Shown here: positions 1 through 64,000 of the stretch, in pieces
How positions within the stretch are numbered: the first letter of the stretch is position 1
Layout: every line of letters begins with the position of its first letter
From: Antrihabitans stalagmiti
Lineage (GTDB): Bacteria; Actinomycetota; Actinomycetes; Mycobacteriales; Mycobacteriaceae
DNA length: 64,000 nt
Reading direction: 5' to 3'
NCBI RefSeq assembly: GCF_016482825.1
Contig: NZ_JAEMNV010000001.1
Span: 558,001 to 622,000 of the forward strand
Made by a program: the position numbers and the translations under genes
Notes under the pieces: model-generated
The model's database searches: none
What the model was told of the DNA's origin: nothing
The model's input: the letters and a program-made list of their open reading frames with translations, nothing else

Positions 1-2
1 CC

Positions 3-674
3 GTCCGGACTGTCGCGACCGAGTTCGAGGTGAACCGAGCGACCGCTGCCCTGATCCTCGGCAGGCTCGCAACGATGGGCTTCGTCGATGCGCGTCGCGG
101 AAAAGGGTTCGTCGTCAGGGACGTTCGATTGACCGGCGGTATGGATATGTACAGCCGTGTCTTCGAACTGTCGATGGGCGACCCCGACGTCACCATCGCG
201 TGTTTCGAGGACATCATCGAGGTGGAACGGTCGATTTTGACCTCAGCACTGCTTGCCTTCACCGAGAGTGCCCCGATCGACGAGGTGCCTCGACTCGAAG
301 AGCGAATAGCCGGCCTCGAAACGATTGCGCGCAGTGAGCCTGCGGACCTCACAGAATTTCTCGAGGCCGAAACAGACCTCGTTCGCACGCTGCTGACCGC
401 GACCGGCAACACGGTTCATCTGGCGATCTTCAACTCGATCGCCCGCATCCTTCTCCAGGTTCCCGAAGCGACTCGCGCCGCTTTCGCGGTTTCCCCCGAC
501 GTACACGTCATCGTGTGGCGAGCGTTGTGCAGTGTCTGGGCCAGGGGAGCCGAACCGTCGAAATCGGAATTCAGCCTGTTCGACGACCTGCTCGCGATGT
601 ATCACCGCAACGTCGTCGCCGAGTTCGAACGCCAGATCCTCGGTCCCCAGGCAGCCGATGCCGCGACGGCGTGA
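3..674 (+). CDS. GntR/FadR-type regulator, 5' end outside window
   Basis: The frame is open from base 3, so the start codon lies before the window; about 223 codons are visible. The first ~40 residues are the end of a winged-helix domain (RATAALILGRLATMGFV followed by a wing ending GKGFVV), typical of GntR-family regulators. The rest is predicted helical and resembles a FadR/FCD-like ligand-binding domain. It lies 27 bp before an AraC-type gene on the same strand. Ligand and target cannot be inferred. Being partial, the exact GntR subfamily is uncertain. Confidence 0.75.
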   Translation, partial: VRTVATEFEVNRATAALILGRLATMGFVDARRGKGFVVRDVRLTGGMDMYSRVFELSMGDPDVTIACFEDIIEVERSILTSALLAFTESAPIDEVPRLEERIAGLETIARSEPADLTEFLEAETDLVRTLLTATGNTVHLAIFNSIARILLQVPEATRAAFAVSPDVHVIVWRALCSVWARGAEPSKSEFSLFDDLLAMYHRNVVAEFERQILGPQAADAATA

Positions 675-701
675 CCCGATACGACGTGGGACGATCAGTC
701 G

Positions 702-1145
702 GTGACCAGTAAAGCGGACGATTCGCAGAATCTTCGCGACCTCGCGCGGTTACGTCGGGTCCGCGACCGAATCGACCGCGAATATGCGCAGCCACTCGAC
801 GTCGAGGCGCTCGCCAAAGACGCGCACATCTCGGCCGGCCATCTCAGTCGTCAGTTCCGGCTCGCGTACGGCGAATCGCCCTACAGCTACCTGATGACGC
901 GGCGAATCGAGCGAGCCATGGCACTGCTGCGTCGAGGCGATCTCAGCGTGACCGAAGTCTGCTTCGCGGTGGGTTGCTCGTCGCTGGGGACCTTCAGTAC
1001 CCGCTTCACCGAGTTGGTCGGGGTGCCGCCCAGTGTCTATCGCACGCAACAGGAACGCACCACCGAAGGCATGCCGTCGTGCGTTGCGAAACAGGTGACC
1101 AGACCGATCAGGAATCGAGAAGCGCACGCCACGGGGACGCAATAA
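702..1145 (+). CDS. AraC-family transcriptional regulator (HTH only)
   Basis: This 147-residue protein is almost entirely an AraC-type double helix-turn-helix: the first HTH is near residues 30-55 (VEALAKDAHISAGHLSRQF) and the second near 75-110, ending with the family-typical GVPPSVYR. There is no room for a sensor domain, as in many small actinobacterial AraC proteins encoded beside a VOC gene. The start is a GTG with no strong Shine-Dalgarno. The VOC gene begins 10 bp downstream, so the two are probably one transcript and the regulator probably controls the VOC gene. Confidence 0.85.
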   Translation: MTSKADDSQNLRDLARLRRVRDRIDREYAQPLDVEALAKDAHISAGHLSRQFRLAYGESPYSYLMTRRIERAMALLRRGDLSVTEVCFAVGCSSLGTFSTRFTELVGVPPSVYRTQQERTTEGMPSCVAKQVTRPIRNREAHATGTQ

Positions 1146-1155
1146 CCTGATCGCC

Positions 1156-1566
1156 ATGGACATCACAATCAACGCAAGCTTCCTTCCACAGGACGACCCC
1201 GAGGCCGCCCTCGCCTTCTACCGCGACACCCTCGGATTCGAAGTCCGGAACGATGTCGGCTACAACGGGATGCGCTGGATCACTGTCGGTCCAGCCGGTC
1301 AGCCGGGTACGTCGATCGTCCTGTATCCACCTGCCGCGACGCCCGGCCTCACCGACGACGAGCGCCGCACCATCACCGAGATGATGGCAAAAGGGAGCTA
1401 CGGCAGCATCCTTCTTGCCACCAAGGATCTGGACGGCTCCTTCGAACAATTGCAGGCAAGTGACGCCGAAGTCGTCCAGGAGCCGACCGACCAGCCGTAC
1501 GGTGTACGGGACTGCGCGTTCCGCGATCCGGCGGGCAATATGGTTCGCCTGCAGGAACTTCGCTGA
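1156..1566 (+). CDS. VOC (glyoxalase/bleomycin-resistance) family protein
   Basis: A 136-residue single-domain vicinal-oxygen-chelate protein. The N-terminal beta-alpha-beta unit with ALAFYRDTLGFEV and the C-terminal FRDPAGNMVRLQEL are hallmarks of the fold. Members bind a metal or sequester a toxic ligand; the substrate is unknown here. It follows the AraC gene by 10 bp and precedes a UvrA-like resistance ATPase, so a stress or drug-response role is plausible but inferred. Confidence 0.85.
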   Translation: MDITINASFLPQDDPEAALAFYRDTLGFEVRNDVGYNGMRWITVGPAGQPGTSIVLYPPAATPGLTDDERRTITEMMAKGSYGSILLATKDLDGSFEQLQASDAEVVQEPTDQPYGVRDCAFRDPAGNMVRLQELR

Positions 1567-1622
1567 ACCTCCCTTCACCGACAACTCGAGCCGACCCGCG
1601 GACAGATGGAGACACCAAGAGC

Positions 1623-4007
1623 ATGGCCACGAGGAAAAACACAGAGACGCCTGTGCAGCACGCCGCCGATACCCACGATCTGATTCGCGTAGTCGGCGCG
1701 CGTGCGAACAACCTCAAGGACGTCAGCATCGAACTGCCCAAACGACGGCTGACGGTGTTCACCGGTGTCTCCGGCTCCGGCAAGAGTTCGCTCGTGTTCG
1801 CCACGATCGCTGCTGAATCGCAGCGCATGATCAACGAGACCTACAGCGCGTTCGTCCAAGGCTTCATGCCGACACTTGCACGCCCCGAGGTCGACGTGCT
1901 GGAGGGTCTCACTACCGCGATCATCGTCGATCAGCAGCGGATGGGTGGTGACCCGAGGTCGACGGTCGGCACCGCGACCGACGCCAACGCGATGCTCCGG
2001 ATCCTGTTCAGTCGAATCGGTAAGCCGCATATCGGCTCGCCCCAAGCGTTTTCGTTCAACGTCGCCTCGATCAGCGGCGCAGGAGCGGTGACCATCGAGA
2101 AGGACGGGCGACAGGTCAAGGAAAAGCGGACCTTCAGCATCACCGGCGGCATGTGCCCTCGGTGTGAGGGCCGTGGCTCTGTGTCCGACTTCGATTTGAC
2201 CGCGCTCTACGACGGCACGAAGTCGCTCAACGAATCTGCCATCACGATCCCCGGCTACAGCATGGAGGGTTGGTACGGCCGCATCTTCCGTGGTTGCGGC
2301 TGGTTCGACCCCGACAAGCCGATCAACAAGTTCAACAAGCGCGAACTCAACGATCTGCTCTACAAGGAACCGACCAAGATCAAGGTCGAGGGCATCAACC
2401 TGACCTACACGGGATTGATTCCGCAGATCCAGAAGTCGTTCCTGTCCAAGGACATCGATGCGCTGCAGCCGCACATCCGGGCGTTCGTCGAAAAGGCGAT
2501 CACCTTCGCGGCCTGCCCCGAATGCGGCGGTACCCGGCTGAGCGAAGCCGCTCGATCATCGAAGATCAACAAGATCAACATCGCCGATGCCTGCTCGATG
2601 CAGATCAGCGATCTCGCCGAATGGGTGCGTGGGCTCGACGAACCATCGGTCGGACCACTGCTGACAACCCTGCAGAAGACACTCGACTCGTTTGTGGAGA
2701 TCGGGCTCGGCTACCTGTCGCTCGAGCGGTCGTCCGGCACGTTGTCCGGGGGAGAAGCCCAGCGCACCAAGATGATTCGACACCTGGGTTCGGCGCTGAC
2801 AGACGTGACGTACGTCTTCGACGAACCGACGATCGGACTGCATCCCCACGATATCCAGCGGATGAACGAACTGCTGCTGCAACTGCGGGACAAAGGCAAC
2901 ACCGTTTTGGTCGTCGAGCACAAACCGGAAGCGATCGCGATCGCCGACCACGTCGTCGACCTCGGTCCAGGTGCCGGTACCGCGGGTGGTGAGGTCGTGT
3001 TCGAGGGTTCGCTGGAAGGCCTGCGCGCCAGTGACACGCTCACCGGCAAGCACCTCGACGACCGGGCAGCTTTGAAGGAATCGGTCCGAAAGCCGTCCGG
3101 CGCTTTGAAGATTCGTGGTGCCGACGCCCACAATCTGCAGAAGGTCGACGTCGACGTCCCTCTCGGCGTCCTTGTCGTCGTCACCGGTGTCGCCGGATCG
3201 GGCAAGAGTTCTCTCATCAAAGGCTCGGTGTCGAATCAGGACGGCGTTGTATCCGTCGACCAGGCCCCGATCAAGGGCTCTCGGCGCAGCAACCCAGCGA
3301 CCTACACCGGTCTACTCGAACCGATCCGCAAGGCATTCGCGAAGGCGAACGGTGTGAAGCCGGCGCTGTTCAGCTCCAACTCCGAGGGCGCCTGCCCCAA
3401 CTGCAACGGCAACGGCGTCATCTACTCCGACCTCGCCATGATGGCCGGCGTCGCCACCACTTGCGAAGTGTGCGAAGGCAAACGGTTTATGGCCGAGGTT
3501 CTCGACTACAAGTTCGGCGGTCGCGACATCAGCGAAGTGCTCGCCATGCCGGTCACCGAAGCAGAGCAGTTCTTCGAGACGGGGGAGTCGCGGATCCCGG
3601 CCGCGCACGCCATCCTGCACAGGCTCGCCGACGTCGGACTCGGTTACGTCAGCCTCGGTCAGCCCCTCACCACGTTGTCCGGCGGCGAACGCCAGCGGCT
3701 CAAGTTGGCAACTCGTATGTCGGAAAAGGGTGGGGTCTACGTCCTCGACGAGCCGACCACGGGTCTGCATCTGGCCGATGTGGAACAGCTACTCGGTCTG
3801 CTAGATCGGCTCGTCGACTCCGGAAAGTCGGTCATCGTGATCGAGCATCACCAAGCGGTCATGGCCCACGCGGACTGGATCATCGACCTCGGTCCCGGTG
3901 CCGGACACGACGGTGGCCGAATCGTTTTCGAGGGAACGCCCGCAGACCTGGTCGCCAAGCGGAAGACTCTTACCGGCAAGCATCTGGCGGAGTATGTAGC
4001 CGGTTGA
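1623..4007 (+). CDS. UvrA-like ABC ATPase (drug-resistance/UvrA paralogue)
   Basis: This 794-residue protein has two ABC ATPase modules in the UvrA arrangement: Walker [10 protein letters not shown] near residues 48-56, a second GVAGSGKSS, and two signature motifs (SGGEAQR and SGGERQR). Zinc-binding cysteine pairs are seen as [22 protein letters not shown] and CEVCEGKR. It is about 150 residues shorter than housekeeping UvrA (~950), like the DrrC/UvrA-like proteins of antibiotic producers that protect DNA from intercalators. It is therefore probably not the main excision-repair UvrA. The start ATG is chosen because the ABC domain begins ~20 residues later. Confidence 0.88.
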
Positions 4008-4045
4008 CCCCGTTGATTCGAACCAAGAGCAAAGGCGTCACGTTC

Positions 4046-5329
4046 ATGATTGGTCTTGCTTCCGCGTCCGCCTACCGCCGGTTTGCGACAGTCGCGGCGA
4101 TCGCGCTGGCTGGAACGTTCGTCGGAACCGGCACTGCCTCAGCCGCACCGGGCCAGCCGCCGCCTTCGGCCGACCCGTTCTACGACTATGCGGACTCGCT
4201 CGCCGAGACTGCACCGGGCGGGGTCTTGCGGACGCGGCCCTCGGCATACGGCGCGCCGAACCTGCCGACCCCGATCACGAGCACACAGGTGCTCTACCGC
4301 ACCACCGACGAGCAGGGCGACGCGGTGGTGACCGTGGCGACTGTGTTGCGGCCACTCGTTCCCGGGCCAGCAAAACTGATCTCGTTTCACACCGCCTACG
4401 ACGGTCTCGGCGCGGAGTGCGATCCCTCCTACACGCTGAGCGGGCATGGGGACAGCACCACTGCGACCGTCGAGCAGGCCGTGATCACCGGCTACATGGC
4501 CGCCGGCTACAGCGTCGTCGTCCCCGACTACGAGGGCGAAGACCTCGAGTGGACCATCGGACGGCAGTCGGCGTATGCCGCGCTCGATGGCATCCGAGCA
4601 GCAGAAGCCGTGCTCGGACTACCAGCGTCGACGCCTGTCGGGTTGATCGGCTATTCCGGGGGATCGGTGCCGACGCAGTGGGGTGCCGAAGTTGCGCCGC
4701 AGTACGCGCCGGAGCTCAATATCGTCGGCGCAGCGGCAGGTGGACTGCCCGTCGACCTGGCACACAACCTGCCGTATGTCAGTGGGTCCAAGGACTGGGC
4801 GGGCGTCATCCCGGCACTGATCGTCGCCTACAAACGCAGCTACGGCATCGATACCGATGCGTTTCTGTCGGCGAAGGGCAAGCAGATCGTGAACGCGGTC
4901 GAGACCAACTGCATCAACGCGTTCGCTTCGGAATACCCGGGTCTGACCGACACCGAAATGCTGGCGCCGCCGTACACGTCGCTGCTCCAGATCCCGGCAG
5001 TCGTTTCCGCGATAGACGACAACATCATGGGCAGTGCCGGCACGCCCGCGGTACCGATGCTGCTGGGTGTCGGCGATTCCGACGGTACGGGAGACTCGGT
5101 GATGATCACGAAGGACGTCGAAGGCCTCGCGCGCGATTACTGCGATCGAGGCGTCGCCGTCACCTATGCCCAGTACACCGGACTGAGCCACGGCCAGGCG
5201 TTCGCCCCGTTCCAAGCGCAGGCCGCGCAGTTCCTCACCGAGCGCTTCGCCGGAGCGATGCCAGGAAGCAACTGCGCGGTGGTAGGACCGGGTAACGAGC
5301 TAACCCCGACGCCGATACCGCAGGGCTGA
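4046..5329 (+). CDS. Secreted lipase/esterase, LIP-like alpha/beta hydrolase
   Basis: The 427-residue product starts with a signal peptide (hydrophobic VAAIALAGTFVGTG, predicted cleavage after ASA near residue 33), so it should be exported. The alpha/beta-hydrolase core has the nucleophile elbow GYSGGS, a plausible acid in GVGDSDGTGD and the histidine in GLSHGQ. Length and layout fit the secretory lipase family shared by Candida lipases and actinomycetes. The frame is open far upstream inside the preceding gene, but the ATG directly before the signal peptide is the sensible start. It follows the UvrA-like gene by 38 bp. Confidence 0.85.
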   Translation: MIGLASASAYRRFATVAAIALAGTFVGTGTASAAPGQPPPSADPFYDYADSLAETAPGGVLRTRPSAYGAPNLPTPITSTQVLYRTTDEQGDAVVTVATVLRPLVPGPAKLISFHTAYDGLGAECDPSYTLSGHGDSTTATVEQAVITGYMAAGYSVVVPDYEGEDLEWTIGRQSAYAALDGIRAAEAVLGLPASTPVGLIGYSGGSVPTQWGAEVAPQYAPELNIVGAAAGGLPVDLAHNLPYVSGSKDWAGVIPALIVAYKRSYGIDTDAFLSAKGKQIVNAVETNCINAFASEYPGLTDTEMLAPPYTSLLQIPAVVSAIDDNIMGSAGTPAVPMLLGVGDSDGTGDSVMITKDVEGLARDYCDRGVAVTYAQYTGLSHGQAFAPFQAQAAQFLTERFAGAMPGSNCAVVGPGNELTPTPIPQG

Positions 5330-5400
5330 CACGGACGCCTCCAAAACGAGCCGGCCGACCGATTCTTAGATTTGCTAAGCTTGTAGTCGTCGATCAGACA

Positions 5401-5449
5401 CTCGGACGAGCGCACCGTACCCGACCAGCGACAAGACGGTGCTTGGGAG
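5401..5449 (+). promoter_or_regulatory. Guanidine-III (ykkC-III) riboswitch
   Basis: The bases before the SMR gene closely match the published Thermobifida guanidine-III aptamer as I recall it. Shared blocks include CGGACGAG, CCGTACCCG and GACAAGACGG. P1 pairs TCGG (5402-5405) with CCGA (5421-5424), and a pseudoknot helix pairs GCACCGT (5412-5418) with ACGGTGC (5436-5442). The element ends directly before GGGAG (5445-5449), which serves the ATG at 5456. Guanidine binding could therefore control access to the ribosome-binding site. The downstream Gdx-type exporter is the known partner of this class. Confidence 0.88.
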
Positions 5450-5455
5450 TTCGTC

Positions 5456-5770
5456 ATGGCGTGGCTGGTGTTGATTGTTTCCGGCGTATTCGAGGCTGTA
5501 TGGGCCACGGCGCTGGGTAAATCCGAGGGATTCACCCGCCTGGTGCCGTCGACCGTCTTCGCCGTCGGTCTCATCGTCAGCATGGCCGGTTTGGCCTATG
5601 CGATGAAGAGCCTTCCGCTCGGAACGGCCTACGCGGTGTGGGTCGGTATCGGTGCGGTGCTGACCGTGACATACGCGATGGCCACCGGCGAAGAGTCGAT
5701 CTCGTGGATGAAGATCGTATTGCTGCTACTCATCGTCGGCGGGGTCGTGGGGTTGAAGGTTCTGCACTGA
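5456..5770 (+). CDS. gdx: SMR-family guanidinium exporter (Gdx/SugE type)
   Basis: A 104-residue, four-helix small multidrug resistance protein. The conserved membrane glutamate lies in SGVFEAVWA (E14), and the following ATALGKSEGFTRL and GTAYAVWVGIGAV match the Gdx/SugE branch rather than the EmrE branch. Gdx proteins are dual-topology dimers that exchange guanidinium for protons at the inner membrane. The guanidine-III riboswitch directly upstream independently supports this substrate. No second SMR gene is adjacent, so it should work as a homodimer. Confidence 0.92.
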   Translation: MAWLVLIVSGVFEAVWATALGKSEGFTRLVPSTVFAVGLIVSMAGLAYAMKSLPLGTAYAVWVGIGAVLTVTYAMATGEESISWMKIVLLLLIVGGVVGLKVLH

Positions 5771-5810
5771 CAAGCCACGGAAGAGCGGCACGGCGGGCGG
5801 TCGCCGCGGT

Positions 5811-7055
5811 CTAGCTCGACACCTTGTAGCCCATGATGTCGCGGATCAACGGACTCTCGTTCGTTCGCTGCCCGGTATCGACGTTGGGCGCGTACTCGGC
5901 CTTCGCCCCGGCGTCCAACAGTGCTTGTGTGTTGTCGTTGGAAATAATGCGCCCTTCCAGTTCGAACGAGTCGAATTCGAAGGGAAGTCCATTCGCTGCG
6001 AGCGGGTCGGGACCGTCCATTACGTGGAAATGCAAGTGCGGGGCGTCGGAGTTGCCGGTGTTGCAGAGCAACCCGATGACCTGCCCAGCTTTCAGGTCGT
6101 CACCGACCTTCACTTTCACCCCGTCCTTCTCTTGCAGGTGTGCGTAGAACGCGTAGTGGCCGTTGCCGATGTCCTGCACGACGTGGTTGCCGCCGTATTC
6201 GTCGATGCGCAACCCTGTCGCTCCGATACTCGGAGTCTGTTCTGGCAGATTGTTCACCACCGCAACAACTTTGCCGTCCGCGACGGCGTGCACGTTGGCG
6301 CCGAAGTATGCGTAGCTAGAGGTCTTCGTCTTGTCGCCCGTGTACAACAACCCGTCGTTGGTCAGCTGCACGTAGTCGATGGCGAATCGTTCGGCCACGA
6401 AGAGCTGGCCATTTATCGGATTAGCGGCGCCGCGGTGTCCGCCGACTTCGCAGCAGCTGTCGCCGTCGAGCCAATGGGCCCCGTCCAGCGGTGGCTTGAT
6501 CACGATCGGTTCGTTCTTGTCGACCTTCGTCGTCGCGACGTTCTCAACCAGCGTCTGGGGGATCAGGGGCGGGCTTGGTTCGGCGACTTCGATGTCGACG
6601 GCGTGCGAGATCGTGTCGGGCACATCGGCGCGAGTGTCAACCGTGGCGTCGATCCAGACCAGCGCCGACTGTCCCGGTCCCAGGACTGCCCCGGGTTCTT
6701 TCGCGCCGAGCACCTTCATCCACGGCAGGGTCAGCTTGTCCCCATAGAGATCGAAGAGTGTTCGGTCGCCCGCCGTCGCCTTGACCGACCGAATCGTCGT
6801 CGGCGACGTCAGGACGTTGGTCAACATCAGTTCGTAGGCCATGTGGATCTTCTTGTCGGTCGCCAGCACCGCGACCGGCGCGGCGATGACGGAGGCAATC
6901 ACTGGAGTAACGACGGCCGGAACCGAAGACGTGGACTCGGTGCTCGACTCGTCCGCCGACGAATCAGACGACGACGAGCACGCGGCCATCGGAACGCAGA
7001 TGGCCACAGCCACTGCCAATTTCGCAAAGCGACTCAGACGAATCAGGCGTTTCAT
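5811..7055 (-). CDS. M23-family peptidase-like lipoprotein
   Basis: The 414-residue product begins with a lipoprotein signal: basic MKRLIRLSRFAK, a hydrophobic core, and lipobox PMAAC followed by a Ser-rich linker. Residues ~230-380 carry an M23 (LytM-like) domain with an Asp in ERFAIDYV and the HxH ligand pair in HLHFHV. The preceding ~180 residues show no recognised domain. It is probably anchored on the outer face of the membrane and either cuts peptidoglycan or, if the first histidine ligand is lost, acts as an adaptor. It converges with the SMR gene. Confidence 0.82.
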   Translation of the reverse strand: MKRLIRLSRFAKLAVAVAICVPMAACSSSSDSSADESSTESTSSVPAVVTPVIASVIAAPVAVLATDKKIHMAYELMLTNVLTSPTTIRSVKATAGDRTLFDLYGDKLTLPWMKVLGAKEPGAVLGPGQSALVWIDATVDTRADVPDTISHAVDIEVAEPSPPLIPQTLVENVATTKVDKNEPIVIKPPLDGAHWLDGDSCCEVGGHRGAANPINGQLFVAERFAIDYVQLTNDGLLYTGDKTKTSSYAYFGANVHAVADGKVVAVVNNLPEQTPSIGATGLRIDEYGGNHVVQDIGNGHYAFYAHLQEKDGVKVKVGDDLKAGQVIGLLCNTGNSDAPHLHFHVMDGPDPLAANGLPFEFDSFELEGRIISNDNTQALLDAGAKAEYAPNVDTGQRTNESPLIRDIMGYKVSS

Positions 7056-7223
7056 CGGTCGATGCTAGCGCTGTCACGGCGGTGGCGGAGTGAATTGACT
7101 GGCGGTGAATTCCGCTCCCTCCGGATCGCGGATCAAAGCAGGTTCCGTCCAATCCATAAAGTCGAATGCGGACCCCCGCGCGCGCGAAGCACGGCTCGAA
7201 ATCCGCTGACATGGACACACACC

Positions 7224-7256
7224 GAGGCCGCCAAACCACCAGGGGTTGGCGGCCTC
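7224..7256 (-). terminator. Hairpin terminator after small secreted-protein gene
   Basis: A perfect 11-bp inverted repeat, GAGGCCGCCAA (7224-7234) and TTGGCGGCCTC (7246-7256), with an 11-nt loop. It lies 32 bp past the stop codon of the minus-strand secreted-protein gene and before the M23 gene. There is no T-run, as is usual for actinobacterial hairpin terminators. Confidence 0.6.
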
Positions 7257-7287
7257 AGCTGTTCATGCCGGTTGACCGGCGGATGAC

Positions 7288-7821
7288 CTAGTTGGCGCTG
7301 CCGCTACCGAACAGAGAACTCAGGTCGGGCAAAGATCCCGGTACCTGTCCAGTCGGACCAGCTGGGAACGTGAAGACGCGAGACGCCTCCTGCACTGTGA
7401 ACCCCGGCATCGGGAACTGCGCAAGAGTTGGTTCGATCCCCGGGTAGTCGGACACCCACATAGCGGGGTCGGTGTCGCTACGGGAGCAAGTGGCCAGCAC
7501 AACGTACGGGCCGTCGGGAATGTCGGCCACAGTCTGCCCAGTGACACCCGGCTGAATCTCGCCAGAGGAACCCAGCTGTTGACCGTTCCGCAGAACATCC
7601 TCGACTGGCGGCAGGACACCGCCGGGAGCCGGAGCCAACGCCGTCAAGCAGGTTAGTGCCGACCCGGAATTGTTCGTGATGGTGTTCGTCACCGACGACG
7701 CGTTCGCCGTGAAGACGTAACTGACGTCGGCCTGTCCAGCTGCGCCGGCGCTTCCTGGTAACCCGACAGCCAGTGGAATCGCAGCTGCAGTGACGAGCGC
7801 GGTACGAGCAATCAAACGCAT
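7288..7821 (-). CDS. Small secreted protein, paralogue of the 17.2-kb protein
   Basis: The 177-residue product has a clear signal peptide (cleavage near SAGAAG, residue ~28). The mature part begins with beta-rich sequence containing TNTITNNSGSALTC and later IPDGPYVVLATC, followed by a Trp. The same order of motifs (ANxVT, NNSGxxxxTC, PxGxY, C, W) occurs in the product at 17203-17649, so the two are paralogues of a small exported, probably one-disulfide family. The function is unknown. GGGAGGGA about 6 bp before the ATG supports the start. Confidence 0.8.
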   Translation of the reverse strand: MRLIARTALVTAAAIPLAVGLPGSAGAAGQADVSYVFTANASSVTNTITNNSGSALTCLTALAPAPGGVLPPVEDVLRNGQQLGSSGEIQPGVTGQTVADIPDGPYVVLATCSRSDTDPAMWVSDYPGIEPTLAQFPMPGFTVQEASRVFTFPAGPTGQVPGSLPDLSSLFGSGSAN

Positions 7822-7966
7822 AGAAGTCCCTCCCGTTAAGTCGGGGGCATCAGGACAAAGCTTCGAACCCCCTGCACCAATAGTGGCCGTTCACTGGTTG
7901 TTTCAAACAAGGATTGTCCAATTCGAATGTGATCGGCGTTAAAGACGCACTCCAGGAGCCTGGCTG

Positions 7967-7988
7967 CAAAACGTCACGTGACGTTTTG
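7967..7988. repeat. Perfect 22-bp palindrome
   Basis: The inner 20 bases, AAAACGTCACGTGACGTTTT, are their own reverse complement, and the flanking C/G pair extends the symmetry to 22 bp. No gene starts within 100 bp on either strand that it would obviously control; the secreted-protein gene starts 146 bp to the left. It could be an operator for a dimeric regulator or a remnant of an element end. Confidence 0.7.
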
Positions 7989-8118
7989 GAGTCCAGTTCG
8001 CAGGGAGTCGGCGACCGGGCTGCATTGAATAGGACTGAGTCGACGAGGGCTGAGTCGAATAGTCGATCGGACTCGACGCCGCAGGCAGCGCTCATCTAGT
8101 ACCGGATGTCGCTACAGA

Positions 8119-8202
8119 TCGGACAACTTTCACGGTGAAGCGGTCGGACAACTCTCAACACGTAAACCTGAACGCTGCCAACATTTCCCGGATCGGACAA
8201 CT
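8119..8202 (+). repeat. Three direct repeats of TCGGACAACT
   Basis: Copies start at 8119, 8144 and 8193 and continue with T/C-TCA-like sequence, giving spacings of 25 and 49 bp, close to one and two units. Several similar repeats near one edge are known at IS21-family ends and in iteron arrays, but no transposase or replication gene is adjacent. Confidence 0.45.
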
Positions 8203-8651
8203 CATCGAACGACACGGGTCGGCGAACTGCAAGGCAGATATTGTGCCGATAATCGACATTATGTCAACTAAACGACTGCGGATTGTGTACCTACCGAAAC
8301 GCGGCCCTCCTCCTGGCCATCCATGTAGGACGACCCGCGCACGACTCGGGCTTTGGTTTGAACGCGCCGCGCACCCTACGAGCAAGCAACCGGACGAAAA
8401 CAACATGGGCCGTCGAAAGCGGTTGTTGACTACCGCTTCGCTCCTGCGTCGATCCGATGAATACGCAGAGATTGAACACGCAGGGACAAAGTATTGCCTA
8501 AAGCTGCTCTATTCCAACAGATTTCACCGTGCGACCAGATTCGGAATGTTGGAAGCAGATGCTCTGATTGTTGATTTTGGCTTGCGGGTGCCGCCTGCGG
8601 GCTGGTGGTCAACGGTGCACCCTTCTACCGTGATTATGGGAGGCTCGACTG

Positions 8652-9062
8652 GTGGCGTTTTCTGAGGACGAAGTCCAGTTTCTGCGGTCTCAGCCGATGG
8701 GCAGATTGGCGACGGTCGGCGCTAGTGGGCAGCCTGACGTTGTCCCGGTAGCAGTCGAGTATGACGGCGAGTACTTCTGGGTCGGCGGCCCCGACGTGAC
8801 AGGGACGCGGAAGTTCAAGAACGTGGCCGCCGGTAACGAGCAGGTGGGCTTGGTGTTTGACGACCTGCTCTCATTCGATCCGTTCGTCGCGCGCGGTCTT
8901 CGCATCGACGGCGTGGCTGAGCAGCCCTTTGAGCGTGTGGGAATGGTCGGTCCGGGTACTTACATGCGGATCACGCCGGTTGTGTCGTGGAGTTGGAATC
9001 TTGCCGGGGAGCCTGTTGGCGAAAAGTGGTATCCGGTGATCCGGACCACTCACTCCGCATAA
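8652..9062 (+). CDS. PPOX-class F420-dependent oxidoreductase
   Basis: A 136-residue split-barrel flavin/deazaflavin protein. The opening LRSQPMGRLATVGASGQPDVVPV and the later GTRKFKNVA are typical of the actinobacterial PPOX/F420 class. Such proteins reduce quinones, unsaturated ketones or similar substrates with F420H2. The start is a GTG preceded by GGGAGG (8638-8643) at an 8-nt spacing, which decides against longer in-frame options. It stands alone and converges on the ABM monooxygenase gene through a strong hairpin. Confidence 0.88.
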   Translation: MAFSEDEVQFLRSQPMGRLATVGASGQPDVVPVAVEYDGEYFWVGGPDVTGTRKFKNVAAGNEQVGLVFDDLLSFDPFVARGLRIDGVAEQPFERVGMVGPGTYMRITPVVSWSWNLAGEPVGEKWYPVIRTTHSA

Positions 9063-9218
9063 GGCCGCCGGGAGCCGAACCGCTTGAAGAACCGTTCGGA
9101 CCAATGAAAGTCCTTGCCGACAATATCACGGCAAAGTGGACTGCGCGTAGGATGTTTCATCAACTGCAACAACGTCTTTCGGGACTTGCAGACATCTTTG
9201 TAGTGCAAACGAAAGGTA

Positions 9219-9258
9219 AGTGGCCACTTGATCCATCGAGATGGATCAAATGGCCACT
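9219..9258. terminator. Long hairpin between convergent genes
   Basis: AGTGGCCACTTGATCCAT (9219-9236) pairs with ATGGATCAAATGGCCACT (9241-9258): 18-bp arms with one mismatch and a 4-nt loop. It lies between two convergent genes (stops at 9062 and 9275) and could stop transcription from both sides. There is no T-tract. Confidence 0.6.
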
Positions 9259-9274
9259 CCCCACACCTGACTAC

Positions 9275-9571
9275 CTAGAGCTTATTGGCGAGCACGTCGA
9301 GCTCGCTGATTTCGGGCGGCGCCGCAAAGAGTTCATCGGCACGTTCGCCGAGGGCCTTGCCGACTGGTCCATTTAGATGTGTTTCGCGGGCGGCTTGGTC
9401 TGGAAATGCGTCGATGATGCCGAACGTCGACGGGCCGAACCGAACCGCGAACCAGGGCTTCGTGCCGGGCTCCTGCTCGACGAGCGGGAGCGCAGATAAG
9501 AGGAATTCCACGACCGCATCTTCTTTGCCGGGTTTAGCTTCGAGTCGAACTAGAAGCGCCTTGGTGGCCAT
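9275..9571 (-). CDS. Antibiotic biosynthesis monooxygenase (ABM) family protein
   Basis: A 98-residue ferredoxin-like protein of the ABM/quinol-monooxygenase group: LVRLEAKPGKEDAVVEFL, then TKPWFAVRFGPSTFGIIDAF and the His of ETHLNGPVG. Members are small homodimers acting on quinols or heme-like ligands without a cofactor. GAGGA five bases before the ATG supports the start. It stands between two small redox/VOC genes; the physiological substrate is unknown. Confidence 0.85.
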   Translation of the reverse strand: MATKALLVRLEAKPGKEDAVVEFLLSALPLVEQEPGTKPWFAVRFGPSTFGIIDAFPDQAARETHLNGPVGKALGERADELFAAPPEISELDVLANKL

Positions 9572-9652
9572 GTCGGTCCTCTGTTCTTAAGTTGGAGTGT
9601 CAAGCGTCACACTGTCGACCGGTAATAGCAAACCTCCCGCGCCAATGCGCGA

Positions 9653-10093
9653 TCAGCCGATCTGTTCGAATAGCGACACGATGATCCCCTCGGGTCCGCG
9701 CACGTAAGCCATCCGAACACTGTTCTCGTACTCCCCGATGCCGCCGATGAGCCCGTACCCGTCCGCAGCCACCGCGTCGACGGCCGCTTGAAGATTCGCG
9801 ACTTCGAATGAAACGTTGCGCAGCCCAAGTTCGTTGGCCATCGCCGTTGGCGACCCTGGCACGTGGTCGGGCTTCATGAAACTCGAGAGCTCCAGCCCGG
9901 ACCCTCCGTTGGGCGGGCGCAGCATCGCGATCTCACAGCGCGCGCCGGGAATGCCACAGACGGTCTCCACGAACTCGCCCTCCACGGATCCGGTGCCCTC
10001 CACCTCGAGGCCAAGCCTGACAAAGAACGCCGTTGCAGCATCGAGGTCTGCGACGGTGATACCGACGTGGTCGAAACGTTGAATGTGTGCCAT
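9653..10093 (-). CDS. VOC family protein
   Basis: A 146-residue glyoxalase-fold protein: FDHVGITVADLDAATAFF at the N-terminus, LRNVSFEVANLQAAVDAV in the second half, and YVRGPEGIIVSLFEQI at the end. The frame is open well upstream, with ATGs at 10102 and 10093. GGAGG at 10103-10107 abuts the first but is 9 nt from the second, so 10093 is chosen. It may epimerise or isomerise a CoA ester (methylmalonyl-CoA-epimerase-like layout), but this is uncertain. Confidence 0.83.
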   Translation of the reverse strand: MAHIQRFDHVGITVADLDAATAFFVRLGLEVEGTGSVEGEFVETVCGIPGARCEIAMLRPPNGGSGLELSSFMKPDHVPGSPTAMANELGLRNVSFEVANLQAAVDAVAADGYGLIGGIGEYENSVRMAYVRGPEGIIVSLFEQIG

Positions 10094-10291
10094 GGGATCC
10101 ATCCTCCAGTCGTTTTGCCGATTCGATCCTGAGACGGAGCCGGGGCGGGGATCTCGACATCCGCATGCCGTTCGAGTGCGTCGAACGCTCAATCCCCCAC
10201 TGGCCATGACCACTTGAGTGAATCGCTCGCGCCACAACGCAAGCGAGCGTTGAATAAAGGCCGGTAGCAGCGGCGGAACGAAGGGGTGCTC

Positions 10292-11164
10292 ATGCCGGAG
10301 CGTGGGCCGTTCGTCCGGCGATTCCGCGTCCCCTTGATTGCGGTGTCCCTCATTGCCGTGTATTGCGCCGTGCTGTTCGCCAGCGCGTTCGATGTCGCAT
10401 TCGGAACGCAGCGGCAACTGTCCATCGATGCTGCTCGTGAATCGACCGTTGTCGATGTAGTGGTGCAGCAGATCCAACCTGAAGTTCAATCGATCGCGGT
10501 GACGGTCACGCTCGTGCCGGGGTTCGAGCTGCTCGACGACCGAGGCCGACTACGCGACGCCGTGGTCGTCGCACTGAATCCCGACACAACACCCGGCGAC
10601 ATCGTCTTTCCAGCCGGTCACCATCCTTCGACGCTTTCGACCAACATGGCGACCGACGGCGATCTGGCGGCGTGGCCGTTCGACCGGTACGTCAGTGAAA
10701 GGTTGACCGTCGACGTATGGAGCGAAACGGCAACCGGTCGTGAACCGATCGCCGCATCGGCACGAATCTCGAACACCATCTACGGCTGGGACGTAACCCA
10801 AACTGCGACAACAGATTCGGCCGTGACAACCGGATTCCGCTACAAGATCACCCTGGCCCGCGCACCGAGCACGTTGGCCTACGACATCATGCTCGTGTCC
10901 ATCCTCGTGGCGCTGCCGGCACTCGGGCTGTTCGTCGCGATCAACACCGTGCGCGGACGCCGTCCGTTCCTCGCACCGCTCACGGGCTGGTTCGCGATCA
11001 TGCTCTTCGCCGAAGTCCAGCTGCGAAACGCGCTTCCCGGCGCTCCCCCACCAGGCAGTTGGATCGACCGATCGGTAACGATCTGGGCGCTGATCGGCCT
11101 CGTCGCAGCGATGACCATGTACGTCGTCGCATGGTGGCGGGACCACGAATCGCAAACAATGTGA
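10292..11164 (+). CDS. DUF4436-family membrane protein
   Basis: A 290-residue protein with one N-terminal membrane segment (LIAVSLIAVYCAVLFASAF), a ~170-residue beta-rich extracytoplasmic part, and three C-terminal membrane segments ending WWRDHESQTM. This layout matches the DUF4436 proteins of rhodococci and mycobacteria, whose role is unknown. AAGGGG five bases before ATG 10292 supports this start over the GTG two codons earlier. It has no operon partner. Confidence 0.8.
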   Translation: MPERGPFVRRFRVPLIAVSLIAVYCAVLFASAFDVAFGTQRQLSIDAARESTVVDVVVQQIQPEVQSIAVTVTLVPGFELLDDRGRLRDAVVVALNPDTTPGDIVFPAGHHPSTLSTNMATDGDLAAWPFDRYVSERLTVDVWSETATGREPIAASARISNTIYGWDVTQTATTDSAVTTGFRYKITLARAPSTLAYDIMLVSILVALPALGLFVAINTVRGRRPFLAPLTGWFAIMLFAEVQLRNALPGAPPPGSWIDRSVTIWALIGLVAAMTMYVVAWWRDHESQTM

Positions 11165-11175
11165 AGGAAAATTCG

Positions 11176-11223
11176 GTTGCGACTACTGGGTTGAATGGAG
11201 TTGCGACTACTGGGTTGAATGGA
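11176..11223 (+). repeat. Perfect tandem duplication, 2 x 24 bp
   Basis: Two identical adjacent 24-bp units (11176-11199 and 11200-11223), each starting GTTGCGACTACTGGG and ending AATGGA. They fill the gap between the stops of two convergent genes (11164 and 11229). The exact identity indicates a recent slippage or duplication event. Confidence 0.9.
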
Positions 11224-11228
11224 ACGGG

Positions 11229-12038
11229 TTATTTGACTTCGGAGCGGCGCAGCAGCACCAGTCCCATGGTGAGCGGGATGACGATCCAGATCATCGTGGT
11301 CGATCCGATCTGGACCCACTCGTGTGCCGATGAGATCTGACCCTCGAACAGTTCGATCTGCGAGTAGTTCCAGTCGATCCAGGGCTGGAGGTCAGTGAAC
11401 GATTCCCTCACCTGGGCCAGGAGCAACAGGATGCCGGAGAGGACGAACGACAGCACGAAGTAGCCCACAATGGCGGCTGCGGAGTTGCGCAGCGCCACGC
11501 CCAGTGTGAAACCGATGGCCATCCCCAACAAGTTGCCCAGGACGATCTGAGCCGCGTGAGCCAGTCCGATGTCCCACACAGTGTCGACCCCGACGATCGC
11601 GGATCCGACCACGTTGCCTATGGCTCCGATCGTGAACGCCACCAGCATCGAGACGAACCCGACGGTCATGGTCGCGATCGCCTTGGCTCCGATGACCCGC
11701 CCCCGGCTCGGTACGAGAGTGAACGTCGTCAGTCCGCTGCGCTGACTCCACTCGCTGGTGACCGCGAGGATCGCGATCATGGGAAGGATCAAAGTCATCG
11801 GGAAGCCGAGCGCGCTAGCGAAGGTCTCGTAGCTGAACGCGGTTTCGGGCACGAAGACGATGGCGACTGTCGCCGCCGCGACCGAGAAGACGCCGATGCT
11901 CATGAGCAGCCAGAAGCCCGAGCGCGTGTCGAACATCTTGCGCAGCTCGACGCCGATGATCCGGGTGGTCGGGATCGGATGTACGACGCGGGCGGCGATC
12001 GGTGTGGTCTGGGTGGTCCGTGTGGTCTGAGTAATCAT
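11229..12038 (-). CDS. ABC transporter permease (ABC-2 type)
   Basis: A 269-residue membrane protein with about six predicted helices (for example FWLLMSIGVFSVAAATVAIV and AAIVGYFVLSFVLSGILLLL) and a cytoplasmic N-terminus with VELRKMFDTRSG, typical of ABC-2 exporters. Its ATG overlaps the ATPase stop (ATGA at 12035-12038), so the two are translationally coupled. With the divergent histidine kinase/response regulator it forms a common actinobacterial exporter-plus-sensor unit. The substrate is unknown, possibly a membrane-active peptide or drug. Confidence 0.88.
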   Translation of the reverse strand: MITQTTRTTQTTPIAARVVHPIPTTRIIGVELRKMFDTRSGFWLLMSIGVFSVAAATVAIVFVPETAFSYETFASALGFPMTLILPMIAILAVTSEWSQRSGLTTFTLVPSRGRVIGAKAIATMTVGFVSMLVAFTIGAIGNVVGSAIVGVDTVWDIGLAHAAQIVLGNLLGMAIGFTLGVALRNSAAAIVGYFVLSFVLSGILLLLAQVRESFTDLQPWIDWNYSQIELFEGQISSAHEWVQIGSTTMIWIVIPLTMGLVLLRRSEVK

Positions 12039-12952
12039 GCTGCTGCCCCTCCTTCGGGAACGGTGTTGTCGCGCTGGGATTCCGCGGTGAGCTCGAGGAA
12101 CATCTCCTCCAGACCAGCGCCGTCCGCGGGGCGCAGTTCGGTCAGGGCGATTCCGGCCACGAGGGCGACCCGGCCGACGTGGTGCGGTTCGGCATGGGTG
12201 TGGAGCGAGCCTCCGCCCGAGGATGAGGCGCCGATGCCGGCGTCCGCGAGGGCGGCGGCGAGCCGGGTGTTGTCCGCGGACGAGACGACGGTCCCGGCAG
12301 TCGACAGCAGATCCCGCTTGGTCCCCTCAGCGACAATCCGGCCGTTCCCGATCACGACCAGGTCGTCGGCGATCACCTCGATCTCGTGCAGTAGGTGTGA
12401 AGACAACAGCACCGTGCCACCCTGGTCGGCGAAGTCGCGCAACAGGTCTCGCATCCATCGGATGCCGGCGGGGTCGAGGCCGTTGGCAGGCTCGTCGAGG
12501 ACCAGGACGGCGGGGTCGCCGATGAGAGCGGTCGCGATGCCGAGGCGCTGCCGCATGCCGAGGGAGTAGTTGCGGATCCTGCCGTCGCCCTCCTTCTCCG
12601 TCAGCGACACCCGACGCAACATCTCGGGCACCCGGCTGGTCGGCAACCCCATGGTGCGGGCCGCGATTGTGAGCACCTCGCGGCCGGTCCGGCCGGCGTG
12701 CTGGGCCGAAGCATCGAGGAGTACCCCGATCTCGATGCCCGGGTTCGGCAGGTCGGCGTACCGGCCGCCGAGGACCTCGACGTGGCCGGAGGTGGCCGCG
12801 CTCAGGCCGACCATGATCCGCATCGTGGTCGACTTGCCTGCGCCGTTTGGGCCGAGGAAGCCGGTGACGCGGCCGGGTCGTGCTGTGAACGAGACGTCGT
12901 CGACGGCGGTCACGCCGCGATAGCTCTTGGTCAGGTGGTGAACAGTGATCAT
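12035..12952 (-). CDS. ABC transporter ATP-binding protein
   Basis: A 305-residue ATPase of the ABC-2 exporter class: Walker A GPNGAGKST near residue 34, signature YSLGMRQR, Walker B VLVLDEPANGLDP and H-loop SSHLLHE. The ~100-residue C-terminal extension, including SSADNTRLAAALADAGIG, is typical of drug-export ATPases. It drives the coupled permease encoded directly downstream. The gene starts 133 bp from the divergent histidine-kinase gene, so the two units probably share a control region. Confidence 0.92.
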   Translation of the reverse strand: MITVHHLTKSYRGVTAVDDVSFTARPGRVTGFLGPNGAGKSTTMRIMVGLSAATSGHVEVLGGRYADLPNPGIEIGVLLDASAQHAGRTGREVLTIAARTMGLPTSRVPEMLRRVSLTEKEGDGRIRNYSLGMRQRLGIATALIGDPAVLVLDEPANGLDPAGIRWMRDLLRDFADQGGTVLLSSHLLHEIEVIADDLVVIGNGRIVAEGTKRDLLSTAGTVVSSADNTRLAAALADAGIGASSSGGGSLHTHAEPHHVGRVALVAGIALTELRPADGAGLEEMFLELTAESQRDNTVPEGGAAA

Positions 12953-13085
12953 GACCGGAATCCTCGCCGCGACCGGGCCTCCGCCACATCGGCTTCGAGG
13001 TCGGACCCACCTAGGCCGATGGGATGGTCGGCGTCTCGTTCTTCTGGAGGATCTGCGATGCCTCGGCAGTCCCTACGCTTGGTGC

Positions 13086-14228
13086 GTGATCCCTTCCGCC
13101 CTGCGCTCGCTATGGGACGAGCCCCGCGCCGCCGACGCGCACGAACAGACGTGGCGCGACCGAGTACTGGTCGGCGCTGTGATGGTGATGGCGCTGCTCG
13201 AAGGAATTCTCCGCGAGGACGTCACCTGGCGGCCGGTCGTGACGATCGTGACAGTCGGACTTGCGTCGGTACTGCTGTGGCGGCGTACCCATCCTCTGGT
13301 CTGCATCCTGGTGGCCTTCGGCATCGGCACGGCGTTGGGGCTGGCGAGCGAGCTGGCCGGGATCCCTGGTGTGGGTCTGTACACGATGAGCTACGTCCTG
13401 GTTCTCGTCTACGCACTGGTCCGCTGGGGCTCAGGGCGTCAGATCGTGATCGGGCTGGCGGTGGTGGCGGTCGCTACGGTTGTCAGCGTGACGACCGACT
13501 ACACCGGGCCGGCCGAGCTCTTCGGTGGGCTCGCCGTTCTGGCGGCGGCGTCGGCGGGAGGTGCGGCGTTGCGTTACCGAGCCGAGAGTTGGCGCCGCGC
13601 GCTCGACCAGGTCCGCAGCCAGGAGCGCGTCGGTCTCGCGCGCGAGCTGCACGACTCGGTCGCCCACCACGTCTCGGCGATCACTGTGCAAGCGCAGGCC
13701 GGCCGGGCGATGGCCAGGAAGCGACCCGAAGCGGCGCTCGAGGCGCTTTCGGTGATCGAAGGGGAAGCGTCGCGGACACTGGCGGAGATGCGGGCGATGG
13801 TCCGGGTGCTGCGCGACGGAGCTCCCGCGGAGTACTCCCCCCAACCGGGCTGCGCCGACCTGATGTCCCTCGCCCGCCGCGACCCGGACCCCGTCGTCGA
13901 CGTCGAGTTGGCAGGTGATCTGGGCGGACTTCGTCCCCAGGTCGACGCGGCCGTGTACCGGATAGCGCAGGAGGCGCTGACCAACGCACTGCGGCACGCT
14001 CGAAACGCCTCACGTGTGGAGATCCGGGTCGCCGAGGGCGCAGGAAGGCTGCGGATCCGGGTGACCGACAACGGCCGGATCGACCCGGCACGGCCAGCGC
14101 CCCACGGCTTCGGGCTGCTGGGGATGTCCGAGCGCGTGCGGCTGCTCGGCGGCACGCTGCGCGCTGGGCCGATGCCCGAGGGCGGGTGGGCAGTCGACGC
14201 CGAGCTACCGACGGAGATACCCCGATGA
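13086..14228 (+). CDS. NarL-type sensor histidine kinase
   Basis: This 380-residue kinase has four to five membrane helices (residues ~30-160), a HisKA_3 dimerisation helix with phospho-acceptor H189 in RELHDSVAHH, and an ATPase domain with QEALTNALRHA, VTDNGR and GFGLLGMSERV. There is no long extracytoplasmic sensor loop, so it may sense membrane perturbation. The open frame runs further upstream without homology; the GTG at 13086 gives the family-typical N-terminus, but no good Shine-Dalgarno is present and the transcript may be leaderless. It overlaps the response-regulator gene by ATGA. Confidence 0.87.
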   Translation: MIPSALRSLWDEPRAADAHEQTWRDRVLVGAVMVMALLEGILREDVTWRPVVTIVTVGLASVLLWRRTHPLVCILVAFGIGTALGLASELAGIPGVGLYTMSYVLVLVYALVRWGSGRQIVIGLAVVAVATVVSVTTDYTGPAELFGGLAVLAAASAGGAALRYRAESWRRALDQVRSQERVGLARELHDSVAHHVSAITVQAQAGRAMARKRPEAALEALSVIEGEASRTLAEMRAMVRVLRDGAPAEYSPQPGCADLMSLARRDPDPVVDVELAGDLGGLRPQVDAAVYRIAQEALTNALRHARNASRVEIRVAEGAGRLRIRVTDNGRIDPARPAPHGFGLLGMSERVRLLGGTLRAGPMPEGGWAVDAELPTEIPR

Positions 14229-14881
14229 CGGTTCGCGTGTTGGTGGCCGACGACCAAGATCTGGTGCGCACCGGCCTGTCGATGATCCTCGACGCCGAGC
14301 CCGACATCGACGTCGTCGGCCAGGCCGCCGACGGCAAAGCCGCCGTCGAGCTCGCGCGTCGGCTCCGCCCCGACGTCTGCCTGGTCGACATTCGTATGCC
14401 CGGGATTGACGGTATCGAGGTGACCGAACTCCTCGCAGGGCGAGACGTCCCGGACCCGATCGCGGTGGTGGTGATCACGACCTTCGACCTGGACGAGTAC
14501 GTCCACGGCGCGCTTCGGGCAGGCGCTCGCGGATTTCTTCTCAAGGATGCCGGGCCCGAGCTGCTGGTGCAGGCCGTACATGCCGCCGCCGTCGGCGATG
14601 CGCTGATAGCGCCGAACATCACCCGACGGCTGCTGGCGACCCTCGCAGCGGGGGCCTCGTCGAAGCGCCGTACCCAACCGACCGAGCCGCTCACTCAACG
14701 CGAGGAGCAGGTGCTGAAACTGGTCGCCGTCGGCCGCACGAACGCCGAGATCGCAGCCGAGCTGTTCATCAGCTCGACGACCGCCAAGACCCACGTCGCG
14801 AGCCTGCTGGCCAAGATCGGCTCCCGGAACAGGGTCGAGATTGCGATGTGGGCCTACGACACCGGCCGGGTGGGGCAGTGA
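14225..14881 (+). CDS. NarL/LuxR-type response regulator
   Basis: A 218-residue regulator with a receiver domain (acidic pocket D9-D10, phospho-acceptor D55 in CLVDIRMPG, switch Thr in VVITTFD, Lys in FLLKDA) and a C-terminal LuxR HTH (TQREEQVLKLVAVGRTNAEI). Its ATG overlaps the kinase stop, so both are made together. It probably controls the divergent ABC exporter operon, as in many BceRS/LiaRS-like actinobacterial pairs; that target is inferred from position. Confidence 0.93.
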   Translation: MTVRVLVADDQDLVRTGLSMILDAEPDIDVVGQAADGKAAVELARRLRPDVCLVDIRMPGIDGIEVTELLAGRDVPDPIAVVVITTFDLDEYVHGALRAGARGFLLKDAGPELLVQAVHAAAVGDALIAPNITRRLLATLAAGASSKRRTQPTEPLTQREEQVLKLVAVGRTNAEIAAELFISSTTAKTHVASLLAKIGSRNRVEIAMWAYDTGRVGQ

Positions 14882-14947
14882 ACCGAACCTGACCTACATG
14901 CACGACGATTGGTTTCTGGTCAGGGCCTGCGGGCGTACTGCGTTGGG

Positions 14948-15433
14948 TCAGGAACTTGGCGGAATTTGGCGCACCACGGATTCGTACAGGCGCCTGATTG
15001 CCGTCAAGACTTCCGTCGGCTCGATGTAATTGTTCTTCGCGCGCAATGCACGTTCCAAGTCTTCCCCGTCTCTAATGCTTTCGGGGACAAGCACATTCCA
15101 TTCGAACCCTCGCGGTTGCGGACGGACCCCCGCCTCTGCGAGGTAGGAGTTGACGTCGTCGTTCACCATCCGGAGGTCTTCCTCGGTGAAGGGCTCGAAC
15201 CACACTTCCTCGGGTTCCTTGCCCGGATGACCGCGGGTCACCTTCACCGGAGGATGTGCGGACGCTGGATACGGTCTTCGGAAACACCGGTGCGGTCCTG
15301 CAACCCAAGCGGTCAGCGCTCCATGGCCGTTCGGGATCACGCTGACATAGCGACCGGCGGGGAGTTCGCCGGGTACTTGATCGTCCGTCTCGGCCAACGG
15401 ATACTCGCTCCAGTAGTGCGCCATGCCGTCCAT
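14948..15433 (-). CDS. Hypothetical protein
   Basis: A 161-residue cytoplasmic protein without a recognised family. It is rich in charged and aromatic residues, with segments such as VWFEPFTEEDLRMVNDDVN and a helical C-terminus. Codon usage looks coding. ATGs at 15433 and 15424 are both possible starts. It is convergent to the response-regulator gene and follows the alpha/beta hydrolase gene on the same strand by 31 bp, so it may share that transcript. Confidence 0.6.
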   Translation of the reverse strand: MDGMAHYWSEYPLAETDDQVPGELPAGRYVSVIPNGHGALTAWVAGPHRCFRRPYPASAHPPVKVTRGHPGKEPEEVWFEPFTEEDLRMVNDDVNSYLAEAGVRPQPRGFEWNVLVPESIRDGEDLERALRAKNNYIEPTEVLTAIRRLYESVVRQIPPSS

Positions 15434-15464
15434 TCTGGTCGGTCCGCAAACCGAGAAACAGCGC

Positions 15465-16289
15465 TCAACCGGCGAAGAAGTCCAAGACGGGCGGGGCGAC
15501 GGACGCTGCGTCGACCGCGTGACCAGGTGCGTCGATCGTCCGCCTGGTTACGTGTGACAGCGCCTTCGCCACAGCATCGGCTGCGGCCTCGAAGAATTCG
15601 ACAGGTAGGGCAGGCATGTACGGGTCGGAGGTGGATCGGGTGAGCACCAACGTTGCCTGACGAATGCCGGCAAGTCGGTCCGCGGGAGGAGGCCCGTCGT
15701 CGCCGATGACCGCGGCGTCGTAGGCGAGTGTCGGCGCCAGCCTGAGCAGATCGTCCCAGAACGGTGCCGTTCGTGCGCCGGCGAGGTCGTCGTCGCTGGC
15801 GCCCCCTAGCCGCATGAACGCCGCGAGCGCCTCGTCGATCTGCCCTTGCTTCAGCGACTCAGCCAGACGGGCACGGTATGCACGCCAGCGCGCCACCGCC
15901 TCGGCTTCCACGCTGTACGGCACGTCGTACACCACGAGACGATCCACCGGCAGGTCGGCCGCGGCGGCCTCGAGGGCGAGCGCAGCACCGGTCGAGGCAC
16001 CGAACACGTGCGCCGAACCGCCGGCCTCGTCGAGCAGCGCCGCCAGATCCTCGACTTCCCGCTGCACCGCGTACGGTTGCGTGTCTCCGCTGTCGGCCCG
16101 TCCCCGACGCGAATAGTTGTACACGGTGAAATCGCGCGCCAACTCCGTTGCAAGAGCGGCATTTTCCGAGCCGTCGTCGAGGCCGCCGCCAACGAGTATC
16201 ACAGCAGGGCCGGCCCCGTCGCGCTGATAGGCGATCGGCGTTCCATCGGCGGACGTCACTGTTTGCCTGGCACCAGTCATGACACGCAA
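15465..16289 (-). CDS. Alpha/beta hydrolase
   Basis: A 274-residue alpha/beta-hydrolase-fold enzyme: oxyanion region VILVGGGLDDGS, nucleophile elbow FGASTGAAL, cap domain in the middle, and a probable catalytic His in DAPGHAVDAA. Such proteins hydrolyse esters, lactones or C-C bonds; the substrate is unknown. It starts 21 bp after the end of the broken LysR gene on the same strand, so that regulator probably once controlled it. Confidence 0.85.
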   Translation of the reverse strand: MRVMTGARQTVTSADGTPIAYQRDGAGPAVILVGGGLDDGSENAALATELARDFTVYNYSRRGRADSGDTQPYAVQREVEDLAALLDEAGGSAHVFGASTGAALALEAAAADLPVDRLVVYDVPYSVEAEAVARWRAYRARLAESLKQGQIDEALAAFMRLGGASDDDLAGARTAPFWDDLLRLAPTLAYDAAVIGDDGPPPADRLAGIRQATLVLTRSTSDPYMPALPVEFFEAAADAVAKALSHVTRRTIDAPGHAVDAASVAPPVLDFFAG

Positions 16290-16310
16290 TCTACCGTCGC
16301 GCAGAAAGAT

Positions 16311-17084
16311 TCAACGCTCTCGGGGATCGTCCGCCGGCTCGAGATCCGCCGCATGAAAGCGGTGCCCCGACTCCCCCGGCGGCGAGGACGACACATCGAC
16401 AAGGAGTTCCATTGCCTCGCGCCCGAAACGGCGTGGTGCGATATCAACTGCAAGGATTTGGGTAATTTCAAGCTCGCTGACCGGGTCTCCCGCGAGTGAC
16501 GCGACACGGAAACCCCGTTCGCCGTCCGTAGCGAGTGACCTACCGAGCGCCTGCAGCATCGGCACAGCGCGACCCGCCAAACCCTGCGGACCGAAGCCGA
16601 ATTCTTCGGACGCGATCGCCATGACGCCAACACTGTCGGGCGCTTCGACAGGCAGCCGAAGCAGGCCGATGTCCACAGCGCCGGCGACCACGTTAAGTAC
16701 CTGGTCGGCTGTGCTGCCTGCGACCGCTTCGACCTCGACACCCAAACGTTCGCACATCGCGCCGATGCGTTCCGGTACAACGGGATTCGCACCATTCAGC
16801 ACACCGAGACGGACTACGTTCAGAGCGGCCGTTCTGGAAGTCGACAGTGCCGTATCTGCGGCCGTCAGGGTGGCACGACAGCCGTCGAGAAAGACTGCCC
16901 CTATCGGGGTCAGATCGACGCCCTGGGAGCTGCGCACGAACAGCGGTGCCCCGACTTCGCGTTCGAGCGCCTGAATCTGCTGGCTGACCGTCGGCGTCGA
17001 CACGTGCAGCCGTTATACAGCGCGCCCGAAATGACGTTCGTCGGCGACCGCGACGAAGTACCGCAGTTGGCGCAGCTCCCCCAC
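16311..17084 (-). pseudogene. LysR-family regulator with in-frame TAA in the HTH
   Basis: Reading from a GTG at 17084, the frame encodes a LysR N-terminus (LRQLRYFVAVADERHFGRAV), then hits TAA at 17013-17015, then resumes in the same frame with RLHVSTPTVSQQIQALE and a normal effector domain. The stop falls inside the DNA-binding HTH, so any protein restarted at the GTG at 17003 would lack helix 1 and probably not bind DNA. The rest (230 codons) is intact. It is a fresh nonsense allele or a base-call error. Confidence 0.82.
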
Positions 17085-17202
17085 CTCGAAACCTATCGGT
17101 GGGGCCTCGGCGCGGTTTAGATCGGTCCCCCGATACGAATCGGTACGAGGGATCTCGGCTCGCTCGTCACAGGAATTCCGAAATCGACAACGATCTTTCG
17201 GA

Positions 17203-17649
17203 TCAAATGCAGACCGATCCGAAGATGCAGTTTTGATTGTTCGGCACCGTAACCGTGGCCGGTTCAGCAGTCTTCGTGGTGTCTTGGGCGTTGAACGTCG
17301 CCCATACCTCTGTGACGCCGACGTTTACGCACTTCCAGTGAATGTCGTAGGTACCGTTCGGCACGTTTTCGAACACCACGGGCGCTGTTCCGCTAGCCGG
17401 AACGTCCGTATAGGTGAGGCCGAACGTCGGGGCTGAGTTGTTCGGATCAACCGTCCCAGCGGGAAAGCCAGCAACCCCGCACGTGATTTGCCCGCCGGAG
17501 TTGTTGGCTATCACCGATGTGACCTTGTTCGCTGAGACGCTGGCCGTCCCGGAAACATCGATGGGTGCTGCACTGGCCGTAGCGGGAGCACATAGGAAGA
17601 ACAGTAGAAGTCCGGCGATAGCTGCGAACGTTCGAAGTGAGAACTTCAT
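17203..17649 (-). CDS. Small secreted protein, paralogue of the 7.3-kb protein
   Basis: The 148-residue product has a signal peptide (FAAIAGLLLFFLCAPATASA) and a mature domain with SANKVTSVIANNSGGQITC, then VPNGTYDIHWKC and a late Trp, the same motif order as the product at 7288-7821. The frame continues upstream without a signal peptide; GAAAGGTCG before ATG 17649 supports this start. The C-terminus has two more cysteines (QNCIFGSVC), so two disulfides are possible. The function is unknown. Confidence 0.78.
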   Translation of the reverse strand: MKFSLRTFAAIAGLLLFFLCAPATASAAPIDVSGTASVSANKVTSVIANNSGGQITCGVAGFPAGTVDPNNSAPTFGLTYTDVPASGTAPVVFENVPNGTYDIHWKCVNVGVTEVWATFNAQDTTKTAEPATVTVPNNQNCIFGSVCI

Positions 17650-17751
17650 TATCGACCTTTCGAGGTGTGTCGGCCCACAGGGGTACGGCCAATCAATCAC
17701 AGGCCTTAGCTTGCTGTCCCCGGGTTGATGCAGTTCGAAACCCGATGGACT

Positions 17752-17830
17752 TGTAACTCGCTCAGGAAGCTTTCGGAGCGAGCTCATTCCGGTCGATGGG
17801 CGGTCGCACAATCACAATGGATCGAACGGC
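17752..17830 (-). pseudogene. 3'-end scrap of a ferredoxin-reductase gene
   Basis: Minus-strand translation gives RPPIDRNELAPKAS and a stop, matching RLPIDRNQLADPESS near the C-terminus of the reductase encoded at 19447-20691. The nucleotides at about 17757-17805 align with 19480-19526 at high identity with a few indels. Nothing else of a reductase is recognisable, so this is a remnant of a second copy or a recombination scar on the far side of the permease gene. Confidence 0.65.
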
Positions 17831-17921
17831 TGAAGCGCTAAAGCCCGCTCCAATCGTCATGGCTAAGGGTACAAACACCCTTACGCTTGCCGTGGCTGTC
17901 ACGTCGATCGAAGGGGCTTCC

Positions 17922-17999
17922 ATGGCAAGCACCCGTGTCTACCTCTCCAACGCTGAGAGCAAGGACAATTCGATCGAAATCATCGAGGTGTCAGGATGA
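17922..17999 (+). CDS. Possible 25-residue leader peptide before permease
   Basis: A short frame (MASTRVYLSNAESKDNSI... ending VSG) begins at an ATG five bases after a strong AAGGGG and ends in a TGA that overlaps the permease ATG (ATGA). The frame extends upstream to 17796 but overlaps the reductase scrap there, so the short version is preferred. Translational coupling to the permease is plausible. No homology is recognised. Confidence 0.4.
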   Translation: MASTRVYLSNAESKDNSIEIIEVSG

Positions 18000-19417
18000 C
18001 CGCCGCACAGCCGAAGACATCCCGCCCCCTCGGCCTGTTCCTGGTCGTCATGCTGATGTTCGGCATCATCACCAGCCTCAACGGCATGGCACCGCTGGCG
18101 ACCTACGGGCTCGGTGCGATCTTCTATCTCGCCATCGCGATCGTGCTGTTCCTGGTCCCCGCAGCCCTGGTGGCCAGCGAACTCGGCACCACCTATCAGC
18201 GCGACGGCGGTGTCTACACGTGGGTCAGCGAAGCGTTCGGCCCGACCGCCGGATTCGTTGCGACCTGGCTGCAGTGGCTTCAGAACATCATCTTCTGGAC
18301 CGTCGTCCTAACTGGATCCGCGGCGATGCTCGCAGTGTCGCTCGGCTGGACCGATGGCGCCGAGAACAGGCTGTACAGCGCCGCCGTCGTACTCGGCACC
18401 ATCTGGCTCATCACCGCGCTGAGCCTGTTCGGACTGCGCAGCTCTGGCCTCATCGGCACGGTGGGCACCATTGCCGGGACCATCCTGCCCGGTGCCCTAC
18501 TGATCGCGTTTGCAGTCGGCTACATCCTCGACGACCAGCCAAACAACCTCGTCGGCCCAGCCGCCGACCTCATCCCCGATTTGTCGGACCCGGCGAACGT
18601 CACCTTCGGACTCGCCGCAATCCTTGTCTTCGCCGGCATCGAAGTGATGGCCGCGCGAATCCGCGACATCCGCACACCCGAACGCACCTACCCGCGCGCA
18701 ACACTCATCTCGGTCCTCATGATCGCCGCACTGATCGTCCCCGCAACCCTCGCCATTTCGATCATGGTCCCGGCCGACGACATCAGCATCACTTCCGGAA
18801 TCGTGCAGGCGATGAACGCGGGCGTCGACCACGTCTGGCATCTCGGTTGGCTCGTTCCACTCGCGGCGATCGCCATCTACCTCGATGCGATCGGCGAGAT
18901 TGCGGGGTGGATGGCGGCCACTCCGGCGGCCATGGCCACCGCCGCGCGTGAAGGGCACCTACCTCGCAAACTCGCCGCTGAGAACGCTCGCAATACAGCT
19001 CGACCGGTTCTCATCGGCCAGGCGGTGGTCGGCTCCTCGATCAGCCTGCTGTTCATCTTCCAGCCCAGTGTTTCGAGCATGTTCTGGCTGCTCAGCGCCC
19101 TGCTGGTCCAGCTGTATGTGCTTATGTACGCCATGATGTTCGCCGCCGCACTAAGACTGCGACGAACTCAACCCGACGTCCCCCGGCCGTTCCGCATTCC
19201 CGGCGGTCGCCCCGGAATCTGGCTGGTGTGCGGCATCGGCATCGTGTTCTCCGCAGCCGCAATCATCGTCGGCTTCATCCCGCCCGCCGGACTCGGCGAA
19301 GCGACCGCGATCAGCCACACCATCGTTCTCGTCGCGGCTGTCGTGCTGTGCACCGTTGCGCCCATGGCGATCTCACGACGCGAACGCGCCCGCTCGAACC
19401 CTGTTCCGAGGAGCTGA
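17996..19417 (+). CDS. APC-superfamily amino acid permease
   Basis: A 473-residue membrane protein with about 12 helices. The N-terminal half resembles the glutamate/GABA-antiporter-like branch of the APC superfamily (FGIITSLNGMAPLATYGLGA, helix-3 region GGVYTWVSEAFGP, and FAGIEVMAARIRD). Substrates of the group include amino acids and their decarboxylated amines. The start ATG overlaps the preceding mini-ORF stop, and GAGGTG lies just upstream. It is bracketed by two copies of reductase 3'-end sequence in the same orientation, suggesting it was inserted or rearranged into the P450 neighbourhood. Confidence 0.87.
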   Translation: MTAAQPKTSRPLGLFLVVMLMFGIITSLNGMAPLATYGLGAIFYLAIAIVLFLVPAALVASELGTTYQRDGGVYTWVSEAFGPTAGFVATWLQWLQNIIFWTVVLTGSAAMLAVSLGWTDGAENRLYSAAVVLGTIWLITALSLFGLRSSGLIGTVGTIAGTILPGALLIAFAVGYILDDQPNNLVGPAADLIPDLSDPANVTFGLAAILVFAGIEVMAARIRDIRTPERTYPRATLISVLMIAALIVPATLAISIMVPADDISITSGIVQAMNAGVDHVWHLGWLVPLAAIAIYLDAIGEIAGWMAATPAAMATAAREGHLPRKLAAENARNTARPVLIGQAVVGSSISLLFIFQPSVSSMFWLLSALLVQLYVLMYAMMFAAALRLRRTQPDVPRPFRIPGGRPGIWLVCGIGIVFSAAAIIVGFIPPAGLGEATAISHTIVLVAAVVLCTVAPMAISRRERARSNPVPRS

Positions 19418-19446
19418 AAATGAACATGGGCACCGACCGAACGGCG

Positions 19447-20691
19447 TCATGCACTTTCGGATTGGGGTGCCTTCAGTAGCTCGCTCAAGGAGCTTTCCGG
19501 ATCGGCGAGCTGATTCCGATCGATGGGCAGTCGCTCGTTGATGACGCGGCGGCTGAACATGAACTCTTTAGGCCGGTTCACGCAATCGGCCGCGATCATC
19601 TCGTCCTGCTTGAAGTAGAAGCAGGCGAAGCTGCGGCCACTGTCCGGATCTCCGCGGAGCACCACGTTGTCGTAGCCGTCGTTGAGTCCGGCTATCTGCA
19701 GCTTGAGTTCGTACTGGTCCGACCAGAACCACGGCAACGCCGAGATTGTCTTCGGTTTCCCGCACATGGTCGCGGCGGCCACCTTTGCGTGCTCGCCTGC
19801 GTTGGGTACAGATTCGAGGCGGAGGTGGCGATCGTAGCGGGGAATGAAGTAGCTGGCGCAGTCGCCGGCTGCGACTATGTCGGGGTCGCTGGTCAGGCTG
19901 GCGCCGTCGATCACGATGCCGTTGTCCACGGAAAGGCCTGCAGCCTCGGCGAGTTCGGTGTTGGGTACCACGCCGACACCGACGATGACCAGATCGGCTT
20001 CGATCAACTCACCGTCAGCGAGGCGCACGCCACGTACACGCTCGTCCCCCTCGATGGCTTCGACTGTGACTCCGGTCCGCAGTTCCACACCTTCCTCGCG
20101 ATGAACCCGCGCGTAGAAGGTCGAGACTTCGGGTGCGGTCACGCGTTGGAGCACGCGCTCAGCGGTTTCCAGAACTGTTACTTCGACGCCGCCGAGCGTT
20201 CGTAGCGAAGCTGCGGTCTCCAAGCCGATATAGCCGGCACCGATGATGACGACGCGATTGGCGTCGGAGAGTCCACCGCGGATCCGTTCGATGTCGGCGG
20301 CATCGCGCAGATAATGCACGCCGGCCAACTCGACGCCCTCGATCGCAAGGAGACGCGGGCGGGCACCCACACACAGTGCGAGCTTCTCGTAGCCGATTTC
20401 GTCGCCGTCGCTCAGCGTGACGGTTCGTGCCTGACGGTCGATTGCCGCGACGCGGGCGTGCCTGAAGGTGATGTTCTGCTTCTCGTAAAAGCCTGGCGGA
20501 CGGATGAGCAAGTCATCGAGGCTCGACTTGCCCGACAGGTAGGTCTTGGACAGCGGCGGGCGGTGGTAGGGCAACGCGCCCTCGTCGCCGATGACCAAGA
20601 TCTCCCCTGCCCACCCCTCTTGGCGCAGGCTTGCGCTGAGTTGGGCGCCAGCATGACTGGCGCCGATGACGATCGCCCTGCCGCTTTCCAT
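19447..20691 (-). CDS. NAD(P)H:ferredoxin reductase of the P450 system
   Basis: This 414-residue FAD protein belongs to the rhodocoxin/putidaredoxin-reductase family: FAD-binding VIGASHAGAQLSASL, NADH-binding VIIGAGYIGLETAAS, and the second FAD motif AAGDCASYF. It passes electrons from NAD(P)H to the [2Fe-2S] ferredoxin encoded at 22178-22498, which then reduces the P450. It lies 30 bp downstream of the P450 gene. ATG 20691 is chosen because the FAD motif follows directly and GAGAGAAG precedes it. Confidence 0.92.
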   Translation of the reverse strand: MESGRAIVIGASHAGAQLSASLRQEGWAGEILVIGDEGALPYHRPPLSKTYLSGKSSLDDLLIRPPGFYEKQNITFRHARVAAIDRQARTVTLSDGDEIGYEKLALCVGARPRLLAIEGVELAGVHYLRDAADIERIRGGLSDANRVVIIGAGYIGLETAASLRTLGGVEVTVLETAERVLQRVTAPEVSTFYARVHREEGVELRTGVTVEAIEGDERVRGVRLADGELIEADLVIVGVGVVPNTELAEAAGLSVDNGIVIDGASLTSDPDIVAAGDCASYFIPRYDRHLRLESVPNAGEHAKVAAATMCGKPKTISALPWFWSDQYELKLQIAGLNDGYDNVVLRGDPDSGRSFACFYFKQDEMIAADCVNRPKEFMFSRRVINERLPIDRNQLADPESSLSELLKAPQSESA

Positions 20692-20721
20692 ATGTTGCTT
20701 CTCTCGCTCGCCGTCCACCGG

Positions 20722-22140
20722 TCAGGCCGGCTGCTTCGCGGTGAGCTTGACCATCATTTTCGAGTAGCCGCGAACGAAGTTGGACTGCACGATCTCCGGC
20801 TCCCCAACGACCTCGATGTTTTCGAAACGCTCGAGCAGTTCCTCCCACAGAATGCGCAACTGCATTTCCGCGAGACGGTTACCCATGCATCGGTGAATGC
20901 CGAAGCCGAAGGCGATGTGACTGCGCGCGTTGGATCGGTCGATGACGAGCTCGTTCGGGCGGTCGAAGTGACGCTCGTCCCGGTTGCCCGAGGAGTACCA
21001 CATGACGAGCTTGTCGCCTTTGCGAATGTGCTGACCGTTGAGCACGGTGTCTTCCTTGGCCCGGCGGCACATGTACGCCAGCGGCGTCTGCCAACGGATG
21101 ATTTCCGAGACCATGTTCGGGATCAACTTCGGGTTGGCCTTGAGCTTGACGAATTCGTCCGGGAATTTGTTCAGCGCGTACACGCCGCCGGTCATCGAGT
21201 TGCGTGTGGTGTCGTTGCCACCGACTACCAGCAGCAGGAAGTTGCCGAGGAACTCCATCGGACGGTCGATCAGGTTCTTCGTCTCGTCGTCCGTCAGCAT
21301 GAGGCTCAGCAGGTCGAAGCCGGGAGCCTCACCGGCTGCGATGCGTGCGGCCTTGTCGTGCCAAAGATGCATGACCTTGCGCAGAAGCGGGACGGCGTAG
21401 TTGAACGTTTCGTCGAGGTCCGACGTACCGCCCGTCGCCGCGGGCACGCCCGAAGCCAGATCGGAGATCACTGTGAGCTCTCGACGATCTTCGTACGGGT
21501 AGTCCAGCAGAGTCGCGAGCATGCGACCGGTCAGCTCGATCGACACCCGGTCCACCCAGTTGAAGGACTCGCCGACCGGCAGCCCATCGAGTACCTCCTG
21601 CACCCGAGAACGGATCAGCTGTTCCATCTCTTTGAGGTTCTTGGGTGCTACGACCCCCTGTACTGCTTGCCGCTGAACGTCGTGCTTCGGCGGGTCCATC
21701 GCGATGAACATCTCGATGTCGAAGCCTGCTGGCGGCTTGCCCATGAAGATGTACGGCTCGGCCGAGAACAGGTGGTGGTTCTTGTCCATGGCGAGGATGT
21801 CGTCGTAGCGTGTGACCGACCAGAACGGTCCGAACGGACCCTTCGGTTGGTAGTGCACCGGCGCGTCGTCACGTAGTCGCTTGAAATGCGACAGCCACTG
21901 CCCCTGGCGATACAGGAACGGGTTGCCCGTATCGATGTCCGCCAGCTTGACGTTCGCACCATCCGGAATCGGCGCCTCGATGAAGACCGGTGATCTTTCA
22001 CTCTTGTCGACCACGCGACGTGCTCGGTTGTACAGATGAGCTCCGCGGACCAGCAAGTGGATGGGGACGACAGTCTCGACCTTGCTCTTCGCCTGACCGA
22101 ACACGTTGATGCGCTTCGCCTGACCGAACACTTTGATCAT
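20722..22140 (-). CDS. Cytochrome P450, CYP153-like alkane/terminal hydroxylase
   Basis: A 472-residue class I P450. The I-helix oxygen motif is VVGGNDTTRNS, ExxR is in the helix starting MVSEIIRW, and the heme thiolate is C418 in FGFGIHRCMGN. The block HIAFGFGIHRCMGNRLAEMQ and overall layout fit CYP153, soluble enzymes that hydroxylate alkanes at the terminal carbon; the subfamily is a judgement from memory. The N-terminus contains a repeated VFGQAK unit (residues 4-9 and 13-18) from a 27-bp tandem duplication. GAGG precedes the ATG. It is co-transcribed with ferredoxin and reductase. Confidence 0.9.
   Translation of the reverse strand: MIKVFGQAKRINVFGQAKSKVETVVPIHLLVRGAHLYNRARRVVDKSERSPVFIEAPIPDGANVKLADIDTGNPFLYRQGQWLSHFKRLRDDAPVHYQPKGPFGPFWSVTRYDDILAMDKNHHLFSAEPYIFMGKPPAGFDIEMFIAMDPPKHDVQRQAVQGVVAPKNLKEMEQLIRSRVQEVLDGLPVGESFNWVDRVSIELTGRMLATLLDYPYEDRRELTVISDLASGVPAATGGTSDLDETFNYAVPLLRKVMHLWHDKAARIAAGEAPGFDLLSLMLTDDETKNLIDRPMEFLGNFLLLVVGGNDTTRNSMTGGVYALNKFPDEFVKLKANPKLIPNMVSEIIRWQTPLAYMCRRAKEDTVLNGQHIRKGDKLVMWYSSGNRDERHFDRPNELVIDRSNARSHIAFGFGIHRCMGNRLAEMQLRILWEELLERFENIEVVGEPEIVQSNFVRGYSKMMVKLTAKQPA
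22087..22140 (-). repeat. 27-bp tandem duplication in the P450 5' end
   Basis: Units 22087-22113 and 22114-22140 share 23 of the first 24 bases (plus strand: CTTCGCCTGACCGAACAC, then G or T, then TTGAT), followed by GCG versus CAT. In the protein they give KVFGQAKRI and NVFGQAKSK. The start codon lies in the second unit on the plus-strand map. Confidence 0.85.
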
Positions 22141-22177
22141 TTCGATAACCTCGCTGTGGCTTGAATGGGGTCGTGGG

Positions 22178-22498
22178 CTACATCTGGTATTCGGGGAGTT
22201 TGACGGTCATACCGTCCATGGCCTCTGTGACCTCGATTTGGCACGACAGTCGCGAGGTCGCCTCGCGCTCGGGCGTCATCTCGAGCATCTGCTCTTCGTC
22301 CTCGCCCGTCTTACCGGTCAAGCTCATCCAATTGCTCTCGACGATGACGTGGCAAGTCCCGCATGCGCACTCGCCGCCGCAGTCACCATCGATGCCCGCC
22401 ACTCCGTTGCTGGTAGCGATCTGCATCAGCGACTGCCCCTCGACGATGTCAGCCTCGTGCGACTCGCCGTCGTGTGAAACGAAAGTGATTGTTCCCAT
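22178..22498 (-). CDS. [2Fe-2S] ferredoxin of the P450 system
   Basis: A 106-residue adrenodoxin/putidaredoxin-type ferredoxin. The cluster ligands C40, C46, C49 and C86 fit the exact CX5CX2CX36C spacing of the family; C44 is an extra cysteine often present. It shuttles electrons from the reductase to the CYP153-like P450. It is the first gene of the operon, 37 bp before the P450 gene, with a 108-bp divergent promoter region shared with the TetR gene. Confidence 0.95.
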   Translation of the reverse strand: MGTITFVSHDGESHEADIVEGQSLMQIATSNGVAGIDGDCGGECACGTCHVIVESNWMSLTGKTGEDEEQMLEMTPEREATSRLSCQIEVTEAMDGMTVKLPEYQM

Positions 22499-22578
22499 GT
22501 CCTACTGCCTGCTAGAAGGGGTGCGACTTCCTGCCAACTTCCACGTTGATTCAATCGCTACGAATATCTCGTTCAAAC

Positions 22579-22598
22579 TAGGAACTCGGCAGTTCCTA
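22579..22598. promoter_or_regulatory. Palindromic operator candidate, P450/TetR divergent region
   Basis: TAGGAACT (22579-22586) and AGTTCCTA (22591-22598) form a perfect 8-bp inverted repeat around CGGC. It sits between the ferredoxin-P450-reductase operon and the divergent TetR gene, a few bases before the earliest TetR start. It is the natural candidate for TetR binding and joint control of both units. Confidence 0.65.
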
Positions 22599-22606
22599 CT
22601 GAAACT

Positions 22607-23317
22607 ATGGCGAGAGAACTCTGTGTGTCAACATTGAGCATGACCGATCCAGTCGTTGTGGTCCGGCCTTTCCGCGGAGTTAGTGCAGCTGACCGTGTGC
22701 GGCAGCGTCGTGACGCGTTACTCGACGCAGGACTCAAAGCGCTCGCGGATGGGCCCCTTGCTTCGGTCACCGTCGACGACATCAGCTCACGGGCAGGCTT
22801 GTCGAAACGCTATTTCTACGAGCACTTTCACACCCGAAACGACCTGTTTGTTGCCCTCGTCGAGCGACTCATCGAGCAGTTGACGGCAGCCGTCGCGACC
22901 GCTTCACAGGCGCCGAACACCGGCATGCTCGGGCGGCTACACGACGCGGTGGTCGGCGTCGTGTCCGTTCTGATCGAGGACCCGGGCAATGCTCGCCTTT
23001 TCGTGGACACGCTCGGCGGCGACCAACTGAGGGATACGGTTCGCCGGACCGAGCATGCGATGGCCGTCATGCTCATCGACGTCACAATCGCGGACACCCA
23101 GGTGACGGAGAAGGAACGCGTACGCCTGAATATGGGCGCCCTGATCCTTGTGTCCGGGACTGCTCAGGCAGTGAGCGACTGGCTCAACGGCACCATCGAT
23201 TTGTCGAGGACAGAACTGATCGAGGAAATCGTCAAGCTGGCAGCGGCGGCAATCAACACCGTCTTCCCGATTTTCGATCCTTACGAGTCCCCTCAGCCCG
23301 CCATCTTCAACGACTAG
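22607..23317 (+). CDS. TetR-family regulator, divergent from P450 operon
   Basis: A 236-residue (or 225 from ATG 22640) TetR protein. The HTH is VTVDDISSRAGLSKRYFYEHF with the preceding helix RQRRDALLDAGL; the remainder is the variable helical ligand domain. Position and the palindrome at 22579-22598 suggest it represses the ferredoxin/P450/reductase operon and itself, perhaps released by a hydrocarbon or terpenoid substrate. The choice between the two ATGs cannot be settled; neither has a strong ribosome site. Confidence 0.87.
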   Translation: MARELCVSTLSMTDPVVVVRPFRGVSAADRVRQRRDALLDAGLKALADGPLASVTVDDISSRAGLSKRYFYEHFHTRNDLFVALVERLIEQLTAAVATASQAPNTGMLGRLHDAVVGVVSVLIEDPGNARLFVDTLGGDQLRDTVRRTEHAMAVMLIDVTIADTQVTEKERVRLNMGALILVSGTAQAVSDWLNGTIDLSRTELIEEIVKLAAAAINTVFPIFDPYESPQPAIFND

Positions 23318-23465
23318 CTGCCAGCACTGCCGCGAGGCCTCCCTGCAGGTCCTTGACGAAATACTCAGGCATCTCGAGCGACCGAAAATGTCCCCCGGAT
23401 TCCGGCGCCCTCCATCGGACGTAGCGGTCGTGCGAGGACGCCAGCGGCCGAACCTTGTTTGTCAT
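23307..23465 (-). pseudogene. C-terminal remnant of an epoxide hydrolase-like gene
   Basis: Minus-strand translation of 23465-23307 gives 52 residues that include YVRWRAPESGGHFRSLEM and PEYFVKDLQ, the C-terminal catalytic-His segment (GGHF) and following helix of epoxide-hydrolase/haloalkane-dehalogenase-type alpha/beta hydrolases. The rest of such a gene (about 250-350 codons) is absent, and the MFS gene starts where it should continue. It overlaps the TetR stop by 11 bp. This is a deletion remnant. Confidence 0.7.
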
Positions 23466-23488
23466 ACACCGGGGCTATCCTCCCCGTC

Positions 23489-24952
23489 ATGACACGCTTG
23501 CGCGGCCTTGCGATGGCCGTTCTCACTTTCGCGATGTTCATGGATCTCATGGACGTCACAATCGTCAACGTCGCGCTGCCCGCGATCCAGGAGGACCTCG
23601 GCAGTACACCGTCTCAGCTCGAGTGGATCGTGAGCGGCTACGTACTCGCGTTCGCCGGCGTACTCATAACGTCGGGTCGGTTGGGCGATCGCTACGGTCG
23701 GCAGCGGGTATTCATCGTGGGCATAACAGGATTCACGATCGCGTCGCTCACGGCTTCCATAGCCCAGAACGGCGAAACACTAGTTGCGTCCCGGGTAGCG
23801 CAGGGGCTTTTCGCCGGACTGATGGTGCCGCAGGTGCTCGCCAGCGTCCAAGTGCTGTACAAACCACGCGAGCGCGCGAAGATTTTCGCGGTGATCGGCG
23901 TCATCACTGCGATGGCCGCGGTGATCGGACCCGTGCTCGGCGGTTGGTTGGTCACGAACAACCCGCTCGGTGGCGGATGGCGGGCCATCTTCTTCATCAA
24001 TATCCCGATCGGGATCATCATCGTGATCGCGGCGGTGTTCCTGGTGCCCAACTCGAAAGCGGAACGTCCGTCGCCGCTGGATCCGCTCGGTGTCCTGCTG
24101 GCCGTTGGCGGCATCTTGCTGCTCGTCTACCCGTTGGTGGAGGGTCGCCAGCTCGGCTGGCCTATCTGGTCGTTCGTGCTGATGGCCCTGTCACCCGTGG
24201 TGCTTGCGCTGTTCGTCTTCAACGAACAACGCCACAGCGAAGAGAGCGCAATGATGCCGCTGCGGCTGTTCGCGAACCGCGGTTTCACCGGAGGCCTCAC
24301 CATCCAGTTCCTGTTCCAAGGCTCGATAAATGCGTTCTTCTTGATCCTTGCGTTGTATGTGCAGACCGGACTCGGCTTCACCGCTATCGCCTCCGGTGCA
24401 CTTACACTCCCGTTCAGCATCGGCGCAGTCGTTGCGGCCGGTGTTGCGGCAGCGCTGGTCGCACGACTCGGCCGGATCCTGCCCGCCGTCGGCGGCACGC
24501 TGATGGCCATCGGCACAGGCTGGGTCATCTACGTATTCAATTCCACCGGGACCGGTTACTCGGGCTGGGACACTGTGATCCCGATGGCCGTCGCTGGGAT
24601 CGGCCTCACCGTCATGGTCGTGCCACTGCTCGATATCGCCTTGGCCACAGTCGATCAGAAGGATTCCGGCGCGGCATCGGGTGTGCTTGGCACATTCCAA
24701 CAGGTGGGCGGGGCACTCGGCATCGCCGTAGCCGGTGTGCTGTTCTTCGATGCCGCTGGACGCTATACGCAGTCGGAGCTGTTGCACGCGTTGACAATCG
24801 CGGCGTGGGTGCCCATCCTCGGCTATGCCCTCGCCGCACTCTGCAGCGGGTTGCTTCCGGGTATCGCCGCGGTGAAAGCGCACCTGGCAGCCATCGAGGA
24901 CGAAGCAAACGACGAGCCCGTCGACGAGTCACCAGCGCCGTCGATGGCCTGA
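23489..24952 (+). CDS. MFS drug exporter, DHA2/EmrB type
   Basis: A 487-residue transporter with about 14 predicted helices. The opening FAMFMDLMDVTIVNVALPAI, motif A GRLGDRYGRQRVF and motif C VIGPVLGGWLV are those of proton-driven DHA2 drug exporters. The frame extends 10 codons upstream through a TTG, but ATG 23489 gives the normal N-terminus. TATCCT just before it suggests a near-leaderless transcript. The C-terminal tail (EDEANDEPVDESPAPSMA) is acidic. It follows the TetR gene on the same strand and may be part of its regulon. Confidence 0.88.
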   Translation: MTRLRGLAMAVLTFAMFMDLMDVTIVNVALPAIQEDLGSTPSQLEWIVSGYVLAFAGVLITSGRLGDRYGRQRVFIVGITGFTIASLTASIAQNGETLVASRVAQGLFAGLMVPQVLASVQVLYKPRERAKIFAVIGVITAMAAVIGPVLGGWLVTNNPLGGGWRAIFFINIPIGIIIVIAAVFLVPNSKAERPSPLDPLGVLLAVGGILLLVYPLVEGRQLGWPIWSFVLMALSPVVLALFVFNEQRHSEESAMMPLRLFANRGFTGGLTIQFLFQGSINAFFLILALYVQTGLGFTAIASGALTLPFSIGAVVAAGVAAALVARLGRILPAVGGTLMAIGTGWVIYVFNSTGTGYSGWDTVIPMAVAGIGLTVMVVPLLDIALATVDQKDSGAASGVLGTFQQVGGALGIAVAGVLFFDAAGRYTQSELLHALTIAAWVPILGYALAALCSGLLPGIAAVKAHLAAIEDEANDEPVDESPAPSMA

Positions 24953-25010
24953 CATCAGGCCTACTTGCGGAACTTGTTGGACCCGTGCGCAGGGGGCGGG
25001 GGCCGCTGAG

Positions 25011-25616
25011 TCAGGTGATTCGGCGGTAGCGGATGTGGGTGGTCAACGGTGAGTGCAGCACCTCGGCAGGCTCGAAGCCGAAGGACTCGACCCCGTCGAA
25101 GATGCGCTCGCCCGAACCGAGCAGGACGGGCGCGATGTCGAGCGTGAGTTCGTCGACAACGCCGGCGATCAGGGCCTGTCGGACAGTCGACGCTCCACCT
25201 GCGATGTCCACCCCGTTGTCCCCCGCGGCCTCACATGCTGCGGAATAAGCCGCGTCGAAGCCGTCCGTGACGAAGTGGAACGTCGTCCCTCCCTCCATCT
25301 CGATCGGATCGTGGCGGTGATGGGTCAGCACGAAGACCGGTGCATGATAGGGCGGTTCGGGACCCCACCAGCCGGACCAGTCTTCGTCCCAGTCCCCGCG
25401 GATAGGGCCGAACATGTTGCGCCCCATCACATATGCGCCGCGTGGACGCATCAGCCAACCGTTCGCGGTTTTGTCTGCTTCGGTGGCTCGTGGATCGCCG
25501 ATGTGCCAACCGTGCAGTTCTCGCCCTCGTTTGCCAAGTGGGTCGTCGCGGCTCTGGTCCGGCCCGGCGACGAAGCCGTCCAGTGAGATCGACATGTGGC
25601 AGGTGGTGTCCGGCAT
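25011..25616 (-). CDS. Dihydrofolate reductase/RibD-C family protein
   Basis: A 201-residue protein of the RibD C-terminal/DHFR-like fold: MSISLDGFVAGPDQ at the start, YVMGRNMFGPI in the nucleotide-binding part, and VDIAGGASTVRQAL later. Proteins of this group are annotated as NADPH-dependent reductases, but few have known substrates. GAGGAGG seven bases before ATG 25616 fixes the start against the longer frame. It resembles only weakly the second family member at 52890-53447. Confidence 0.85.
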   Translation of the reverse strand: MPDTTCHMSISLDGFVAGPDQSRDDPLGKRGRELHGWHIGDPRATEADKTANGWLMRPRGAYVMGRNMFGPIRGDWDEDWSGWWGPEPPYHAPVFVLTHHRHDPIEMEGGTTFHFVTDGFDAAYSAACEAAGDNGVDIAGGASTVRQALIAGVVDELTLDIAPVLLGSGERIFDGVESFGFEPAEVLHSPLTTHIRYRRIT

Positions 25617-25658
25617 TGCGAACCTCCTCGAGGATTCTGACCCACTCATTAGCGTAGG

Positions 25659-26702
25659 TCAGAATATCGCAATCGGATTGACTGGCGAGCTTGTCGCGCC
25701 TTTGAAACGCCACGGGCTGACACTTACGAAGAACGCCCAACGTTGCTCAGCGGCACAGGCTTCCGCGAGAGCATCGAGTTCGGTGTTGTCGAGTATGGGC
25801 ATGCCGAGATACGGAATCAGGACCATGTGCATCGGTTCGGTCCAGCGTTCGAATCCGGGTATCGGCGGGTGGACGTCGCTGTCGGAATCGCTGCTGAGGA
25901 TCGACGCACGGCGCTCGCGTAGCCACGGCAGGCAGGAGGCATGCAGACCGGAACCACGCTGGAAGGTGTTGTCAGTGCCACCGCCATTGCGAACGAACAC
26001 GATGTCACCCTCGCCGACCTGGACTTGGTGCAGCCGTTCAGCGGCGTCGAGATCCTCGGGTCGGATAACCGATCCGACAGGTAGCGACCCACCGCGCACC
26101 TCACCGACGTCGAGCAGGACGCCGCGGCCGACGATGCCGACTTCTCCTATGCGTTCGATTCCGAGGCGACGTGCTCCAGTCGGTGTGACGTCTTCGACCG
26201 GGTAGCCGTTGTACATCCCCTGCTTGCCCTCTGGCGTGAATATGTGGCAAAGGGCATCGATATGCGTGACCGCGAATCCGTGGTAGGTCATGCCGATTTC
26301 GTCGATGCATCCCGCTTCGTCGGGCAATGGATCGTCGTAGCGCTTCATCTTGTACGTGACGTCGCGAAGATTCGGTGTGGTCGAGGAAATCTCTCGTCCG
26401 AATGGCACTACTCGTCCGGTCCGGATTTCCGCCACAGCTGCGAGTTTGGTCTGCGGCGTCATGTAGTTCAGCGTGCCGAGTTGGTCGTCGGGCCCCCACC
26501 TCCCCCAATTCGACAGCGACGGCAATGCGCGCTCGAGGTCGACATCGTTCTCGATAGTCATTGCGGGGCCTGCTGGTGTCGAGGTTGCAGCTGCTGTGGG
26601 TTCCGATGTTTCTCCCGCACATCCAGCCACTGCGAGTGCTGCTGCACCTGTGAAAAGACTGCGTCTGGACAGACGGTACGAAATGTCCGTTGGCTCGTTC
26701 AT
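25659..26702 (-). CDS. Tat-exported cyclase-family (kynurenine-formamidase-like) lipoprotein
   Basis: The 347-residue product begins with a twin-arginine signal (LSRRSLFTGAAALAVAGC) that also contains a lipobox, so a Tat-exported lipoprotein is likely. The domain is the cyclase/KynB metal-hydrolase fold with metal motif THIDALCHIF (HxDxxxH) and FVRNGGGTD. Family members hydrolyse amide or ester bonds of small aromatic compounds. Export is somewhat unusual for the family. ATG 26702 places the Tat motif at the N-terminus; longer starts are rejected. Confidence 0.85.
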   Translation of the reverse strand: MNEPTDISYRLSRRSLFTGAAALAVAGCAGETSEPTAAATSTPAGPAMTIENDVDLERALPSLSNWGRWGPDDQLGTLNYMTPQTKLAAVAEIRTGRVVPFGREISSTTPNLRDVTYKMKRYDDPLPDEAGCIDEIGMTYHGFAVTHIDALCHIFTPEGKQGMYNGYPVEDVTPTGARRLGIERIGEVGIVGRGVLLDVGEVRGGSLPVGSVIRPEDLDAAERLHQVQVGEGDIVFVRNGGGTDNTFQRGSGLHASCLPWLRERRASILSSDSDSDVHPPIPGFERWTEPMHMVLIPYLGMPILDNTELDALAEACAAEQRWAFFVSVSPWRFKGATSSPVNPIAIF

Positions 26703-26768
26703 CGCTAGATGATCGCGCTTTCGGATTCCGGCGTCTACCAGTAAATTCGGCACCGCATCGAGCGGGAA

Positions 26769-27131
26769 TTACCCGTCTGTATCGCGCGAGGACTCGGCCT
26801 TCACCGAGTGCTCTTCGGACTCCGTGTTCTTGTTTGCATCCGTGTCCTTGTTTGCATCCGAGTCCGAGCCGCTATCCGCCGATGTGCTGCCCGCCCGTGC
26901 GGTATCTACGATCTCGCGCGCACTTTCGCCGTCGAGTTCGAGACCCGACTTCTCCTTGTACTGCGTTTGCACTACTTCCGCGGCCTCGTCCTCCGGCGTT
27001 TCCGTCGGTACCTCGATGGTCTGCTTCACCGAGTCCCCGTCCTGCTTTTCTTCGTCTTTGTCTGCCTCGGTCTTTTCGAGCTGCTCGTCCAATTTCTGGA
27101 CTGCGTCATCTGATAACTCGAAATCCTTCAT
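26769..27131 (-). CDS. Acidic low-complexity hypothetical protein
   Basis: A 120-residue, highly charged protein, rich in Asp, Glu, Lys, Ser and Thr, with no hydrophobic core; it is probably disordered. It contains a short duplication (DANKDT then DANKNT) from an 18-bp DNA repeat near 26827-26862. GAGGAG before the ATG supports translation. No homologue is recognised; similar proteins occur beside stress genes in actinobacteria. The function is unknown. Confidence 0.6.
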   Translation of the reverse strand: MKDFELSDDAVQKLDEQLEKTEADKDEEKQDGDSVKQTIEVPTETPEDEAAEVVQTQYKEKSGLELDGESAREIVDTARAGSTSADSGSDSDANKDTDANKNTESEEHSVKAESSRDTDG

Positions 27132-27272
27132 GCCTACTCCTCGCCTAGTCGATTCCAGAGCAGTACCCGCAAGAGGGCGGCGCTACACCGGCGTTATGAA
27201 GGACCCGCGCTGACGCTGATCGAGGTCTAGATTGCTACTTGACTGATTCCCTCTGGCAATCCGGGGCGCTCG

Positions 27273-28008
27273 ATGACCAACGACGTGCAAGCCGCTGCAC
27301 CGACGCTGCCAGACCCCGACATTCCGTACTACAACGGGATTCCGCAGGTCATCACCGGTAGACAGTGGTGGCTCGTTATGGCGGCGATCGTCGCCGGTTT
27401 CGCCGTTGTGTCGTTGTGGGGCCTCGGTGGCGCATGGGGCCACTGGATCCCAGTCATCGCATTGCCGCTGATTCCACTTCTCGCACTGCGCCACGTCGCA
27501 CCCGAACACTGGACCGCGATCTTCCGCAGAGTCAGCTTGCGGGATGTACTCCTGATGCTCGGGATCTGGATTCTCAACGTCGTCGTCACCGTGGTCGTCG
27601 GGTAGGTTCTTGTGAAACTCGTTGGCGCCAAGGACAACCCGGGTGCGGACGCACTTGCCGACGCAACCACGACCGAAAAAGTCCTCTTCATGGTGCAAGC
27701 GGTGCCGCAACTCTTCGGCGAGGAACTACTCACGATCCTGCCGCTACTTGCGCTGATGTACTACCTTTCACTCGCGGCTGCAGTGGTCACGACGGAGTGC
27801 GATGCTGGCCGCGTGGCTCGTTACCGCGCTGATCTTCGGTGCGGTCCATCTGCCTACCTATGACTGGAATGTGGTCCAGGCAGTCGTCGGAATAGGCATA
27901 GTGCGATTGATCCTGACGCTCGGGTACCTCATCACCAAGAACATCTGGGTCTCGACCGGTGCACACATACTCAACGACTGGACGATCTTCGGATTCGCGC
28001 TCAACTGA
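27273..28008 (+). pseudogene. CPBP-family intramembrane protease, nonsense plus frameshift
   Basis: The frame from ATG 27273 encodes YYNGIPQVITGRQWW and three membrane helices, stops at TAG 27603-27605, and resumes in the same frame with VGAKDNPGADALAD and PQLFGEELLTILPLLALMYYL, which carries the EE motif. Near 27785-27795 it must switch frame to reach RRSAMLAAWLVTALIFGAVHL with the catalytic-type His and the last helices. All parts of one CPBP protease are thus present but split by two lesions. The TAG is one G-to-A change from TGG. Confidence 0.85.
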
Positions 28009-28176
28009 GCAAAGGCCGCGAACAAATTCGGCAACCACCGGGTATCCACGATCGTCACCCCTGATCGTTGTTGCTGCGCTACCGAATTGGCGCTGGAGAG
28101 CACCGGTCGGCGCGGGGGGTGGCAACGGTCGATGGCGTGTTGCTCTCGAGCGCGATGGGGTCGAATTAGAGAGGGA

Positions 28177-28941
28177 CTACCACGCGACGCTGCCCATCCG
28201 GTCGAAAAATTGCCCGGATGGGCCGTCGCTGCCGAGTAGCGCCATGTCGGCCACAATCTCTGCGGCGTCGGCCGCATCCGTGGGTGCCGCCGCGCGGTTG
28301 GCGGCACCACCGAGGTCGGTTCGGACCCAGCCGGGGCAAATCGAGTTCACCTTGATGGACGTTCCGGTCAACAATTTTGCGAGCGCAACGGTCAACCCGT
28401 TGAGTGCGGCCTTCGACATCTGATACGCAGGCACGACCTGGCCGTAGTACTGCGAGCGCGGGTCGGATTGATCACTGAGGGAACCCATCGTGCTCGACAC
28501 GTTCACGATTCGTCCGGAGGCAGATTTGCGAAGCAGTGGCAGGAAGAACTTCGTCATAGTTACAGCACCGAAGACGTTGGTATCGAACGTCTCTCGGAAT
28601 GCGGAGAGATCCAGTGGCGACTCGACCGGCCGAGTCGCCTCGGGCAGTACGCCCGCGTTGTTGACGAGGATATCGATTCTGCCGAAGCGAGCGGAAATAT
28701 CGTCGGCGGCCGATTCGACACTGCTCTCCGACGTGACATCGAGCGAAATCGCCTGCGCCAGAATGCCTTCACCGCGCAGTTGCGCCGCGGCGCGTTCGCC
28801 TTGCACTTCGTCGCGGGCGCCGATCAACACCGTCACGCCCCCACGACCGAGTAACCGAGCTGTTGCCAAGCCGAGGCCGCGATTTCCGCCGGTGATCAAT
28901 GCGATCGTTGACGGCGTCTGGACGGTTGTCGTTGTTGTCAT
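28177..28941 (-). CDS. SDR-family oxidoreductase
   Basis: A 254-residue classical short-chain dehydrogenase: NAD(P) motif TGGNRGLGLATA, DILVNNAGV, catalytic Ser in IVNVSSTMG, and YxxxK as YQMSKAALNG. The CPGWVRTDLGG segment after the active site is typical of plant-carbonyl-reductase-like SDRs that reduce aldehydes and ketones. ATG 28941 is used; a GTG two codons upstream is possible. It follows the XRE-type regulator gene by 66 bp, a pairing common in actinomycetes, so the regulator probably controls it. Confidence 0.9.
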   Translation of the reverse strand: MTTTTTVQTPSTIALITGGNRGLGLATARLLGRGGVTVLIGARDEVQGERAAAQLRGEGILAQAISLDVTSESSVESAADDISARFGRIDILVNNAGVLPEATRPVESPLDLSAFRETFDTNVFGAVTMTKFFLPLLRKSASGRIVNVSSTMGSLSDQSDPRSQYYGQVVPAYQMSKAALNGLTVALAKLLTGTSIKVNSICPGWVRTDLGGAANRAAAPTDAADAAEIVADMALLGSDGPSGQFFDRMGSVAW

Positions 28942-29007
28942 GTCCACCAGCCTGGGTCAACCGCTTCTCGATTGCTGGCGGAAATCGGACCCCTCGCTCG
29001 CGGTACA

Positions 29008-29851
29008 TCAGACCGAAGTCTGAGCGCCGATGACCGACAGCAGTTGCAGCTTTCTCGTAGCTCTCACTCCCCGGCACCGCGGTGTAGACGAGCAGCCAGT
29101 TCGACTGCGCCGGATCGAGCAACGTCTGGCAATTCAGTTCCAGCGCACCGACTTCGGGATGGGAGAACCGCTTGACCTCGTGCGGTGCGATGCCGATCTC
29201 GTGCTCCTTCCACAGGGTTCGGAACTCCTCACTCTGCGTGGTGAGCAAGTCCGCGAGGTGGGCGGCTTTCGACCCCGGCCCTCGCAGAGTGAGCACACCC
29301 CGAAGCCCCGAGACATACATGCGCGAGAAGAATTCGTGATCCTCGGGCGGGTGCAGTGCGCGGGTAGCCGGATCCGTGAACCACCGGTAGCCGATGCTGC
29401 GAGACGGTCCTGTGTATCGGCTCGCATCGCCGATCAACGCGACGCCGAGCGGTGTCTGACGCAACGTCTCCCCTAGTTCGGTGACGATTTCGGCTGCGGT
29501 GTCGTCGGCGAGTCGGTCGAAGATCCGCATCATTCCCGGGCTGACGTAGTCACTGCCCGACCCCCTTGCCGGCGGCTGATGCCCGGCGAGGCGGAAGAGA
29601 TGGTCGCGCTCGTCGCGCGAAAGATGCAGACCTTGCGCGATCGAGGAGATCATCTGCTCGGAAGGCTCTGGGCCACATTCCTGCTCGAGACGCGCGTAGT
29701 AGTCGGTCGACATGTGGCACAGAGCGGCGACCTCCTCCCTCCGCAATCCGGCGGTGCGGCGTCGCTGTCCACGCGGTAGTCCGACGTCCCCCGGCTGCAA
29801 CGCGTCCCGACGACTGCGAAGAAGCTCGGCAAGACCCGCTCGATCGATCAT
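29008..29851 (-). pseudogene. XRE/MmyB-like regulator with a 1-base insertion near its end
   Basis: The frame from 29851 encodes an XRE HTH ([25 protein letters not shown] is split by no gap) and the MmyB ligand-binding domain up to VYTAVPGSESYEK. There a run of three A (plus-strand TTT at 29051-29053) has one base too many: removing it gives LQLLSVIGAQTSV and a stop at 29008-29010, the normal family ending. As written, the frame instead runs to 28769 inside the SDR gene. Only ~15 residues are altered, so the protein may still function, or this is a homopolymer base-call error. Confidence 0.78.
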
Positions 29852-29981
29852 GAATGCATTCTCTCCCTGCGCGATTGCTCAGCCACGGATTGTCGATCCG
29901 TGGATAACTCCGACCGCACCGGGCAAAGTCGTCGCCAAGCACCAACCGGTGCACCTCGGATTCAAGTCAGGAGCAAACCTC

Positions 29982-30842
29982 ATGTCACGCAAGCAAACCG
30001 ACATCGCCGTCCCAGATCTGTCGGGAAAACGAGCGGTGGTCACGGGAGCAAGTGATGGCATCGGGATCGGTATTGCGACGAAACTCGCCGGCGCCGGCGC
30101 AGAGGTGATCATGCCCGTCCGCAACCCGCGCAAGGGCGAGGCCGCCGTCGACAAGATTCGCGCGCAGCACCCGAATGCGAAGCTCACGCTCGAGTCGATG
30201 GACCTGTCCTCGCTCGCATCGGTTGCGGCACTCGGTGAGAAGCTGATCGCCGATGGCGCCCCGATCCATTTCCTCGTCAACAATGCGGGGGTGATGACGC
30301 CGCCCGAGCGACAGACCACTGCCGACGGCTTCGAGCTGCAGTTCGGTACCAACCACCTGGGCCATTTCGCACTCACGGGACACTTGCTTCCGCTGCTCGA
30401 AGCCGGGCAGGCACGGGTGACCTCGCAAACGAGCATCGCTGCCCGCAGCGGCGCGATCAACTGGGACGATCTGAACTGGGAGCGCGAATACAGCGGCCAG
30501 AAGTCCTACTCGCAGTCGAAGATCGCATGCGGCCTCTTCGGTCTCGAACTCAGTCGCCGTAGCAGCGCAGCAGGATGGGGCATCTCGAGCAACATCTCCC
30601 ATCCCGGCGTTGCTCCGACCAGCCTCCTCGCAGCGCGTCCGGAAGTCGGACGCGCCAACGACACATTGGGTGTGCGACTGATTCGTTGGTTCTCGGCACG
30701 AGGTCTCGTCGTTGGAACCGTCGAGACCGCGAAGCTACCCGCTGTCATGGCGGCGACGATGCCCGAATCGAAGGACGGCGGCTTCTACGGTCCGCAGTGG
30801 CCGGGTAACGTCGGCGGCCCTCCTGGAGAGCAGAAGCTGTGA
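29982..30842 (+). CDS. SDR-family oxidoreductase
   Basis: A 286-residue short-chain dehydrogenase: [36 protein letters not shown], catalytic YSQSKIA and [10 protein letters not shown]. This is the retinol-dehydrogenase/protochlorophyllide-reductase-like branch. AGGAG at 29970-29974 supports ATG 29982 in a frame that is open further upstream. It is divergent from the XRE regulator gene, so that regulator is flanked by SDR genes on both sides. The substrate is unknown. Confidence 0.88.
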
Positions 30843-30989
30843 AAGCCGTTGCGCAACACCGAGAATGCAACGCGACTGTGGACGATATCCGAGGAGCTGA
30901 CAGGCGTCTCCTTCGCCTGAATTCTATGAATTGCCCTCGCAATAGTCGATCCGCGGACCCGGCAAGACTGACGCCTCCCCGCTGACCAA

Positions 30990-31328
30990 TCAGCAAGTCG
31001 CTTCTGCAAGTTTCCTTGTGCGGGCAATCAGGTAGAGCGGGAACGCGACGCTGATTGCCACCACAAAGACGAGCACGACGTAGAGCCAGAGCAGCGGAAT
31101 CTTGTTGCGGCGGCCGTCGACGATCATAAATACCGTGGCTGCTACACCGACGGCAAGCAGGTCGATGGTGACGAACGTTGCGATGTGTCCGTCGACTGTC
31201 GCTTTCAGTGCATCTGCTACGCCACCAGGGCCAACGATGTAGTCGATCAGGACCCACTGCGTACCAACCAGGGCGGCGATAGCGACGGCTGCGTAGACGA
31301 AACATGCGATCTTGTCGGACTTGGTCAT
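30990..31328 (-). CDS. DUF2834-family membrane protein
   Basis: A 112-residue protein with three membrane helices (ACFVYAAVAIAALVGTQWVL, TIDLLAVGVAATVFMIV, LWLYVVLVFVVAISVAFPLY) matching DUF2834, whose function is unknown. AGGAG eight bases before ATG 31328 decides the start in a frame open further upstream. It is divergent from the SQR-like gene, with an inverted repeat in the shared control region. Confidence 0.82.
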   Translation of the reverse strand: MTKSDKIACFVYAAVAIAALVGTQWVLIDYIVGPGGVADALKATVDGHIATFVTIDLLAVGVAATVFMIVDGRRNKIPLLWLYVVLVFVVAISVAFPLYLIARTRKLAEATC

Positions 31329-31358
31329 CAACACTCCTTCGGCTGAAACACTTCGCGC

Positions 31359-31413
31359 GAGTGTGCACTTCTCTGCCGCACAAGTCGATTTTTTCGACGG
31401 AAGGTGCACACTC
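31359..31413. promoter_or_regulatory. Divergent-region inverted repeats (DUF2834 / SQR-like)
   Basis: GAGTGTGCAC (31359-31368) and GTGCACACTC (31404-31413) are perfect inverted copies, each containing the palindrome GTGCAC. Between them a small hairpin, GTCGA-TTTTT-TCGAC (31384-31398), is centred on the same axis region. The position between divergent genes suggests an operator for a regulator that binds two half-sites. Confidence 0.5.
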
Positions 31414-31473
31414 GGCACACGCCGACCGCCGGGGAACGGGTTGAGGCCGACCCATCGCGGGTACTGCCGAGAA

Positions 31474-32685
31474 ATGGAGAACAGCGACGTCGGGATCGAC
31501 CGCACCTTCGACGTCCTGATCATCGGAGGCGGCAACGCCGGCATCAGCGCAGCCGCCTTACTGAAGCGTCGCGGCGTGACCGATGTCGCCGTCATCGAAC
31601 CGCAGAAGGTGCATACCTACCGTCCTCTGTTGTCTTATGTCAGCGGCGGTCAGGCGACGCTGAGCGACGCAGAACGGACCCAGCGGTCGGTCACACCGAA
31701 GGGCTGTACCTGGCTGGCCGACTCTGCTGCGTTCGTCGACGCGCCTGCTCGCACTGTCACGTGTGAGTCCGGACGGAAGTACCGATACCGCGATCTCGTG
31801 CTGGGGCCTGGATTGGTCCCGGACACAGAGGAATTGGCCCGAATCGACGACACTCTCGACTCGGCGAAGGCGACCAGCAACTATGTCGACACTGCTGGGA
31901 AGACCTGGGATCTAGTGCAGGCCATGCCTTCTCGGGGTCACGCAGTGTTCACGGTCCCGCGATCGCCGGTAAGTTGCACCGGAACCACTGTCAAGCCACT
32001 GTTTCTCGCGGCTGCGCACTGGCGCCGGACGGGACGTATCCCCGGCGTGTCCATCACCCTGGTCATCGACCGACCACAACTCCTCGGCGTGCCGGAACTC
32101 GACGAACGGCTGAACACGCTTTTCGCCGAACTAGGGGTTGTGGTGCACTACGACACGAACGTAGCCGAGCTGAACCCGGACGACGACAACATCACGGTTG
32201 GCCACCGCGACGGGACTACCCAGCAACTGCACTACGACCTACTTCACCTCGTACCGCCGTTTCGCGGTCCACGTTGGTTGGAGGAGTCGAAGCTGACCGG
32301 AGACGACTCCAACGGACTCGTCGACATAGATCCGCAGACCCTCAGACACCGCTCGTACGACGACATCTGGGCGGCGGGCGACGGCGCCGCTCTGGACACG
32401 GACCCGTCGGGTGGGTCACTGCGCAAACAAATCGCGGTCCTGGTCGACAACCTCCTCGCAGCGCGAAGTGGAGGCGACATGGCCGCATTCGACGGCTACA
32501 CCGTCGCACCCGTCGCAATCGACAACCATAAGCTGATCGCGGGCGAATTCGATCGGACCGGCTCGATAAGTTCCTCTGTGCCTTCGTTTCTCGACCCACT
32601 GAAGCCGCGCCGCACGGCATGGGCGTTCGATCGCTACGTGCTCCCCAGGGTGTACTGGAATCTCATTCTCCGCGGATACCTCTGA
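31474..32685 (+). CDS. SQR-like NAD(P)/FAD-dependent oxidoreductase
   Basis: This 403-residue flavoprotein opens with the FAD motif DVLIIGGGNAGISAAALL and contains LVLGPGLVPD, a cysteine in PVSCTGTTVKPL at the place of the second redox cysteine of sulfide:quinone oxidoreductases, and the closing AAGDGAALDTDPSGGS. The C-terminal FDRYVLPRVYWNLILRG is typical of SQR-like membrane-attachment tails. It may oxidise sulfide or a related sulfur compound. The start ATG at 31474 has little ribosome-site support. It converges with the broken M24 gene. Confidence 0.82.
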   Translation: MENSDVGIDRTFDVLIIGGGNAGISAAALLKRRGVTDVAVIEPQKVHTYRPLLSYVSGGQATLSDAERTQRSVTPKGCTWLADSAAFVDAPARTVTCESGRKYRYRDLVLGPGLVPDTEELARIDDTLDSAKATSNYVDTAGKTWDLVQAMPSRGHAVFTVPRSPVSCTGTTVKPLFLAAAHWRRTGRIPGVSITLVIDRPQLLGVPELDERLNTLFAELGVVVHYDTNVAELNPDDDNITVGHRDGTTQQLHYDLLHLVPPFRGPRWLEESKLTGDDSNGLVDIDPQTLRHRSYDDIWAAGDGAALDTDPSGGSLRKQIAVLVDNLLAARSGGDMAAFDGYTVAPVAIDNHKLIAGEFDRTGSISSSVPSFLDPLKPRRTAWAFDRYVLPRVYWNLILRGYL

Positions 32686-33595
32686 CCTCGGCCCAGGCCG
32701 GGTCTTCACCTGCACGAAGGTCGAGGACCTCACACCCCGTCGCTGTCACGGCGACGATGTGTTCCCAGTACGCGGCCGGCGCGCCATCAGCTGTGACCAA
32801 GCTGGCCACTTCGTTGGTCAAGAATCGCATCTCACCGGACCCGGTGGTCAGGTAGATCTCGATGCTGAACGTCATGCCTTGTTTGACTACGCGCCCTTCG
32901 TTCAGGCCGCCGGACTTCCACGGAATGAACCAGCCGTCGTTGTGCTCACGTCCGATGCTGTGTCCGACTGCGGGGAAGGTGTGAATGATCTTGTAGCCAT
33001 GTGATTCGGCGAAAGTCGTTGCGGCATAGCCGATTTCGTTGAGTGTGACACCCGGTCAGACCAACCCGATCACGTGCCACATCACTTGCAGACTTGCCGC
33101 ATACAGTCCCGTGATTTCTGGCGACGCATCATTGCCGACGATCCATCGCCTGGCTGTGTCGCACGACCAGCCGTCCTTGCGCGCACTGATGTCCATTCCG
33201 AACAGATCGCCTGTTCGGAGCGCGCGCTCGTCGGCCGGCGCATTGGCAACCACGTCGTTGAGCGCATAGCTGGCAGATATGTTGTCCGCGTGGGCCATTC
33301 CGGTGCCGGACGCTTTCACGGCAAGCCGAACAACTTCGGCGCCATATTTGCCGACAATCAGATCGTGGGTCAGCTGATCGATCTCTCGGATGGTGATTCC
33401 GGGGACGATATGCGCACTGATCTCGTCGAGAACGTGTGCACCGACAGCTCCCGCCGCCTTCATCTTGGCGATATCGTCGGCAGATTTGATGGACATCTGC
33501 TGAAAGGGCTCGCCTTCGAACAACTTCTGAATGTTCGCGGTCGCCTCGTCGGTCATGTACGGAATACCGAAACGACTCAGTGTCTGATCACCCAT
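32663..33595 (-). pseudogene. M24 peptidase (methionine aminopeptidase-like) with in-frame TGA
   Basis: The frame from ATG 33595 encodes SRFGIPYMTDEATANI and an M24 domain through FGMDISARKDGWSCDTARRW, then meets TGA at 33056-33058 after MWHVIGLV, then resumes in the same frame with PGVTLNEIGYAATTFAESHG, the metal-site VGHSIGREHND and FSIEIYLTTGSGE. All five metal-ligand regions are present. TGA is one C-to-T change from the arginine codon CGA, which suits this position (GLVRPGVT). Without read-through the protein lacks the C-terminal metal ligands. GGAG supports the start. Confidence 0.84.
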
Positions 33596-34043
33596 CTGCG
33601 CTCCATCTCCGGTCGGGACTGTTTCATGATGAACTGTTTCCATCCGTTCTGGCGCCGATTTGGCAGCGACCGATGCCCGAAAGTGTGTTGCATCCGTCGA
33701 TGTGATCGAGGTACTCCCCGATGTGCCGGACGACGTGCTGCGCAGACTCGTTTTCGCGATCGTGCACGATGCAGCAGATGCGGGCGCACTTCGGATCGTC
33801 ACCCGACTGCACCACGTCGCGCTCGCGGAACAAGGTTTTGTTCCCGGTGACAACGGCGGACTGACCCTGGACGTGATGGACATGAAATGAGACCAGGCGA
33901 ATTCATCTGCCCGCAGCGATATCCTCGAGATCTGCCGAATGTGCTTCGCCGACTGGGCTCTGGTTGTGAATTCCACTCGAACGATGCCGCAGTAGAAGCC
34001 CGCTCGCTGGCTTGCTCAGCGATCGCAGATGAGGGAGTCATTG
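33596..34043. other. 448-bp stretch, no firm gene
   Basis: No gene can be called with confidence. A plus-strand frame ending at 33890 encodes VLPDVPDDVLRRLVFAIVHD followed by ADAGALRIVTRL, which looks protein-like, but it has only TTG/GTG starts (33660 or about 33699) and no homology. It may be a remnant or a real ~60-residue protein. The remaining bases up to the SRPBCC start hold nothing recognisable. Confidence 0.4.
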
Positions 34044-34583
34044 ATGATTGGCGACATTGCTTCCACCCTTCGACGGTTTCTAGAGCCGCCTGAAGGCGTT
34101 GATCGAAGTCGCGACGATACCGGCATGACAGATCAGGCGTCGGTAGTCATCGACGCTCCGGTGCAACAGATTTGGGACTTGGTCACAGATATTTCCGGCA
34201 TGGGCCGATGGAGTTCGGAGAACCGTAGCGGGTGCTGGCTGGGTGGCGTAGCGGGTCCCCGGGTCGGTGCCTGGTTCGTCGGAGTCAATCGCATCGGGCC
34301 GGTGGTGTGGGCAACGCCGTGCGAGGTCACGGTGTCGAATCCATTCGAGCACTTCGAGTTTCAAGTTCACATCGTCGGACCACGGTGGGGTTATCGACTA
34401 GAGCCTCACGAGCGTGGCACGTTGCTTACCGAGTATCGCGAATGGTCCTACACGTCGGCGTTCAACCGAGCGCTCCGCTGGTCCGGTCCAGTCGGCCGGC
34501 TGCGGGACAACCATGCACTGCATGGGCTGCCGGGAACCTTGGCAGCCCTCAAAGCTCACGCCGAATCGCAATCCGCAACGTAG
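34044..34583 (+). CDS. SRPBCC-family (polyketide cyclase-like) protein
   Basis: The conserved part starts at TDQASVVIDAPVQQIWDLV and continues through the START-like helix-grip fold that binds small hydrophobic ligands. Two starts are possible: ATG 34125, just before the domain, and ATG 34044, which has GAGGGAG six bases upstream and adds 27 residues. The ribosome site favours 34044 (179 residues); family length favours 34125 (152). The gene is convergent with the 336-residue hypothetical gene. Function unknown. Confidence 0.75.
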   Translation: MIGDIASTLRRFLEPPEGVDRSRDDTGMTDQASVVIDAPVQQIWDLVTDISGMGRWSSENRSGCWLGGVAGPRVGAWFVGVNRIGPVVWATPCEVTVSNPFEHFEFQVHIVGPRWGYRLEPHERGTLLTEYREWSYTSAFNRALRWSGPVGRLRDNHALHGLPGTLAALKAHAESQSAT

Positions 34584-34607
34584 CGAACCTTGCAATCCGC
34601 GCGGGAT

Positions 34608-35618
34608 TTACGTTTTCCGCCAACCTTCGTCGCTACGCCTCCACAGCGTGGGTTCGTCCTCGGCGGTAATGACGGCATTGTTCAGCCACCATGTCGCGTC
34701 CGGGTTCCAACCGGCCAGGACAGTGGCACGCGGATTGTGCGACAACGGAATTGCGAGACCAGGGGTCGTCAGGTAGCCGTAGATGCTGAGATGCACGGCG
34801 TCGTAGTCTTCGGCCACTGCGAGCCAGTCCGGAATGAACCAATCGTGCCGCTCACCCGTCGTCGACAACCAGACGGAACGCCTCGATTCGGGGACCGCAA
34901 ACGGATACGAATCGACGAGGCTGGCCCAGTCCGTCGGATTCGCAATTTCGTAGACCCGAGGTGTGCCGTGGACCTGCACCGGCCACACTCGGGCTTCGCC
35001 ACAGCCGGACGAATCCTCCTCGAGCATCAACTCGAGCGCGCCGAGTCCGTCCCGGGACCTGCTAGTCGACAGAGTGCCACCCGCAGGGGTTGACCACCAT
35101 TCACCGCCCATCGTGTTGTTGGGACGATCAACGCGGTCCTGCCGGAACCGAGCTTCTGTCTGAAGAGCGCGCTCCAGCCAAAGTTTCAGGTGGTCTTCCG
35201 AAGGGCGGTACGGCGCAGTGGATTCCGGCCACTGATCGATCGAATACGGGTGCAAGACGTAGCGCTGATTCTCGAGGTCGACGGGCTCCACCCACCACCG
35301 AGCGTGCGGGGAATCCAATGCTGCGGCGATAACTGGGCGCAGTGCCTCGATCACCTCTGGGTCCGCGAACAACACGTCCTCTTCGTCCGGCGGCTGCCAG
35401 TAGCGCGCAAAGTCTGTGGCGAGCGACAAAGCATCGAGCAGATCCCATTCGGACAACTTCGCAACAGCCCGGATATCGACTGCCCTGACTACGTCGCGAA
35501 CATGTTCCGGGGCTATCGGCCGACAATAGGCACTGTCGTCATTACTGCATTTGTACGCGACATTCGCGGCAAAGAATCGACCGCGAGGCGACGCGAGCGC
35601 AAGTGCGACCATGTCCAT
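34608..35618 (-). CDS. Hypothetical protein, 336 residues
   Basis: No family is recognised. The product is soluble and unusually rich in tryptophan and proline, with segments such as PHARWWVEPVDLENQRYVL, GGEWWSTPAGGTL and DATWWLNNAVIT. It has no signal peptide or membrane segment. The coding pattern is clear across the whole length. The last ~100 residues (RHDWFIPDWLAVAEDYDAVH onward) may form a separate compact domain. Isolated, with the SRPBCC gene convergent and a membrane-protein gene divergent. Confidence 0.65.
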   Translation of the reverse strand: MDMVALALASPRGRFFAANVAYKCSNDDSAYCRPIAPEHVRDVVRAVDIRAVAKLSEWDLLDALSLATDFARYWQPPDEEDVLFADPEVIEALRPVIAAALDSPHARWWVEPVDLENQRYVLHPYSIDQWPESTAPYRPSEDHLKLWLERALQTEARFRQDRVDRPNNTMGGEWWSTPAGGTLSTSRSRDGLGALELMLEEDSSGCGEARVWPVQVHGTPRVYEIANPTDWASLVDSYPFAVPESRRSVWLSTTGERHDWFIPDWLAVAEDYDAVHLSIYGYLTTPGLAIPLSHNPRATVLAGWNPDATWWLNNAVITAEDEPTLWRRSDEGWRKT

Positions 35619-35687
35619 TGGTCAAAGCTATCGGAGAAGCGATGCACCGGCGCCCGACCCACGGCAGCGGCCTGGGACCATCTATTT

Positions 35688-36263
35688 ATGACGTCGCCCG
35701 CAATGACTGAAAATGGGAGCACGATCTACGACCGCGTCGTGCAGCGCCGGGGTGGTCCGTTACCGCCCGGCCGGGCCGCTAACAGGTTGTCCGCGTACAT
35801 CTACGGCAATATCTTGACCTGTGCGTCCGTTGCGATAGCGACGCCGGATGGCATCGAGGACGGTTCGGCCGCGGCGCTGGTGCTCGGGACTGCGGCGACC
35901 ACATTCGTCGCACACATCTTCGCAGACATGGTTGCGCATTCGAACATCCCGGACTCGGATGAGAACTCGAACGAAGACACCCGTCGGATTCATTTGGGCG
36001 AACATCTCCGTGACGCAGTGCCTATCGCGTCGTCGGCGTTTATACCGGCATTCATTCTGTTGCTCGGTTGGCTTGGTGTGATGTCGCCACTGTGGGCACA
36101 GTTGTTGGCAGGCGCAGTGGTTATCGTCCGAATAGCAGGTGTGCAGATAGCTACTCAGCGCATCCGAGGGAACGGGTTGTCACTGCGATATGTGATCGCA
36201 GGACTTGTGACCGCTGGTCTTGCTGCGGCGATTGTCGTGGTCAAGGTAGTGATCACGCACTGA
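35688..36263 (+). CDS. Hypothetical membrane protein
   Basis: A 191-residue protein with four predicted helices: NILTCASVAIATPDGI to ALVLGTAATTFVAHIFADMV, SSAFIPAFILLLGWLGVM, LLAGAVVIVRIAGVQI and AGLVTAGLAAAIVVVKVV. A conserved-looking VAHIFADMVAHSN loop holds two histidines and an aspartate that could bind metal. ATG 35688 or 35703 could be the start. The next gene begins 29 bp later. The family is not known to me. Confidence 0.65.
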   Translation: MTSPAMTENGSTIYDRVVQRRGGPLPPGRAANRLSAYIYGNILTCASVAIATPDGIEDGSAAALVLGTAATTFVAHIFADMVAHSNIPDSDENSNEDTRRIHLGEHLRDAVPIASSAFIPAFILLLGWLGVMSPLWAQLLAGAVVIVRIAGVQIATQRIRGNGLSLRYVIAGLVTAGLAAAIVVVKVVITH

Positions 36264-36292
36264 TCGACCAAACGAAGAAGGGATTGAAGTTT

Positions 36293-37068
36293 ATGGCGGA
36301 GCGAGACACATCCTCGCCCGGAGCGCCGCGCTGGGTGGAGACATTCCAGTCGAATCCGCGCGCGGCGACCGAGTTCTACGGCCAGCTTTTCGGCTGGACT
36401 TTCGACGAACCGACCGCGATGCCAACAGGTTTGGAAGGTGAGTACTTCACGGCCCGCCTCGGCGGGAAGCGAGTCGCTGGAATCGGTCAGGCGCCGTCGT
36501 CGACTCCGGTCGGCTGGATGACCTGTGTGGGCGTCGACGATGTGGCGCAATCTCTTTCGCTCGCCGAACAGGCTGGAGGCACGCGCGTCGTCGGACCGGT
36601 GGCCGCTAGCTTCGGCGGCGAGGTCGGCATACTTACCGACGCCACTGGCGTCCCGTTCGGTTTGCGGCAATCGGGCGAGCACAGCGGAGCCGAGGTGGTC
36701 GGCGAGCCGAACTCCTGGGCGATGAGTTCGCTGCACACCACCGACCTCGCGCGAGTGAAGCGTTCTACGGCAAAGCATTCGGGTGGGAACTCGCCTCGGT
36801 TCCAGGTGCCGGACTTTCGAAATGGATCCTGCGGGGCGAGGTGGTTGGCGTCGTGACGGCGACGGACGGCGTCACTGTGCCGCCGCACTGGAGTATCAAT
36901 TTCGCCGTCGTCGACGCTGATGCCTTCGCTGAGCACGCCGTCAGCCTTGGCGGCGCAGTCCTCATGGGTCCGATGGACACACCAGGGTTCCGCAACGCAG
37001 TGATCGCTGACCCGCAAGGCGGCGTCATAGCGGTAAGCGCGGTGGCACAGCGAACTGCCACGGCGTGA
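36293..37068 (+). pseudogene. Two-domain VOC protein split by a 1-base deletion
   Basis: The frame from ATG 36293 encodes a first glyoxalase domain (PRWVETFQSNPRAATEFYGQ to TGVPFGLRQ) and starts a second (LHTTDLARV), then goes out of frame near 36756. Adding one base gives EAFYGKAFGWELASVPGAG, followed by SINFAVVDADAFAEHAVSLG and IADPQGGVIAVSA up to the stop at 37068. The whole is a typical ~258-residue tandem-VOC protein (27-kDa antigen Cfp30B-like). The lesion is probably loss of one base in GTxGAAGCG. Confidence 0.83.
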
Positions 37069-37072
37069 TCTG

Positions 37073-37471
37073 CTACTGAGCCTCCGGCTTCATCGAAATC
37101 ATCTGAATCAGGTTGCCGCAGGTGTCGTCGAAGACGGCGACCGTCCCGACGCCGATGTCGGTCGGCTGCTGCGTGAATACAACCCCGGCTTCGGTCAATC
37201 GTTCGTACTCGGCGTCGACGTCGTCGACAGCGAACTGCGCCAACGGAATCCCATCGGCAACCAGCGCGTCGCGATAGGGCTTGACGGCCGGGTGCCCTGC
37301 CGGTTCGAGCAGGAGATCGGGCCCGTCCAGTGCATCGGGCGATACGACGGTCAACCAGGCGTCCTCCCCCACCGGCACGTCGTGATGCTTGACGAAGCCG
37401 AGAACGTCTGTGTAAAACGCCAACGCGGCCCGTTGATCGTCGACGAAGATGCTGGTCAATTCAATTCTCAT
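37073..37471 (-). CDS. VOC family protein, ArsR-coupled
   Basis: A 132-residue single-domain VOC protein: LTSIFVDDQRAALAFYTDVL, DLLLEPAGHPAVKPYRDAL, AQFAVDDVDAEYERL and FDDTCGNLIQMI. Its ATG overlaps the stop of the ArsR gene (ATGA), so it is translated with that regulator. This regulator-VOC pairing is frequent in actinomycetes, where the VOC protein presumably removes the inducer. The substrate is unknown. Confidence 0.88.
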   Translation of the reverse strand: MRIELTSIFVDDQRAALAFYTDVLGFVKHHDVPVGEDAWLTVVSPDALDGPDLLLEPAGHPAVKPYRDALVADGIPLAQFAVDDVDAEYERLTEAGVVFTQQPTDIGVGTVAVFDDTCGNLIQMISMKPEAQ

Positions 37472-37764
37472 GTGCTGGAGCCTTTCTCGGCTACTGGCCA
37501 GCGCTGCGTTATCGCAGCGAGTGGCTCACTGTTGAAGAAATGGAACTTCGATCGGCCTCGACGCTCCGTCACGACAAGTCCCGCAGACTCGAGCACAGCG
37601 AGGTGCTGAGAGATGGCTTGTCGTGTCGAACTGAGCCCGTGGCGCATGGTGAGCAAGGTGCAGATCTCGAACAGCGTCTGTCCGTCACTGGCGGCCAGTT
37701 CGTCGAGTATGAGGCGTCTTGTCTCATCGTCGAGTGCTCTGAATACGTCCGCCACACCGACCAC
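37468..37764 (-). CDS. ArsR-family regulator
   Basis: A ~98-residue winged-helix regulator: ADVFRALDDETRRLILDELA, the HTH helix STRQAISQHLAVLESAGLV, and wing VTERRGRSKFHFFN. There is no cysteine metal site, so it is probably not a metal sensor. The frame allows a TTG at 37773, GTG at 37764 and GTG at 37755; the operator-like repeat at 37766-37789 covers the first, so a GTG start just downstream (used here) fits an autoregulated, leaderless gene. Confidence 0.85.
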   Translation of the reverse strand: MVGVADVFRALDDETRRLILDELAASDGQTLFEICTLLTMRHGLSSTRQAISQHLAVLESAGLVVTERRGRSKFHFFNSEPLAAITQRWPVAEKGSST

Positions 37765-37765
37765 A

Positions 37766-37789
37766 ATACGCAAGTAGCCACTTGCGTAT
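37766..37789. promoter_or_regulatory. Palindromic operator at the ArsR-VOC promoter
   Basis: ATACGCAAGT (37766-37775) and ACTTGCGTAT (37780-37789) form a perfect 10-bp inverted repeat with a 4-nt centre. It lies immediately before the ArsR start, where an autorepressor would block the promoter. ArsR operators usually have this imperfect-to-perfect 10-4-10 form. Confidence 0.75.
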
Positions 37790-37807
37790 CACCCCCCCCG
37801 CGGGATT

Positions 37808-38179
37808 TCAGTCGCCAGGCCGCTCGACCTGTTCGGCCAACCGAGCTGGCGCCTGCAGGCAGTACGAGTCGGTCAACATCTCGGTGAGCTCGTCCCAGTC
37901 GGTCTCGTCGTCGATGATCAGACCGACCGTGTTGGTGCCCCACTCGGTCTTGAAGTACGGCGGCCCAAGGTTTTCGAACGCCAGCACCTCCGACGGTTCG
38001 GAGCGGAAGAGAATCCGAAACAGCTGGTCCTCACCGCCGAACACGTGGGCAACGGTCGAACTGCCGACTCGCCACCTAATGCCGACCCAGGCCGATTCTT
38101 CTTCGCAGCTGGGAAATCGACCGAGAATGTCGCGGAGACGCTCCACCCATTCGCGCGGTACATCAGGACGGTCGGCCAC
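37808..38179 (-). CDS. MmcQ/YjbR-family protein
   Basis: A 123-residue protein of the YjbR fold (double-wing motif): LRDILGRFPSCEEESAW, GSSTVAHVFGGEDQLFRIL, GTNTVGLIIDDETDWDELTEML. Family members are small, probably nucleic-acid- or protein-binding, with poorly known roles. It shares its strand with the neighbouring LLM and ArsR genes but has no close spacing to suggest an operon. Confidence 0.85.
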   Translation of the reverse strand: MADRPDVPREWVERLRDILGRFPSCEEESAWVGIRWRVGSSTVAHVFGGEDQLFRILFRSEPSEVLAFENLGPPYFKTEWGTNTVGLIIDDETDWDELTEMLTDSYCLQAPARLAEQVERPGD

Positions 38180-38212
38180 GAAACGAGAATGCCATACCGA
38201 TCACCTGCTCGA

Positions 38213-39204
38213 TCATCCGGCAGCGGCGACCAAAGTTGTTTCGATTGTCTCCCAGGATATTCCGGCCGGAAGGACGACCATTTGGATATCGGCGTCGGGT
38301 GCCCAGCGGTCGAATGTCGCACGCACCTGGTCGGGGGTTCCATGGGCTGTGAACGCGGCCAGCGCGGCCTCCGCCTCCGGCGGAACGATCGAACGCGTCG
38401 GGCTGGGTCGCGGATTGGCGTCCCGAATGGCCTGCACCTCGTCGCCGAATCCTTGGTCGGCAAGCAGTTCCGCATAGCCGTCACCCATGGCGCAGATGTA
38501 CCAGGCGAGGCAACTGGCAGCAATGGCACGCGCGACCTGCGGGTCGGCATCCGCGACTGCGAACGGTCCGGCCGCGACCGTGATCGGCGGACGGCCCACG
38601 CGCAGACTCGTGATTTCACCGGCGCGCTCACGAAGAAGCTCCTGGGTGAGGAACAGCGGATACCAACCGTCGCCATGCTCGGCGACCACACGCGTCGCCA
38701 GCTTGCCGCTGCCAGCGATCCAGATCGGAAGGTCCGGCGCCGCAGCAATTCCCAGTTTCATAGGGCGTGCCTGTCGCGACGGGTCGATATGGACACGTCG
38801 CCGGCAAGTATGGACCGCACCTCGCCCGCGACTTCTCGTAGCTTCGCAACCGGACGCTCGAACGCCATGTCGTGCAGCCCCTCGGTCATTGCCCGACTAC
38901 TCGCACCGAGGCCGAGTATCGCTCTGCCTCCACTGATTTCGTCGAGAGTCGCTGCGCTCATCGCGAGCGCAGCCGGAGTCCGACTCCACACCGATAGCAC
39001 CCCTGATACCAGGGAAATTCGCGACGTCTGCAGCGCGACCTCCGTCAGCAGCAACGTCGAATCGTGACCCCAACCCTCGGCGAGCGAGAAGATTTCGAAA
39101 CCGAGTTCTTCGGCTCGGCGCGCTGTAGCGACAATGACGTCACGTCTGGTTTCCATCGGTGTGAAGGCAACACCGAAGCGACGTGCGGAGGATTCGACGG
39201 CCAT
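38213..39204 (-). pseudogene. LLM-class (F420-type) oxidoreductase split by frameshift
   Basis: The first frame (from ATG 39204) encodes the N-terminal half of a luciferase-like TIM barrel: RFGVAFTPMETRRDVIVATA, LAEGWGHDSTLLLTEVA and GGRAILGLGASSRAM, ending at TGA 38758-38760. The second frame starts at ATG 38761 (ATGA overlap) and holds the other half: KLGIAAAPDLPIWIAGSGK and EHGDGWYPLFLTQEL to the C-terminus. Together they make ~330 residues, the usual length of one protein. A one-base change near 38760-38775 most likely broke it. Production of two coupled halves is less likely. Confidence 0.78.
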
Positions 39205-39241
39205 ACGAGGTGGAACGGACCAACCCCCCGTTCGGTTCAAC

Positions 39242-40132
39242 TCACCGCGTCAAAGCTGTCTCTTGCTCCACACGGGACATCTTCGCGGGATTGCGCACGA
39301 TGTAGAGCCCGCTGATCAGGCCGTCGTCGATCCGCACGGCGACGACGTCGTCGATCTCCCCGTCGAGTCGAAGGATCAACGCTGGGCAGCCGTTGATCTG
39401 CGCCGGCTCGACGGTAAACCGGCCTGCGACACGAGGCAGTCCGACCGCGAGCAAACGCGCAACCCGCGTTGCCCCGACGACCGGTCGCGGAACGGTCTGC
39501 GCAACACCGCCACCGTCACCCAGCAGAACCACGTCCGGGGCGAGGACGTCGACGAGGCCCTGCAGATCACCGGTCTCGATCGCCCGTCGAAATGCGTCCA
39601 GGGCGTGTCGGGACGCTGCCGCCGACACTGGTCCGCGTGGTCGTCGCGCAGCAACGTGTGCCCGTGCTCGATGCGCAATCTGGCGCACAGCAGCGGGATT
39701 CTTGTCGATGGCTTCGGCGATCTCGTCGTACTCCAACGCGAACACTTCTCGCAGGACGAAGACCGCGCGTTCGGTTGGCGCAAGAGTTTCCAACACGAGA
39801 AGCATCGCCATCGAGACGCTGTCGGCAAGTTCGACGTCCTCGGCCACATCGGGCGACGTCAGCAGCGGCTCGGGCAACCAGTTGCCGACGTAGGACTCTC
39901 GGCGTCTGCCCACCCGACGTAACTGACTCAGAGCCTGCCGGGTTGTGACGCGGACGAGGTAGGCGCGCTGATCCCGAACCTCGTCGAGTTCGACGTCAAC
40001 CCAGCGCAGCCAGACTTCCTGCAGCACATCTTCAGCGTCCGCCGCCGAGCCGAGCATCTGATACGCAATCGTGAAAAGCAGATTCCGTTGTTCGGTGAAC
40101 GCCTTCGTCGCGGCTTCCATGTGCTCGGCCAT
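39242..40132 (-). CDS. sigJ: ECF41-type sigma factor (SigJ-like)
   Basis: A 296-residue ECF sigma factor: region 2 (LFTIAYQMLGSAADAEDVLQ), region 4 (LAPTERAVFVLREVFALEY) and a fused C-terminal SnoaL-like domain. The linker motif NWLPEPLL is the hallmark of the ECF41 group, whose C-terminal domain replaces a separate anti-sigma factor. ATG 40132 with AAGGGA upstream is chosen over a frame open ~118 codons further. ECF41 genes usually sit beside a carboxymuconolactone-decarboxylase or oxidoreductase; here the neighbour is the broken LLM gene. Confidence 0.9.
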   Translation of the reverse strand: MAEHMEAATKAFTEQRNLLFTIAYQMLGSAADAEDVLQEVWLRWVDVELDEVRDQRAYLVRVTTRQALSQLRRVGRRRESYVGNWLPEPLLTSPDVAEDVELADSVSMAMLLVLETLAPTERAVFVLREVFALEYDEIAEAIDKNPAAVRQIAHRARAHVAARRPRGPVSAAASRHALDAFRRAIETGDLQGLVDVLAPDVVLLGDGGGVAQTVPRPVVGATRVARLLAVGLPRVAGRFTVEPAQINGCPALILRLDGEIDDVVAVRIDDGLISGLYIVRNPAKMSRVEQETALTR

Positions 40133-40202
40133 AATCGATTCCCTTTCGCGCGCGGACCTATCCCCCATACGACGCCGGCCCGCACCGCTTTGTGACATAC
40201 CG

Positions 40203-40829
40203 TCAGCCAAGTGCCGCCGCCAACGCCGCGACTCCCGGTCCGTCGAGATCGTCCAGCGCCGTCCGACGCCCGCACACGGCCAGCAATAGCGACAGTGCGG
40301 GTCCTCGAACTTCAGGGCCTTCGCCGAGCGACAGGTCGGCGTCGGTAGCGGTGAAACGACAACGTGCCACCAGCTCTTTGGCGCCGCCGAAGGACGCGGA
40401 CGTGTTGGCCTGCAATCGAATCGATCTGACCACAGCATCGATCGGGTACACACCCGTCGAGCCCAACGCACGCCGAATGTCCTCACCGTGCACGATTGCC
40501 TCCACGAGCCGACTGTCGAGCGGAGCCGGCGGCGTCGAGGTCCGCGTCACGACGTCGCGAAATCGCTGCAGGGTCGCTTGCGGTGAGGCACCGCGCTCAC
40601 GATCGACGCCGCGGGCATTCTGACGGTCGAAGTCGAACCGCGCACGAGCGAGACCGACGACGAAACCTAGTCGGGTCGTCTTGGCGGTGTCGATCAGATG
40701 AGCGACCACATCGTGCACCGTCCACGTTCCACACAGTGACGGCTTGTCCCATTGCTGGTCGTCGAGCTTCTCGAGGTCGGCGATCAGTGCAGCACGCTCC
40801 GCGTGTACCAGTTGCCAAACGTCGCTCAC
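40203..40829 (-). CDS. Maleylpyruvate isomerase N-terminal (DinB-like) domain protein
   Basis: A 208-residue protein of the mycothiol-dependent isomerase/DinB superfamily: LVHAERAALIADLEKLDDQQ, then SLCGTWTVHDVVAHLIDTA, in which the His of VVAHL is a metal ligand. The C-terminal part (ANTSASFGGAKELVARCRF) matches the small sterol-carrier-like domain of this group. It probably transfers or uses mycothiol, the thiol of actinobacteria. AAGGAG five bases before GTG 40829 fixes the start. Confidence 0.85.
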   Translation of the reverse strand: MSDVWQLVHAERAALIADLEKLDDQQWDKPSLCGTWTVHDVVAHLIDTAKTTRLGFVVGLARARFDFDRQNARGVDRERGASPQATLQRFRDVVTRTSTPPAPLDSRLVEAIVHGEDIRRALGSTGVYPIDAVVRSIRLQANTSASFGGAKELVARCRFTATDADLSLGEGPEVRGPALSLLLAVCGRRTALDDLDGPGVAALAAALG

Positions 40830-40981
40830 AAGTTCTCCTTCGGTCGGTCGACTACGTTCCGACAACTAGGACCGTCGATGCCGTGCGAACTCATCGGTCG
40901 GGTCCCAGCTAGTGGTTGTACTCCAGCGACGTCGAGCGCTGTTTGCCCGGCCTTCCGAAGGCCCGCCGTAGGGTGAGTCGC

Positions 40982-42229
40982 GTGACCCAGGTGAGCTCGC
41001 AATTGCACGGCAGGATCCGCGTCGTCGCCGATCTCGCTGCCGTGACCGACATCGGCGACGAAGATCCGTCAGGCGCCGAACCCGCCGCCGTCGAACGAAT
41101 CTGGCGCTCCGCCGAACACTGGTACCGCGCCGGAATGCACCCGGCGATTCAGGTGTGCATCCGCCACAACGGCGCGGTGGTGCTCAACAGGGCGATCGGG
41201 CACGGCTGGGGCAACGGCCCGACGGATCCCGCGAACTCCGAGAAGGTTGCCGTTTCGACGGACACACCGTTTTGTGTCTATTCGACGGCCAAGGCGATTT
41301 CGGTGACTGTCGTTCACCTGCTGATCGAGCGTGGCGTTATGTCTCTGGACGACCACGTGTGCGACTACCTACCGACCTACACGAGCCATGGCAAAGATCG
41401 CACCACCATTCGCCACGTGTTGACGCACAGCGCGGGCGTACCGGTTTTCAGGGGGCCTAGGTTCGACCTTCGCCGGTCCGAGGACAGCGACTACACCCGT
41501 GAGATGCTCGCGCAGCTGAAACCGATTCACCGTCCGGGTCTGATGCACATCTACCACGCGCTCACCTGGGGTCCGCTGGTCCGCGAACTCGTCCTGGCTG
41601 CGGCAGGCAAGGGCATTCGCGAGGTCTTGGCAGACGAGATTCTCGATCCGCTCGGCTTCCGCTGGACCAACTACGGGGTCACCGAAGCGGACGTGCCACT
41701 GATCGCGCCGAGCCATGCGACCGGTACTCCGCCGCCGCCCGCCATTGAGGCAGCCTTCCGCAAAGTGGTGGGCGGCACGCTGACGCAGACGATCGACAGG
41801 TCGAACACTCCGCAATTCTTGACCGGCGTACTGCCGTCGTCGAACACGGTCTCCACTGCGTTCGAACTGTGCCGATTCGCCGAAATGCTCCGTCGCGGTG
41901 GCGAACTCGATGGGGTGAGGGTGGTGAACCCGGAGACGTTGCGATCCGCTGTCGTCCAGCAGCGACGGCTGCGGCCCGACATCGCAACGGGCGGAGTACC
42001 CCTGCGTTGGGGCACCGGCTACATGCTCGGGTCGCGGCGATTCGGACCGTTCGGCCGAAATGCGAGCGCGGCATTCGGACATACCGGTCTGACCAACATC
42101 GCGATGTGGGCCGATCCGGAACGAAATCTGTCGGCAGCCGTGGTCAGCAGTGGGAAGCCCGGTTCACATCCGGAAGCCAAGCGATATCCCGCCTTGCTCG
42201 ACACCATCGCCGAGGAATTTCGGACCTAG
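40982..42229 (+). CDS. Serine hydrolase, beta-lactamase/esterase family
   Basis: A 415-residue class-C-beta-lactamase-fold enzyme: SxxK motif in FCVYSTAKAISV, the Tyr region GLMHIYHALTWG, and the HTG motif in AAFGHTGLTNIAMW. There is no signal peptide, so it is an intracellular esterase (EstB/LipE-like) rather than a secreted beta-lactamase. TAGGGT at 40969-40974 is a good -10 for a leaderless transcript starting at GTG 40982. The next gene is convergent, separated by a hairpin. Confidence 0.87.
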   Translation: MTQVSSQLHGRIRVVADLAAVTDIGDEDPSGAEPAAVERIWRSAEHWYRAGMHPAIQVCIRHNGAVVLNRAIGHGWGNGPTDPANSEKVAVSTDTPFCVYSTAKAISVTVVHLLIERGVMSLDDHVCDYLPTYTSHGKDRTTIRHVLTHSAGVPVFRGPRFDLRRSEDSDYTREMLAQLKPIHRPGLMHIYHALTWGPLVRELVLAAAGKGIREVLADEILDPLGFRWTNYGVTEADVPLIAPSHATGTPPPPAIEAAFRKVVGGTLTQTIDRSNTPQFLTGVLPSSNTVSTAFELCRFAEMLRRGGELDGVRVVNPETLRSAVVQQRRLRPDIATGGVPLRWGTGYMLGSRRFGPFGRNASAAFGHTGLTNIAMWADPERNLSAAVVSSGKPGSHPEAKRYPALLDTIAEEFRT

Positions 42230-42241
42230 GCGGCTACGCCG

Positions 42242-42288
42242 CTCGTGCGTCTTTTCGGCGGTCCCACCCTCCGAAAGGACTCACGAGG
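42242..42288. repeat. Degenerate copy of the 51.7-kb hairpin element
   Basis: CTCGTGCGTCTTTTCGGCGGT here is identical to the left arm of the hairpin at 51740-51781 including two flanking bases, but the right arm (CCGAAAGGACTCACGAG) has decayed. It follows the serine-hydrolase stop as the other copy follows katG. It is probably a dispersed transcription terminator/palindromic repeat. Confidence 0.6.
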
Positions 42289-42550
42289 CCGAAGGCCCTA
42301 TCTCGTTCGCGACGACCGCTACGACGTTCGCGGGGAATCCCCCGCGGCGGGCGTGCTCGCGAATCGCGTCTTCGTCGTCTGTCTCGTGCACGCAGTAGAT
42401 CTTGTTGCCTGCGACGAAACTTGTGATCCACCGATACGGCACACCGAGCGACGCGATCGTTGCAGTCGACTTCGTGGCGAACGCTGCCAGTTCTGCATCC
42501 GTGAGGTCACTCGCGCCGGCGAGTTCTCGCTCGATGAGGAAGCGCTTCAT
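42281..42550 (-). CDS. DUF4242 protein (SCO4226-like, possible nickel-binding)
   Basis: An 89-residue ferredoxin-like protein: MKRFLIERELAGASDLTDA, then ASLGVPYRWITSFVAGNKIY and CVHETDDEDAIREHARRGGF. This is the DUF4242 family, of which a Streptomyces member has been reported to bind nickel. The conserved His and Glu of CVHETDDE are present. AGGGG precedes the ATG. The divergent LuxR gene begins 184 bp away and may be functionally linked. Confidence 0.85.
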   Translation of the reverse strand: MKRFLIERELAGASDLTDAELAAFATKSTATIASLGVPYRWITSFVAGNKIYCVHETDDEDAIREHARRGGFPANVVAVVANEIGPSAS

Positions 42551-42734
42551 GTTCTACCCCTGTTCGATTCACCATGTTCGCCGCGGTGGCGGGTGGCGAT
42601 TTCGACTCTGCGCGGTCGACGAAGATTGTTCATGGGGACAAGTTCCCTATCTTCGAAAGCGCCTGGTAGGCGCGCTGCCAACTGCTTCTTCGCGAAGTCT
42701 GTTCGGTTTGTCCGGGTGCCGGTCGATCCCAGAG

Positions 42735-45326
42735 GTGAGGCTCACGGAGCGCGAGAACGAATACCGCGAACTTGCGGCTCGCGCAGGCGAGGCACGAGGC
42801 GGGCGTGGCGGTGCGGTGCTGGTATCCGGCGAATCCGGTGGTGGAAAAACCGCGTTCGTCGAGTCTTTCATCGAGAGTTGGCGCGACGACGAGCGTGTCT
42901 TGTGGGGAGCGTGTGACCCGCTGTCGACTCCGCGACCGCTCGGTCCGTTGCACGACGTCGCAGACCGATTCGGACCCACCGCGCGAGCGGTGCTGCGCGA
43001 CGGCAACCAACCTTTCGACATCTTTGCTGCCGTGTTCGACGATCTCAAAGAGCAACCGTCGATTTTGGTCATCGATGATCTGCATTGGGCCGACCAAGCG
43101 ACGATCGACATATTTCGCTTTCTGCTCAGGCGCGTCCAGCACACGAACCTGTTGCTGATCGGTTTGGCTCGTGACGACGAGGTCGGCGTCACCCATCCGC
43201 TGCGTGGATTGCTCGGTGACGTTGCGCGATCACCGCACGCGCTGTCCGTCACCGTCCCGCCACTGACGTTGGATGCGGTGACAAGTCTTGTCGGACAAAG
43301 GTCTGTCGATCCGGGGTGGTTGCACCGAGTGACCGGAGGCAATGCTTTCTTCGTGTGCGAAATGCTCGACCACCGCACGGGTGATCTTCCGACGACCGTG
43401 CGGGACGCAATTCTCGCGCGTACCGCCGGCCTCGACGTAGCGGCATGGGATCTGCTGAACCTACTGACCTGCGCGCCCGGTGCAATCGCAGACAACTTGC
43501 TGACCGACCTCGGTGTCACGCTGCCGGCTCTCCGGGCCCTCGACGATGCGAAACTCATCAAGAGAAACGATCGCGGCGTCGCGTTCCGGCACGACCTGTG
43601 TCGAATTGCCGTCACCAGCGTCATTCCACCGGGGGCTGAACCTGCCCTGCACAGGCGCTTCATCGACGCGCACTACAAGACGCCACATCCGGACCCCGCC
43701 GTCATCACCCATCATGCACTCGGAGCCGGCGACCGCGCCTTGATCACCGAGGCTGCGGCCGATGCTGGTCGAGCGGCTGCACGAACGGGTGCGCACACGC
43801 AGGCGACGGAATTTTTCAAGATTGCACTGGATTCCGGAGGAGCGAAGCTAGTCAGCGAGGTCGAAGCCGAATTGCTGGAACTGCTTGCCGCGGAGTACTA
43901 CCTGACCGACCAACTCGCTGACGCTATCGCAGCGTGCAAACGAGCGATGACCCTGCACGAAGCGATGCGCTCGGATCTCGGGGTGAGCGCGATCCACAAC
44001 GCATTGGCGAAGTACGAGTACTACAACTCCAATCGCACCGTCGCTGACGACCACATCGCGGCAGCGATCGCCCTGCTCGACGGATCCGCCGGGTCCGGCC
44101 AACCATCGAGGCTCGTGCAATTGGGACACAACTTTGCGTTCCAAGCATTCCTGGCCGTTCAGTCTACGCAACTCGATTTCGCGAAGCGATTGCTCGAAGA
44201 GGCGCGCGACATTGCCGCCAAGTTCGGCGACTCCGTACTTCAGGTGCGCGTGGAGCTCGTCGAAGGCATTTGCGCTGTGGTTTCGGGACAACAGATCGCG
44301 CGCGAGGAGCTGCTGGAATTGCTTCGTGCCGGACCTAGCCAGATCGACGAAATCTATTCCAGCGGTTACACCAACCTGAGCTATTTCGACGTCGAGCAGA
44401 GAAATCTGGATGCGGCCACGGACCTACTGGACTTCTGTATTCCGCTGATGGTCGAGCATGATCTGCCGGTCTGCCACGTCGTCCAGCTCGGCGCGCGTAG
44501 TCGATTGAAACTGCTTGTCGGGGACTGGAACAGGGCACTCGCCGACGCGGATTCCGTCTTGGGCCGTCGGAGTGCGCCTTTGGCTCGGACGTGGCCCCTC
44601 CTCATCCGCGGGTTGGTGACGCTGCGTCGAATCGGAGACGACGACGGCGGTATCGACGACGCGTGGCGACTCGCATGCCGCTACGGAGAGCCTGTCCGAA
44701 TGCTGCCGGTTGCTGCAGCCATCGTCGAAAAGAGCTGGTTGAGCGGGGTGCCGGACCCACGCCTCGACGAGTGTCGCGCTTTGCTGAACAGCGTGCCTGT
44801 CACTGGGTTGGAGTGGGCGCGAGGCGAATTGGCGCTGTGGTTGTGTCGTGCAGGCGTGCCGGTTGTTGTCGAGACCGTCGCACCTCCGTATCGGCTGTAC
44901 TTGAACGGCGACTTCGAAGCCGCCGCCGACCTCTTCGAACGTCTGTCGACTCCTTACGATGCGGCGCTCGCGATGGCCGAGTCGCGCAAACCGGCGCTTG
45001 TCCGGCGTGCCGTCGACATGCTCGACCGACTCGGCGCCGATGCAGTCGCCGCGAAGGTGCGTTACGACCTCAGACTCCAGGGCACCCATACCGTTCCGGC
45101 GCCTCGACGGGCAACGACGTTGGCCAACTCGGCAGGGTTGACGACGCGGCAGATCGAAGTTCTGCAACTGCTCGAAAATGGACTGACAAACGCGGAATTG
45201 GCTGAGCGACTGTTCCTTTCGGTCAAAACGGTCGACCATCACGTGTCGGCCATTCTCGCCAAGCTGCAGGTCACCAAACGACGGGATGCGGTCCGCCGAG
45301 CCAAAGAGTCCGGCATCCTGCTCTGA
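42735..45326 (+). CDS. LuxR-family regulator with AAA ATPase (LAL-type)
   Basis: An 863-residue LAL regulator: an N-terminal AAA/NTPase domain (Walker A VSGESGGGKTAF, Walker B ILVIDDLHWADQ), a long helical TPR-like middle (residues ~350-780), and a C-terminal LuxR HTH (LTTRQIEVLQLLENGLTNAEL). Such proteins sense ligands or protein partners through the middle region. The frame is open 111 codons upstream, but GTG 42735 directly precedes RLTERENEYRELAARAGEA, the normal beginning. It precedes a methyltransferase gene by 133 bp on the same strand. Confidence 0.87.
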   Translation: MRLTERENEYRELAARAGEARGGRGGAVLVSGESGGGKTAFVESFIESWRDDERVLWGACDPLSTPRPLGPLHDVADRFGPTARAVLRDGNQPFDIFAAVFDDLKEQPSILVIDDLHWADQATIDIFRFLLRRVQHTNLLLIGLARDDEVGVTHPLRGLLGDVARSPHALSVTVPPLTLDAVTSLVGQRSVDPGWLHRVTGGNAFFVCEMLDHRTGDLPTTVRDAILARTAGLDVAAWDLLNLLTCAPGAIADNLLTDLGVTLPALRALDDAKLIKRNDRGVAFRHDLCRIAVTSVIPPGAEPALHRRFIDAHYKTPHPDPAVITHHALGAGDRALITEAAADAGRAAARTGAHTQATEFFKIALDSGGAKLVSEVEAELLELLAAEYYLTDQLADAIAACKRAMTLHEAMRSDLGVSAIHNALAKYEYYNSNRTVADDHIAAAIALLDGSAGSGQPSRLVQLGHNFAFQAFLAVQSTQLDFAKRLLEEARDIAAKFGDSVLQVRVELVEGICAVVSGQQIAREELLELLRAGPSQIDEIYSSGYTNLSYFDVEQRNLDAATDLLDFCIPLMVEHDLPVCHVVQLGARSRLKLLVGDWNRALADADSVLGRRSAPLARTWPLLIRGLVTLRRIGDDDGGIDDAWRLACRYGEPVRMLPVAAAIVEKSWLSGVPDPRLDECRALLNSVPVTGLEWARGELALWLCRAGVPVVVETVAPPYRLYLNGDFEAAADLFERLSTPYDAALAMAESRKPALVRRAVDMLDRLGADAVAAKVRYDLRLQGTHTVPAPRRATTLANSAGLTTRQIEVLQLLENGLTNAELAERLFLSVKTVDHHVSAILAKLQVTKRRDAVRRAKESGILL

Positions 45327-45459
45327 TTGCGCGCATTGTCGCCGCCCGACTCTAGGTGACTGCGGCCGGCGCAAAATAGGGATCTTCTCCCGATGTTTCC
45401 TCCCCTGTCTTCACCGATTGTTGAGTGGACATCAGCACGTAGGACACAGGGAGAATTCG

Positions 45460-46314
45460 ATGAGTATCGATCACACAATGTCGCCGGCAGCACAGGAAGC
45501 CGATCGCCAGCTGAAGGCAAAGCATCGCGCGCTGTGGGCGTCGGGCAACTACTCGGCGGTCGCTGCCGAACTGATTCCCGCGCTCGGCCCGGAACTGGTG
45601 CGGGCGTGCCACATTGGACCGGGCGATCGTGTGCTCGATGTGGGCGCCGGATCTGGTAACGCCTCGATCCCCGCCGCGGCTGCGGGCGCAGTTGTAACAG
45701 CGAGCGACCTGACCCCCGAATTGATGGCCGTCGGCCGTGAACTCGCCGCGGACCGCAACGTCAACGTGGAGTGGGTCGAAGCTGACGCTGAAGCATTGCC
45801 GTTCGCGGACAACAACTTCGATGTGGTGATGTCGTGCGTCGGCGCAATGTTCGCGCCGCATCACCAACTGACCGCAGACGAACTGATTCGAGTCGCACGG
45901 CCGGGTGGGACCATCGGAATGATCAACTGGACTCCTCCTGGCTTCCTCGGCACTCTGTTCGCGACGATGAAGCCGTACGCGCCGCCGCCGCCCGCCGGTG
46001 CCGGCTCTCCCCCCATGTGGGGCGACGAGGCCTACGTTCGAAATCTGTTCGGCGATCGGGTGACCGATGTGACCGTGCGTCGTCAGACAGTCCTGATCGA
46101 CCACTGCGCGAGCCCGCTGGAATTCCGGGAGTACTGGAAGCGTAACTACGGTCCCACGATCGCGGTGTACCGCTTCAACCAGGACCAGCCGGATCGCGTC
46201 GCCGACCTCGACCGTGACTTCCTTGCAATGCTCACCGAGTGGAACAAAGCCACGGATCCCGGCCACACCGCGTACGAGGCCGAGTATCTGCTCATCACCG
46301 CAACCAAGGTGTAA
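45460..46314 (+). CDS. SAM-dependent methyltransferase
   Basis: A 284-residue class I methyltransferase: motif I RVLDVGAGSGNAS, acidic residue after beta-2 in TASDLTPELMAV, and motif II region ADAEALPFADNNFDVVMS. It resembles the ubiE/menG-like group in the first half, but the substrate-binding C-terminus (PPPPAGAGSPPMWGDEAYV) is of the small-molecule type found in many mycobacteria. CAGGGAG supports ATG 45460. The LuxR gene upstream may regulate it. Confidence 0.87.
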   Translation: MSIDHTMSPAAQEADRQLKAKHRALWASGNYSAVAAELIPALGPELVRACHIGPGDRVLDVGAGSGNASIPAAAAGAVVTASDLTPELMAVGRELAADRNVNVEWVEADAEALPFADNNFDVVMSCVGAMFAPHHQLTADELIRVARPGGTIGMINWTPPGFLGTLFATMKPYAPPPPAGAGSPPMWGDEAYVRNLFGDRVTDVTVRRQTVLIDHCASPLEFREYWKRNYGPTIAVYRFNQDQPDRVADLDRDFLAMLTEWNKATDPGHTAYEAEYLLITATKV

Positions 46315-46348
46315 GCGAATTGTCGGACCCTCGGGCTATACAGGACTT

Positions 46349-46801
46349 ATGGCACTGAACTGGAAGCTTGTCATCGACACAGCGGACGCACCTGTCCTGG
46401 CCGATTTCTGGGCCGCGGCACTCGGTTACGAGGTCGAGGATCCGAGCGCGCTCATCGAGCAGTTGTTGTCGGCCGGCCACCTCCCTGCCGAGGCGGTCCT
46501 CGAACATCGGGGCAGCAAAACCTTCCGCGGCTATGCCGCAATCCGTCACCCCGACGATCCGTACGACCCGACAAGCGGCGTCGGGCAGGGTCGGCGTCTG
46601 CTGTTCCAGGATGTACCCGAGGCCAAGTCCGGCAAGAACAGGCTGCATATCGATGTGCACTCCGAGCCCGGTGGTCTCGACGAACTCGTCGGGCGGCTGG
46701 AAGGCTTGGGGGCGACCCGCGTTCGCGAGTTCGACAAGGGTCCGGCCGGGCACTGGTGGGTCATGCAGGATCCGGAGGGCAACGAATTCTGTGTTGCGTG
46801 A
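46349..46801 (+). CDS. VOC family protein
   Basis: A 150-residue glyoxalase-like protein of the actinobacterial type: LNWKLVIDTADAPVLADFW, GRRLLFQDVPEAKSGKNRLH, IDVHSEPGGLDELVGRLEGL and VMQDPEGNEFCV. TATACA a few bases before ATG 46349 suggests a leaderless transcript. It follows the methyltransferase gene by 34 bp and converges with the O-methyltransferase gene. Ligand unknown. Confidence 0.86.
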   Translation: MALNWKLVIDTADAPVLADFWAAALGYEVEDPSALIEQLLSAGHLPAEAVLEHRGSKTFRGYAAIRHPDDPYDPTSGVGQGRRLLFQDVPEAKSGKNRLHIDVHSEPGGLDELVGRLEGLGATRVREFDKGPAGHWWVMQDPEGNEFCVA

Positions 46802-46804
46802 CGG

Positions 46805-47848
46805 CTAGCTAGCTGAGCAGTCGAAGACGATGTGTCCCAATGGGGTTGTGCGAGTGCTATTTACGCGTAGCCCAGCAGCCGCCGCAAGCGCTGCGTAGTC
46901 CTCGACGCTTCGTTCTCGACCACCCGCCAGCACCAACATCCGCAGGTTCATCTCGGCGAACATGGCCGGATCGTCACCGGCGATGCCGCGCGACTCGATC
47001 ATGACGACCCGGCCGGCACTGCCTGCCGCTTCCGCACACCGGCGCAATATCGTTATCGCTTCGACGTCGCTCCAATCGTGCACAACCCGTCGGACGACAT
47101 AGATGTCGCCACCGGAAGGCAATAGATCGAAGAAGCTCTGCCCAACAACCTCCCAACGATCGGTGAGCGCGTGCTCTGCCAAGAACTGTCGCGCCCTCTC
47201 CGCTGTGGCGGGCAGGTCGACGACGGTCCCGCGTGCAGTCGGGGCCTCGCGCAGAACTTCCGCCAGGAATGCGCCGGTGCCTCCGCCGACGTCGATGATG
47301 TGTGACGCCGAAGACCAGTCGTAGCCACCGACCGCATCGAGTAAGTAGTCGTTGCCACTTGCCATCATGGCGTCGAACGACGAAGCGACATTCTCGTTGT
47401 CAGCGAGATACTCCCAGAAGGGCGAACCGAAAACCGTCTCCCACGCTGGTTGTCCTGTGCGGACCGTGTGGAGCAGTCCGGTGAATGCGACGTCCATTCG
47501 TCCGCCGAAGCCATCGAGGTCCAGCATGTTCTTCATTCCTGAGGGATGGTCCGAAAGCAATAGTGCCGCAACATCGTTGACGCCGAACCTGCCGGGCTGC
47601 GATTCGACGAACACCCCCTGACACACGAGATGCCGTAACAGACGACTCAGTGCGTCGGGGTCGGTTCCGGACCTTCCAGCCAGCACTTCGATACTGTCCG
47701 CGCCACCGGCGATGAGGTCTGCGAGCCGCAACGTTGCTGCTGCTCGAATCGCCATCGGCGTCACCAGGTCGATGCGTGTGGCCAGAATTTTCCAGGCCGA
47801 GTGCCACGCCGACGATTCAGGAGTCCGATCGTCATCCGGTGTGCTCAT
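46805..47848 (-). CDS. O-methyltransferase (acetylserotonin/hydroxyindole-type)
   Basis: A 347-residue two-domain enzyme: an N-terminal winged-helix dimerisation domain (LLRHLVCQGVFVESQPGRFGV) and a class I SAM domain (HIIDVGGGTGAFLAEVLREA, then TVVDLPATAERARQFL). The catalytic base region RRVVHDWSDVEAITIL fits small-molecule O-methyltransferases of natural-product pathways. Its ATG overlaps the stop of the terpene-cyclase-like gene (ATGA), so the two are made together and probably act in one pathway. Confidence 0.88.
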   Translation of the reverse strand: MSTPDDDRTPESSAWHSAWKILATRIDLVTPMAIRAAATLRLADLIAGGADSIEVLAGRSGTDPDALSRLLRHLVCQGVFVESQPGRFGVNDVAALLLSDHPSGMKNMLDLDGFGGRMDVAFTGLLHTVRTGQPAWETVFGSPFWEYLADNENVASSFDAMMASGNDYLLDAVGGYDWSSASHIIDVGGGTGAFLAEVLREAPTARGTVVDLPATAERARQFLAEHALTDRWEVVGQSFFDLLPSGGDIYVVRRVVHDWSDVEAITILRRCAEAAGSAGRVVMIESRGIAGDDPAMFAEMNLRMLVLAGGRERSVEDYAALAAAAGLRVNSTRTTPLGHIVFDCSAS

Positions 47849-48825
47849 CGCTCGGACTCACCGTCCCACCATTCGAGCACGCGTGCGCAATAGAGAGTCA
47901 GCCATTTGGATGGTTCGCCTTCGGGGACGTCGACCTCGAACCACATCCGTCCAGGCACTCGGCGACCCTGGCGCCACGTACCGTCCGGCTGCCGCGACGC
48001 ACGAATGAGGGCGATCGCGTCGGCCATGCGTGGGTCCGGTCGCGCGGCATCGAGTCGAGTGGCTTCGCGGAAATAGTCGGCTGCATTGAGCACGCTGTAG
48101 AACCAGAACAACGGATACGCGACGTGGTCGACCCATGCCGCGATCGGTTCACCGGTCGAGAGCCTGCGGAAGAGGTCGCGTTGCAGTAGGTACTCCTCCC
48201 CTGACTTCCGCGCGGCTCGGGTCGCTTCGGTTCCGCCGGTTACGATCTCGTGCGCGAGCAAACCTCTGAGCGAGTTGAGTGTCGAGTGGACCGAGGATCG
48301 CGTCGATCCCTCGATCCACTCGCAGTTCCAGCCACCGTCGGGCAGGCGATGCTCGACGAGCCATTCGACGATTCCGGAGATGTCGGCACCGAGCCAGACT
48401 CCGTTCGCGACAGTCCATGCGTTGATACAGCAATCGACCTCGCCGCCCCAGTACGGCAGGTTGTCGTATTCCCACCGACTGTTCGCCTCGAGCAGTTCGA
48501 CCGTCCGACGCGCACGGAGCACGGCGGAGTCGACCCCCCATTCCCGGAGAAAGTTGAGCGACCACGTCGTCGCGGTCCACGGCTGCCCGCCTCCGGCGGC
48601 GTCGGGTCCGTCGGGGTCGAAGTCTTTCGGAAAGAACGCTCCGCCGGCCCACTGCCCGTCGGCGTCCTGACGAGCGAGAAGTTGCGCACCGAAACCTTCG
48701 GTTGCGACCTTGGCTCGCGTCGCCTCCCATACCGCGGGCGATTCGTGCAGCAGGTCGCGCTCGACCTGCCACCGCAACGCGGGATCGGAGTCGATTAGCC
48801 ACGGGATGAGGTCGCCAGCCACCAT
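47845..48825 (-). CDS. Terpene-cyclase/prenyltransferase-like (alpha-alpha barrel) protein
   Basis: A 326-residue protein with repeats of the squalene-cyclase/prenyltransferase alpha/alpha-barrel: LARQDADGQWAGG, LPDGGWNCEWIEGSTRSSVH, and RASRQPDGTWRQG are QW-like repeats. It is half the length of a squalene-hopene cyclase, and the DxDD acid motif is not evident, so it may not cyclise terpenes; similar actinobacterial proteins are annotated only by fold. Coupling to an O-methyltransferase is striking and suggests a small-molecule pathway. The first gene of a two-gene operon. Confidence 0.72.
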   Translation of the reverse strand: MVAGDLIPWLIDSDPALRWQVERDLLHESPAVWEATRAKVATEGFGAQLLARQDADGQWAGGAFFPKDFDPDGPDAAGGGQPWTATTWSLNFLREWGVDSAVLRARRTVELLEANSRWEYDNLPYWGGEVDCCINAWTVANGVWLGADISGIVEWLVEHRLPDGGWNCEWIEGSTRSSVHSTLNSLRGLLAHEIVTGGTEATRAARKSGEEYLLQRDLFRRLSTGEPIAAWVDHVAYPLFWFYSVLNAADYFREATRLDAARPDPRMADAIALIRASRQPDGTWRQGRRVPGRMWFEVDVPEGEPSKWLTLYCARVLEWWDGESER

Positions 48826-48993
48826 GGTGCGACTCTATGCAATCGATTCGTCGCGCATCCCGTTGTCGCGGAAGCGGAAAGAAACTGTCCGATTCTCGTG
48901 CAGCAGCACCGACCGTACCGACGTTAGAACCGAAAGCAGGCCGATCGGCTAGTCACCCAGCCCTCGATTTTCCGACACGCTCACCTCGAACTC

Positions 48994-49030
48994 TTGACTT
49001 AGTCCAGAAAAGAGAGTGTTATCTGTCGGG
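48994..49030 (+). promoter_or_regulatory. furA promoter/auto-operator
   Basis: TTGACT (48994-48999) and TTATCT (49019-49024) are spaced by 19 bp, and the GTG of furA begins six bases after the -10, so the transcript is probably leaderless. The segment CTTGACTTAGTCCAGAAAAG closely resembles the mycobacterial furA regulatory region as I remember it, where FurA binds its own AT-rich promoter. Confidence 0.7.
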
Positions 49031-49473
49031 TGTCCCCCACATCGAACTCCACGGAACTGCTGCGTGATGCAGCGCTCCGGGTAACCCGTCCGCGGGTCGC
49101 TGTTCTCGATGCGGTGCACGCGAACCCGCATGCGGACACGGATTCGATACTCGGCTCCGTGCGTACCTCACTGCCCGAGGTATCCCGCCAAGCGGTGTAC
49201 GACGTTCTGCATGCACTCACCGCGGCCGGCCTCATCCGTCGCATCCAGCCGTCCAATTCCGTAGCTCGCTACGAGTCGCGGATCGGCGACAACCACCATC
49301 ACGTGGTGTGCCGGTCCTGCGGGATCATCGCCGACGTCGACTGCGCCGTCGGCGAAGCCCCTTGCCTTACCGCATCCCACTCCGATGGCTTCTCGATCGA
49401 CGAGGCCGAGGTCATCTACTGGGGGACGTGCGAGAAGTGTTCAACAGCCAGTAGTTCGGGATCACAGCCGTGA
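49030..49473 (+). CDS. furA: Ferric uptake regulator FurA
   Basis: A 147-residue Fur-family repressor: winged helix (RVTRPRVAVLDAVHANPHAD, VSRQAVYDVLHALTAAGL) and C-terminal dimerisation domain with metal sites GDNHHHVVCRSCG and a final CEKC. In actinobacteria FurA represses itself and katG and is released by oxidation. The GTG start is consistent with a leaderless transcript from the promoter at 48994. katG begins 38 bp downstream, so the two form the classic furA-katG operon. Confidence 0.95.
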   Translation: MSPTSNSTELLRDAALRVTRPRVAVLDAVHANPHADTDSILGSVRTSLPEVSRQAVYDVLHALTAAGLIRRIQPSNSVARYESRIGDNHHHVVCRSCGIIADVDCAVGEAPCLTASHSDGFSIDEAEVIYWGTCEKCSTASSSGSQP

Positions 49474-49493
49474 TCACAGCCCCGAAGCAGTAA

Positions 49494-51725
<2,232 letters not shown>

Positions 51726-51739
51726 GGCGCTTCACGCCT

Positions 51740-51781
51740 CGTGCGTCTTTTCGGCGGTTCGGACCGCCGAAAAGACGCACG
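51740..51781. terminator. Perfect 19-bp hairpin between convergent genes
   Basis: CGTGCGTCTTTTCGGCGGT (51740-51758) and ACCGCCGAAAAGACGCACG (51763-51781) are perfect inverted repeats with a TCGG loop. The element lies between katG and the convergent SRPBCC gene and can terminate both. The left arm is repeated at 42242-42262, showing that it is a dispersed element. Confidence 0.82.
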
Positions 51782-51794
51782 GGGTGTGTCTTCT

Positions 51795-52238
51795 TCAGTG
51801 CCAATTGCTGACCTTGACGTCGTCAGGGGCGGGTGTGCCCTTGCCCGTCTCGACGAGCGCCTTCATGCTCAGCAGGAACGTCGCCCACTTGGTGCTGCAG
51901 TGGTGCATGAATTCGACCGGCTCTTTCCAGCCGGCGTGGGTGAAGTTGACGACCGTCCAGTCGCCGTCCTGCGTGAGGTCGAAATTCACCGTTGTGCCGA
52001 CCCACTCTTCCGGCCCGTCGATCACTTCCCATAGCACCCGGACCGATGGCACGAGTTCGACGACCTTCATGTCGAAACCGCCTGCGTCGAAGCGGAATTG
52101 AAGCACTCCCCCGACCTCGGTGTCGCCGGTGGTCTCCGTCGTCCACCACGCCGCGAGCCCGTCTCGCGTGCTCAGCGCTTGATAGACCGCGTCCGGCGAC
52201 GACGTTGCCGTCGCGATTCTGTGCAGGATGTCGACCAT
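51795..52238 (-). CDS. SRPBCC/AHSA1-domain protein
   Basis: A 147-residue helix-grip protein of the AHSA1 branch: LHRIATATSSPDAVYQALST, DGLAAWWTTETTGDTEVGG, LQFRFDAGGFDMKVVEL and VNFTHAGWKEPVEFMHHC. Related proteins are usually encoded with an ArsR regulator and bind hydrophobic ligands. Here no ArsR gene is present, but two operator-like palindromes lie just upstream (52258-52320). Converges with katG. Confidence 0.87.
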   Translation of the reverse strand: MVDILHRIATATSSPDAVYQALSTRDGLAAWWTTETTGDTEVGGVLQFRFDAGGFDMKVVELVPSVRVLWEVIDGPEEWVGTTVNFDLTQDGDWTVVNFTHAGWKEPVEFMHHCSTKWATFLLSMKALVETGKGTPAPDDVKVSNWH

Positions 52239-52257
52239 GTCAGTTCCTCTCGATTAC

Positions 52258-52320
52258 GCAACGTTTGGTTGCATGAGAAGCATGGCAGACATCCCGACAT
52301 TGCGCAACCTATGGTTGCGC
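52258..52320. promoter_or_regulatory. Two related palindromes upstream of the SRPBCC gene
   Basis: GCAAC-GTTTG-GTTGC (52258-52272) and GCGCAACC-TAT-GGTTGCGC (52302-52320) share the half-site GGTTGC. They lie 20-80 bp upstream of the SRPBCC start. They look like binding sites for an ArsR-type regulator that is encoded elsewhere or lost. Confidence 0.55.
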
Positions 52321-52337
52321 TATCGATGGACCGACTT

Positions 52338-52784
52338 CTACAGACTCGCCAGGCTCGCGACGGTCGATGCACACGCTCGCGCCAACTCCTCACCCTTCTT
52401 CGTGAAGTGGCGGCGGAAGTAGTCGACATGTTCGGTGTGCTCGTGGAAGTGGTGCGGCGTGAGCACTGCCGAGAAGACTGGCACGTCGGTCTCGAGTTGG
52501 ATTTTCATCAGCGCGTCGATCACCGCGGTAGCAACGAAGTCGTGTCGGTAGATACCGCCGTCGACAACGAGCCCACAAGCGGCGATCGCGGCGTAGCGTC
52601 CGGTATTCGCCAGCCGCTGAACGTGCAGCGGGATCTCGAAACTTCCTGGCACAGTGAAGACCTGGACGTCCGTGTAGCCCTGACTCTCCAGTTCGCTCTT
52701 GAACGCGTCGACGGCTTGATCGACGATGTCGGCGTGCCACCGAGCAGCAACGATGGCGATCGATCGAGATTGCGGTTCCGACAT
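52338..52784 (-). CDS. ribH2: 6,7-dimethyl-8-ribityllumazine synthase, type 2
   Basis: A 148-residue lumazine synthase: SIAIVAARWHADIVDQAVDA, VFTVPGSFEIPLHVQRLA, ACGLVVDGGIYRHDFVATAV and AVLTPHHFHEHTEHVDYFRR. It catalyses the penultimate step of riboflavin synthesis. The substitution of the usual GxVIRG/T..HFD by DGGIYRHDFV and the late histidines match the RibH2 type of Brucella and rhizobia-like paralogues, often separate from the main rib operon. No other rib gene is near. GGGGAG precedes ATG 52784. Confidence 0.85.
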   Translation of the reverse strand: MSEPQSRSIAIVAARWHADIVDQAVDAFKSELESQGYTDVQVFTVPGSFEIPLHVQRLANTGRYAAIAACGLVVDGGIYRHDFVATAVIDALMKIQLETDVPVFSAVLTPHHFHEHTEHVDYFRRHFTKKGEELARACASTVASLASL

Positions 52785-52889
52785 TTCCACTCCCCGTTGA
52801 CGAGACCCCGCAGGGTCGACTGCGACGCTGCCCAGCAACGCCGAATGTTATTCAACATAGTCGCCGCCTCGAGGTCGACCGCCACGCAG

Positions 52890-53447
52890 TCACGTGCCCT
52901 TCGGCACGTAACGGAACGCTGTGATCCCGCATTCGAACGGCGTCGCAGAAACAAGACGCAGCTGCGCGTAGGCATCTTTGCCGAATACCGGCTTGCCCGC
53001 ACCGATCGCCGTCGGATTCACAAAGAGGTTGATCTCGTCGAGCAGTCCGGCGGCGATGAGGTTTGCGGCGAGCGTCGCGCCGCCGTAGGTGATGATGTCG
53101 TTGCCGGGCTGCGCCTTGAGCTCGTTGATGGTCGCGACCAGATCACCGGCCACAACTGTGTTGTCCCAAGGTGATTCGGCGAGACTGCCGGAGATGACGA
53201 CCTTCGGGGTGTTGTTCATGAAGTCGATCGAATCCTGATCCTCACCTTCGGGTCCTGCAGCCCAGGTGGGAATGAAGCCCTCGGCAAGTTTGCGTCCCAA
53301 CACGATGCAATCGACGGTTTCGGTGAGGGCGCCGATGTAGGCGTTGAGGTCGTCGCTCCACGGAAACGACATCCAATCCATCTCACCGTTCTCCCCTGCC
53401 ATGTAGCCGTCGACGGTGGTCTGGACCTGGAGCTTGAACTTGCGCAT
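52890..53447 (-). CDS. Dihydrofolate reductase/RibD-C family protein
   Basis: A 185-residue RibD-C/DHFR-like protein: FKLQVQTTVDGYMAGENGEM, DCIVLGRKLAEGFIP, DIITYGGATLAANLIAAGLL and NPTAIGAGKPVF. It belongs to the small reductases common in many bacteria, without a known substrate. AAGGGA eight bases before the ATG. It is 106 bp from the lumazine-synthase gene, but a functional link to riboflavin is only suggested by position and fold. Confidence 0.87.
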   Translation of the reverse strand: MRKFKLQVQTTVDGYMAGENGEMDWMSFPWSDDLNAYIGALTETVDCIVLGRKLAEGFIPTWAAGPEGEDQDSIDFMNNTPKVVISGSLAESPWDNTVVAGDLVATINELKAQPGNDIITYGGATLAANLIAAGLLDEINLFVNPTAIGAGKPVFGKDAYAQLRLVSATPFECGITAFRYVPKGT

Positions 53448-53639
53448 TGCGTGTCCCTTCGTGTCGGTGTCGAGTGGCGATTCGACTTTCGTTCTCGCCG
53501 TTCCCTTGTGCCTACAGCCTGGCGGAGCATGCTTACGGTTTGTTTACGGTGCTCCTACCGATTGGCTGATACGAACGAGCGGCGGCATACTTCCCGGGTA
53601 TCCACGCAAACGCGATCACATGTGGGGTCTGGGAGACAA

Positions 53640-54008
53640 ATGTCGAATCGGTCCATGCTGACACGGTTCCTGATCGGTGCTGCCAATACGGTCGAACAGG
53701 TAGCGGCCCGAGCGGTCGCGACACTGGGCAGCGACTCGGCCGCCGACCACCCGAGCCTGTCCCCCGTCGAAGATCCGAAAGTTACTGCCGTGCAACGTGC
53801 GCAGCGGGCTGCTGCGCGGGCGGGCGATCACAAGCTTGCGCGCGACCTGGCCGATGTCGAGATTCATCTTCGACGCCGGAGCGGAAAGACCGACGGTTCA
53901 CTGATTCCGACCCATCACGACCGCAGCGCGTCAGGCGCGAAGCTCGAGGGCATGCGGCGGGATCTGCTCGCCAAGACACCGCGCCCGGATCCGTCCACGC
54001 TCGACTGA
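53640..54008 (+). CDS. Hypothetical protein
   Basis: A 122-residue, basic, mostly helical protein (AVQRAQRAAARAGDHKLARD; DVEIHLRRRSGKTDG) without a recognised domain or membrane segment. GGGAG five bases before ATG 53640 supports translation, and the frame upstream of it looks non-coding. It stands alone between the DHFR-like gene (divergent) and the secreted His-rich gene. The function is unknown. Confidence 0.6.
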   Translation: MSNRSMLTRFLIGAANTVEQVAARAVATLGSDSAADHPSLSPVEDPKVTAVQRAQRAAARAGDHKLARDLADVEIHLRRRSGKTDGSLIPTHHDRSASGAKLEGMRRDLLAKTPRPDPSTLD

Positions 54009-54158
54009 CGCACGCCGTCCGCACGCGAAACGAAGTGTCGGCACGGACACAGTAGGACCGTCGGCGACGCGACAGACCCAAAGCGGTCGACACCGGAAAC
54101 TTGTTCTCAACACAGGAACGACGCCGTGTCGGCCTACAAAACCTTTGGAGCACAACCC

Positions 54159-54425
54159 ATGTCGAACTTCACCAAGCGCATCGTCACCGCCTCCGCCGCA
54201 ATTCTCTTCACACTGTCCGCTGGGGCAGGCATCGCGTCGGCAAGCAATGGCGGCGACTACGACTTCTACTGCAACAAGAAGAGCTCGGGCTACAACTTCA
54301 CCTACTGCCACGATCACTTCGACAACAACGGCAACCGCAAGGACAACAACACGTTCCGCGACCGCAACCGCAACAACAACAATCACCACGACAACGACCA
54401 CCACGGCCACAACAACCACCACTGA
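54159..54425 (+). CDS. Small secreted His/Asn/Asp-rich protein
   Basis: An 88-residue exported protein: signal peptide (IVTASAAILFTLSAGAGIAS, cleavage near ASA), a short core with two cysteines (YDFYCNKKSSGYNFTYCHDH), then a repetitive tail of Asn, Asp and His ending in GHNNHH. The tail could bind Ni, Zn or Cu. GGAG before ATG 54159 supports the start. The second half shows low complexity and repeated AAC/CAC codons. No homologue with a known role is recognised. Confidence 0.7.
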   Translation: MSNFTKRIVTASAAILFTLSAGAGIASASNGGDYDFYCNKKSSGYNFTYCHDHFDNNGNRKDNNTFRDRNRNNNNHHDNDHHGHNNHH

Positions 54426-54437
54426 CCCGGCGACGCG

Positions 54438-54476
54438 AAGGGACCCTTGACCACTGGATGTGGGCAAGGGTCCCTT
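54438..54476. terminator. Hairpin terminator between convergent genes
   Basis: AAGGGACCCTTG (54438-54449) and CAAGGGTCCCTT (54465-54476) are 12-bp perfect inverted repeats with a 15-nt loop. They lie between the secreted His-rich gene and the convergent 333-residue gene. Confidence 0.75.
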
Positions 54477-54494
54477 CACTGCGTTCAGCCGCGG

Positions 54495-55496
54495 CTAGCG
54501 GGTGCCGACATACTCCACGTAACCGGTTCCTGCGATAACGCTGCCCCGGAACTGCCCTGTGTAGGTGTAACTTCCGACGTAGCCGCCAGCCATGCCGTAG
54601 ACGTAATCGTCGTTGGTCACTGCTTCGAGTGCGATCAGGTCGTTTCCGCCGTCGTCCTGAACAGACCAGCGGAATCGTTTCGCCAGGTGCATCGACACGT
54701 CGTTCGGTGTGGTCCGCGGAACCGCTTCGAGTTCGTCGACCTCGAAAGCGAATCCGCGCTCGTAGACGGCGCCATGATCGGTCAGCGAGCGGACGTACAC
54801 CGACCGCTGCAGCGGCAAGCCCATCGGACCGAGCACCTCTGTCATCAGGACCTGGGTCGATTCGTCGATATTCAGGATCTGGTAGGTGAAGAACTTCATC
54901 GGCAGGGCGATAGCGGTTCCCCGCGCGTACTCGTAGGTGTTCAGACCACTCAGTCGATGTGTCTGCCCGTCGTAGGTGACGGTTCCGGTGTGCTGGCACA
55001 GCAGGGACCAGTGGTCGTAGATGCCGGCGGGCAGCTTGCTGAAGTGCGCGACCTTGTCGGTGGCAACGATGTCGAGTTCGACGGCGAACGCGTCGTTGGC
55101 GTAGGACAGGTGGAAGTTCGGATAGTCGTGCCGCAGTTCGAGGTCGCTGCCGAACTTCACCACGCTGCCGTCGTCGGTCGCGGTGATGTCTTGCTCGATC
55201 CGATACCCACGAAATTGACCCGGAAAAGTGATCCCCGACCCGATCAACACGTTCGCGGTGTCGCGCGGCGTCGTCTCGACGAGGTGCGGGTTGGTCCACA
55301 GGTCGATCGCAGGCTGACCGATCACGACGATGAGGTCGAGAAAGTTCAGGGGCGCAGGTAGTCCGGGAATCATCATTCCGTAATGGACAGTCGAGTACCG
55401 ACCTACGGGCGGGTGCATCGGTGTCGTCGGATCGAACGGTCGACCATTGTGCCGCCAGTTGTGGTTGACCAACTTCTGTGCTGCTGCAACAAGCAA
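54495..55496 (-). CDS. Hypothetical protein, lipocalin-like (possibly DUF6670)
   Basis: A 333-residue protein with strand-rich sequence through most of its length (TVHYGMMIPGLPAPLNFLDL, GQFRGYRIEQDIT, YDHWSLLCQHTGTVTY, VGSYTYTGQFRG), suggesting a double-lipocalin/CrtC-like fold. I associate this pattern with the DUF6670 family, of unknown function, but with low certainty. The only in-frame early start is the TTG at 55496, preceded by AGAGGA. The divergent gene is the GIY-YIG protein, 181 bp away. Confidence 0.65.
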   Translation of the reverse strand: MLVAAAQKLVNHNWRHNGRPFDPTTPMHPPVGRYSTVHYGMMIPGLPAPLNFLDLIVVIGQPAIDLWTNPHLVETTPRDTANVLIGSGITFPGQFRGYRIEQDITATDDGSVVKFGSDLELRHDYPNFHLSYANDAFAVELDIVATDKVAHFSKLPAGIYDHWSLLCQHTGTVTYDGQTHRLSGLNTYEYARGTAIALPMKFFTYQILNIDESTQVLMTEVLGPMGLPLQRSVYVRSLTDHGAVYERGFAFEVDELEAVPRTTPNDVSMHLAKRFRWSVQDDGGNDLIALEAVTNDDYVYGMAGGYVGSYTYTGQFRGSVIAGTGYVEYVGTR

Positions 55497-55677
55497 CTCC
55501 GGATCCTCTCGCCGAAAGAAAGTCCTCGATCGCGTGTTCTGTATTTGCGACCCAATCGCAAAAACTCGCGCCGGACCAATTGACTAAACGGTAACTTACT
55601 GGTGAGTCACAAGTCCAGCGGCGGTCCGCGCTCGGTGGCTCCGTCGGTCGAGGTTCCGAGGTGATTTGATACAGGTC

Positions 55678-56232
55678 ATGGGCGAATCGAGTCCTACAAC
55701 ACCCGGTGTAGACGCTCTCATCGAAGAGCTATTCGGGCCACCAGTGCGAAGCGTAGACGCCTCGCTACAGGTGCCGGCGGTATCCGGGCTGTACGCGTGG
55801 TGGGCAGAACCCGTCACGTTCGAATCGTTGGCAGGTCCCCCGAACGGCCGCGATTCCTCGATGCGCCTTCTGTACATAGGTCTCGCATCGAACCTGCGAC
55901 GAAGGATCGTCAGTAATCACCTGAAGCGAAGTGGGTCTTCGACTTTGAGACGGACCCTCGCCGGGCTACTCCTCGACTCGGAGCAGTACAAGACGATGTG
56001 GACCGACCGAGTAGTCCTTTCGCCGCAAGACGAGCTCCGATTGACCACATGGATGCACAATCACCTTGCACTAACGTGGTGCGCGCATCCCGATCCCGCC
56101 GCCGTGGAACGAACCATCATCGAAATCCTTCGGCCGCCGCTCAATGTCGACTTCGCTAGCGGTCCCAACCTCGCCGTTATCAAGCAGGCGCGCGCCGCTT
56201 ACACCGAAAGCGCGGGACGGAAACCGCTCTGA
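55678..56232 (+). CDS. GIY-YIG-domain-like protein
   Basis: A 184-residue protein with a GIY-YIG nuclease signature: SGLYAWWAEP for the first strand, then LLYIGLASNLRRRIVSNHL for the second strand and helix, and a later Glu in ERTIIEILRPPLN. The catalytic Tyr, Arg and Glu positions are therefore plausible, but whether it cuts DNA is unknown. A TTG four codons upstream could also be the start; ATG 55678 is preferred for codon type only. It converges with the hypothetical gene at 56234. Confidence 0.72.
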   Translation: MGESSPTTPGVDALIEELFGPPVRSVDASLQVPAVSGLYAWWAEPVTFESLAGPPNGRDSSMRLLYIGLASNLRRRIVSNHLKRSGSSTLRRTLAGLLLDSEQYKTMWTDRVVLSPQDELRLTTWMHNHLALTWCAHPDPAAVERTIIEILRPPLNVDFASGPNLAVIKQARAAYTESAGRKPL

Positions 56233-56233
56233 G

Positions 56234-56713
56234 CTAAGGCATCTCGATCGTTTCGGCGCGGGCGATGTCACTGACGGCGCGTGCGATGTAGTCCTTCGTC
56301 GCGACCTTCGCGGCACCTGCAAGGTCAGCGATAACAAGCACGGCCGATTCGATGACGACCCGATTGTCTCGCCCTCTCGGTGTCTCTTCGACCTCGGCGA
56401 CGCCCAGTGCGCCGGTGATCACGACAGCAAGAAACTGGATGTCGAGGCCCTGCCACCAGGGCGCCGCCGCCCGAGCACAGCGTCCGAGGACCTCGGACAC
56501 ATCGTCACCCTCCAACCCGTCCGGATGCAATGTCTCCATCAATTCGCGAATGACCCTGAACTGCACTGCGGCAACCTGCTCGAAGGGAATTGCGCTCAAT
56601 TCCGCTATGGCAGTACCGAATTGGTCCGCCGACCCAGCACGTGCCGCAGCCTCCGCGCTGTAGGTGGCCATGGCGATTGCACGCGGGATTGCAGGCCACT
56701 CGTTCGGCCACAT
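56234..56713 (-). CDS. Hypothetical protein
   Basis: A 159-residue helical protein without a recognised family (AIPRAIAMATYSAEAAARAG, AAVQFRVIRELMETLHPDGL, VVIESAVLVIADLAGAAKVA). GGAGGA five bases before ATG 56713 shows that it starts here, although the frame is fused on paper to the amidohydrolase remnant upstream. It lies directly after that remnant on the same strand and may be transcribed from the TetR-SDR operon. Confidence 0.6.
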   Translation of the reverse strand: MWPNEWPAIPRAIAMATYSAEAAARAGSADQFGTAIAELSAIPFEQVAAVQFRVIRELMETLHPDGLEGDDVSEVLGRCARAAAPWWQGLDIQFLAVVITGALGVAEVEETPRGRDNRVVIESAVLVIADLAGAAKVATKDYIARAVSDIARAETIEMP

Positions 56714-56777
56714 CGTCGTCCTCCACTCCTCGGTCAGGGGCCAACTCTTGCACAGGTCACCGACGTGAGAGCGGTTG

Positions 56778-57040
56778 TCAGCGGACCGTCGCCATCCAGG
56801 TGTGTGCGGCGGAGACGAGCGCGTGAACTCCCGTGCGCAACGTCGGTTCGAGGACCGGGGCAGCACTCCGACGACGCCGGTGCCGCCGATCCCGGTGTGC
56901 ACCTGGTAGCCCCACCCGGCCAGCATGGTTGCGACCAGATTCGCAGTGCGGGTCTCCTGGAACGCGAGCTCGGGGTGCGCGTGCAGATCCTCGTAGACGG
57001 CAATGAGGTCGACGTCGGACAGTTCGCGCCCGGAGGTCAT
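56778..57040 (-). pseudogene. M20 amidohydrolase with most of its middle deleted
   Basis: The frame from ATG 57040 encodes the N-terminal ~60 residues of an M20 amidohydrolase (LIAVYEDLHAHPELAFQETR, then GWGYQVHTGIGGTGVVGVL). At about 56850 the sequence jumps to another frame that gives APVLEPTLRTGVHALVSAAH-TWMATVR and a stop at 56778-56780, which reads like the family's C-terminus. About 1 kb in between, with all metal ligands, is missing. The start overlaps the stop of the SDR-hydrolase gene (ATGA), so the intact gene was the third member of that operon. Confidence 0.72.
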
Positions 57041-58857
57041 CGTTCGACCACCTCGCCGACGGATACCAGGCCACCGATCGTGGCGGCGAGGTCCGCCGGA
57101 TGACTGATCTGCGGATAGTGGCCGGCCCCGGCAATGGTGCTGACGCGGATCCGATCGTTCCTAGCAACCAGCTCGCTCAGCGCGGTCGAATCCAGCGGGT
57201 CGAGCTCGCCGACGACGAGGTGTACGTCGCCCTGGAAGCCGGCCAGCTTCTGACGCAGGTCGTGGCGGGTACTACGTCGACCGGCCGCCGCCAGTAGTCG
57301 TCCGATCCGGCGCGCGACCCCTGGCCGACGCAGATCGACGACGCTGGTCTCCAGTGTGGATGCGAAAGCATCGGATCCCAGCAGAGTGCGCGAGAGATTG
57401 TCGGGCGGGGCGAACCGCAGGTACGCAGCGGTCAGAAGCGCAAGTCGCTGTAGGCCTCCGGCCGGTCGTTGCAGGAACCCCGGCGCGATCAGGGTCAGCC
57501 GCTGCACCTGTCCGGGGTGGGTCGAGGCGAATTCGACGGCGACTGCCGCGCCGATCGAGTGACCCACGAGATGCAGGCCTTCCCGGCCGCCCGCCACATC
57601 GGCCATCCAGCGGGACCAGACGCCCGGGTCCCCGGAGCTCATCCCGAGCCCCGGAAGGTCGAGCACCCGGGTCGCCTCGGGCAGCTCCGCGGCGACACCA
57701 ACCCAGGTGTCGGCGTTGACTGGGACAGCAGGGAGCACGACGGTGTGCGCGGCCGGGTCGCCGATACCGAAGGTGCGAATCCCGGCGTACGAAGTGAAAC
57801 CGCGAGCCGCGTCGCCGGCCGGGCTCTCGCCGAAGCGATGGGCGGCTATGTGATCGGCCCACCGCTGAATCGCCGGCAGGGTCGCCGGGACCTGGAGCCC
57901 GTGTCGGCGGGCGAGCTCCTGCGCCGACGCGGTGGGATAGCGCTCGGTGGACATGAAACTCAGGGTCTCCGGATCGGCCTTGGTCACAGCGCTCGGCAGC
58001 CGCTTGATCATGCCGACTGGGATCCGCAACCGCGGAACCGCGACCTCGTAGTGTCGACCGACAGCGGTGAGCAGATCCGGCAGTCCGGGTGTCTCGTCGT
58101 CGAGCACCCAGTAGGACTGGTCGGCTGCCTCGGGCAGCGTTGGAACGAGCGCCATGAACCGAGCGAGGTAGTCGACCGTCACCACCGGTACGAAGACACG
58201 CGCGTTTCCGGGTAGCGCGGCGAGCTTCCCCTGCCACAGGTCCCGGACGCTCGCTGCCAAACCGGCTTGATTGTCTGCCTCACCCGTGGTGCTCACGCCT
58301 ATGACGGTCGCCGGATTCACGATGGTGAACGGGACGCCGAGCCTTGCCGCCGTCTCCTGGACCACGGCGTCGGCTTCGATCTTCGACGCCTCGTAAGCAC
58401 CGAGCCTCGCGTAATCGTCAGTGCGGTCACGACTACGTTCGGTGGTCGGATCTTGGCCACCGACCCGGTAGCCGGACACGTGCACCAACCGCGGCGAATC
58501 AGGAAGCCGTGACGCAAGTCCGACAATGCGTTGCGCACTGATGACGTTGGCGCGGCGGGCCTCGTCGGCCGTCATCCCGAATCTGAAGGCACCCGCGAGG
58601 TTGTATATCTCGGTGACTCCCTCTAGCGCAGACGTGCCGCTGGGGAGACCGAGGTCTTCACTGTCGAAGTCGACGACTGCCGACACGACACCAGCGGTGA
58701 CGGTGTGGCGGTCCAACCATGCCTCGAGGGTCCGGGCCGAGTCGACGCTGCGGACGGCGGCCGTCACCGCGACGCCCTGGGAAACAAGCTCAACGATCAG
58801 CCACCGGCCGAGGAACCCGGTCGCGCCGAGGACGAGGGCATGTCGAGGCGCGCTCAT
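57037..58857 (-). CDS. SDR/epimerase - alpha/beta-hydrolase fusion protein
   Basis: A 606-residue two-domain protein. Residues ~1-330 are an extended SDR: VLGATGFLGRWLIVELVSQG, EIYNLAGAFRF, VHVSGYRVGG, and active-site YEASKIEAD. Residues ~370-606 are an alpha/beta hydrolase with nucleophile elbow VGHSIGAAVAVEFA, acid region GELDPLD and His in AGAGHYPQI. The fusion suggests sequential reduction and hydrolysis of one substrate. It is coupled by ATGA both to the TetR gene before it and to the M20 remnant after it. Confidence 0.87.
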   Translation of the reverse strand: MSAPRHALVLGATGFLGRWLIVELVSQGVAVTAAVRSVDSARTLEAWLDRHTVTAGVVSAVVDFDSEDLGLPSGTSALEGVTEIYNLAGAFRFGMTADEARRANVISAQRIVGLASRLPDSPRLVHVSGYRVGGQDPTTERSRDRTDDYARLGAYEASKIEADAVVQETAARLGVPFTIVNPATVIGVSTTGEADNQAGLAASVRDLWQGKLAALPGNARVFVPVVTVDYLARFMALVPTLPEAADQSYWVLDDETPGLPDLLTAVGRHYEVAVPRLRIPVGMIKRLPSAVTKADPETLSFMSTERYPTASAQELARRHGLQVPATLPAIQRWADHIAAHRFGESPAGDAARGFTSYAGIRTFGIGDPAAHTVVLPAVPVNADTWVGVAAELPEATRVLDLPGLGMSSGDPGVWSRWMADVAGGREGLHLVGHSIGAAVAVEFASTHPGQVQRLTLIAPGFLQRPAGGLQRLALLTAAYLRFAPPDNLSRTLLGSDAFASTLETSVVDLRRPGVARRIGRLLAAAGRRSTRHDLRQKLAGFQGDVHLVVGELDPLDSTALSELVARNDRIRVSTIAGAGHYPQISHPADLAATIGGLVSVGEVVER

Positions 58858-59468
58858 GCTTCTGCACTCGTCCGGTCGGCAGGAAGATCCAGCAGCGTGC
58901 GCAGGGTAACCGCTGCGTCGCGCAACGGCTGTACGTCACGCCTGGCCCTCGACACGATCATCGCGCCCTCGACGAGACTGACGACCGCCGACGCGGTCGC
59001 TCGGGCCACAGACGCTCCGTGGCCCCGCGCCATCAGGAACTCGGTGACCGGGACGATCCAGCTCTCGTACGCCTGCTCGCAGGCACTGCGCAGCCGCTCG
59101 CTCTCCGCGCCCATCTCCAGGGTGACTACCGATACCGGGCAGCCGACCCGGAAGTCGCTGCCTTCGAGCAGCTGCGCCAGCGACGCGGTCACGGACTCGA
59201 CAATCTCGCCGGCACTCTCGCCCGGTCCTGCAGAACCCAGAGCGCCGCGAATCATGTCCTCGAACTGGGTCCCAGCGAGGACGACGGCCTGTTCGCCGAG
59301 CTGCTCCTTTCCCTGAGGGAAGTGGAAGTACAACGAGCCCTTCGGTGCACCCGAGTGTGCAATCACGTTGTTGAGGCCGGTTCCGCTGTAGCCATGTACC
59401 TGGACCAGTTCGAGCATTGCCTCGACGATCCGCTGCTGGGTAGCAGCTCCTTTGAGCTTTGGGTTCAT
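58854..59468 (-). CDS. TetR-family regulator
   Basis: A 204-residue TetR protein: HTH in SGTGLNNVIAHSGAPKGSLY with FHFPQGKEQLGEQAV, a subgroup (YxaF/LmrA-like, C-terminal VGCPVSVVTLEMGAESERL) that often controls drug or quinone detoxification. ATG 59468 is chosen because ATAGACCAGTCTAT, a palindromic operator, lies 10 bp upstream. Its stop overlaps the fusion-protein start by ATGA, so it is the first gene of the operon and autoregulated. Confidence 0.9.
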   Translation of the reverse strand: MNPKLKGAATQQRIVEAMLELVQVHGYSGTGLNNVIAHSGAPKGSLYFHFPQGKEQLGEQAVVLAGTQFEDMIRGALGSAGPGESAGEIVESVTASLAQLLEGSDFRVGCPVSVVTLEMGAESERLRSACEQAYESWIVPVTEFLMARGHGASVARATASAVVSLVEGAMIVSRARRDVQPLRDAAVTLRTLLDLPADRTSAEA

Positions 59469-59477
59469 AAGGCAATA

Positions 59478-59491
59478 ATAGACCAGTCTAT
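59478..59491. promoter_or_regulatory. TetR auto-operator candidate
   Basis: ATAGAC-CA-GTCTAT is a 14-bp palindrome ten bases before the TetR ATG, with AT-rich flanks (TATATATT). The core resembles the TAGACnnGTCTA operators recognised by the LmrA/YxaF subgroup of TetR regulators. Confidence 0.75.
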
Positions 59492-59548
59492 ATATTCTGG
59501 CAACGACGGTTCGGGTCGACTCGCACACAGGTAGCCGACGTGAAAGGG

Positions 59549-59570
59549 GATGTCAGCCGGATGTGAGTGG
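59549..59570 (+). promoter_or_regulatory. SARP-type direct repeat before acyl-CoA-dehydrogenase gene
   Basis: GATGTCAGCCG and GATGTGAGTGG are adjacent 11-bp direct repeats. SARP regulators bind heptamer direct repeats at 11-bp (or 22-bp) spacing just upstream of -10. The second ATGTGAG starts at 59561, exactly 30 bp before the ATG at 59591, as also seen at 63762/63792. Confidence 0.72.
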
Positions 59571-59590
59571 CAATCGCGAAAGTTGCCGAC

Positions 59591-60766
59591 ATGACCAACA
59601 CATTGAGCAGTACCCGAACCAACCACACCCTCGACATCGGCATGCTCGAGCGTTTCCGCGCTCGTGCCGGTGAACTCGATCGGACCAATACGTACTTCCA
59701 CGAAGATCTCGCCGACCTCCGCACAGTCGACTACCTGGCAGCGGTGGTACCGACGCACCACGGTGGCTGGGGACTGACACTGGGCGACCTGGCGCAGTCG
59801 CAACGCAGGCTGGCGCGGTACGCCCCGGCGACGGCCTTGGCCACGACGATGCACTTCTACTGGACCGGTCTTGCCGCGGAGTTGGAGCGATTCGGCGACA
59901 GATCGCTCGTGTGGATCCTGCAGGCCGCGGCCTCCGGAGAGATCTTCGCAGCCGGACACGCAGAGTCGGGCAACGACGTTCCGGTTGTTCTGTCGACCTG
60001 CGTGGCGGAGCGCGTCGACGGCGGCTATCGCCTCACGGGACGAAAGCAGTTCGGATCCAATGGTCCGGTATGGAATTGGCTCGGTGCTCACGCGATGACA
60101 TCCGACGGGCAGATCGTGCATGCATTCGTCGATAGGCGGTCGGACGGGGTGACGGTAGTGGAGAACTGGGACACCCTCGGCATGCGACCGAGTCAGAGCC
60201 ACGACACCGTGCTCGACGACGTCTACGTCCCTGATTCACGTATCGGTCGGGTCCTACCTGCCGGCGACGACACCGACCTGTTCTACGTCGCAATGAACAT
60301 GTGGGCCCTACCGGTTATCGCGAACGTCTACCTCGGAATCGCAGAGCGCGCAATGGAACTCGCGATCGCATCGGCACAAGGCAAGTCCTCCATCGCAATC
60401 GAACGCAGTGCATACGCCTACAACCCCATGGTCCAGCACCAGGTCGCGCAGATGTATTTGGAACTCGACGCGGCGGTCGCGACCGCTGATCGGTTCGTCG
60501 ACGACTGGATGGCAGGAGCCGATCACGGCGCACAGTGGGGACCCAAACTGCTGTCGATGAAGTGGCGTTCGGTCGAGGCGGCGAAAAGGGTCGTCGACAT
60601 CGCACTCGATGTCACGGGTGGCGCAGGGATGTTCCGCGGACGCGAACTGGAGCGGTTGTACCGCGACGTTCGTTGCGGCGGTTTCCATCCCGGAAACGAT
60701 GCGCTCACACACGAAATGGTGGGCAAGGCCGCGCTCGGTATCGCAGGACAAACGCCACGGTGGTAG
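59591..60766 (+). CDS. Acyl-CoA dehydrogenase-like flavoprotein
   Basis: A 391-residue protein of the acyl-CoA-dehydrogenase fold: ALATTMHFYWTGLAAELERF in the N-domain, flavin-contact GYRLTGRKQFGSNG, and the C-terminal GGAGMFRGRELERLYRDVR. In place of the usual catalytic glutamate before the C-terminal helix nothing obvious is seen, so it could belong to the flavin monooxygenase branch (DszC/HsaA-like). ATG 59591 matches the conserved 30-bp distance from the repeat motif. The AfsR/SARP gene is convergent, and this gene is its probable target. Confidence 0.82.
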   Translation: MTNTLSSTRTNHTLDIGMLERFRARAGELDRTNTYFHEDLADLRTVDYLAAVVPTHHGGWGLTLGDLAQSQRRLARYAPATALATTMHFYWTGLAAELERFGDRSLVWILQAAASGEIFAAGHAESGNDVPVVLSTCVAERVDGGYRLTGRKQFGSNGPVWNWLGAHAMTSDGQIVHAFVDRRSDGVTVVENWDTLGMRPSQSHDTVLDDVYVPDSRIGRVLPAGDDTDLFYVAMNMWALPVIANVYLGIAERAMELAIASAQGKSSIAIERSAYAYNPMVQHQVAQMYLELDAAVATADRFVDDWMAGADHGAQWGPKLLSMKWRSVEAAKRVVDIALDVTGGAGMFRGRELERLYRDVRCGGFHPGNDALTHEMVGKAALGIAGQTPRW

Positions 60767-60767
60767 G

Positions 60768-63686
60768 TCAGACCTGTCTGTGGTCGAAGGCCGACAACGC
60801 CCTTGCCGCGGCGGCGTTGTCGTCCAGCCTGCCACCCTCTGCCAAAGCTGCGGTGTACATGTCGGTTCCGAGGATCCTTCGTAACTCGTCGGCAAGCTCG
60901 CGCAGGCGACGGTCGTCTTCGCCATAGATGTCGTGCCCACCGGCCGACGACGTCACCGCACCGAGGAGCACGGCGGCGGCGCGGGTGAGGCCCAGCCGCG
61001 CAAGCAATTCGGCGACGGATCTCAAGGTCGTCCACTGCAGCGATCTGACACCTGCTCGACGCCAATGCGGCAACAGCCAGCGGTACAACTCGACCGCTGA
61101 CTCGGCGTCACCATGACGGGTTTCCAGAGACGCCGCCGTAGACCCAGCGATGCCGAGCACGAACGACGAACCGCAACGCCGGGCAAGGTCCATCGCGCGC
61201 GCTAGCCGGACGGCAGCGGTGGCCGGGTCGGTATCCAAAACCGATTCGCCTGCAACGTAGTTGATCCACGCCGCACGCAGTATCGGGGTTCGTTCGTTCG
61301 TCGAACGCAGCATCTCGGTGGCGAGTTCCGGTGCAGCTTCGTCACCGCGGTAACCCCGCGCGAGGAGCACGACGCCTTCGCGTTCGGCTCGGCGAAACGC
61401 GTCGTCGTCTCCCACCGCAGACCCGTTGGGGGCAAACGGTTTATCGATCGCGTCGTCCAGGCGACCATGGACAAGCGCCTGGAGGGTCAACAGAGCTGCG
61501 GTGTAGTACCCCATCGAGCTGATCGCCGAACGTGACGACAGCTCTTTCGAACGCGTCACCAGGGTGTCCATCAACTCGAGATCACCACGCTTCCAGGCGC
61601 CGACAGCACCGATCGCGAAAGCTTCCGCAACGCGCGGATCGGTCGAGCAGGCAGCGTCAGCTCGTTCGGCCGCCGACTGCGCCCAGCCGAAAACTTCGGG
61701 TCGCATTCTGTACAGCCCGTAGTCGTGCAGGTCCAGCGACGCGTCGAGCAACTCGTCGAAAAGGTCACGTCCGAGCAGGTGCGCGAACGCATTTCGCATG
61801 TCTGCGAGCGCCACGTCCATGTCGTCGAGCACACCGACGACGTCCGGCATTCGCAAGCGACGATTCGACTCGGCAACGAAACGAATCATAAAACGTGCAT
61901 GGTTATGCAGTACCGCATCCGTCGCTCCACGACTCTGCAACCGCACAGCGCCGAAGTCGCGCAACGATTCGAGCATCAGATATCTCGTGCCGCTGCGCTG
62001 CAGCAACGATCGCTCGACAAGACTGCTGAGAATGTCGGTCGCGTCGGCAACCGAGCACTCGACCACGGCGGCCGCGCCCGCCGCAGGAAACGGACCGTGA
62101 AACACGGAGACGGCCTCGAACAACCTTCGTTCGTCGTCATCGAGAAGTGAGTACGACCATTCGATCGCCGCGCCGAGTGAACTGTGCCTGCCGACCGTTC
62201 GCCTGCCGCGCGTCAACATACGCAGCCGATCGTCCAGACCGTCGGCGATCTCATCGAGTGTCAGGGTATGCAGACGTGCGGCAGCCAGCTCGATCGCCAA
62301 CGGCAGGCCGTCGAGTCGGCGGCATACCGTTGCGATTACGGCTCGTTCTGCTTCGGAGGGTTCCCACCGTGGCAGCACTGCGTCGGCCCGATCTGTAAAC
62401 AGCTGCACCGCAGGCTGATCCGCTGCGTACATCGACGGCAGCGGTAGGGGCGGGACCGGACACAGATGTTCGCCGTCGATTCTCAGGCGTTCACGACTTG
62501 TCACCAGAACTGTCACGCCGGGGGCGCGGTGGACGACCGTTTCGGCCAACGCGGCAGCCTCGTCCAGCACGTGCTCGCAGTTGTCGAGCACCAGCAGCGT
62601 TTTCTGGTGTTGCAGCACCTCGGCGATACGCTGCACCGGATCGGCACCGCTACGCGGCTCGATATCGAGCACAACCGCGACGGTGAGCGCAACGGTGTCG
62701 CTATTCGCCTGCGCGAGCGCGCAGAACCAGACTCCGTCGGGGAAACGTGGCGCAATTCGACGGCACACCTCGCTGGCCAGGCGCGTTTTGCCGACGCCTC
62801 CGGTTCCCAGCACCGTGACTATGCGGTGGTCGGTCAACAATCTGTCCAGGTTCGCTACGAGGTCTTCGCGGCCGACGAAGGTGTTGTCGTGCCGACCGAA
62901 CCCAACAAGCCGACCTTGATTTTCCTGTGGGGCAACCTCTTCTGCGAGATCGGCCGTTGATGCGGTCAGCATCGAATCGTGCAGTCGTGCGATCTGCGGC
63001 GACGGATCTATCCCAAGTTCCTCACCGAGCCTGCGGCGATAGCGGTCGTACACGGCAAGTGCGTCGGCGTTTCGACCCTCCCGATGCAGAGCGGTCATCA
63101 GGTGCCCCTGTGGTCGCTCCCGTAGCGGGTGCCGTGCCGCGAAAGCATCGAGATCAGCAAGCACGTCGCGATGCCTGCCTGCCGCCAACAGCAGGTCGAA
63201 CTTCACCTCGCTTGCCCTGTTCCGTATCTCGATCAGTCGTTCGGCTTCGATGGCTGCGTCGGCCACGTCGCCCAGTTCCTCGTAGGGCCTCCCTCGCCAC
63301 AACACCTCCGCGCCGTCGAGGATCGTCAGCGCTGCAGTGCCGTCCCGATCAGTTGCGGCGCGAGTGACTGCTGTCTCGAAGACCCGAGCGTCGAGTGCCG
63401 CGGCGTCGACGCTCAACCGGTAGCCCGACGCTGTTCGCTCGATGTCGACGGCAGGCAGCGATCGCCTGAGCCGAAACATGTGGGTATGCAGTGCAGCATG
63501 GTGGTCGGCCGGAAGCTTTGTCGGCCAGAGCGCCTCACAGAGTGCGTCGGCCGAAACGATGGCGTTGGCGTGCAGTACGAGCATCGCGAGCAAACGGCGC
63601 TGCAGGGTGCCTTTCGGTGCGCGGTCGACAGAGTCGATGCTGACCTGCACCGGCCCGAGCACACCGATCACCAGATTCGAAGCCAT
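60768..63686 (-). CDS. AfsR/SARP-family regulator (BTAD-NB-ARC-TPR)
   Basis: A 972-residue regulator. Residues 1-95 form an OmpR-type winged helix (LGPVQVSIDSVDRAPKG; VSADALCEALWP), ~100-245 the BTAD domain (HPLRERPQGHLMTALHREGR, NADALAVYDRYRRRLGEELG), ~265-560 an NB-ARC ATPase (Walker A VLGTGGVGKTRLASEV, Walker B KTLLVLDNCEHVLD), and the rest helical repeats. Such proteins activate specialised-metabolite genes by binding direct repeats. Its start faces the PIG-L gene across 105 bp containing the repeat motif. Confidence 0.93.
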   Translation of the reverse strand: MASNLVIGVLGPVQVSIDSVDRAPKGTLQRRLLAMLVLHANAIVSADALCEALWPTKLPADHHAALHTHMFRLRRSLPAVDIERTASGYRLSVDAAALDARVFETAVTRAATDRDGTAALTILDGAEVLWRGRPYEELGDVADAAIEAERLIEIRNRASEVKFDLLLAAGRHRDVLADLDAFAARHPLRERPQGHLMTALHREGRNADALAVYDRYRRRLGEELGIDPSPQIARLHDSMLTASTADLAEEVAPQENQGRLVGFGRHDNTFVGREDLVANLDRLLTDHRIVTVLGTGGVGKTRLASEVCRRIAPRFPDGVWFCALAQANSDTVALTVAVVLDIEPRSGADPVQRIAEVLQHQKTLLVLDNCEHVLDEAAALAETVVHRAPGVTVLVTSRERLRIDGEHLCPVPPLPLPSMYAADQPAVQLFTDRADAVLPRWEPSEAERAVIATVCRRLDGLPLAIELAAARLHTLTLDEIADGLDDRLRMLTRGRRTVGRHSSLGAAIEWSYSLLDDDERRLFEAVSVFHGPFPAAGAAAVVECSVADATDILSSLVERSLLQRSGTRYLMLESLRDFGAVRLQSRGATDAVLHNHARFMIRFVAESNRRLRMPDVVGVLDDMDVALADMRNAFAHLLGRDLFDELLDASLDLHDYGLYRMRPEVFGWAQSAAERADAACSTDPRVAEAFAIGAVGAWKRGDLELMDTLVTRSKELSSRSAISSMGYYTAALLTLQALVHGRLDDAIDKPFAPNGSAVGDDDAFRRAEREGVVLLARGYRGDEAAPELATEMLRSTNERTPILRAAWINYVAGESVLDTDPATAAVRLARAMDLARRCGSSFVLGIAGSTAASLETRHGDAESAVELYRWLLPHWRRAGVRSLQWTTLRSVAELLARLGLTRAAAVLLGAVTSSAGGHDIYGEDDRRLRELADELRRILGTDMYTAALAEGGRLDDNAAAARALSAFDHRQV

Positions 63687-63740
63687 CGTCTTCTACCGCC
63701 GAATCGTCACAAAGTGCGCAAATCGTAGCTCACCTGGCAT

Positions 63741-63768
63741 ATGTGAGCCGATGGAAGTTGGATGTGAG
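63741..63768 (+). promoter_or_regulatory. SARP-type direct repeats before the PIG-L gene
   Basis: ATGTGAG (63741-63747), ATGGAAG (63751-63757) and ATGTGAG (63762-63768) form a run with 10- and 11-bp spacing. The last copy lies 30 bp before the ATG at 63792, the same distance as in front of the gene at 59591. The adjacent AfsR/SARP protein is the likely binder, and the site could also affect its own promoter. Confidence 0.72.
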
Positions 63769-63791
63769 TACCTACCGACACGATTGCTGAC

Positions 63792-64000
63792 ATGACCACT
63801 TCCTTGCAGAACCATTCCGCACGCAACCTGGTTGCCCGACTCGGCGACATCGTCACCATCTGGGCACACCCCGACGACGAGTCGTATCTAGCCGGCGGCC
63901 TGATGGCGCTTGCCGCTGCCACCGGCGCGAAGGTGACCTGCGTGATCGCTACCGCGGGTGAACTCAACGCACCTGCCGAAGATCGAGCGGCGCTCGGCCG
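63792..64000 (+). CDS. PIG-L family deacetylase, 3' end outside window
   Basis: Only the first 69 codons are inside the window. They contain the family signature: VTIWAHPDDESYLAGG holds the AHPDDE zinc motif of the PIG-L/MshB N-deacetylases, followed by TCVIATAGELNAP. Such enzymes deacetylate amino-sugar conjugates, including intermediates of mycothiol and of glycosylated antibiotics. Divergent from the AfsR/SARP regulator with a shared direct-repeat element. Confidence 0.88.
   Translation, partial: MTTSLQNHSARNLVARLGDIVTIWAHPDDESYLAGGLMALAAATGAKVTCVIATAGELNAPAEDRAALG

Follow-up and report, generated by a model that had tools for sequence, protein, structure and literature searches.

A candidate SARP-type operator array at two enzyme genes flanking an AfsR-type regulator in Antrihabitans stalagmiti

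AfsR/SARP systems and the Antrihabitans locus

Published SARP sites consist of direct repeats 11 or 22 bp apart, with the 3' repeat 8 bp from the -10 element, as set out in PMC10936776. That paper also describes AfsR, whose downstream repeat spans -29 to -19, whose residues T88 and R92 contact bases, and whose inhibition by its NOD/TPR part is relieved on ATP binding; the -10 element of afsS is CACTGT. PMC10972967 gives the afs box as CGTTYATCG, and describes three heptamer repeats at the sites of DnrI, ActII-ORF4, VlmI and FdmR1 and a 10-bp unit at a secondary site of PimR. Control of the AfsR/SARP type is already known; the regulon proposed below would itself be new. The open-access library searched contained no paper joining SARP, PIG-L and acyl-CoA dehydrogenase, and none joining BTAD, PIG-L and Nocardia, or SARP and 'PIG-L family deacetylase'.

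We analysed a stretch of 64,000 nucleotides from Antrihabitans stalagmiti (the window) and the sequence past its end. Four genes stand in the order TetR (-), acyl-CoA-dehydrogenase-like (ACAD-like, +), AfsR-type regulator (-) and PIG-L (+) (Table 1). A palindrome, ATAGAC-CA-GTCTAT, lies at 59478-59491 beside the ACAD promoter, just upstream of the likely ATG of the TetR gene; it occurs once in the window and is probably TetR's own operator. Positions 57037-58857 encode a male-sterility/thioester-reductase-like NAD(P)-binding domain fused to an alpha/beta hydrolase.

Table 1. Genes and candidate operators of the locus (window coordinates unless stated)
Feature	Position	Strand	Remarks
TetR gene	58854-59528, as longest frame	-	LmrA/YxaF-like C-terminal domain
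SARP-type operator/promoter of ACAD-like gene, candidate	59541-59583	+	Sequence, genome-wide rarity
Acyl-CoA-dehydrogenase-fold flavoenzyme (ACAD-like), monooxygenase/nitrososynthase-like	59591-60766	+	391 aa
AfsR-type large SARP regulator: winged helix + BTAD + NB-ARC	60768-63686	-	972 aa; Pfam, NCBIfam, PDB
SARP-type operator/promoter of PIG-L gene, candidate	63742-63784	+	Sequence, genome-wide rarity
PIG-L (LmbE) deacetylase	63792-64529 (L001:5792-6529), beyond window end at 64000	+	245 aa

The regulator begins with a Trans_reg_C domain (Pfam, 5e-07, residues 29-79) followed by BTAD (9.9e-33, 98-239), and carries the large-SARP extension, an NB-ARC domain (5.7e-11, 282-476). It resembles AfsR of Streptomyces coelicolor in being a large SARP with BTAD and NB-ARC parts, and its relatives in the PDB are AfsR (8k60/8jke) and EmbR (2fez). 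With 190.7 bits against a curated cut-off of 1430 for the AfsR ortholog model (NCBIfam NF053617), it is AfsR-like, not AfsR. In the alignment, the positions of AfsR T88 and R92 are T and R in the window regulator. The T88 position is N or S in the regulators of the relatives described below, so this contact is not invariant.

Arrays at the two promoters

The preliminary description had reported ATGTGAG at 59561 and 63762, each 30 bp 5' of an ATG (59591 and 63792), with further copies upstream, shared bases around the start codons and an AfsR-type regulator gene flanked by the two promoters. All of this can be seen in the sequence. The bases around the ATG read TTGCCGACATGACCA at one promoter and TTGCTGACATGACCA at the other, and at both the half-sites are spaced by steps of 10 and then 11 bp. 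The ACAD promoter has half-sites TGAAAG (59541), TGTCAG (59551) and TGTGAG (59562), then a -10-like hexamer GAAAGT (59578-59583) that ends 7 bp before the ATG; the PIG-L promoter has TGTGAG (63742), TGGAAG (63752) and TGTGAG (63763), then CACGAT (63779-63784), also 7 bp before its ATG. The common layout is TGNNAG, 10-bp step, TGNNAG, 11-bp step, TGNNAG, 10 bp, [GC]ANNNT, 7 bp, ATG. The constant 10 bp between the last half-site and the [GC]ANNNT hexamer is a feature absent from the preliminary description.

These arrays have the geometry of SARP sites, that is, direct repeats spaced by about 11 bp, overlapping the -35 region and at a fixed distance from the -10, with one step of 10 bp. Taking the A of the ATG as +1, the last half-site occupies -29 to -24, within the range given for the downstream repeat of AfsR in PMC10936776. 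Judged by that paper, the arrays are like the afsS promoter in having 11-bp direct repeats overlapping the -35 region at the same place relative to the start, and a weak -10 that begins with C or G. They differ from AfsR/afsS in having three half-sites with a first step of 10 bp, and their half-sites, TGNNAG, are unlike the afs box quoted above from PMC10972967. That paper also provides parallels for a threefold repeat (DnrI, ActII-ORF4, VlmI, FdmR1) and for the 10-bp unit (PimR); those regulators control antibiotic gene clusters, whereas the window arrays stand at two single genes. The system also departs from AfsR in its predicted targets, which are two metabolic genes in place of afsS and are apparently leaderless, and only a local regulon was found.

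The search of the genome for the repeat motif that the preliminary description had called for showed that it does not occur at random rates, both exact sites being the two in the window. In the 6,393,340-base genome, GGATGTGAGT-N14-TTGCYGACATGACC with at most 3 mismatches had two matches, at the two window sites, and the reversed control had none. The broader pattern TGNNAG-N5-TGTGAG-N11-ANNNT-N7-ATG with at most 2 mismatches had four matches genome-wide (two exact, the window promoters, and two weaker) against three for its reversed control. At the strictness of these two patterns, no further sites beyond control level were found in this genome. The self-repeat score was reached by 1/300 shuffles of the ACAD region and 0/300 of the PIG-L region. 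Chance repeats were rejected on this genome-wide rarity together with the multi-locus consensus scan and the lag test described below.

We also considered whether the two promoters are alike through a recent promoter duplication that has no regulatory meaning. They have 24 specified bases in common, including TTGCYGACATGACC, and the PIG-L gene is placed differently from the PIG-L of its relatives, both of which would suit such an event. However, the sequence between the conserved elements differs between the two promoters, and in relatives the geometry at both genes is the same although the letters are different. We regard this explanation as very improbable, and a duplication may in any case be compatible with promoters that still function.

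The reading we prefer, and hold to be very probable, is that each 43-bp array is a predicted site of binding by the SARP regulator whose gene lies between the two, and that this regulator would switch the two enzyme genes together. The likely mechanism, modelled on AfsR, would have two or three SARP domains side by side on half-sites one helical turn apart, the downstream domains overlapping the -35 region and the spacer. The bound SARP could then retain both sigma region 4 and RNA polymerase at the weak [GC]ANNNT -10 element; because this is proposed for both promoters, the ACAD-like and PIG-L genes would be switched on together. The NB-ARC and C-terminal part presumably gates activation, with ATP or some other cue as the signal.

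The gene trio and its arrays in other actinobacteria

Relatives of the regulator at E <= 1e-150 were present in 6/251 family genomes, including the source genome itself, and each of the other five has all three genes together. In those five, PIG-L and ACAD are divergent around one short intergenic region common to both, unlike the window, and the flanks of the trio differ between three groups of genomes. Identity to the window proteins is 70-73% for ACAD, 40-44% for the regulator and about 38-43% for PIG-L. A scan with one genome per species gave 19 loci, several from the same genomes as the first five, and ACAD and SARP are both present in 13 of these. A divergent PIG-L adjoins ACAD in 8/19 (L025, L026, L027, L028, L030, L031, L037 and L039), the L034 locus ends in an apparent PIG-L start (read by eye), L035 has its PIG-L in a separate operon, and L029, L032, L033 and L036 have no PIG-L in the locus. 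The five loci L038 and L040-L043 hold distant ACAD proteins, at most 43% identical, without SARP or PIG-L. Hosts include Rhodococcus ruber, R. aetherivorans, several Nocardia, a second Antrihabitans, Desertimonas flava, Frankia nepalensis and metagenome bins. The spread is patchy, with ACAD at E <= 1e-110 in 9/401 family and 4/394 class genomes, the source genome counted in each.

In the regulator tree, the window's regulator groups with 12 other ACAD-linked regulators (support 100/99), and that of L036 falls outside. The window PIG-L lies outside the clade of trio PIG-Ls (98/96), and its gene sits at a different place from that of the relatives. This may reflect replacement or fast divergence, which are not distinguishable because the branch is long.

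With some exceptions, an array in the same register precedes the matching genes beside related regulators in Rhodococcus, Nocardia, the second Antrihabitans, Desertimonas and metagenome-assembled genomes. Searching 35 promoters for the best self-repeating array under a -10 condition, with half-site letters left free, gave 22 in which it lies 6 or 7 bp upstream of an in-frame start; of these, three (Nariz ACAD, L034 ACAD from a metagenome-assembled genome, and G193 PIG-L) were weak, their scores being reached by 29-30/300 shuffles. The PIG-L promoters of Nocardia shimofusensis and N. arizonensis have two half-sites in register by eye that the program did not rank first; the repeat at the Frankia PIG-L, 12 bp upstream of a start, is dissimilar, and L036 ACAD has a different repeat, GGCAAG, 33 bp before its start (0/300 shuffles). 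No convincing array was found directly at L035 ACAD, at L035 PIG-L or at the PIG-L of L046, L047, L049, L050 and L051. As a control, 28 starts among 462 gene calls of the same loci scored at least 12 at the fixed place; 23 were ACAD or PIG-L starts (some loci twice), and of the remaining five, 3 fell within SARP frames and 2 at other places. When each ATG of either strand was scored at the fixed place, 33/12,293 reached this value. The SARP frames of L029 and L033 (minus strand, from about 12171 and 11993) carry TGTGGA repeats 11 bp apart with TAGGCT, scoring 14/18, and these might be due to chance or to the regulator controlling its own gene.

A lag test on 24 promoters, picked mostly for an array already seen and including close species that are not independent, gave z 5.7 at lag 11 and z 8.0 at lag 21 (10 + 11), with none of 500 dinucleotide shuffles as high at either; the signal at lag 10 was less marked (z 2.5, 7/500). 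The consensus YGNNAG-n4/5-YGNNAG-n5-YGNNAG-n10-SANNNT, derived from some promoters later counted, was matched exactly at 21 places, and with one mismatch at 6 more, in 534,862 bases from 30 sources, against 0 exact and 3 one-mismatch for the reversed pattern; the window's two sites are counted again in L001, leaving 19 distinct exact matches. Each of the 27 matches either precedes an ACAD, PIG-L or methyltransferase gene or heads an operon that leads to one. At no more than one mismatch, an array stands directly before ACAD in 10 of the 13 named ACAD + SARP loci. Only two clear half-sites are present at L031 and L030 PIG-L and in Nocardia L067. At L035:5640-5740, two divergent arrays with half-sites TGCAAG/TGCGAG/CGCGAG head operons, one before a methyltransferase leading to PIG-L and the other before an alpha/beta hydrolase-like gene (by eye) upstream of ACAD.

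ACAD family and class searches added six loci, of which L057, L064 and L066 are repeats of, or near-identical to, known loci. The new Nocardia-like locus L067 has its half-sites in register at both genes, the PIG-L promoter departing from the three-site pattern by 2 mismatches and the ACAD promoter by more. L058 and L059 (ACAD 50-51%, no SARP within 1.5 kb) have no array at up to 2 mismatches. The letters of the half-sites vary between loci and the geometry is constant, most clearly in L036 with GGCAAG, whose regulator is outside the main clade. An attempt to predict these letters from recognition-helix residues gave no rule, as they vary among N-bearing relatives too.

Eight further PIG-L homologues served as natural controls, and in four (L044, L045, L048, L051) the stretch analysed contains a SARP. 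Three of these have an array upstream of PIG-L: L045 (reached by 6/300 shuffles), L048 (12/300) and L044 (weak, 29/300), the last two with a leader of 31-32 bp. L051 does not fit, having SARP and PIG-L and no array at up to one mismatch. The four without a SARP match (L046, L047, L049 and L050, two pairs of near relatives) are without an array. A second recurring unit, SARP + PIG-L + Rv2258c-like winged-helix methyltransferase, is found in L045, L048 and L051, and by eye in L044. In L044 and L048 the methyltransferase has an array of its own beside the SARP. Since arrays are found also where PIG-L and SARP are paired with a methyltransferase, the predicted switch is reused with different enzyme partners.

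The repeats could instead be sites of a different regulator, for instance PhoP-like or TetR, beside a coincidental SARP. In Streptomyces, the afsS region bound by AfsR is also a target of PhoP (PMC10972967), and here the ACAD promoter has a TetR gene and a palindrome next to it on its other flank. Yet none of 33 related stretches contains a relative of the TetR protein (tblastn, E <= 1e-5). Frankia nepalensis L037 has an ACAD array and both enzymes with no SARP in its 17-kb locus and no such array at PIG-L, which favours another regulator; against this, the presence of an array at the control PIG-L loci follows that of a SARP (L044, L045 and L048 as opposed to L046, L047, L049 and L050), and half-site letters shift between loci, as in L036, while the geometry stays. 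Moreover, no exact or one-mismatch match to the consensus lies elsewhere in the 535 kb of neighbourhood. We therefore consider a different regulator quite improbable.

The proposal of the preliminary description that SARP-type boxes unite the three genes in a common regulon was strongly supported by this comparison of genomes. Common regulation of the three genes as one SARP regulon appears well supported because the same arrangement recurs in scattered other actinobacteria. What was observed is the sequence and how rare it is in the genome, a register that holds from genus to genus, and linkage to the regulator; from these we infer binding and activation. The last half-site of the window arrays falls within the AfsR range, and most trio loci keep the 6-7-bp distance to the start; from this we infer that the transcripts of both genes are leaderless, with their first base at the A of the ATG or beside it.

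The enzyme pair and the neighbouring genes

The PIG-L protein (PF02585, 4.9e-29) has zinc-ligand motifs AHPDDE and, downstream, GFTGHPDH. It shares the PIG-L fold and zinc motif with MshB, the mycothiol GlcNAc-Ins deacetylase, and with BshB. It scores 69 bits to MshB and 78 to BshB2, where the NCBIfam cut-offs are much higher (224 and 195), and is therefore neither.

KijD3, DnmZ and the Micromonospora nitrososynthase are flavin N-oxygenases of TDP-amino sugars. By profile, the best solved relatives of the ACAD-like protein are 5gj7/5z8t, followed by these three, ahead of true acyl-CoA dehydrogenases. The predicted fold (AlphaFold pLDDT 83; Foldseek) gave the same families in its first five ranks; from rank 6 come true acyl-CoA dehydrogenases, with similar E-values and equal or higher TM-scores. 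The protein thus ranks closest, by sequence profile and modelled fold, to flavin monooxygenases and amino-sugar nitrososynthases. Identity to KijD3, DnmZ and the nitrososynthase is 26-29%, with TM-scores no better than those of the true dehydrogenases, and the trio has no TDP-sugar gene. At what we take to be the position of the MCAD catalytic Glu (YEGT), placed by eye in the alignment, the window protein has HPGN and 0/16 aligned rows have Glu. In the stretch presumed to hold the alternative IVD catalytic Glu, also placed by eye with the column not fixed by structure, neither FYVAMNMWALPVIANVY nor 15/16 rows have a Glu, the distant L040 being the one that does. The protein therefore appears to be without the canonical catalytic glutamates. 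An ordinary acyl-CoA dehydrogenase is disfavoured by the ranking and the missing MCAD-position Glu.

The two enzymes probably have the same substrate pathway, centred on one small metabolite that bears an amine or amide. That an amino sugar is first deacetylated and then N-oxygenated would be a reasonable guess and no more, as true dehydrogenases match the fold equally and the IVD-position picture was placed by eye. The deacetylated aminosugar product suggested in the preliminary description found no support in the genome comparison, and is compatible with the intact zinc motif of PIG-L and the kinship to nitrososynthases.

The locus had also been suggested to be the edge of a specialised-metabolite cluster, and the sequence past base 64000 does contain biosynthetic-type genes (glycosyltransferases, acyltransferases and an ABC transporter). 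A glycolipid-type set occupies L001:6532-19230 (window about 64532-77230), with two weakly wax-ester-synthase-like proteins, two GT28-type and one GT2 glycosyltransferase, an ABC-2 exporter, two condensation-domain acyltransferases and, by eye, a third. A further GT28-type gene lies at L015:9618-10901, and a P450, by eye, at L015:8140-9477. The trio might belong to this glycosyltransferase/acyltransferase cluster, with the regulator controlling all of it, and PIG-L does directly adjoin the cluster, whose next gene runs from 6532 to 7887. However, L001 and L015 contain no array at up to one mismatch apart from those at the ACAD and PIG-L promoters, and when 14 proteins of the region were compared with 20-kb stretches from five other genomes (L010-L014), only ACAD, SARP and PIG-L recurred. 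Since the glycolipid-type genes have no array and do not recur beside the trio, the cluster-edge suggestion was not borne out; a regulon extending to the downstream glycosyltransferase genes was rejected on the same findings, and control of the whole cluster is improbable.

For the trio itself, it is conceivable, if unlikely, that it forms a portable SARP-switched mini-pathway in which PIG-L frees the amine of a compound such as an N-acylated amino sugar and the flavoenzyme N-oxygenates it to a nitroso- or oxime-type signal or antibiotic-like molecule. If true, SARP control of stand-alone two-gene units would be a general way to build small metabolite islands. With arrays this short and rare, placed directly at the start codon, the regulon and its chemistry both lend themselves to direct test. 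The arrays offer a candidate SARP operator code with an exact register, readable in several genera outside Streptomyces and tied to a recurring, patchily spread enzyme pair. Further small units driven by a SARP, of a kind that cluster-mining software may miss, could be picked out with this code.
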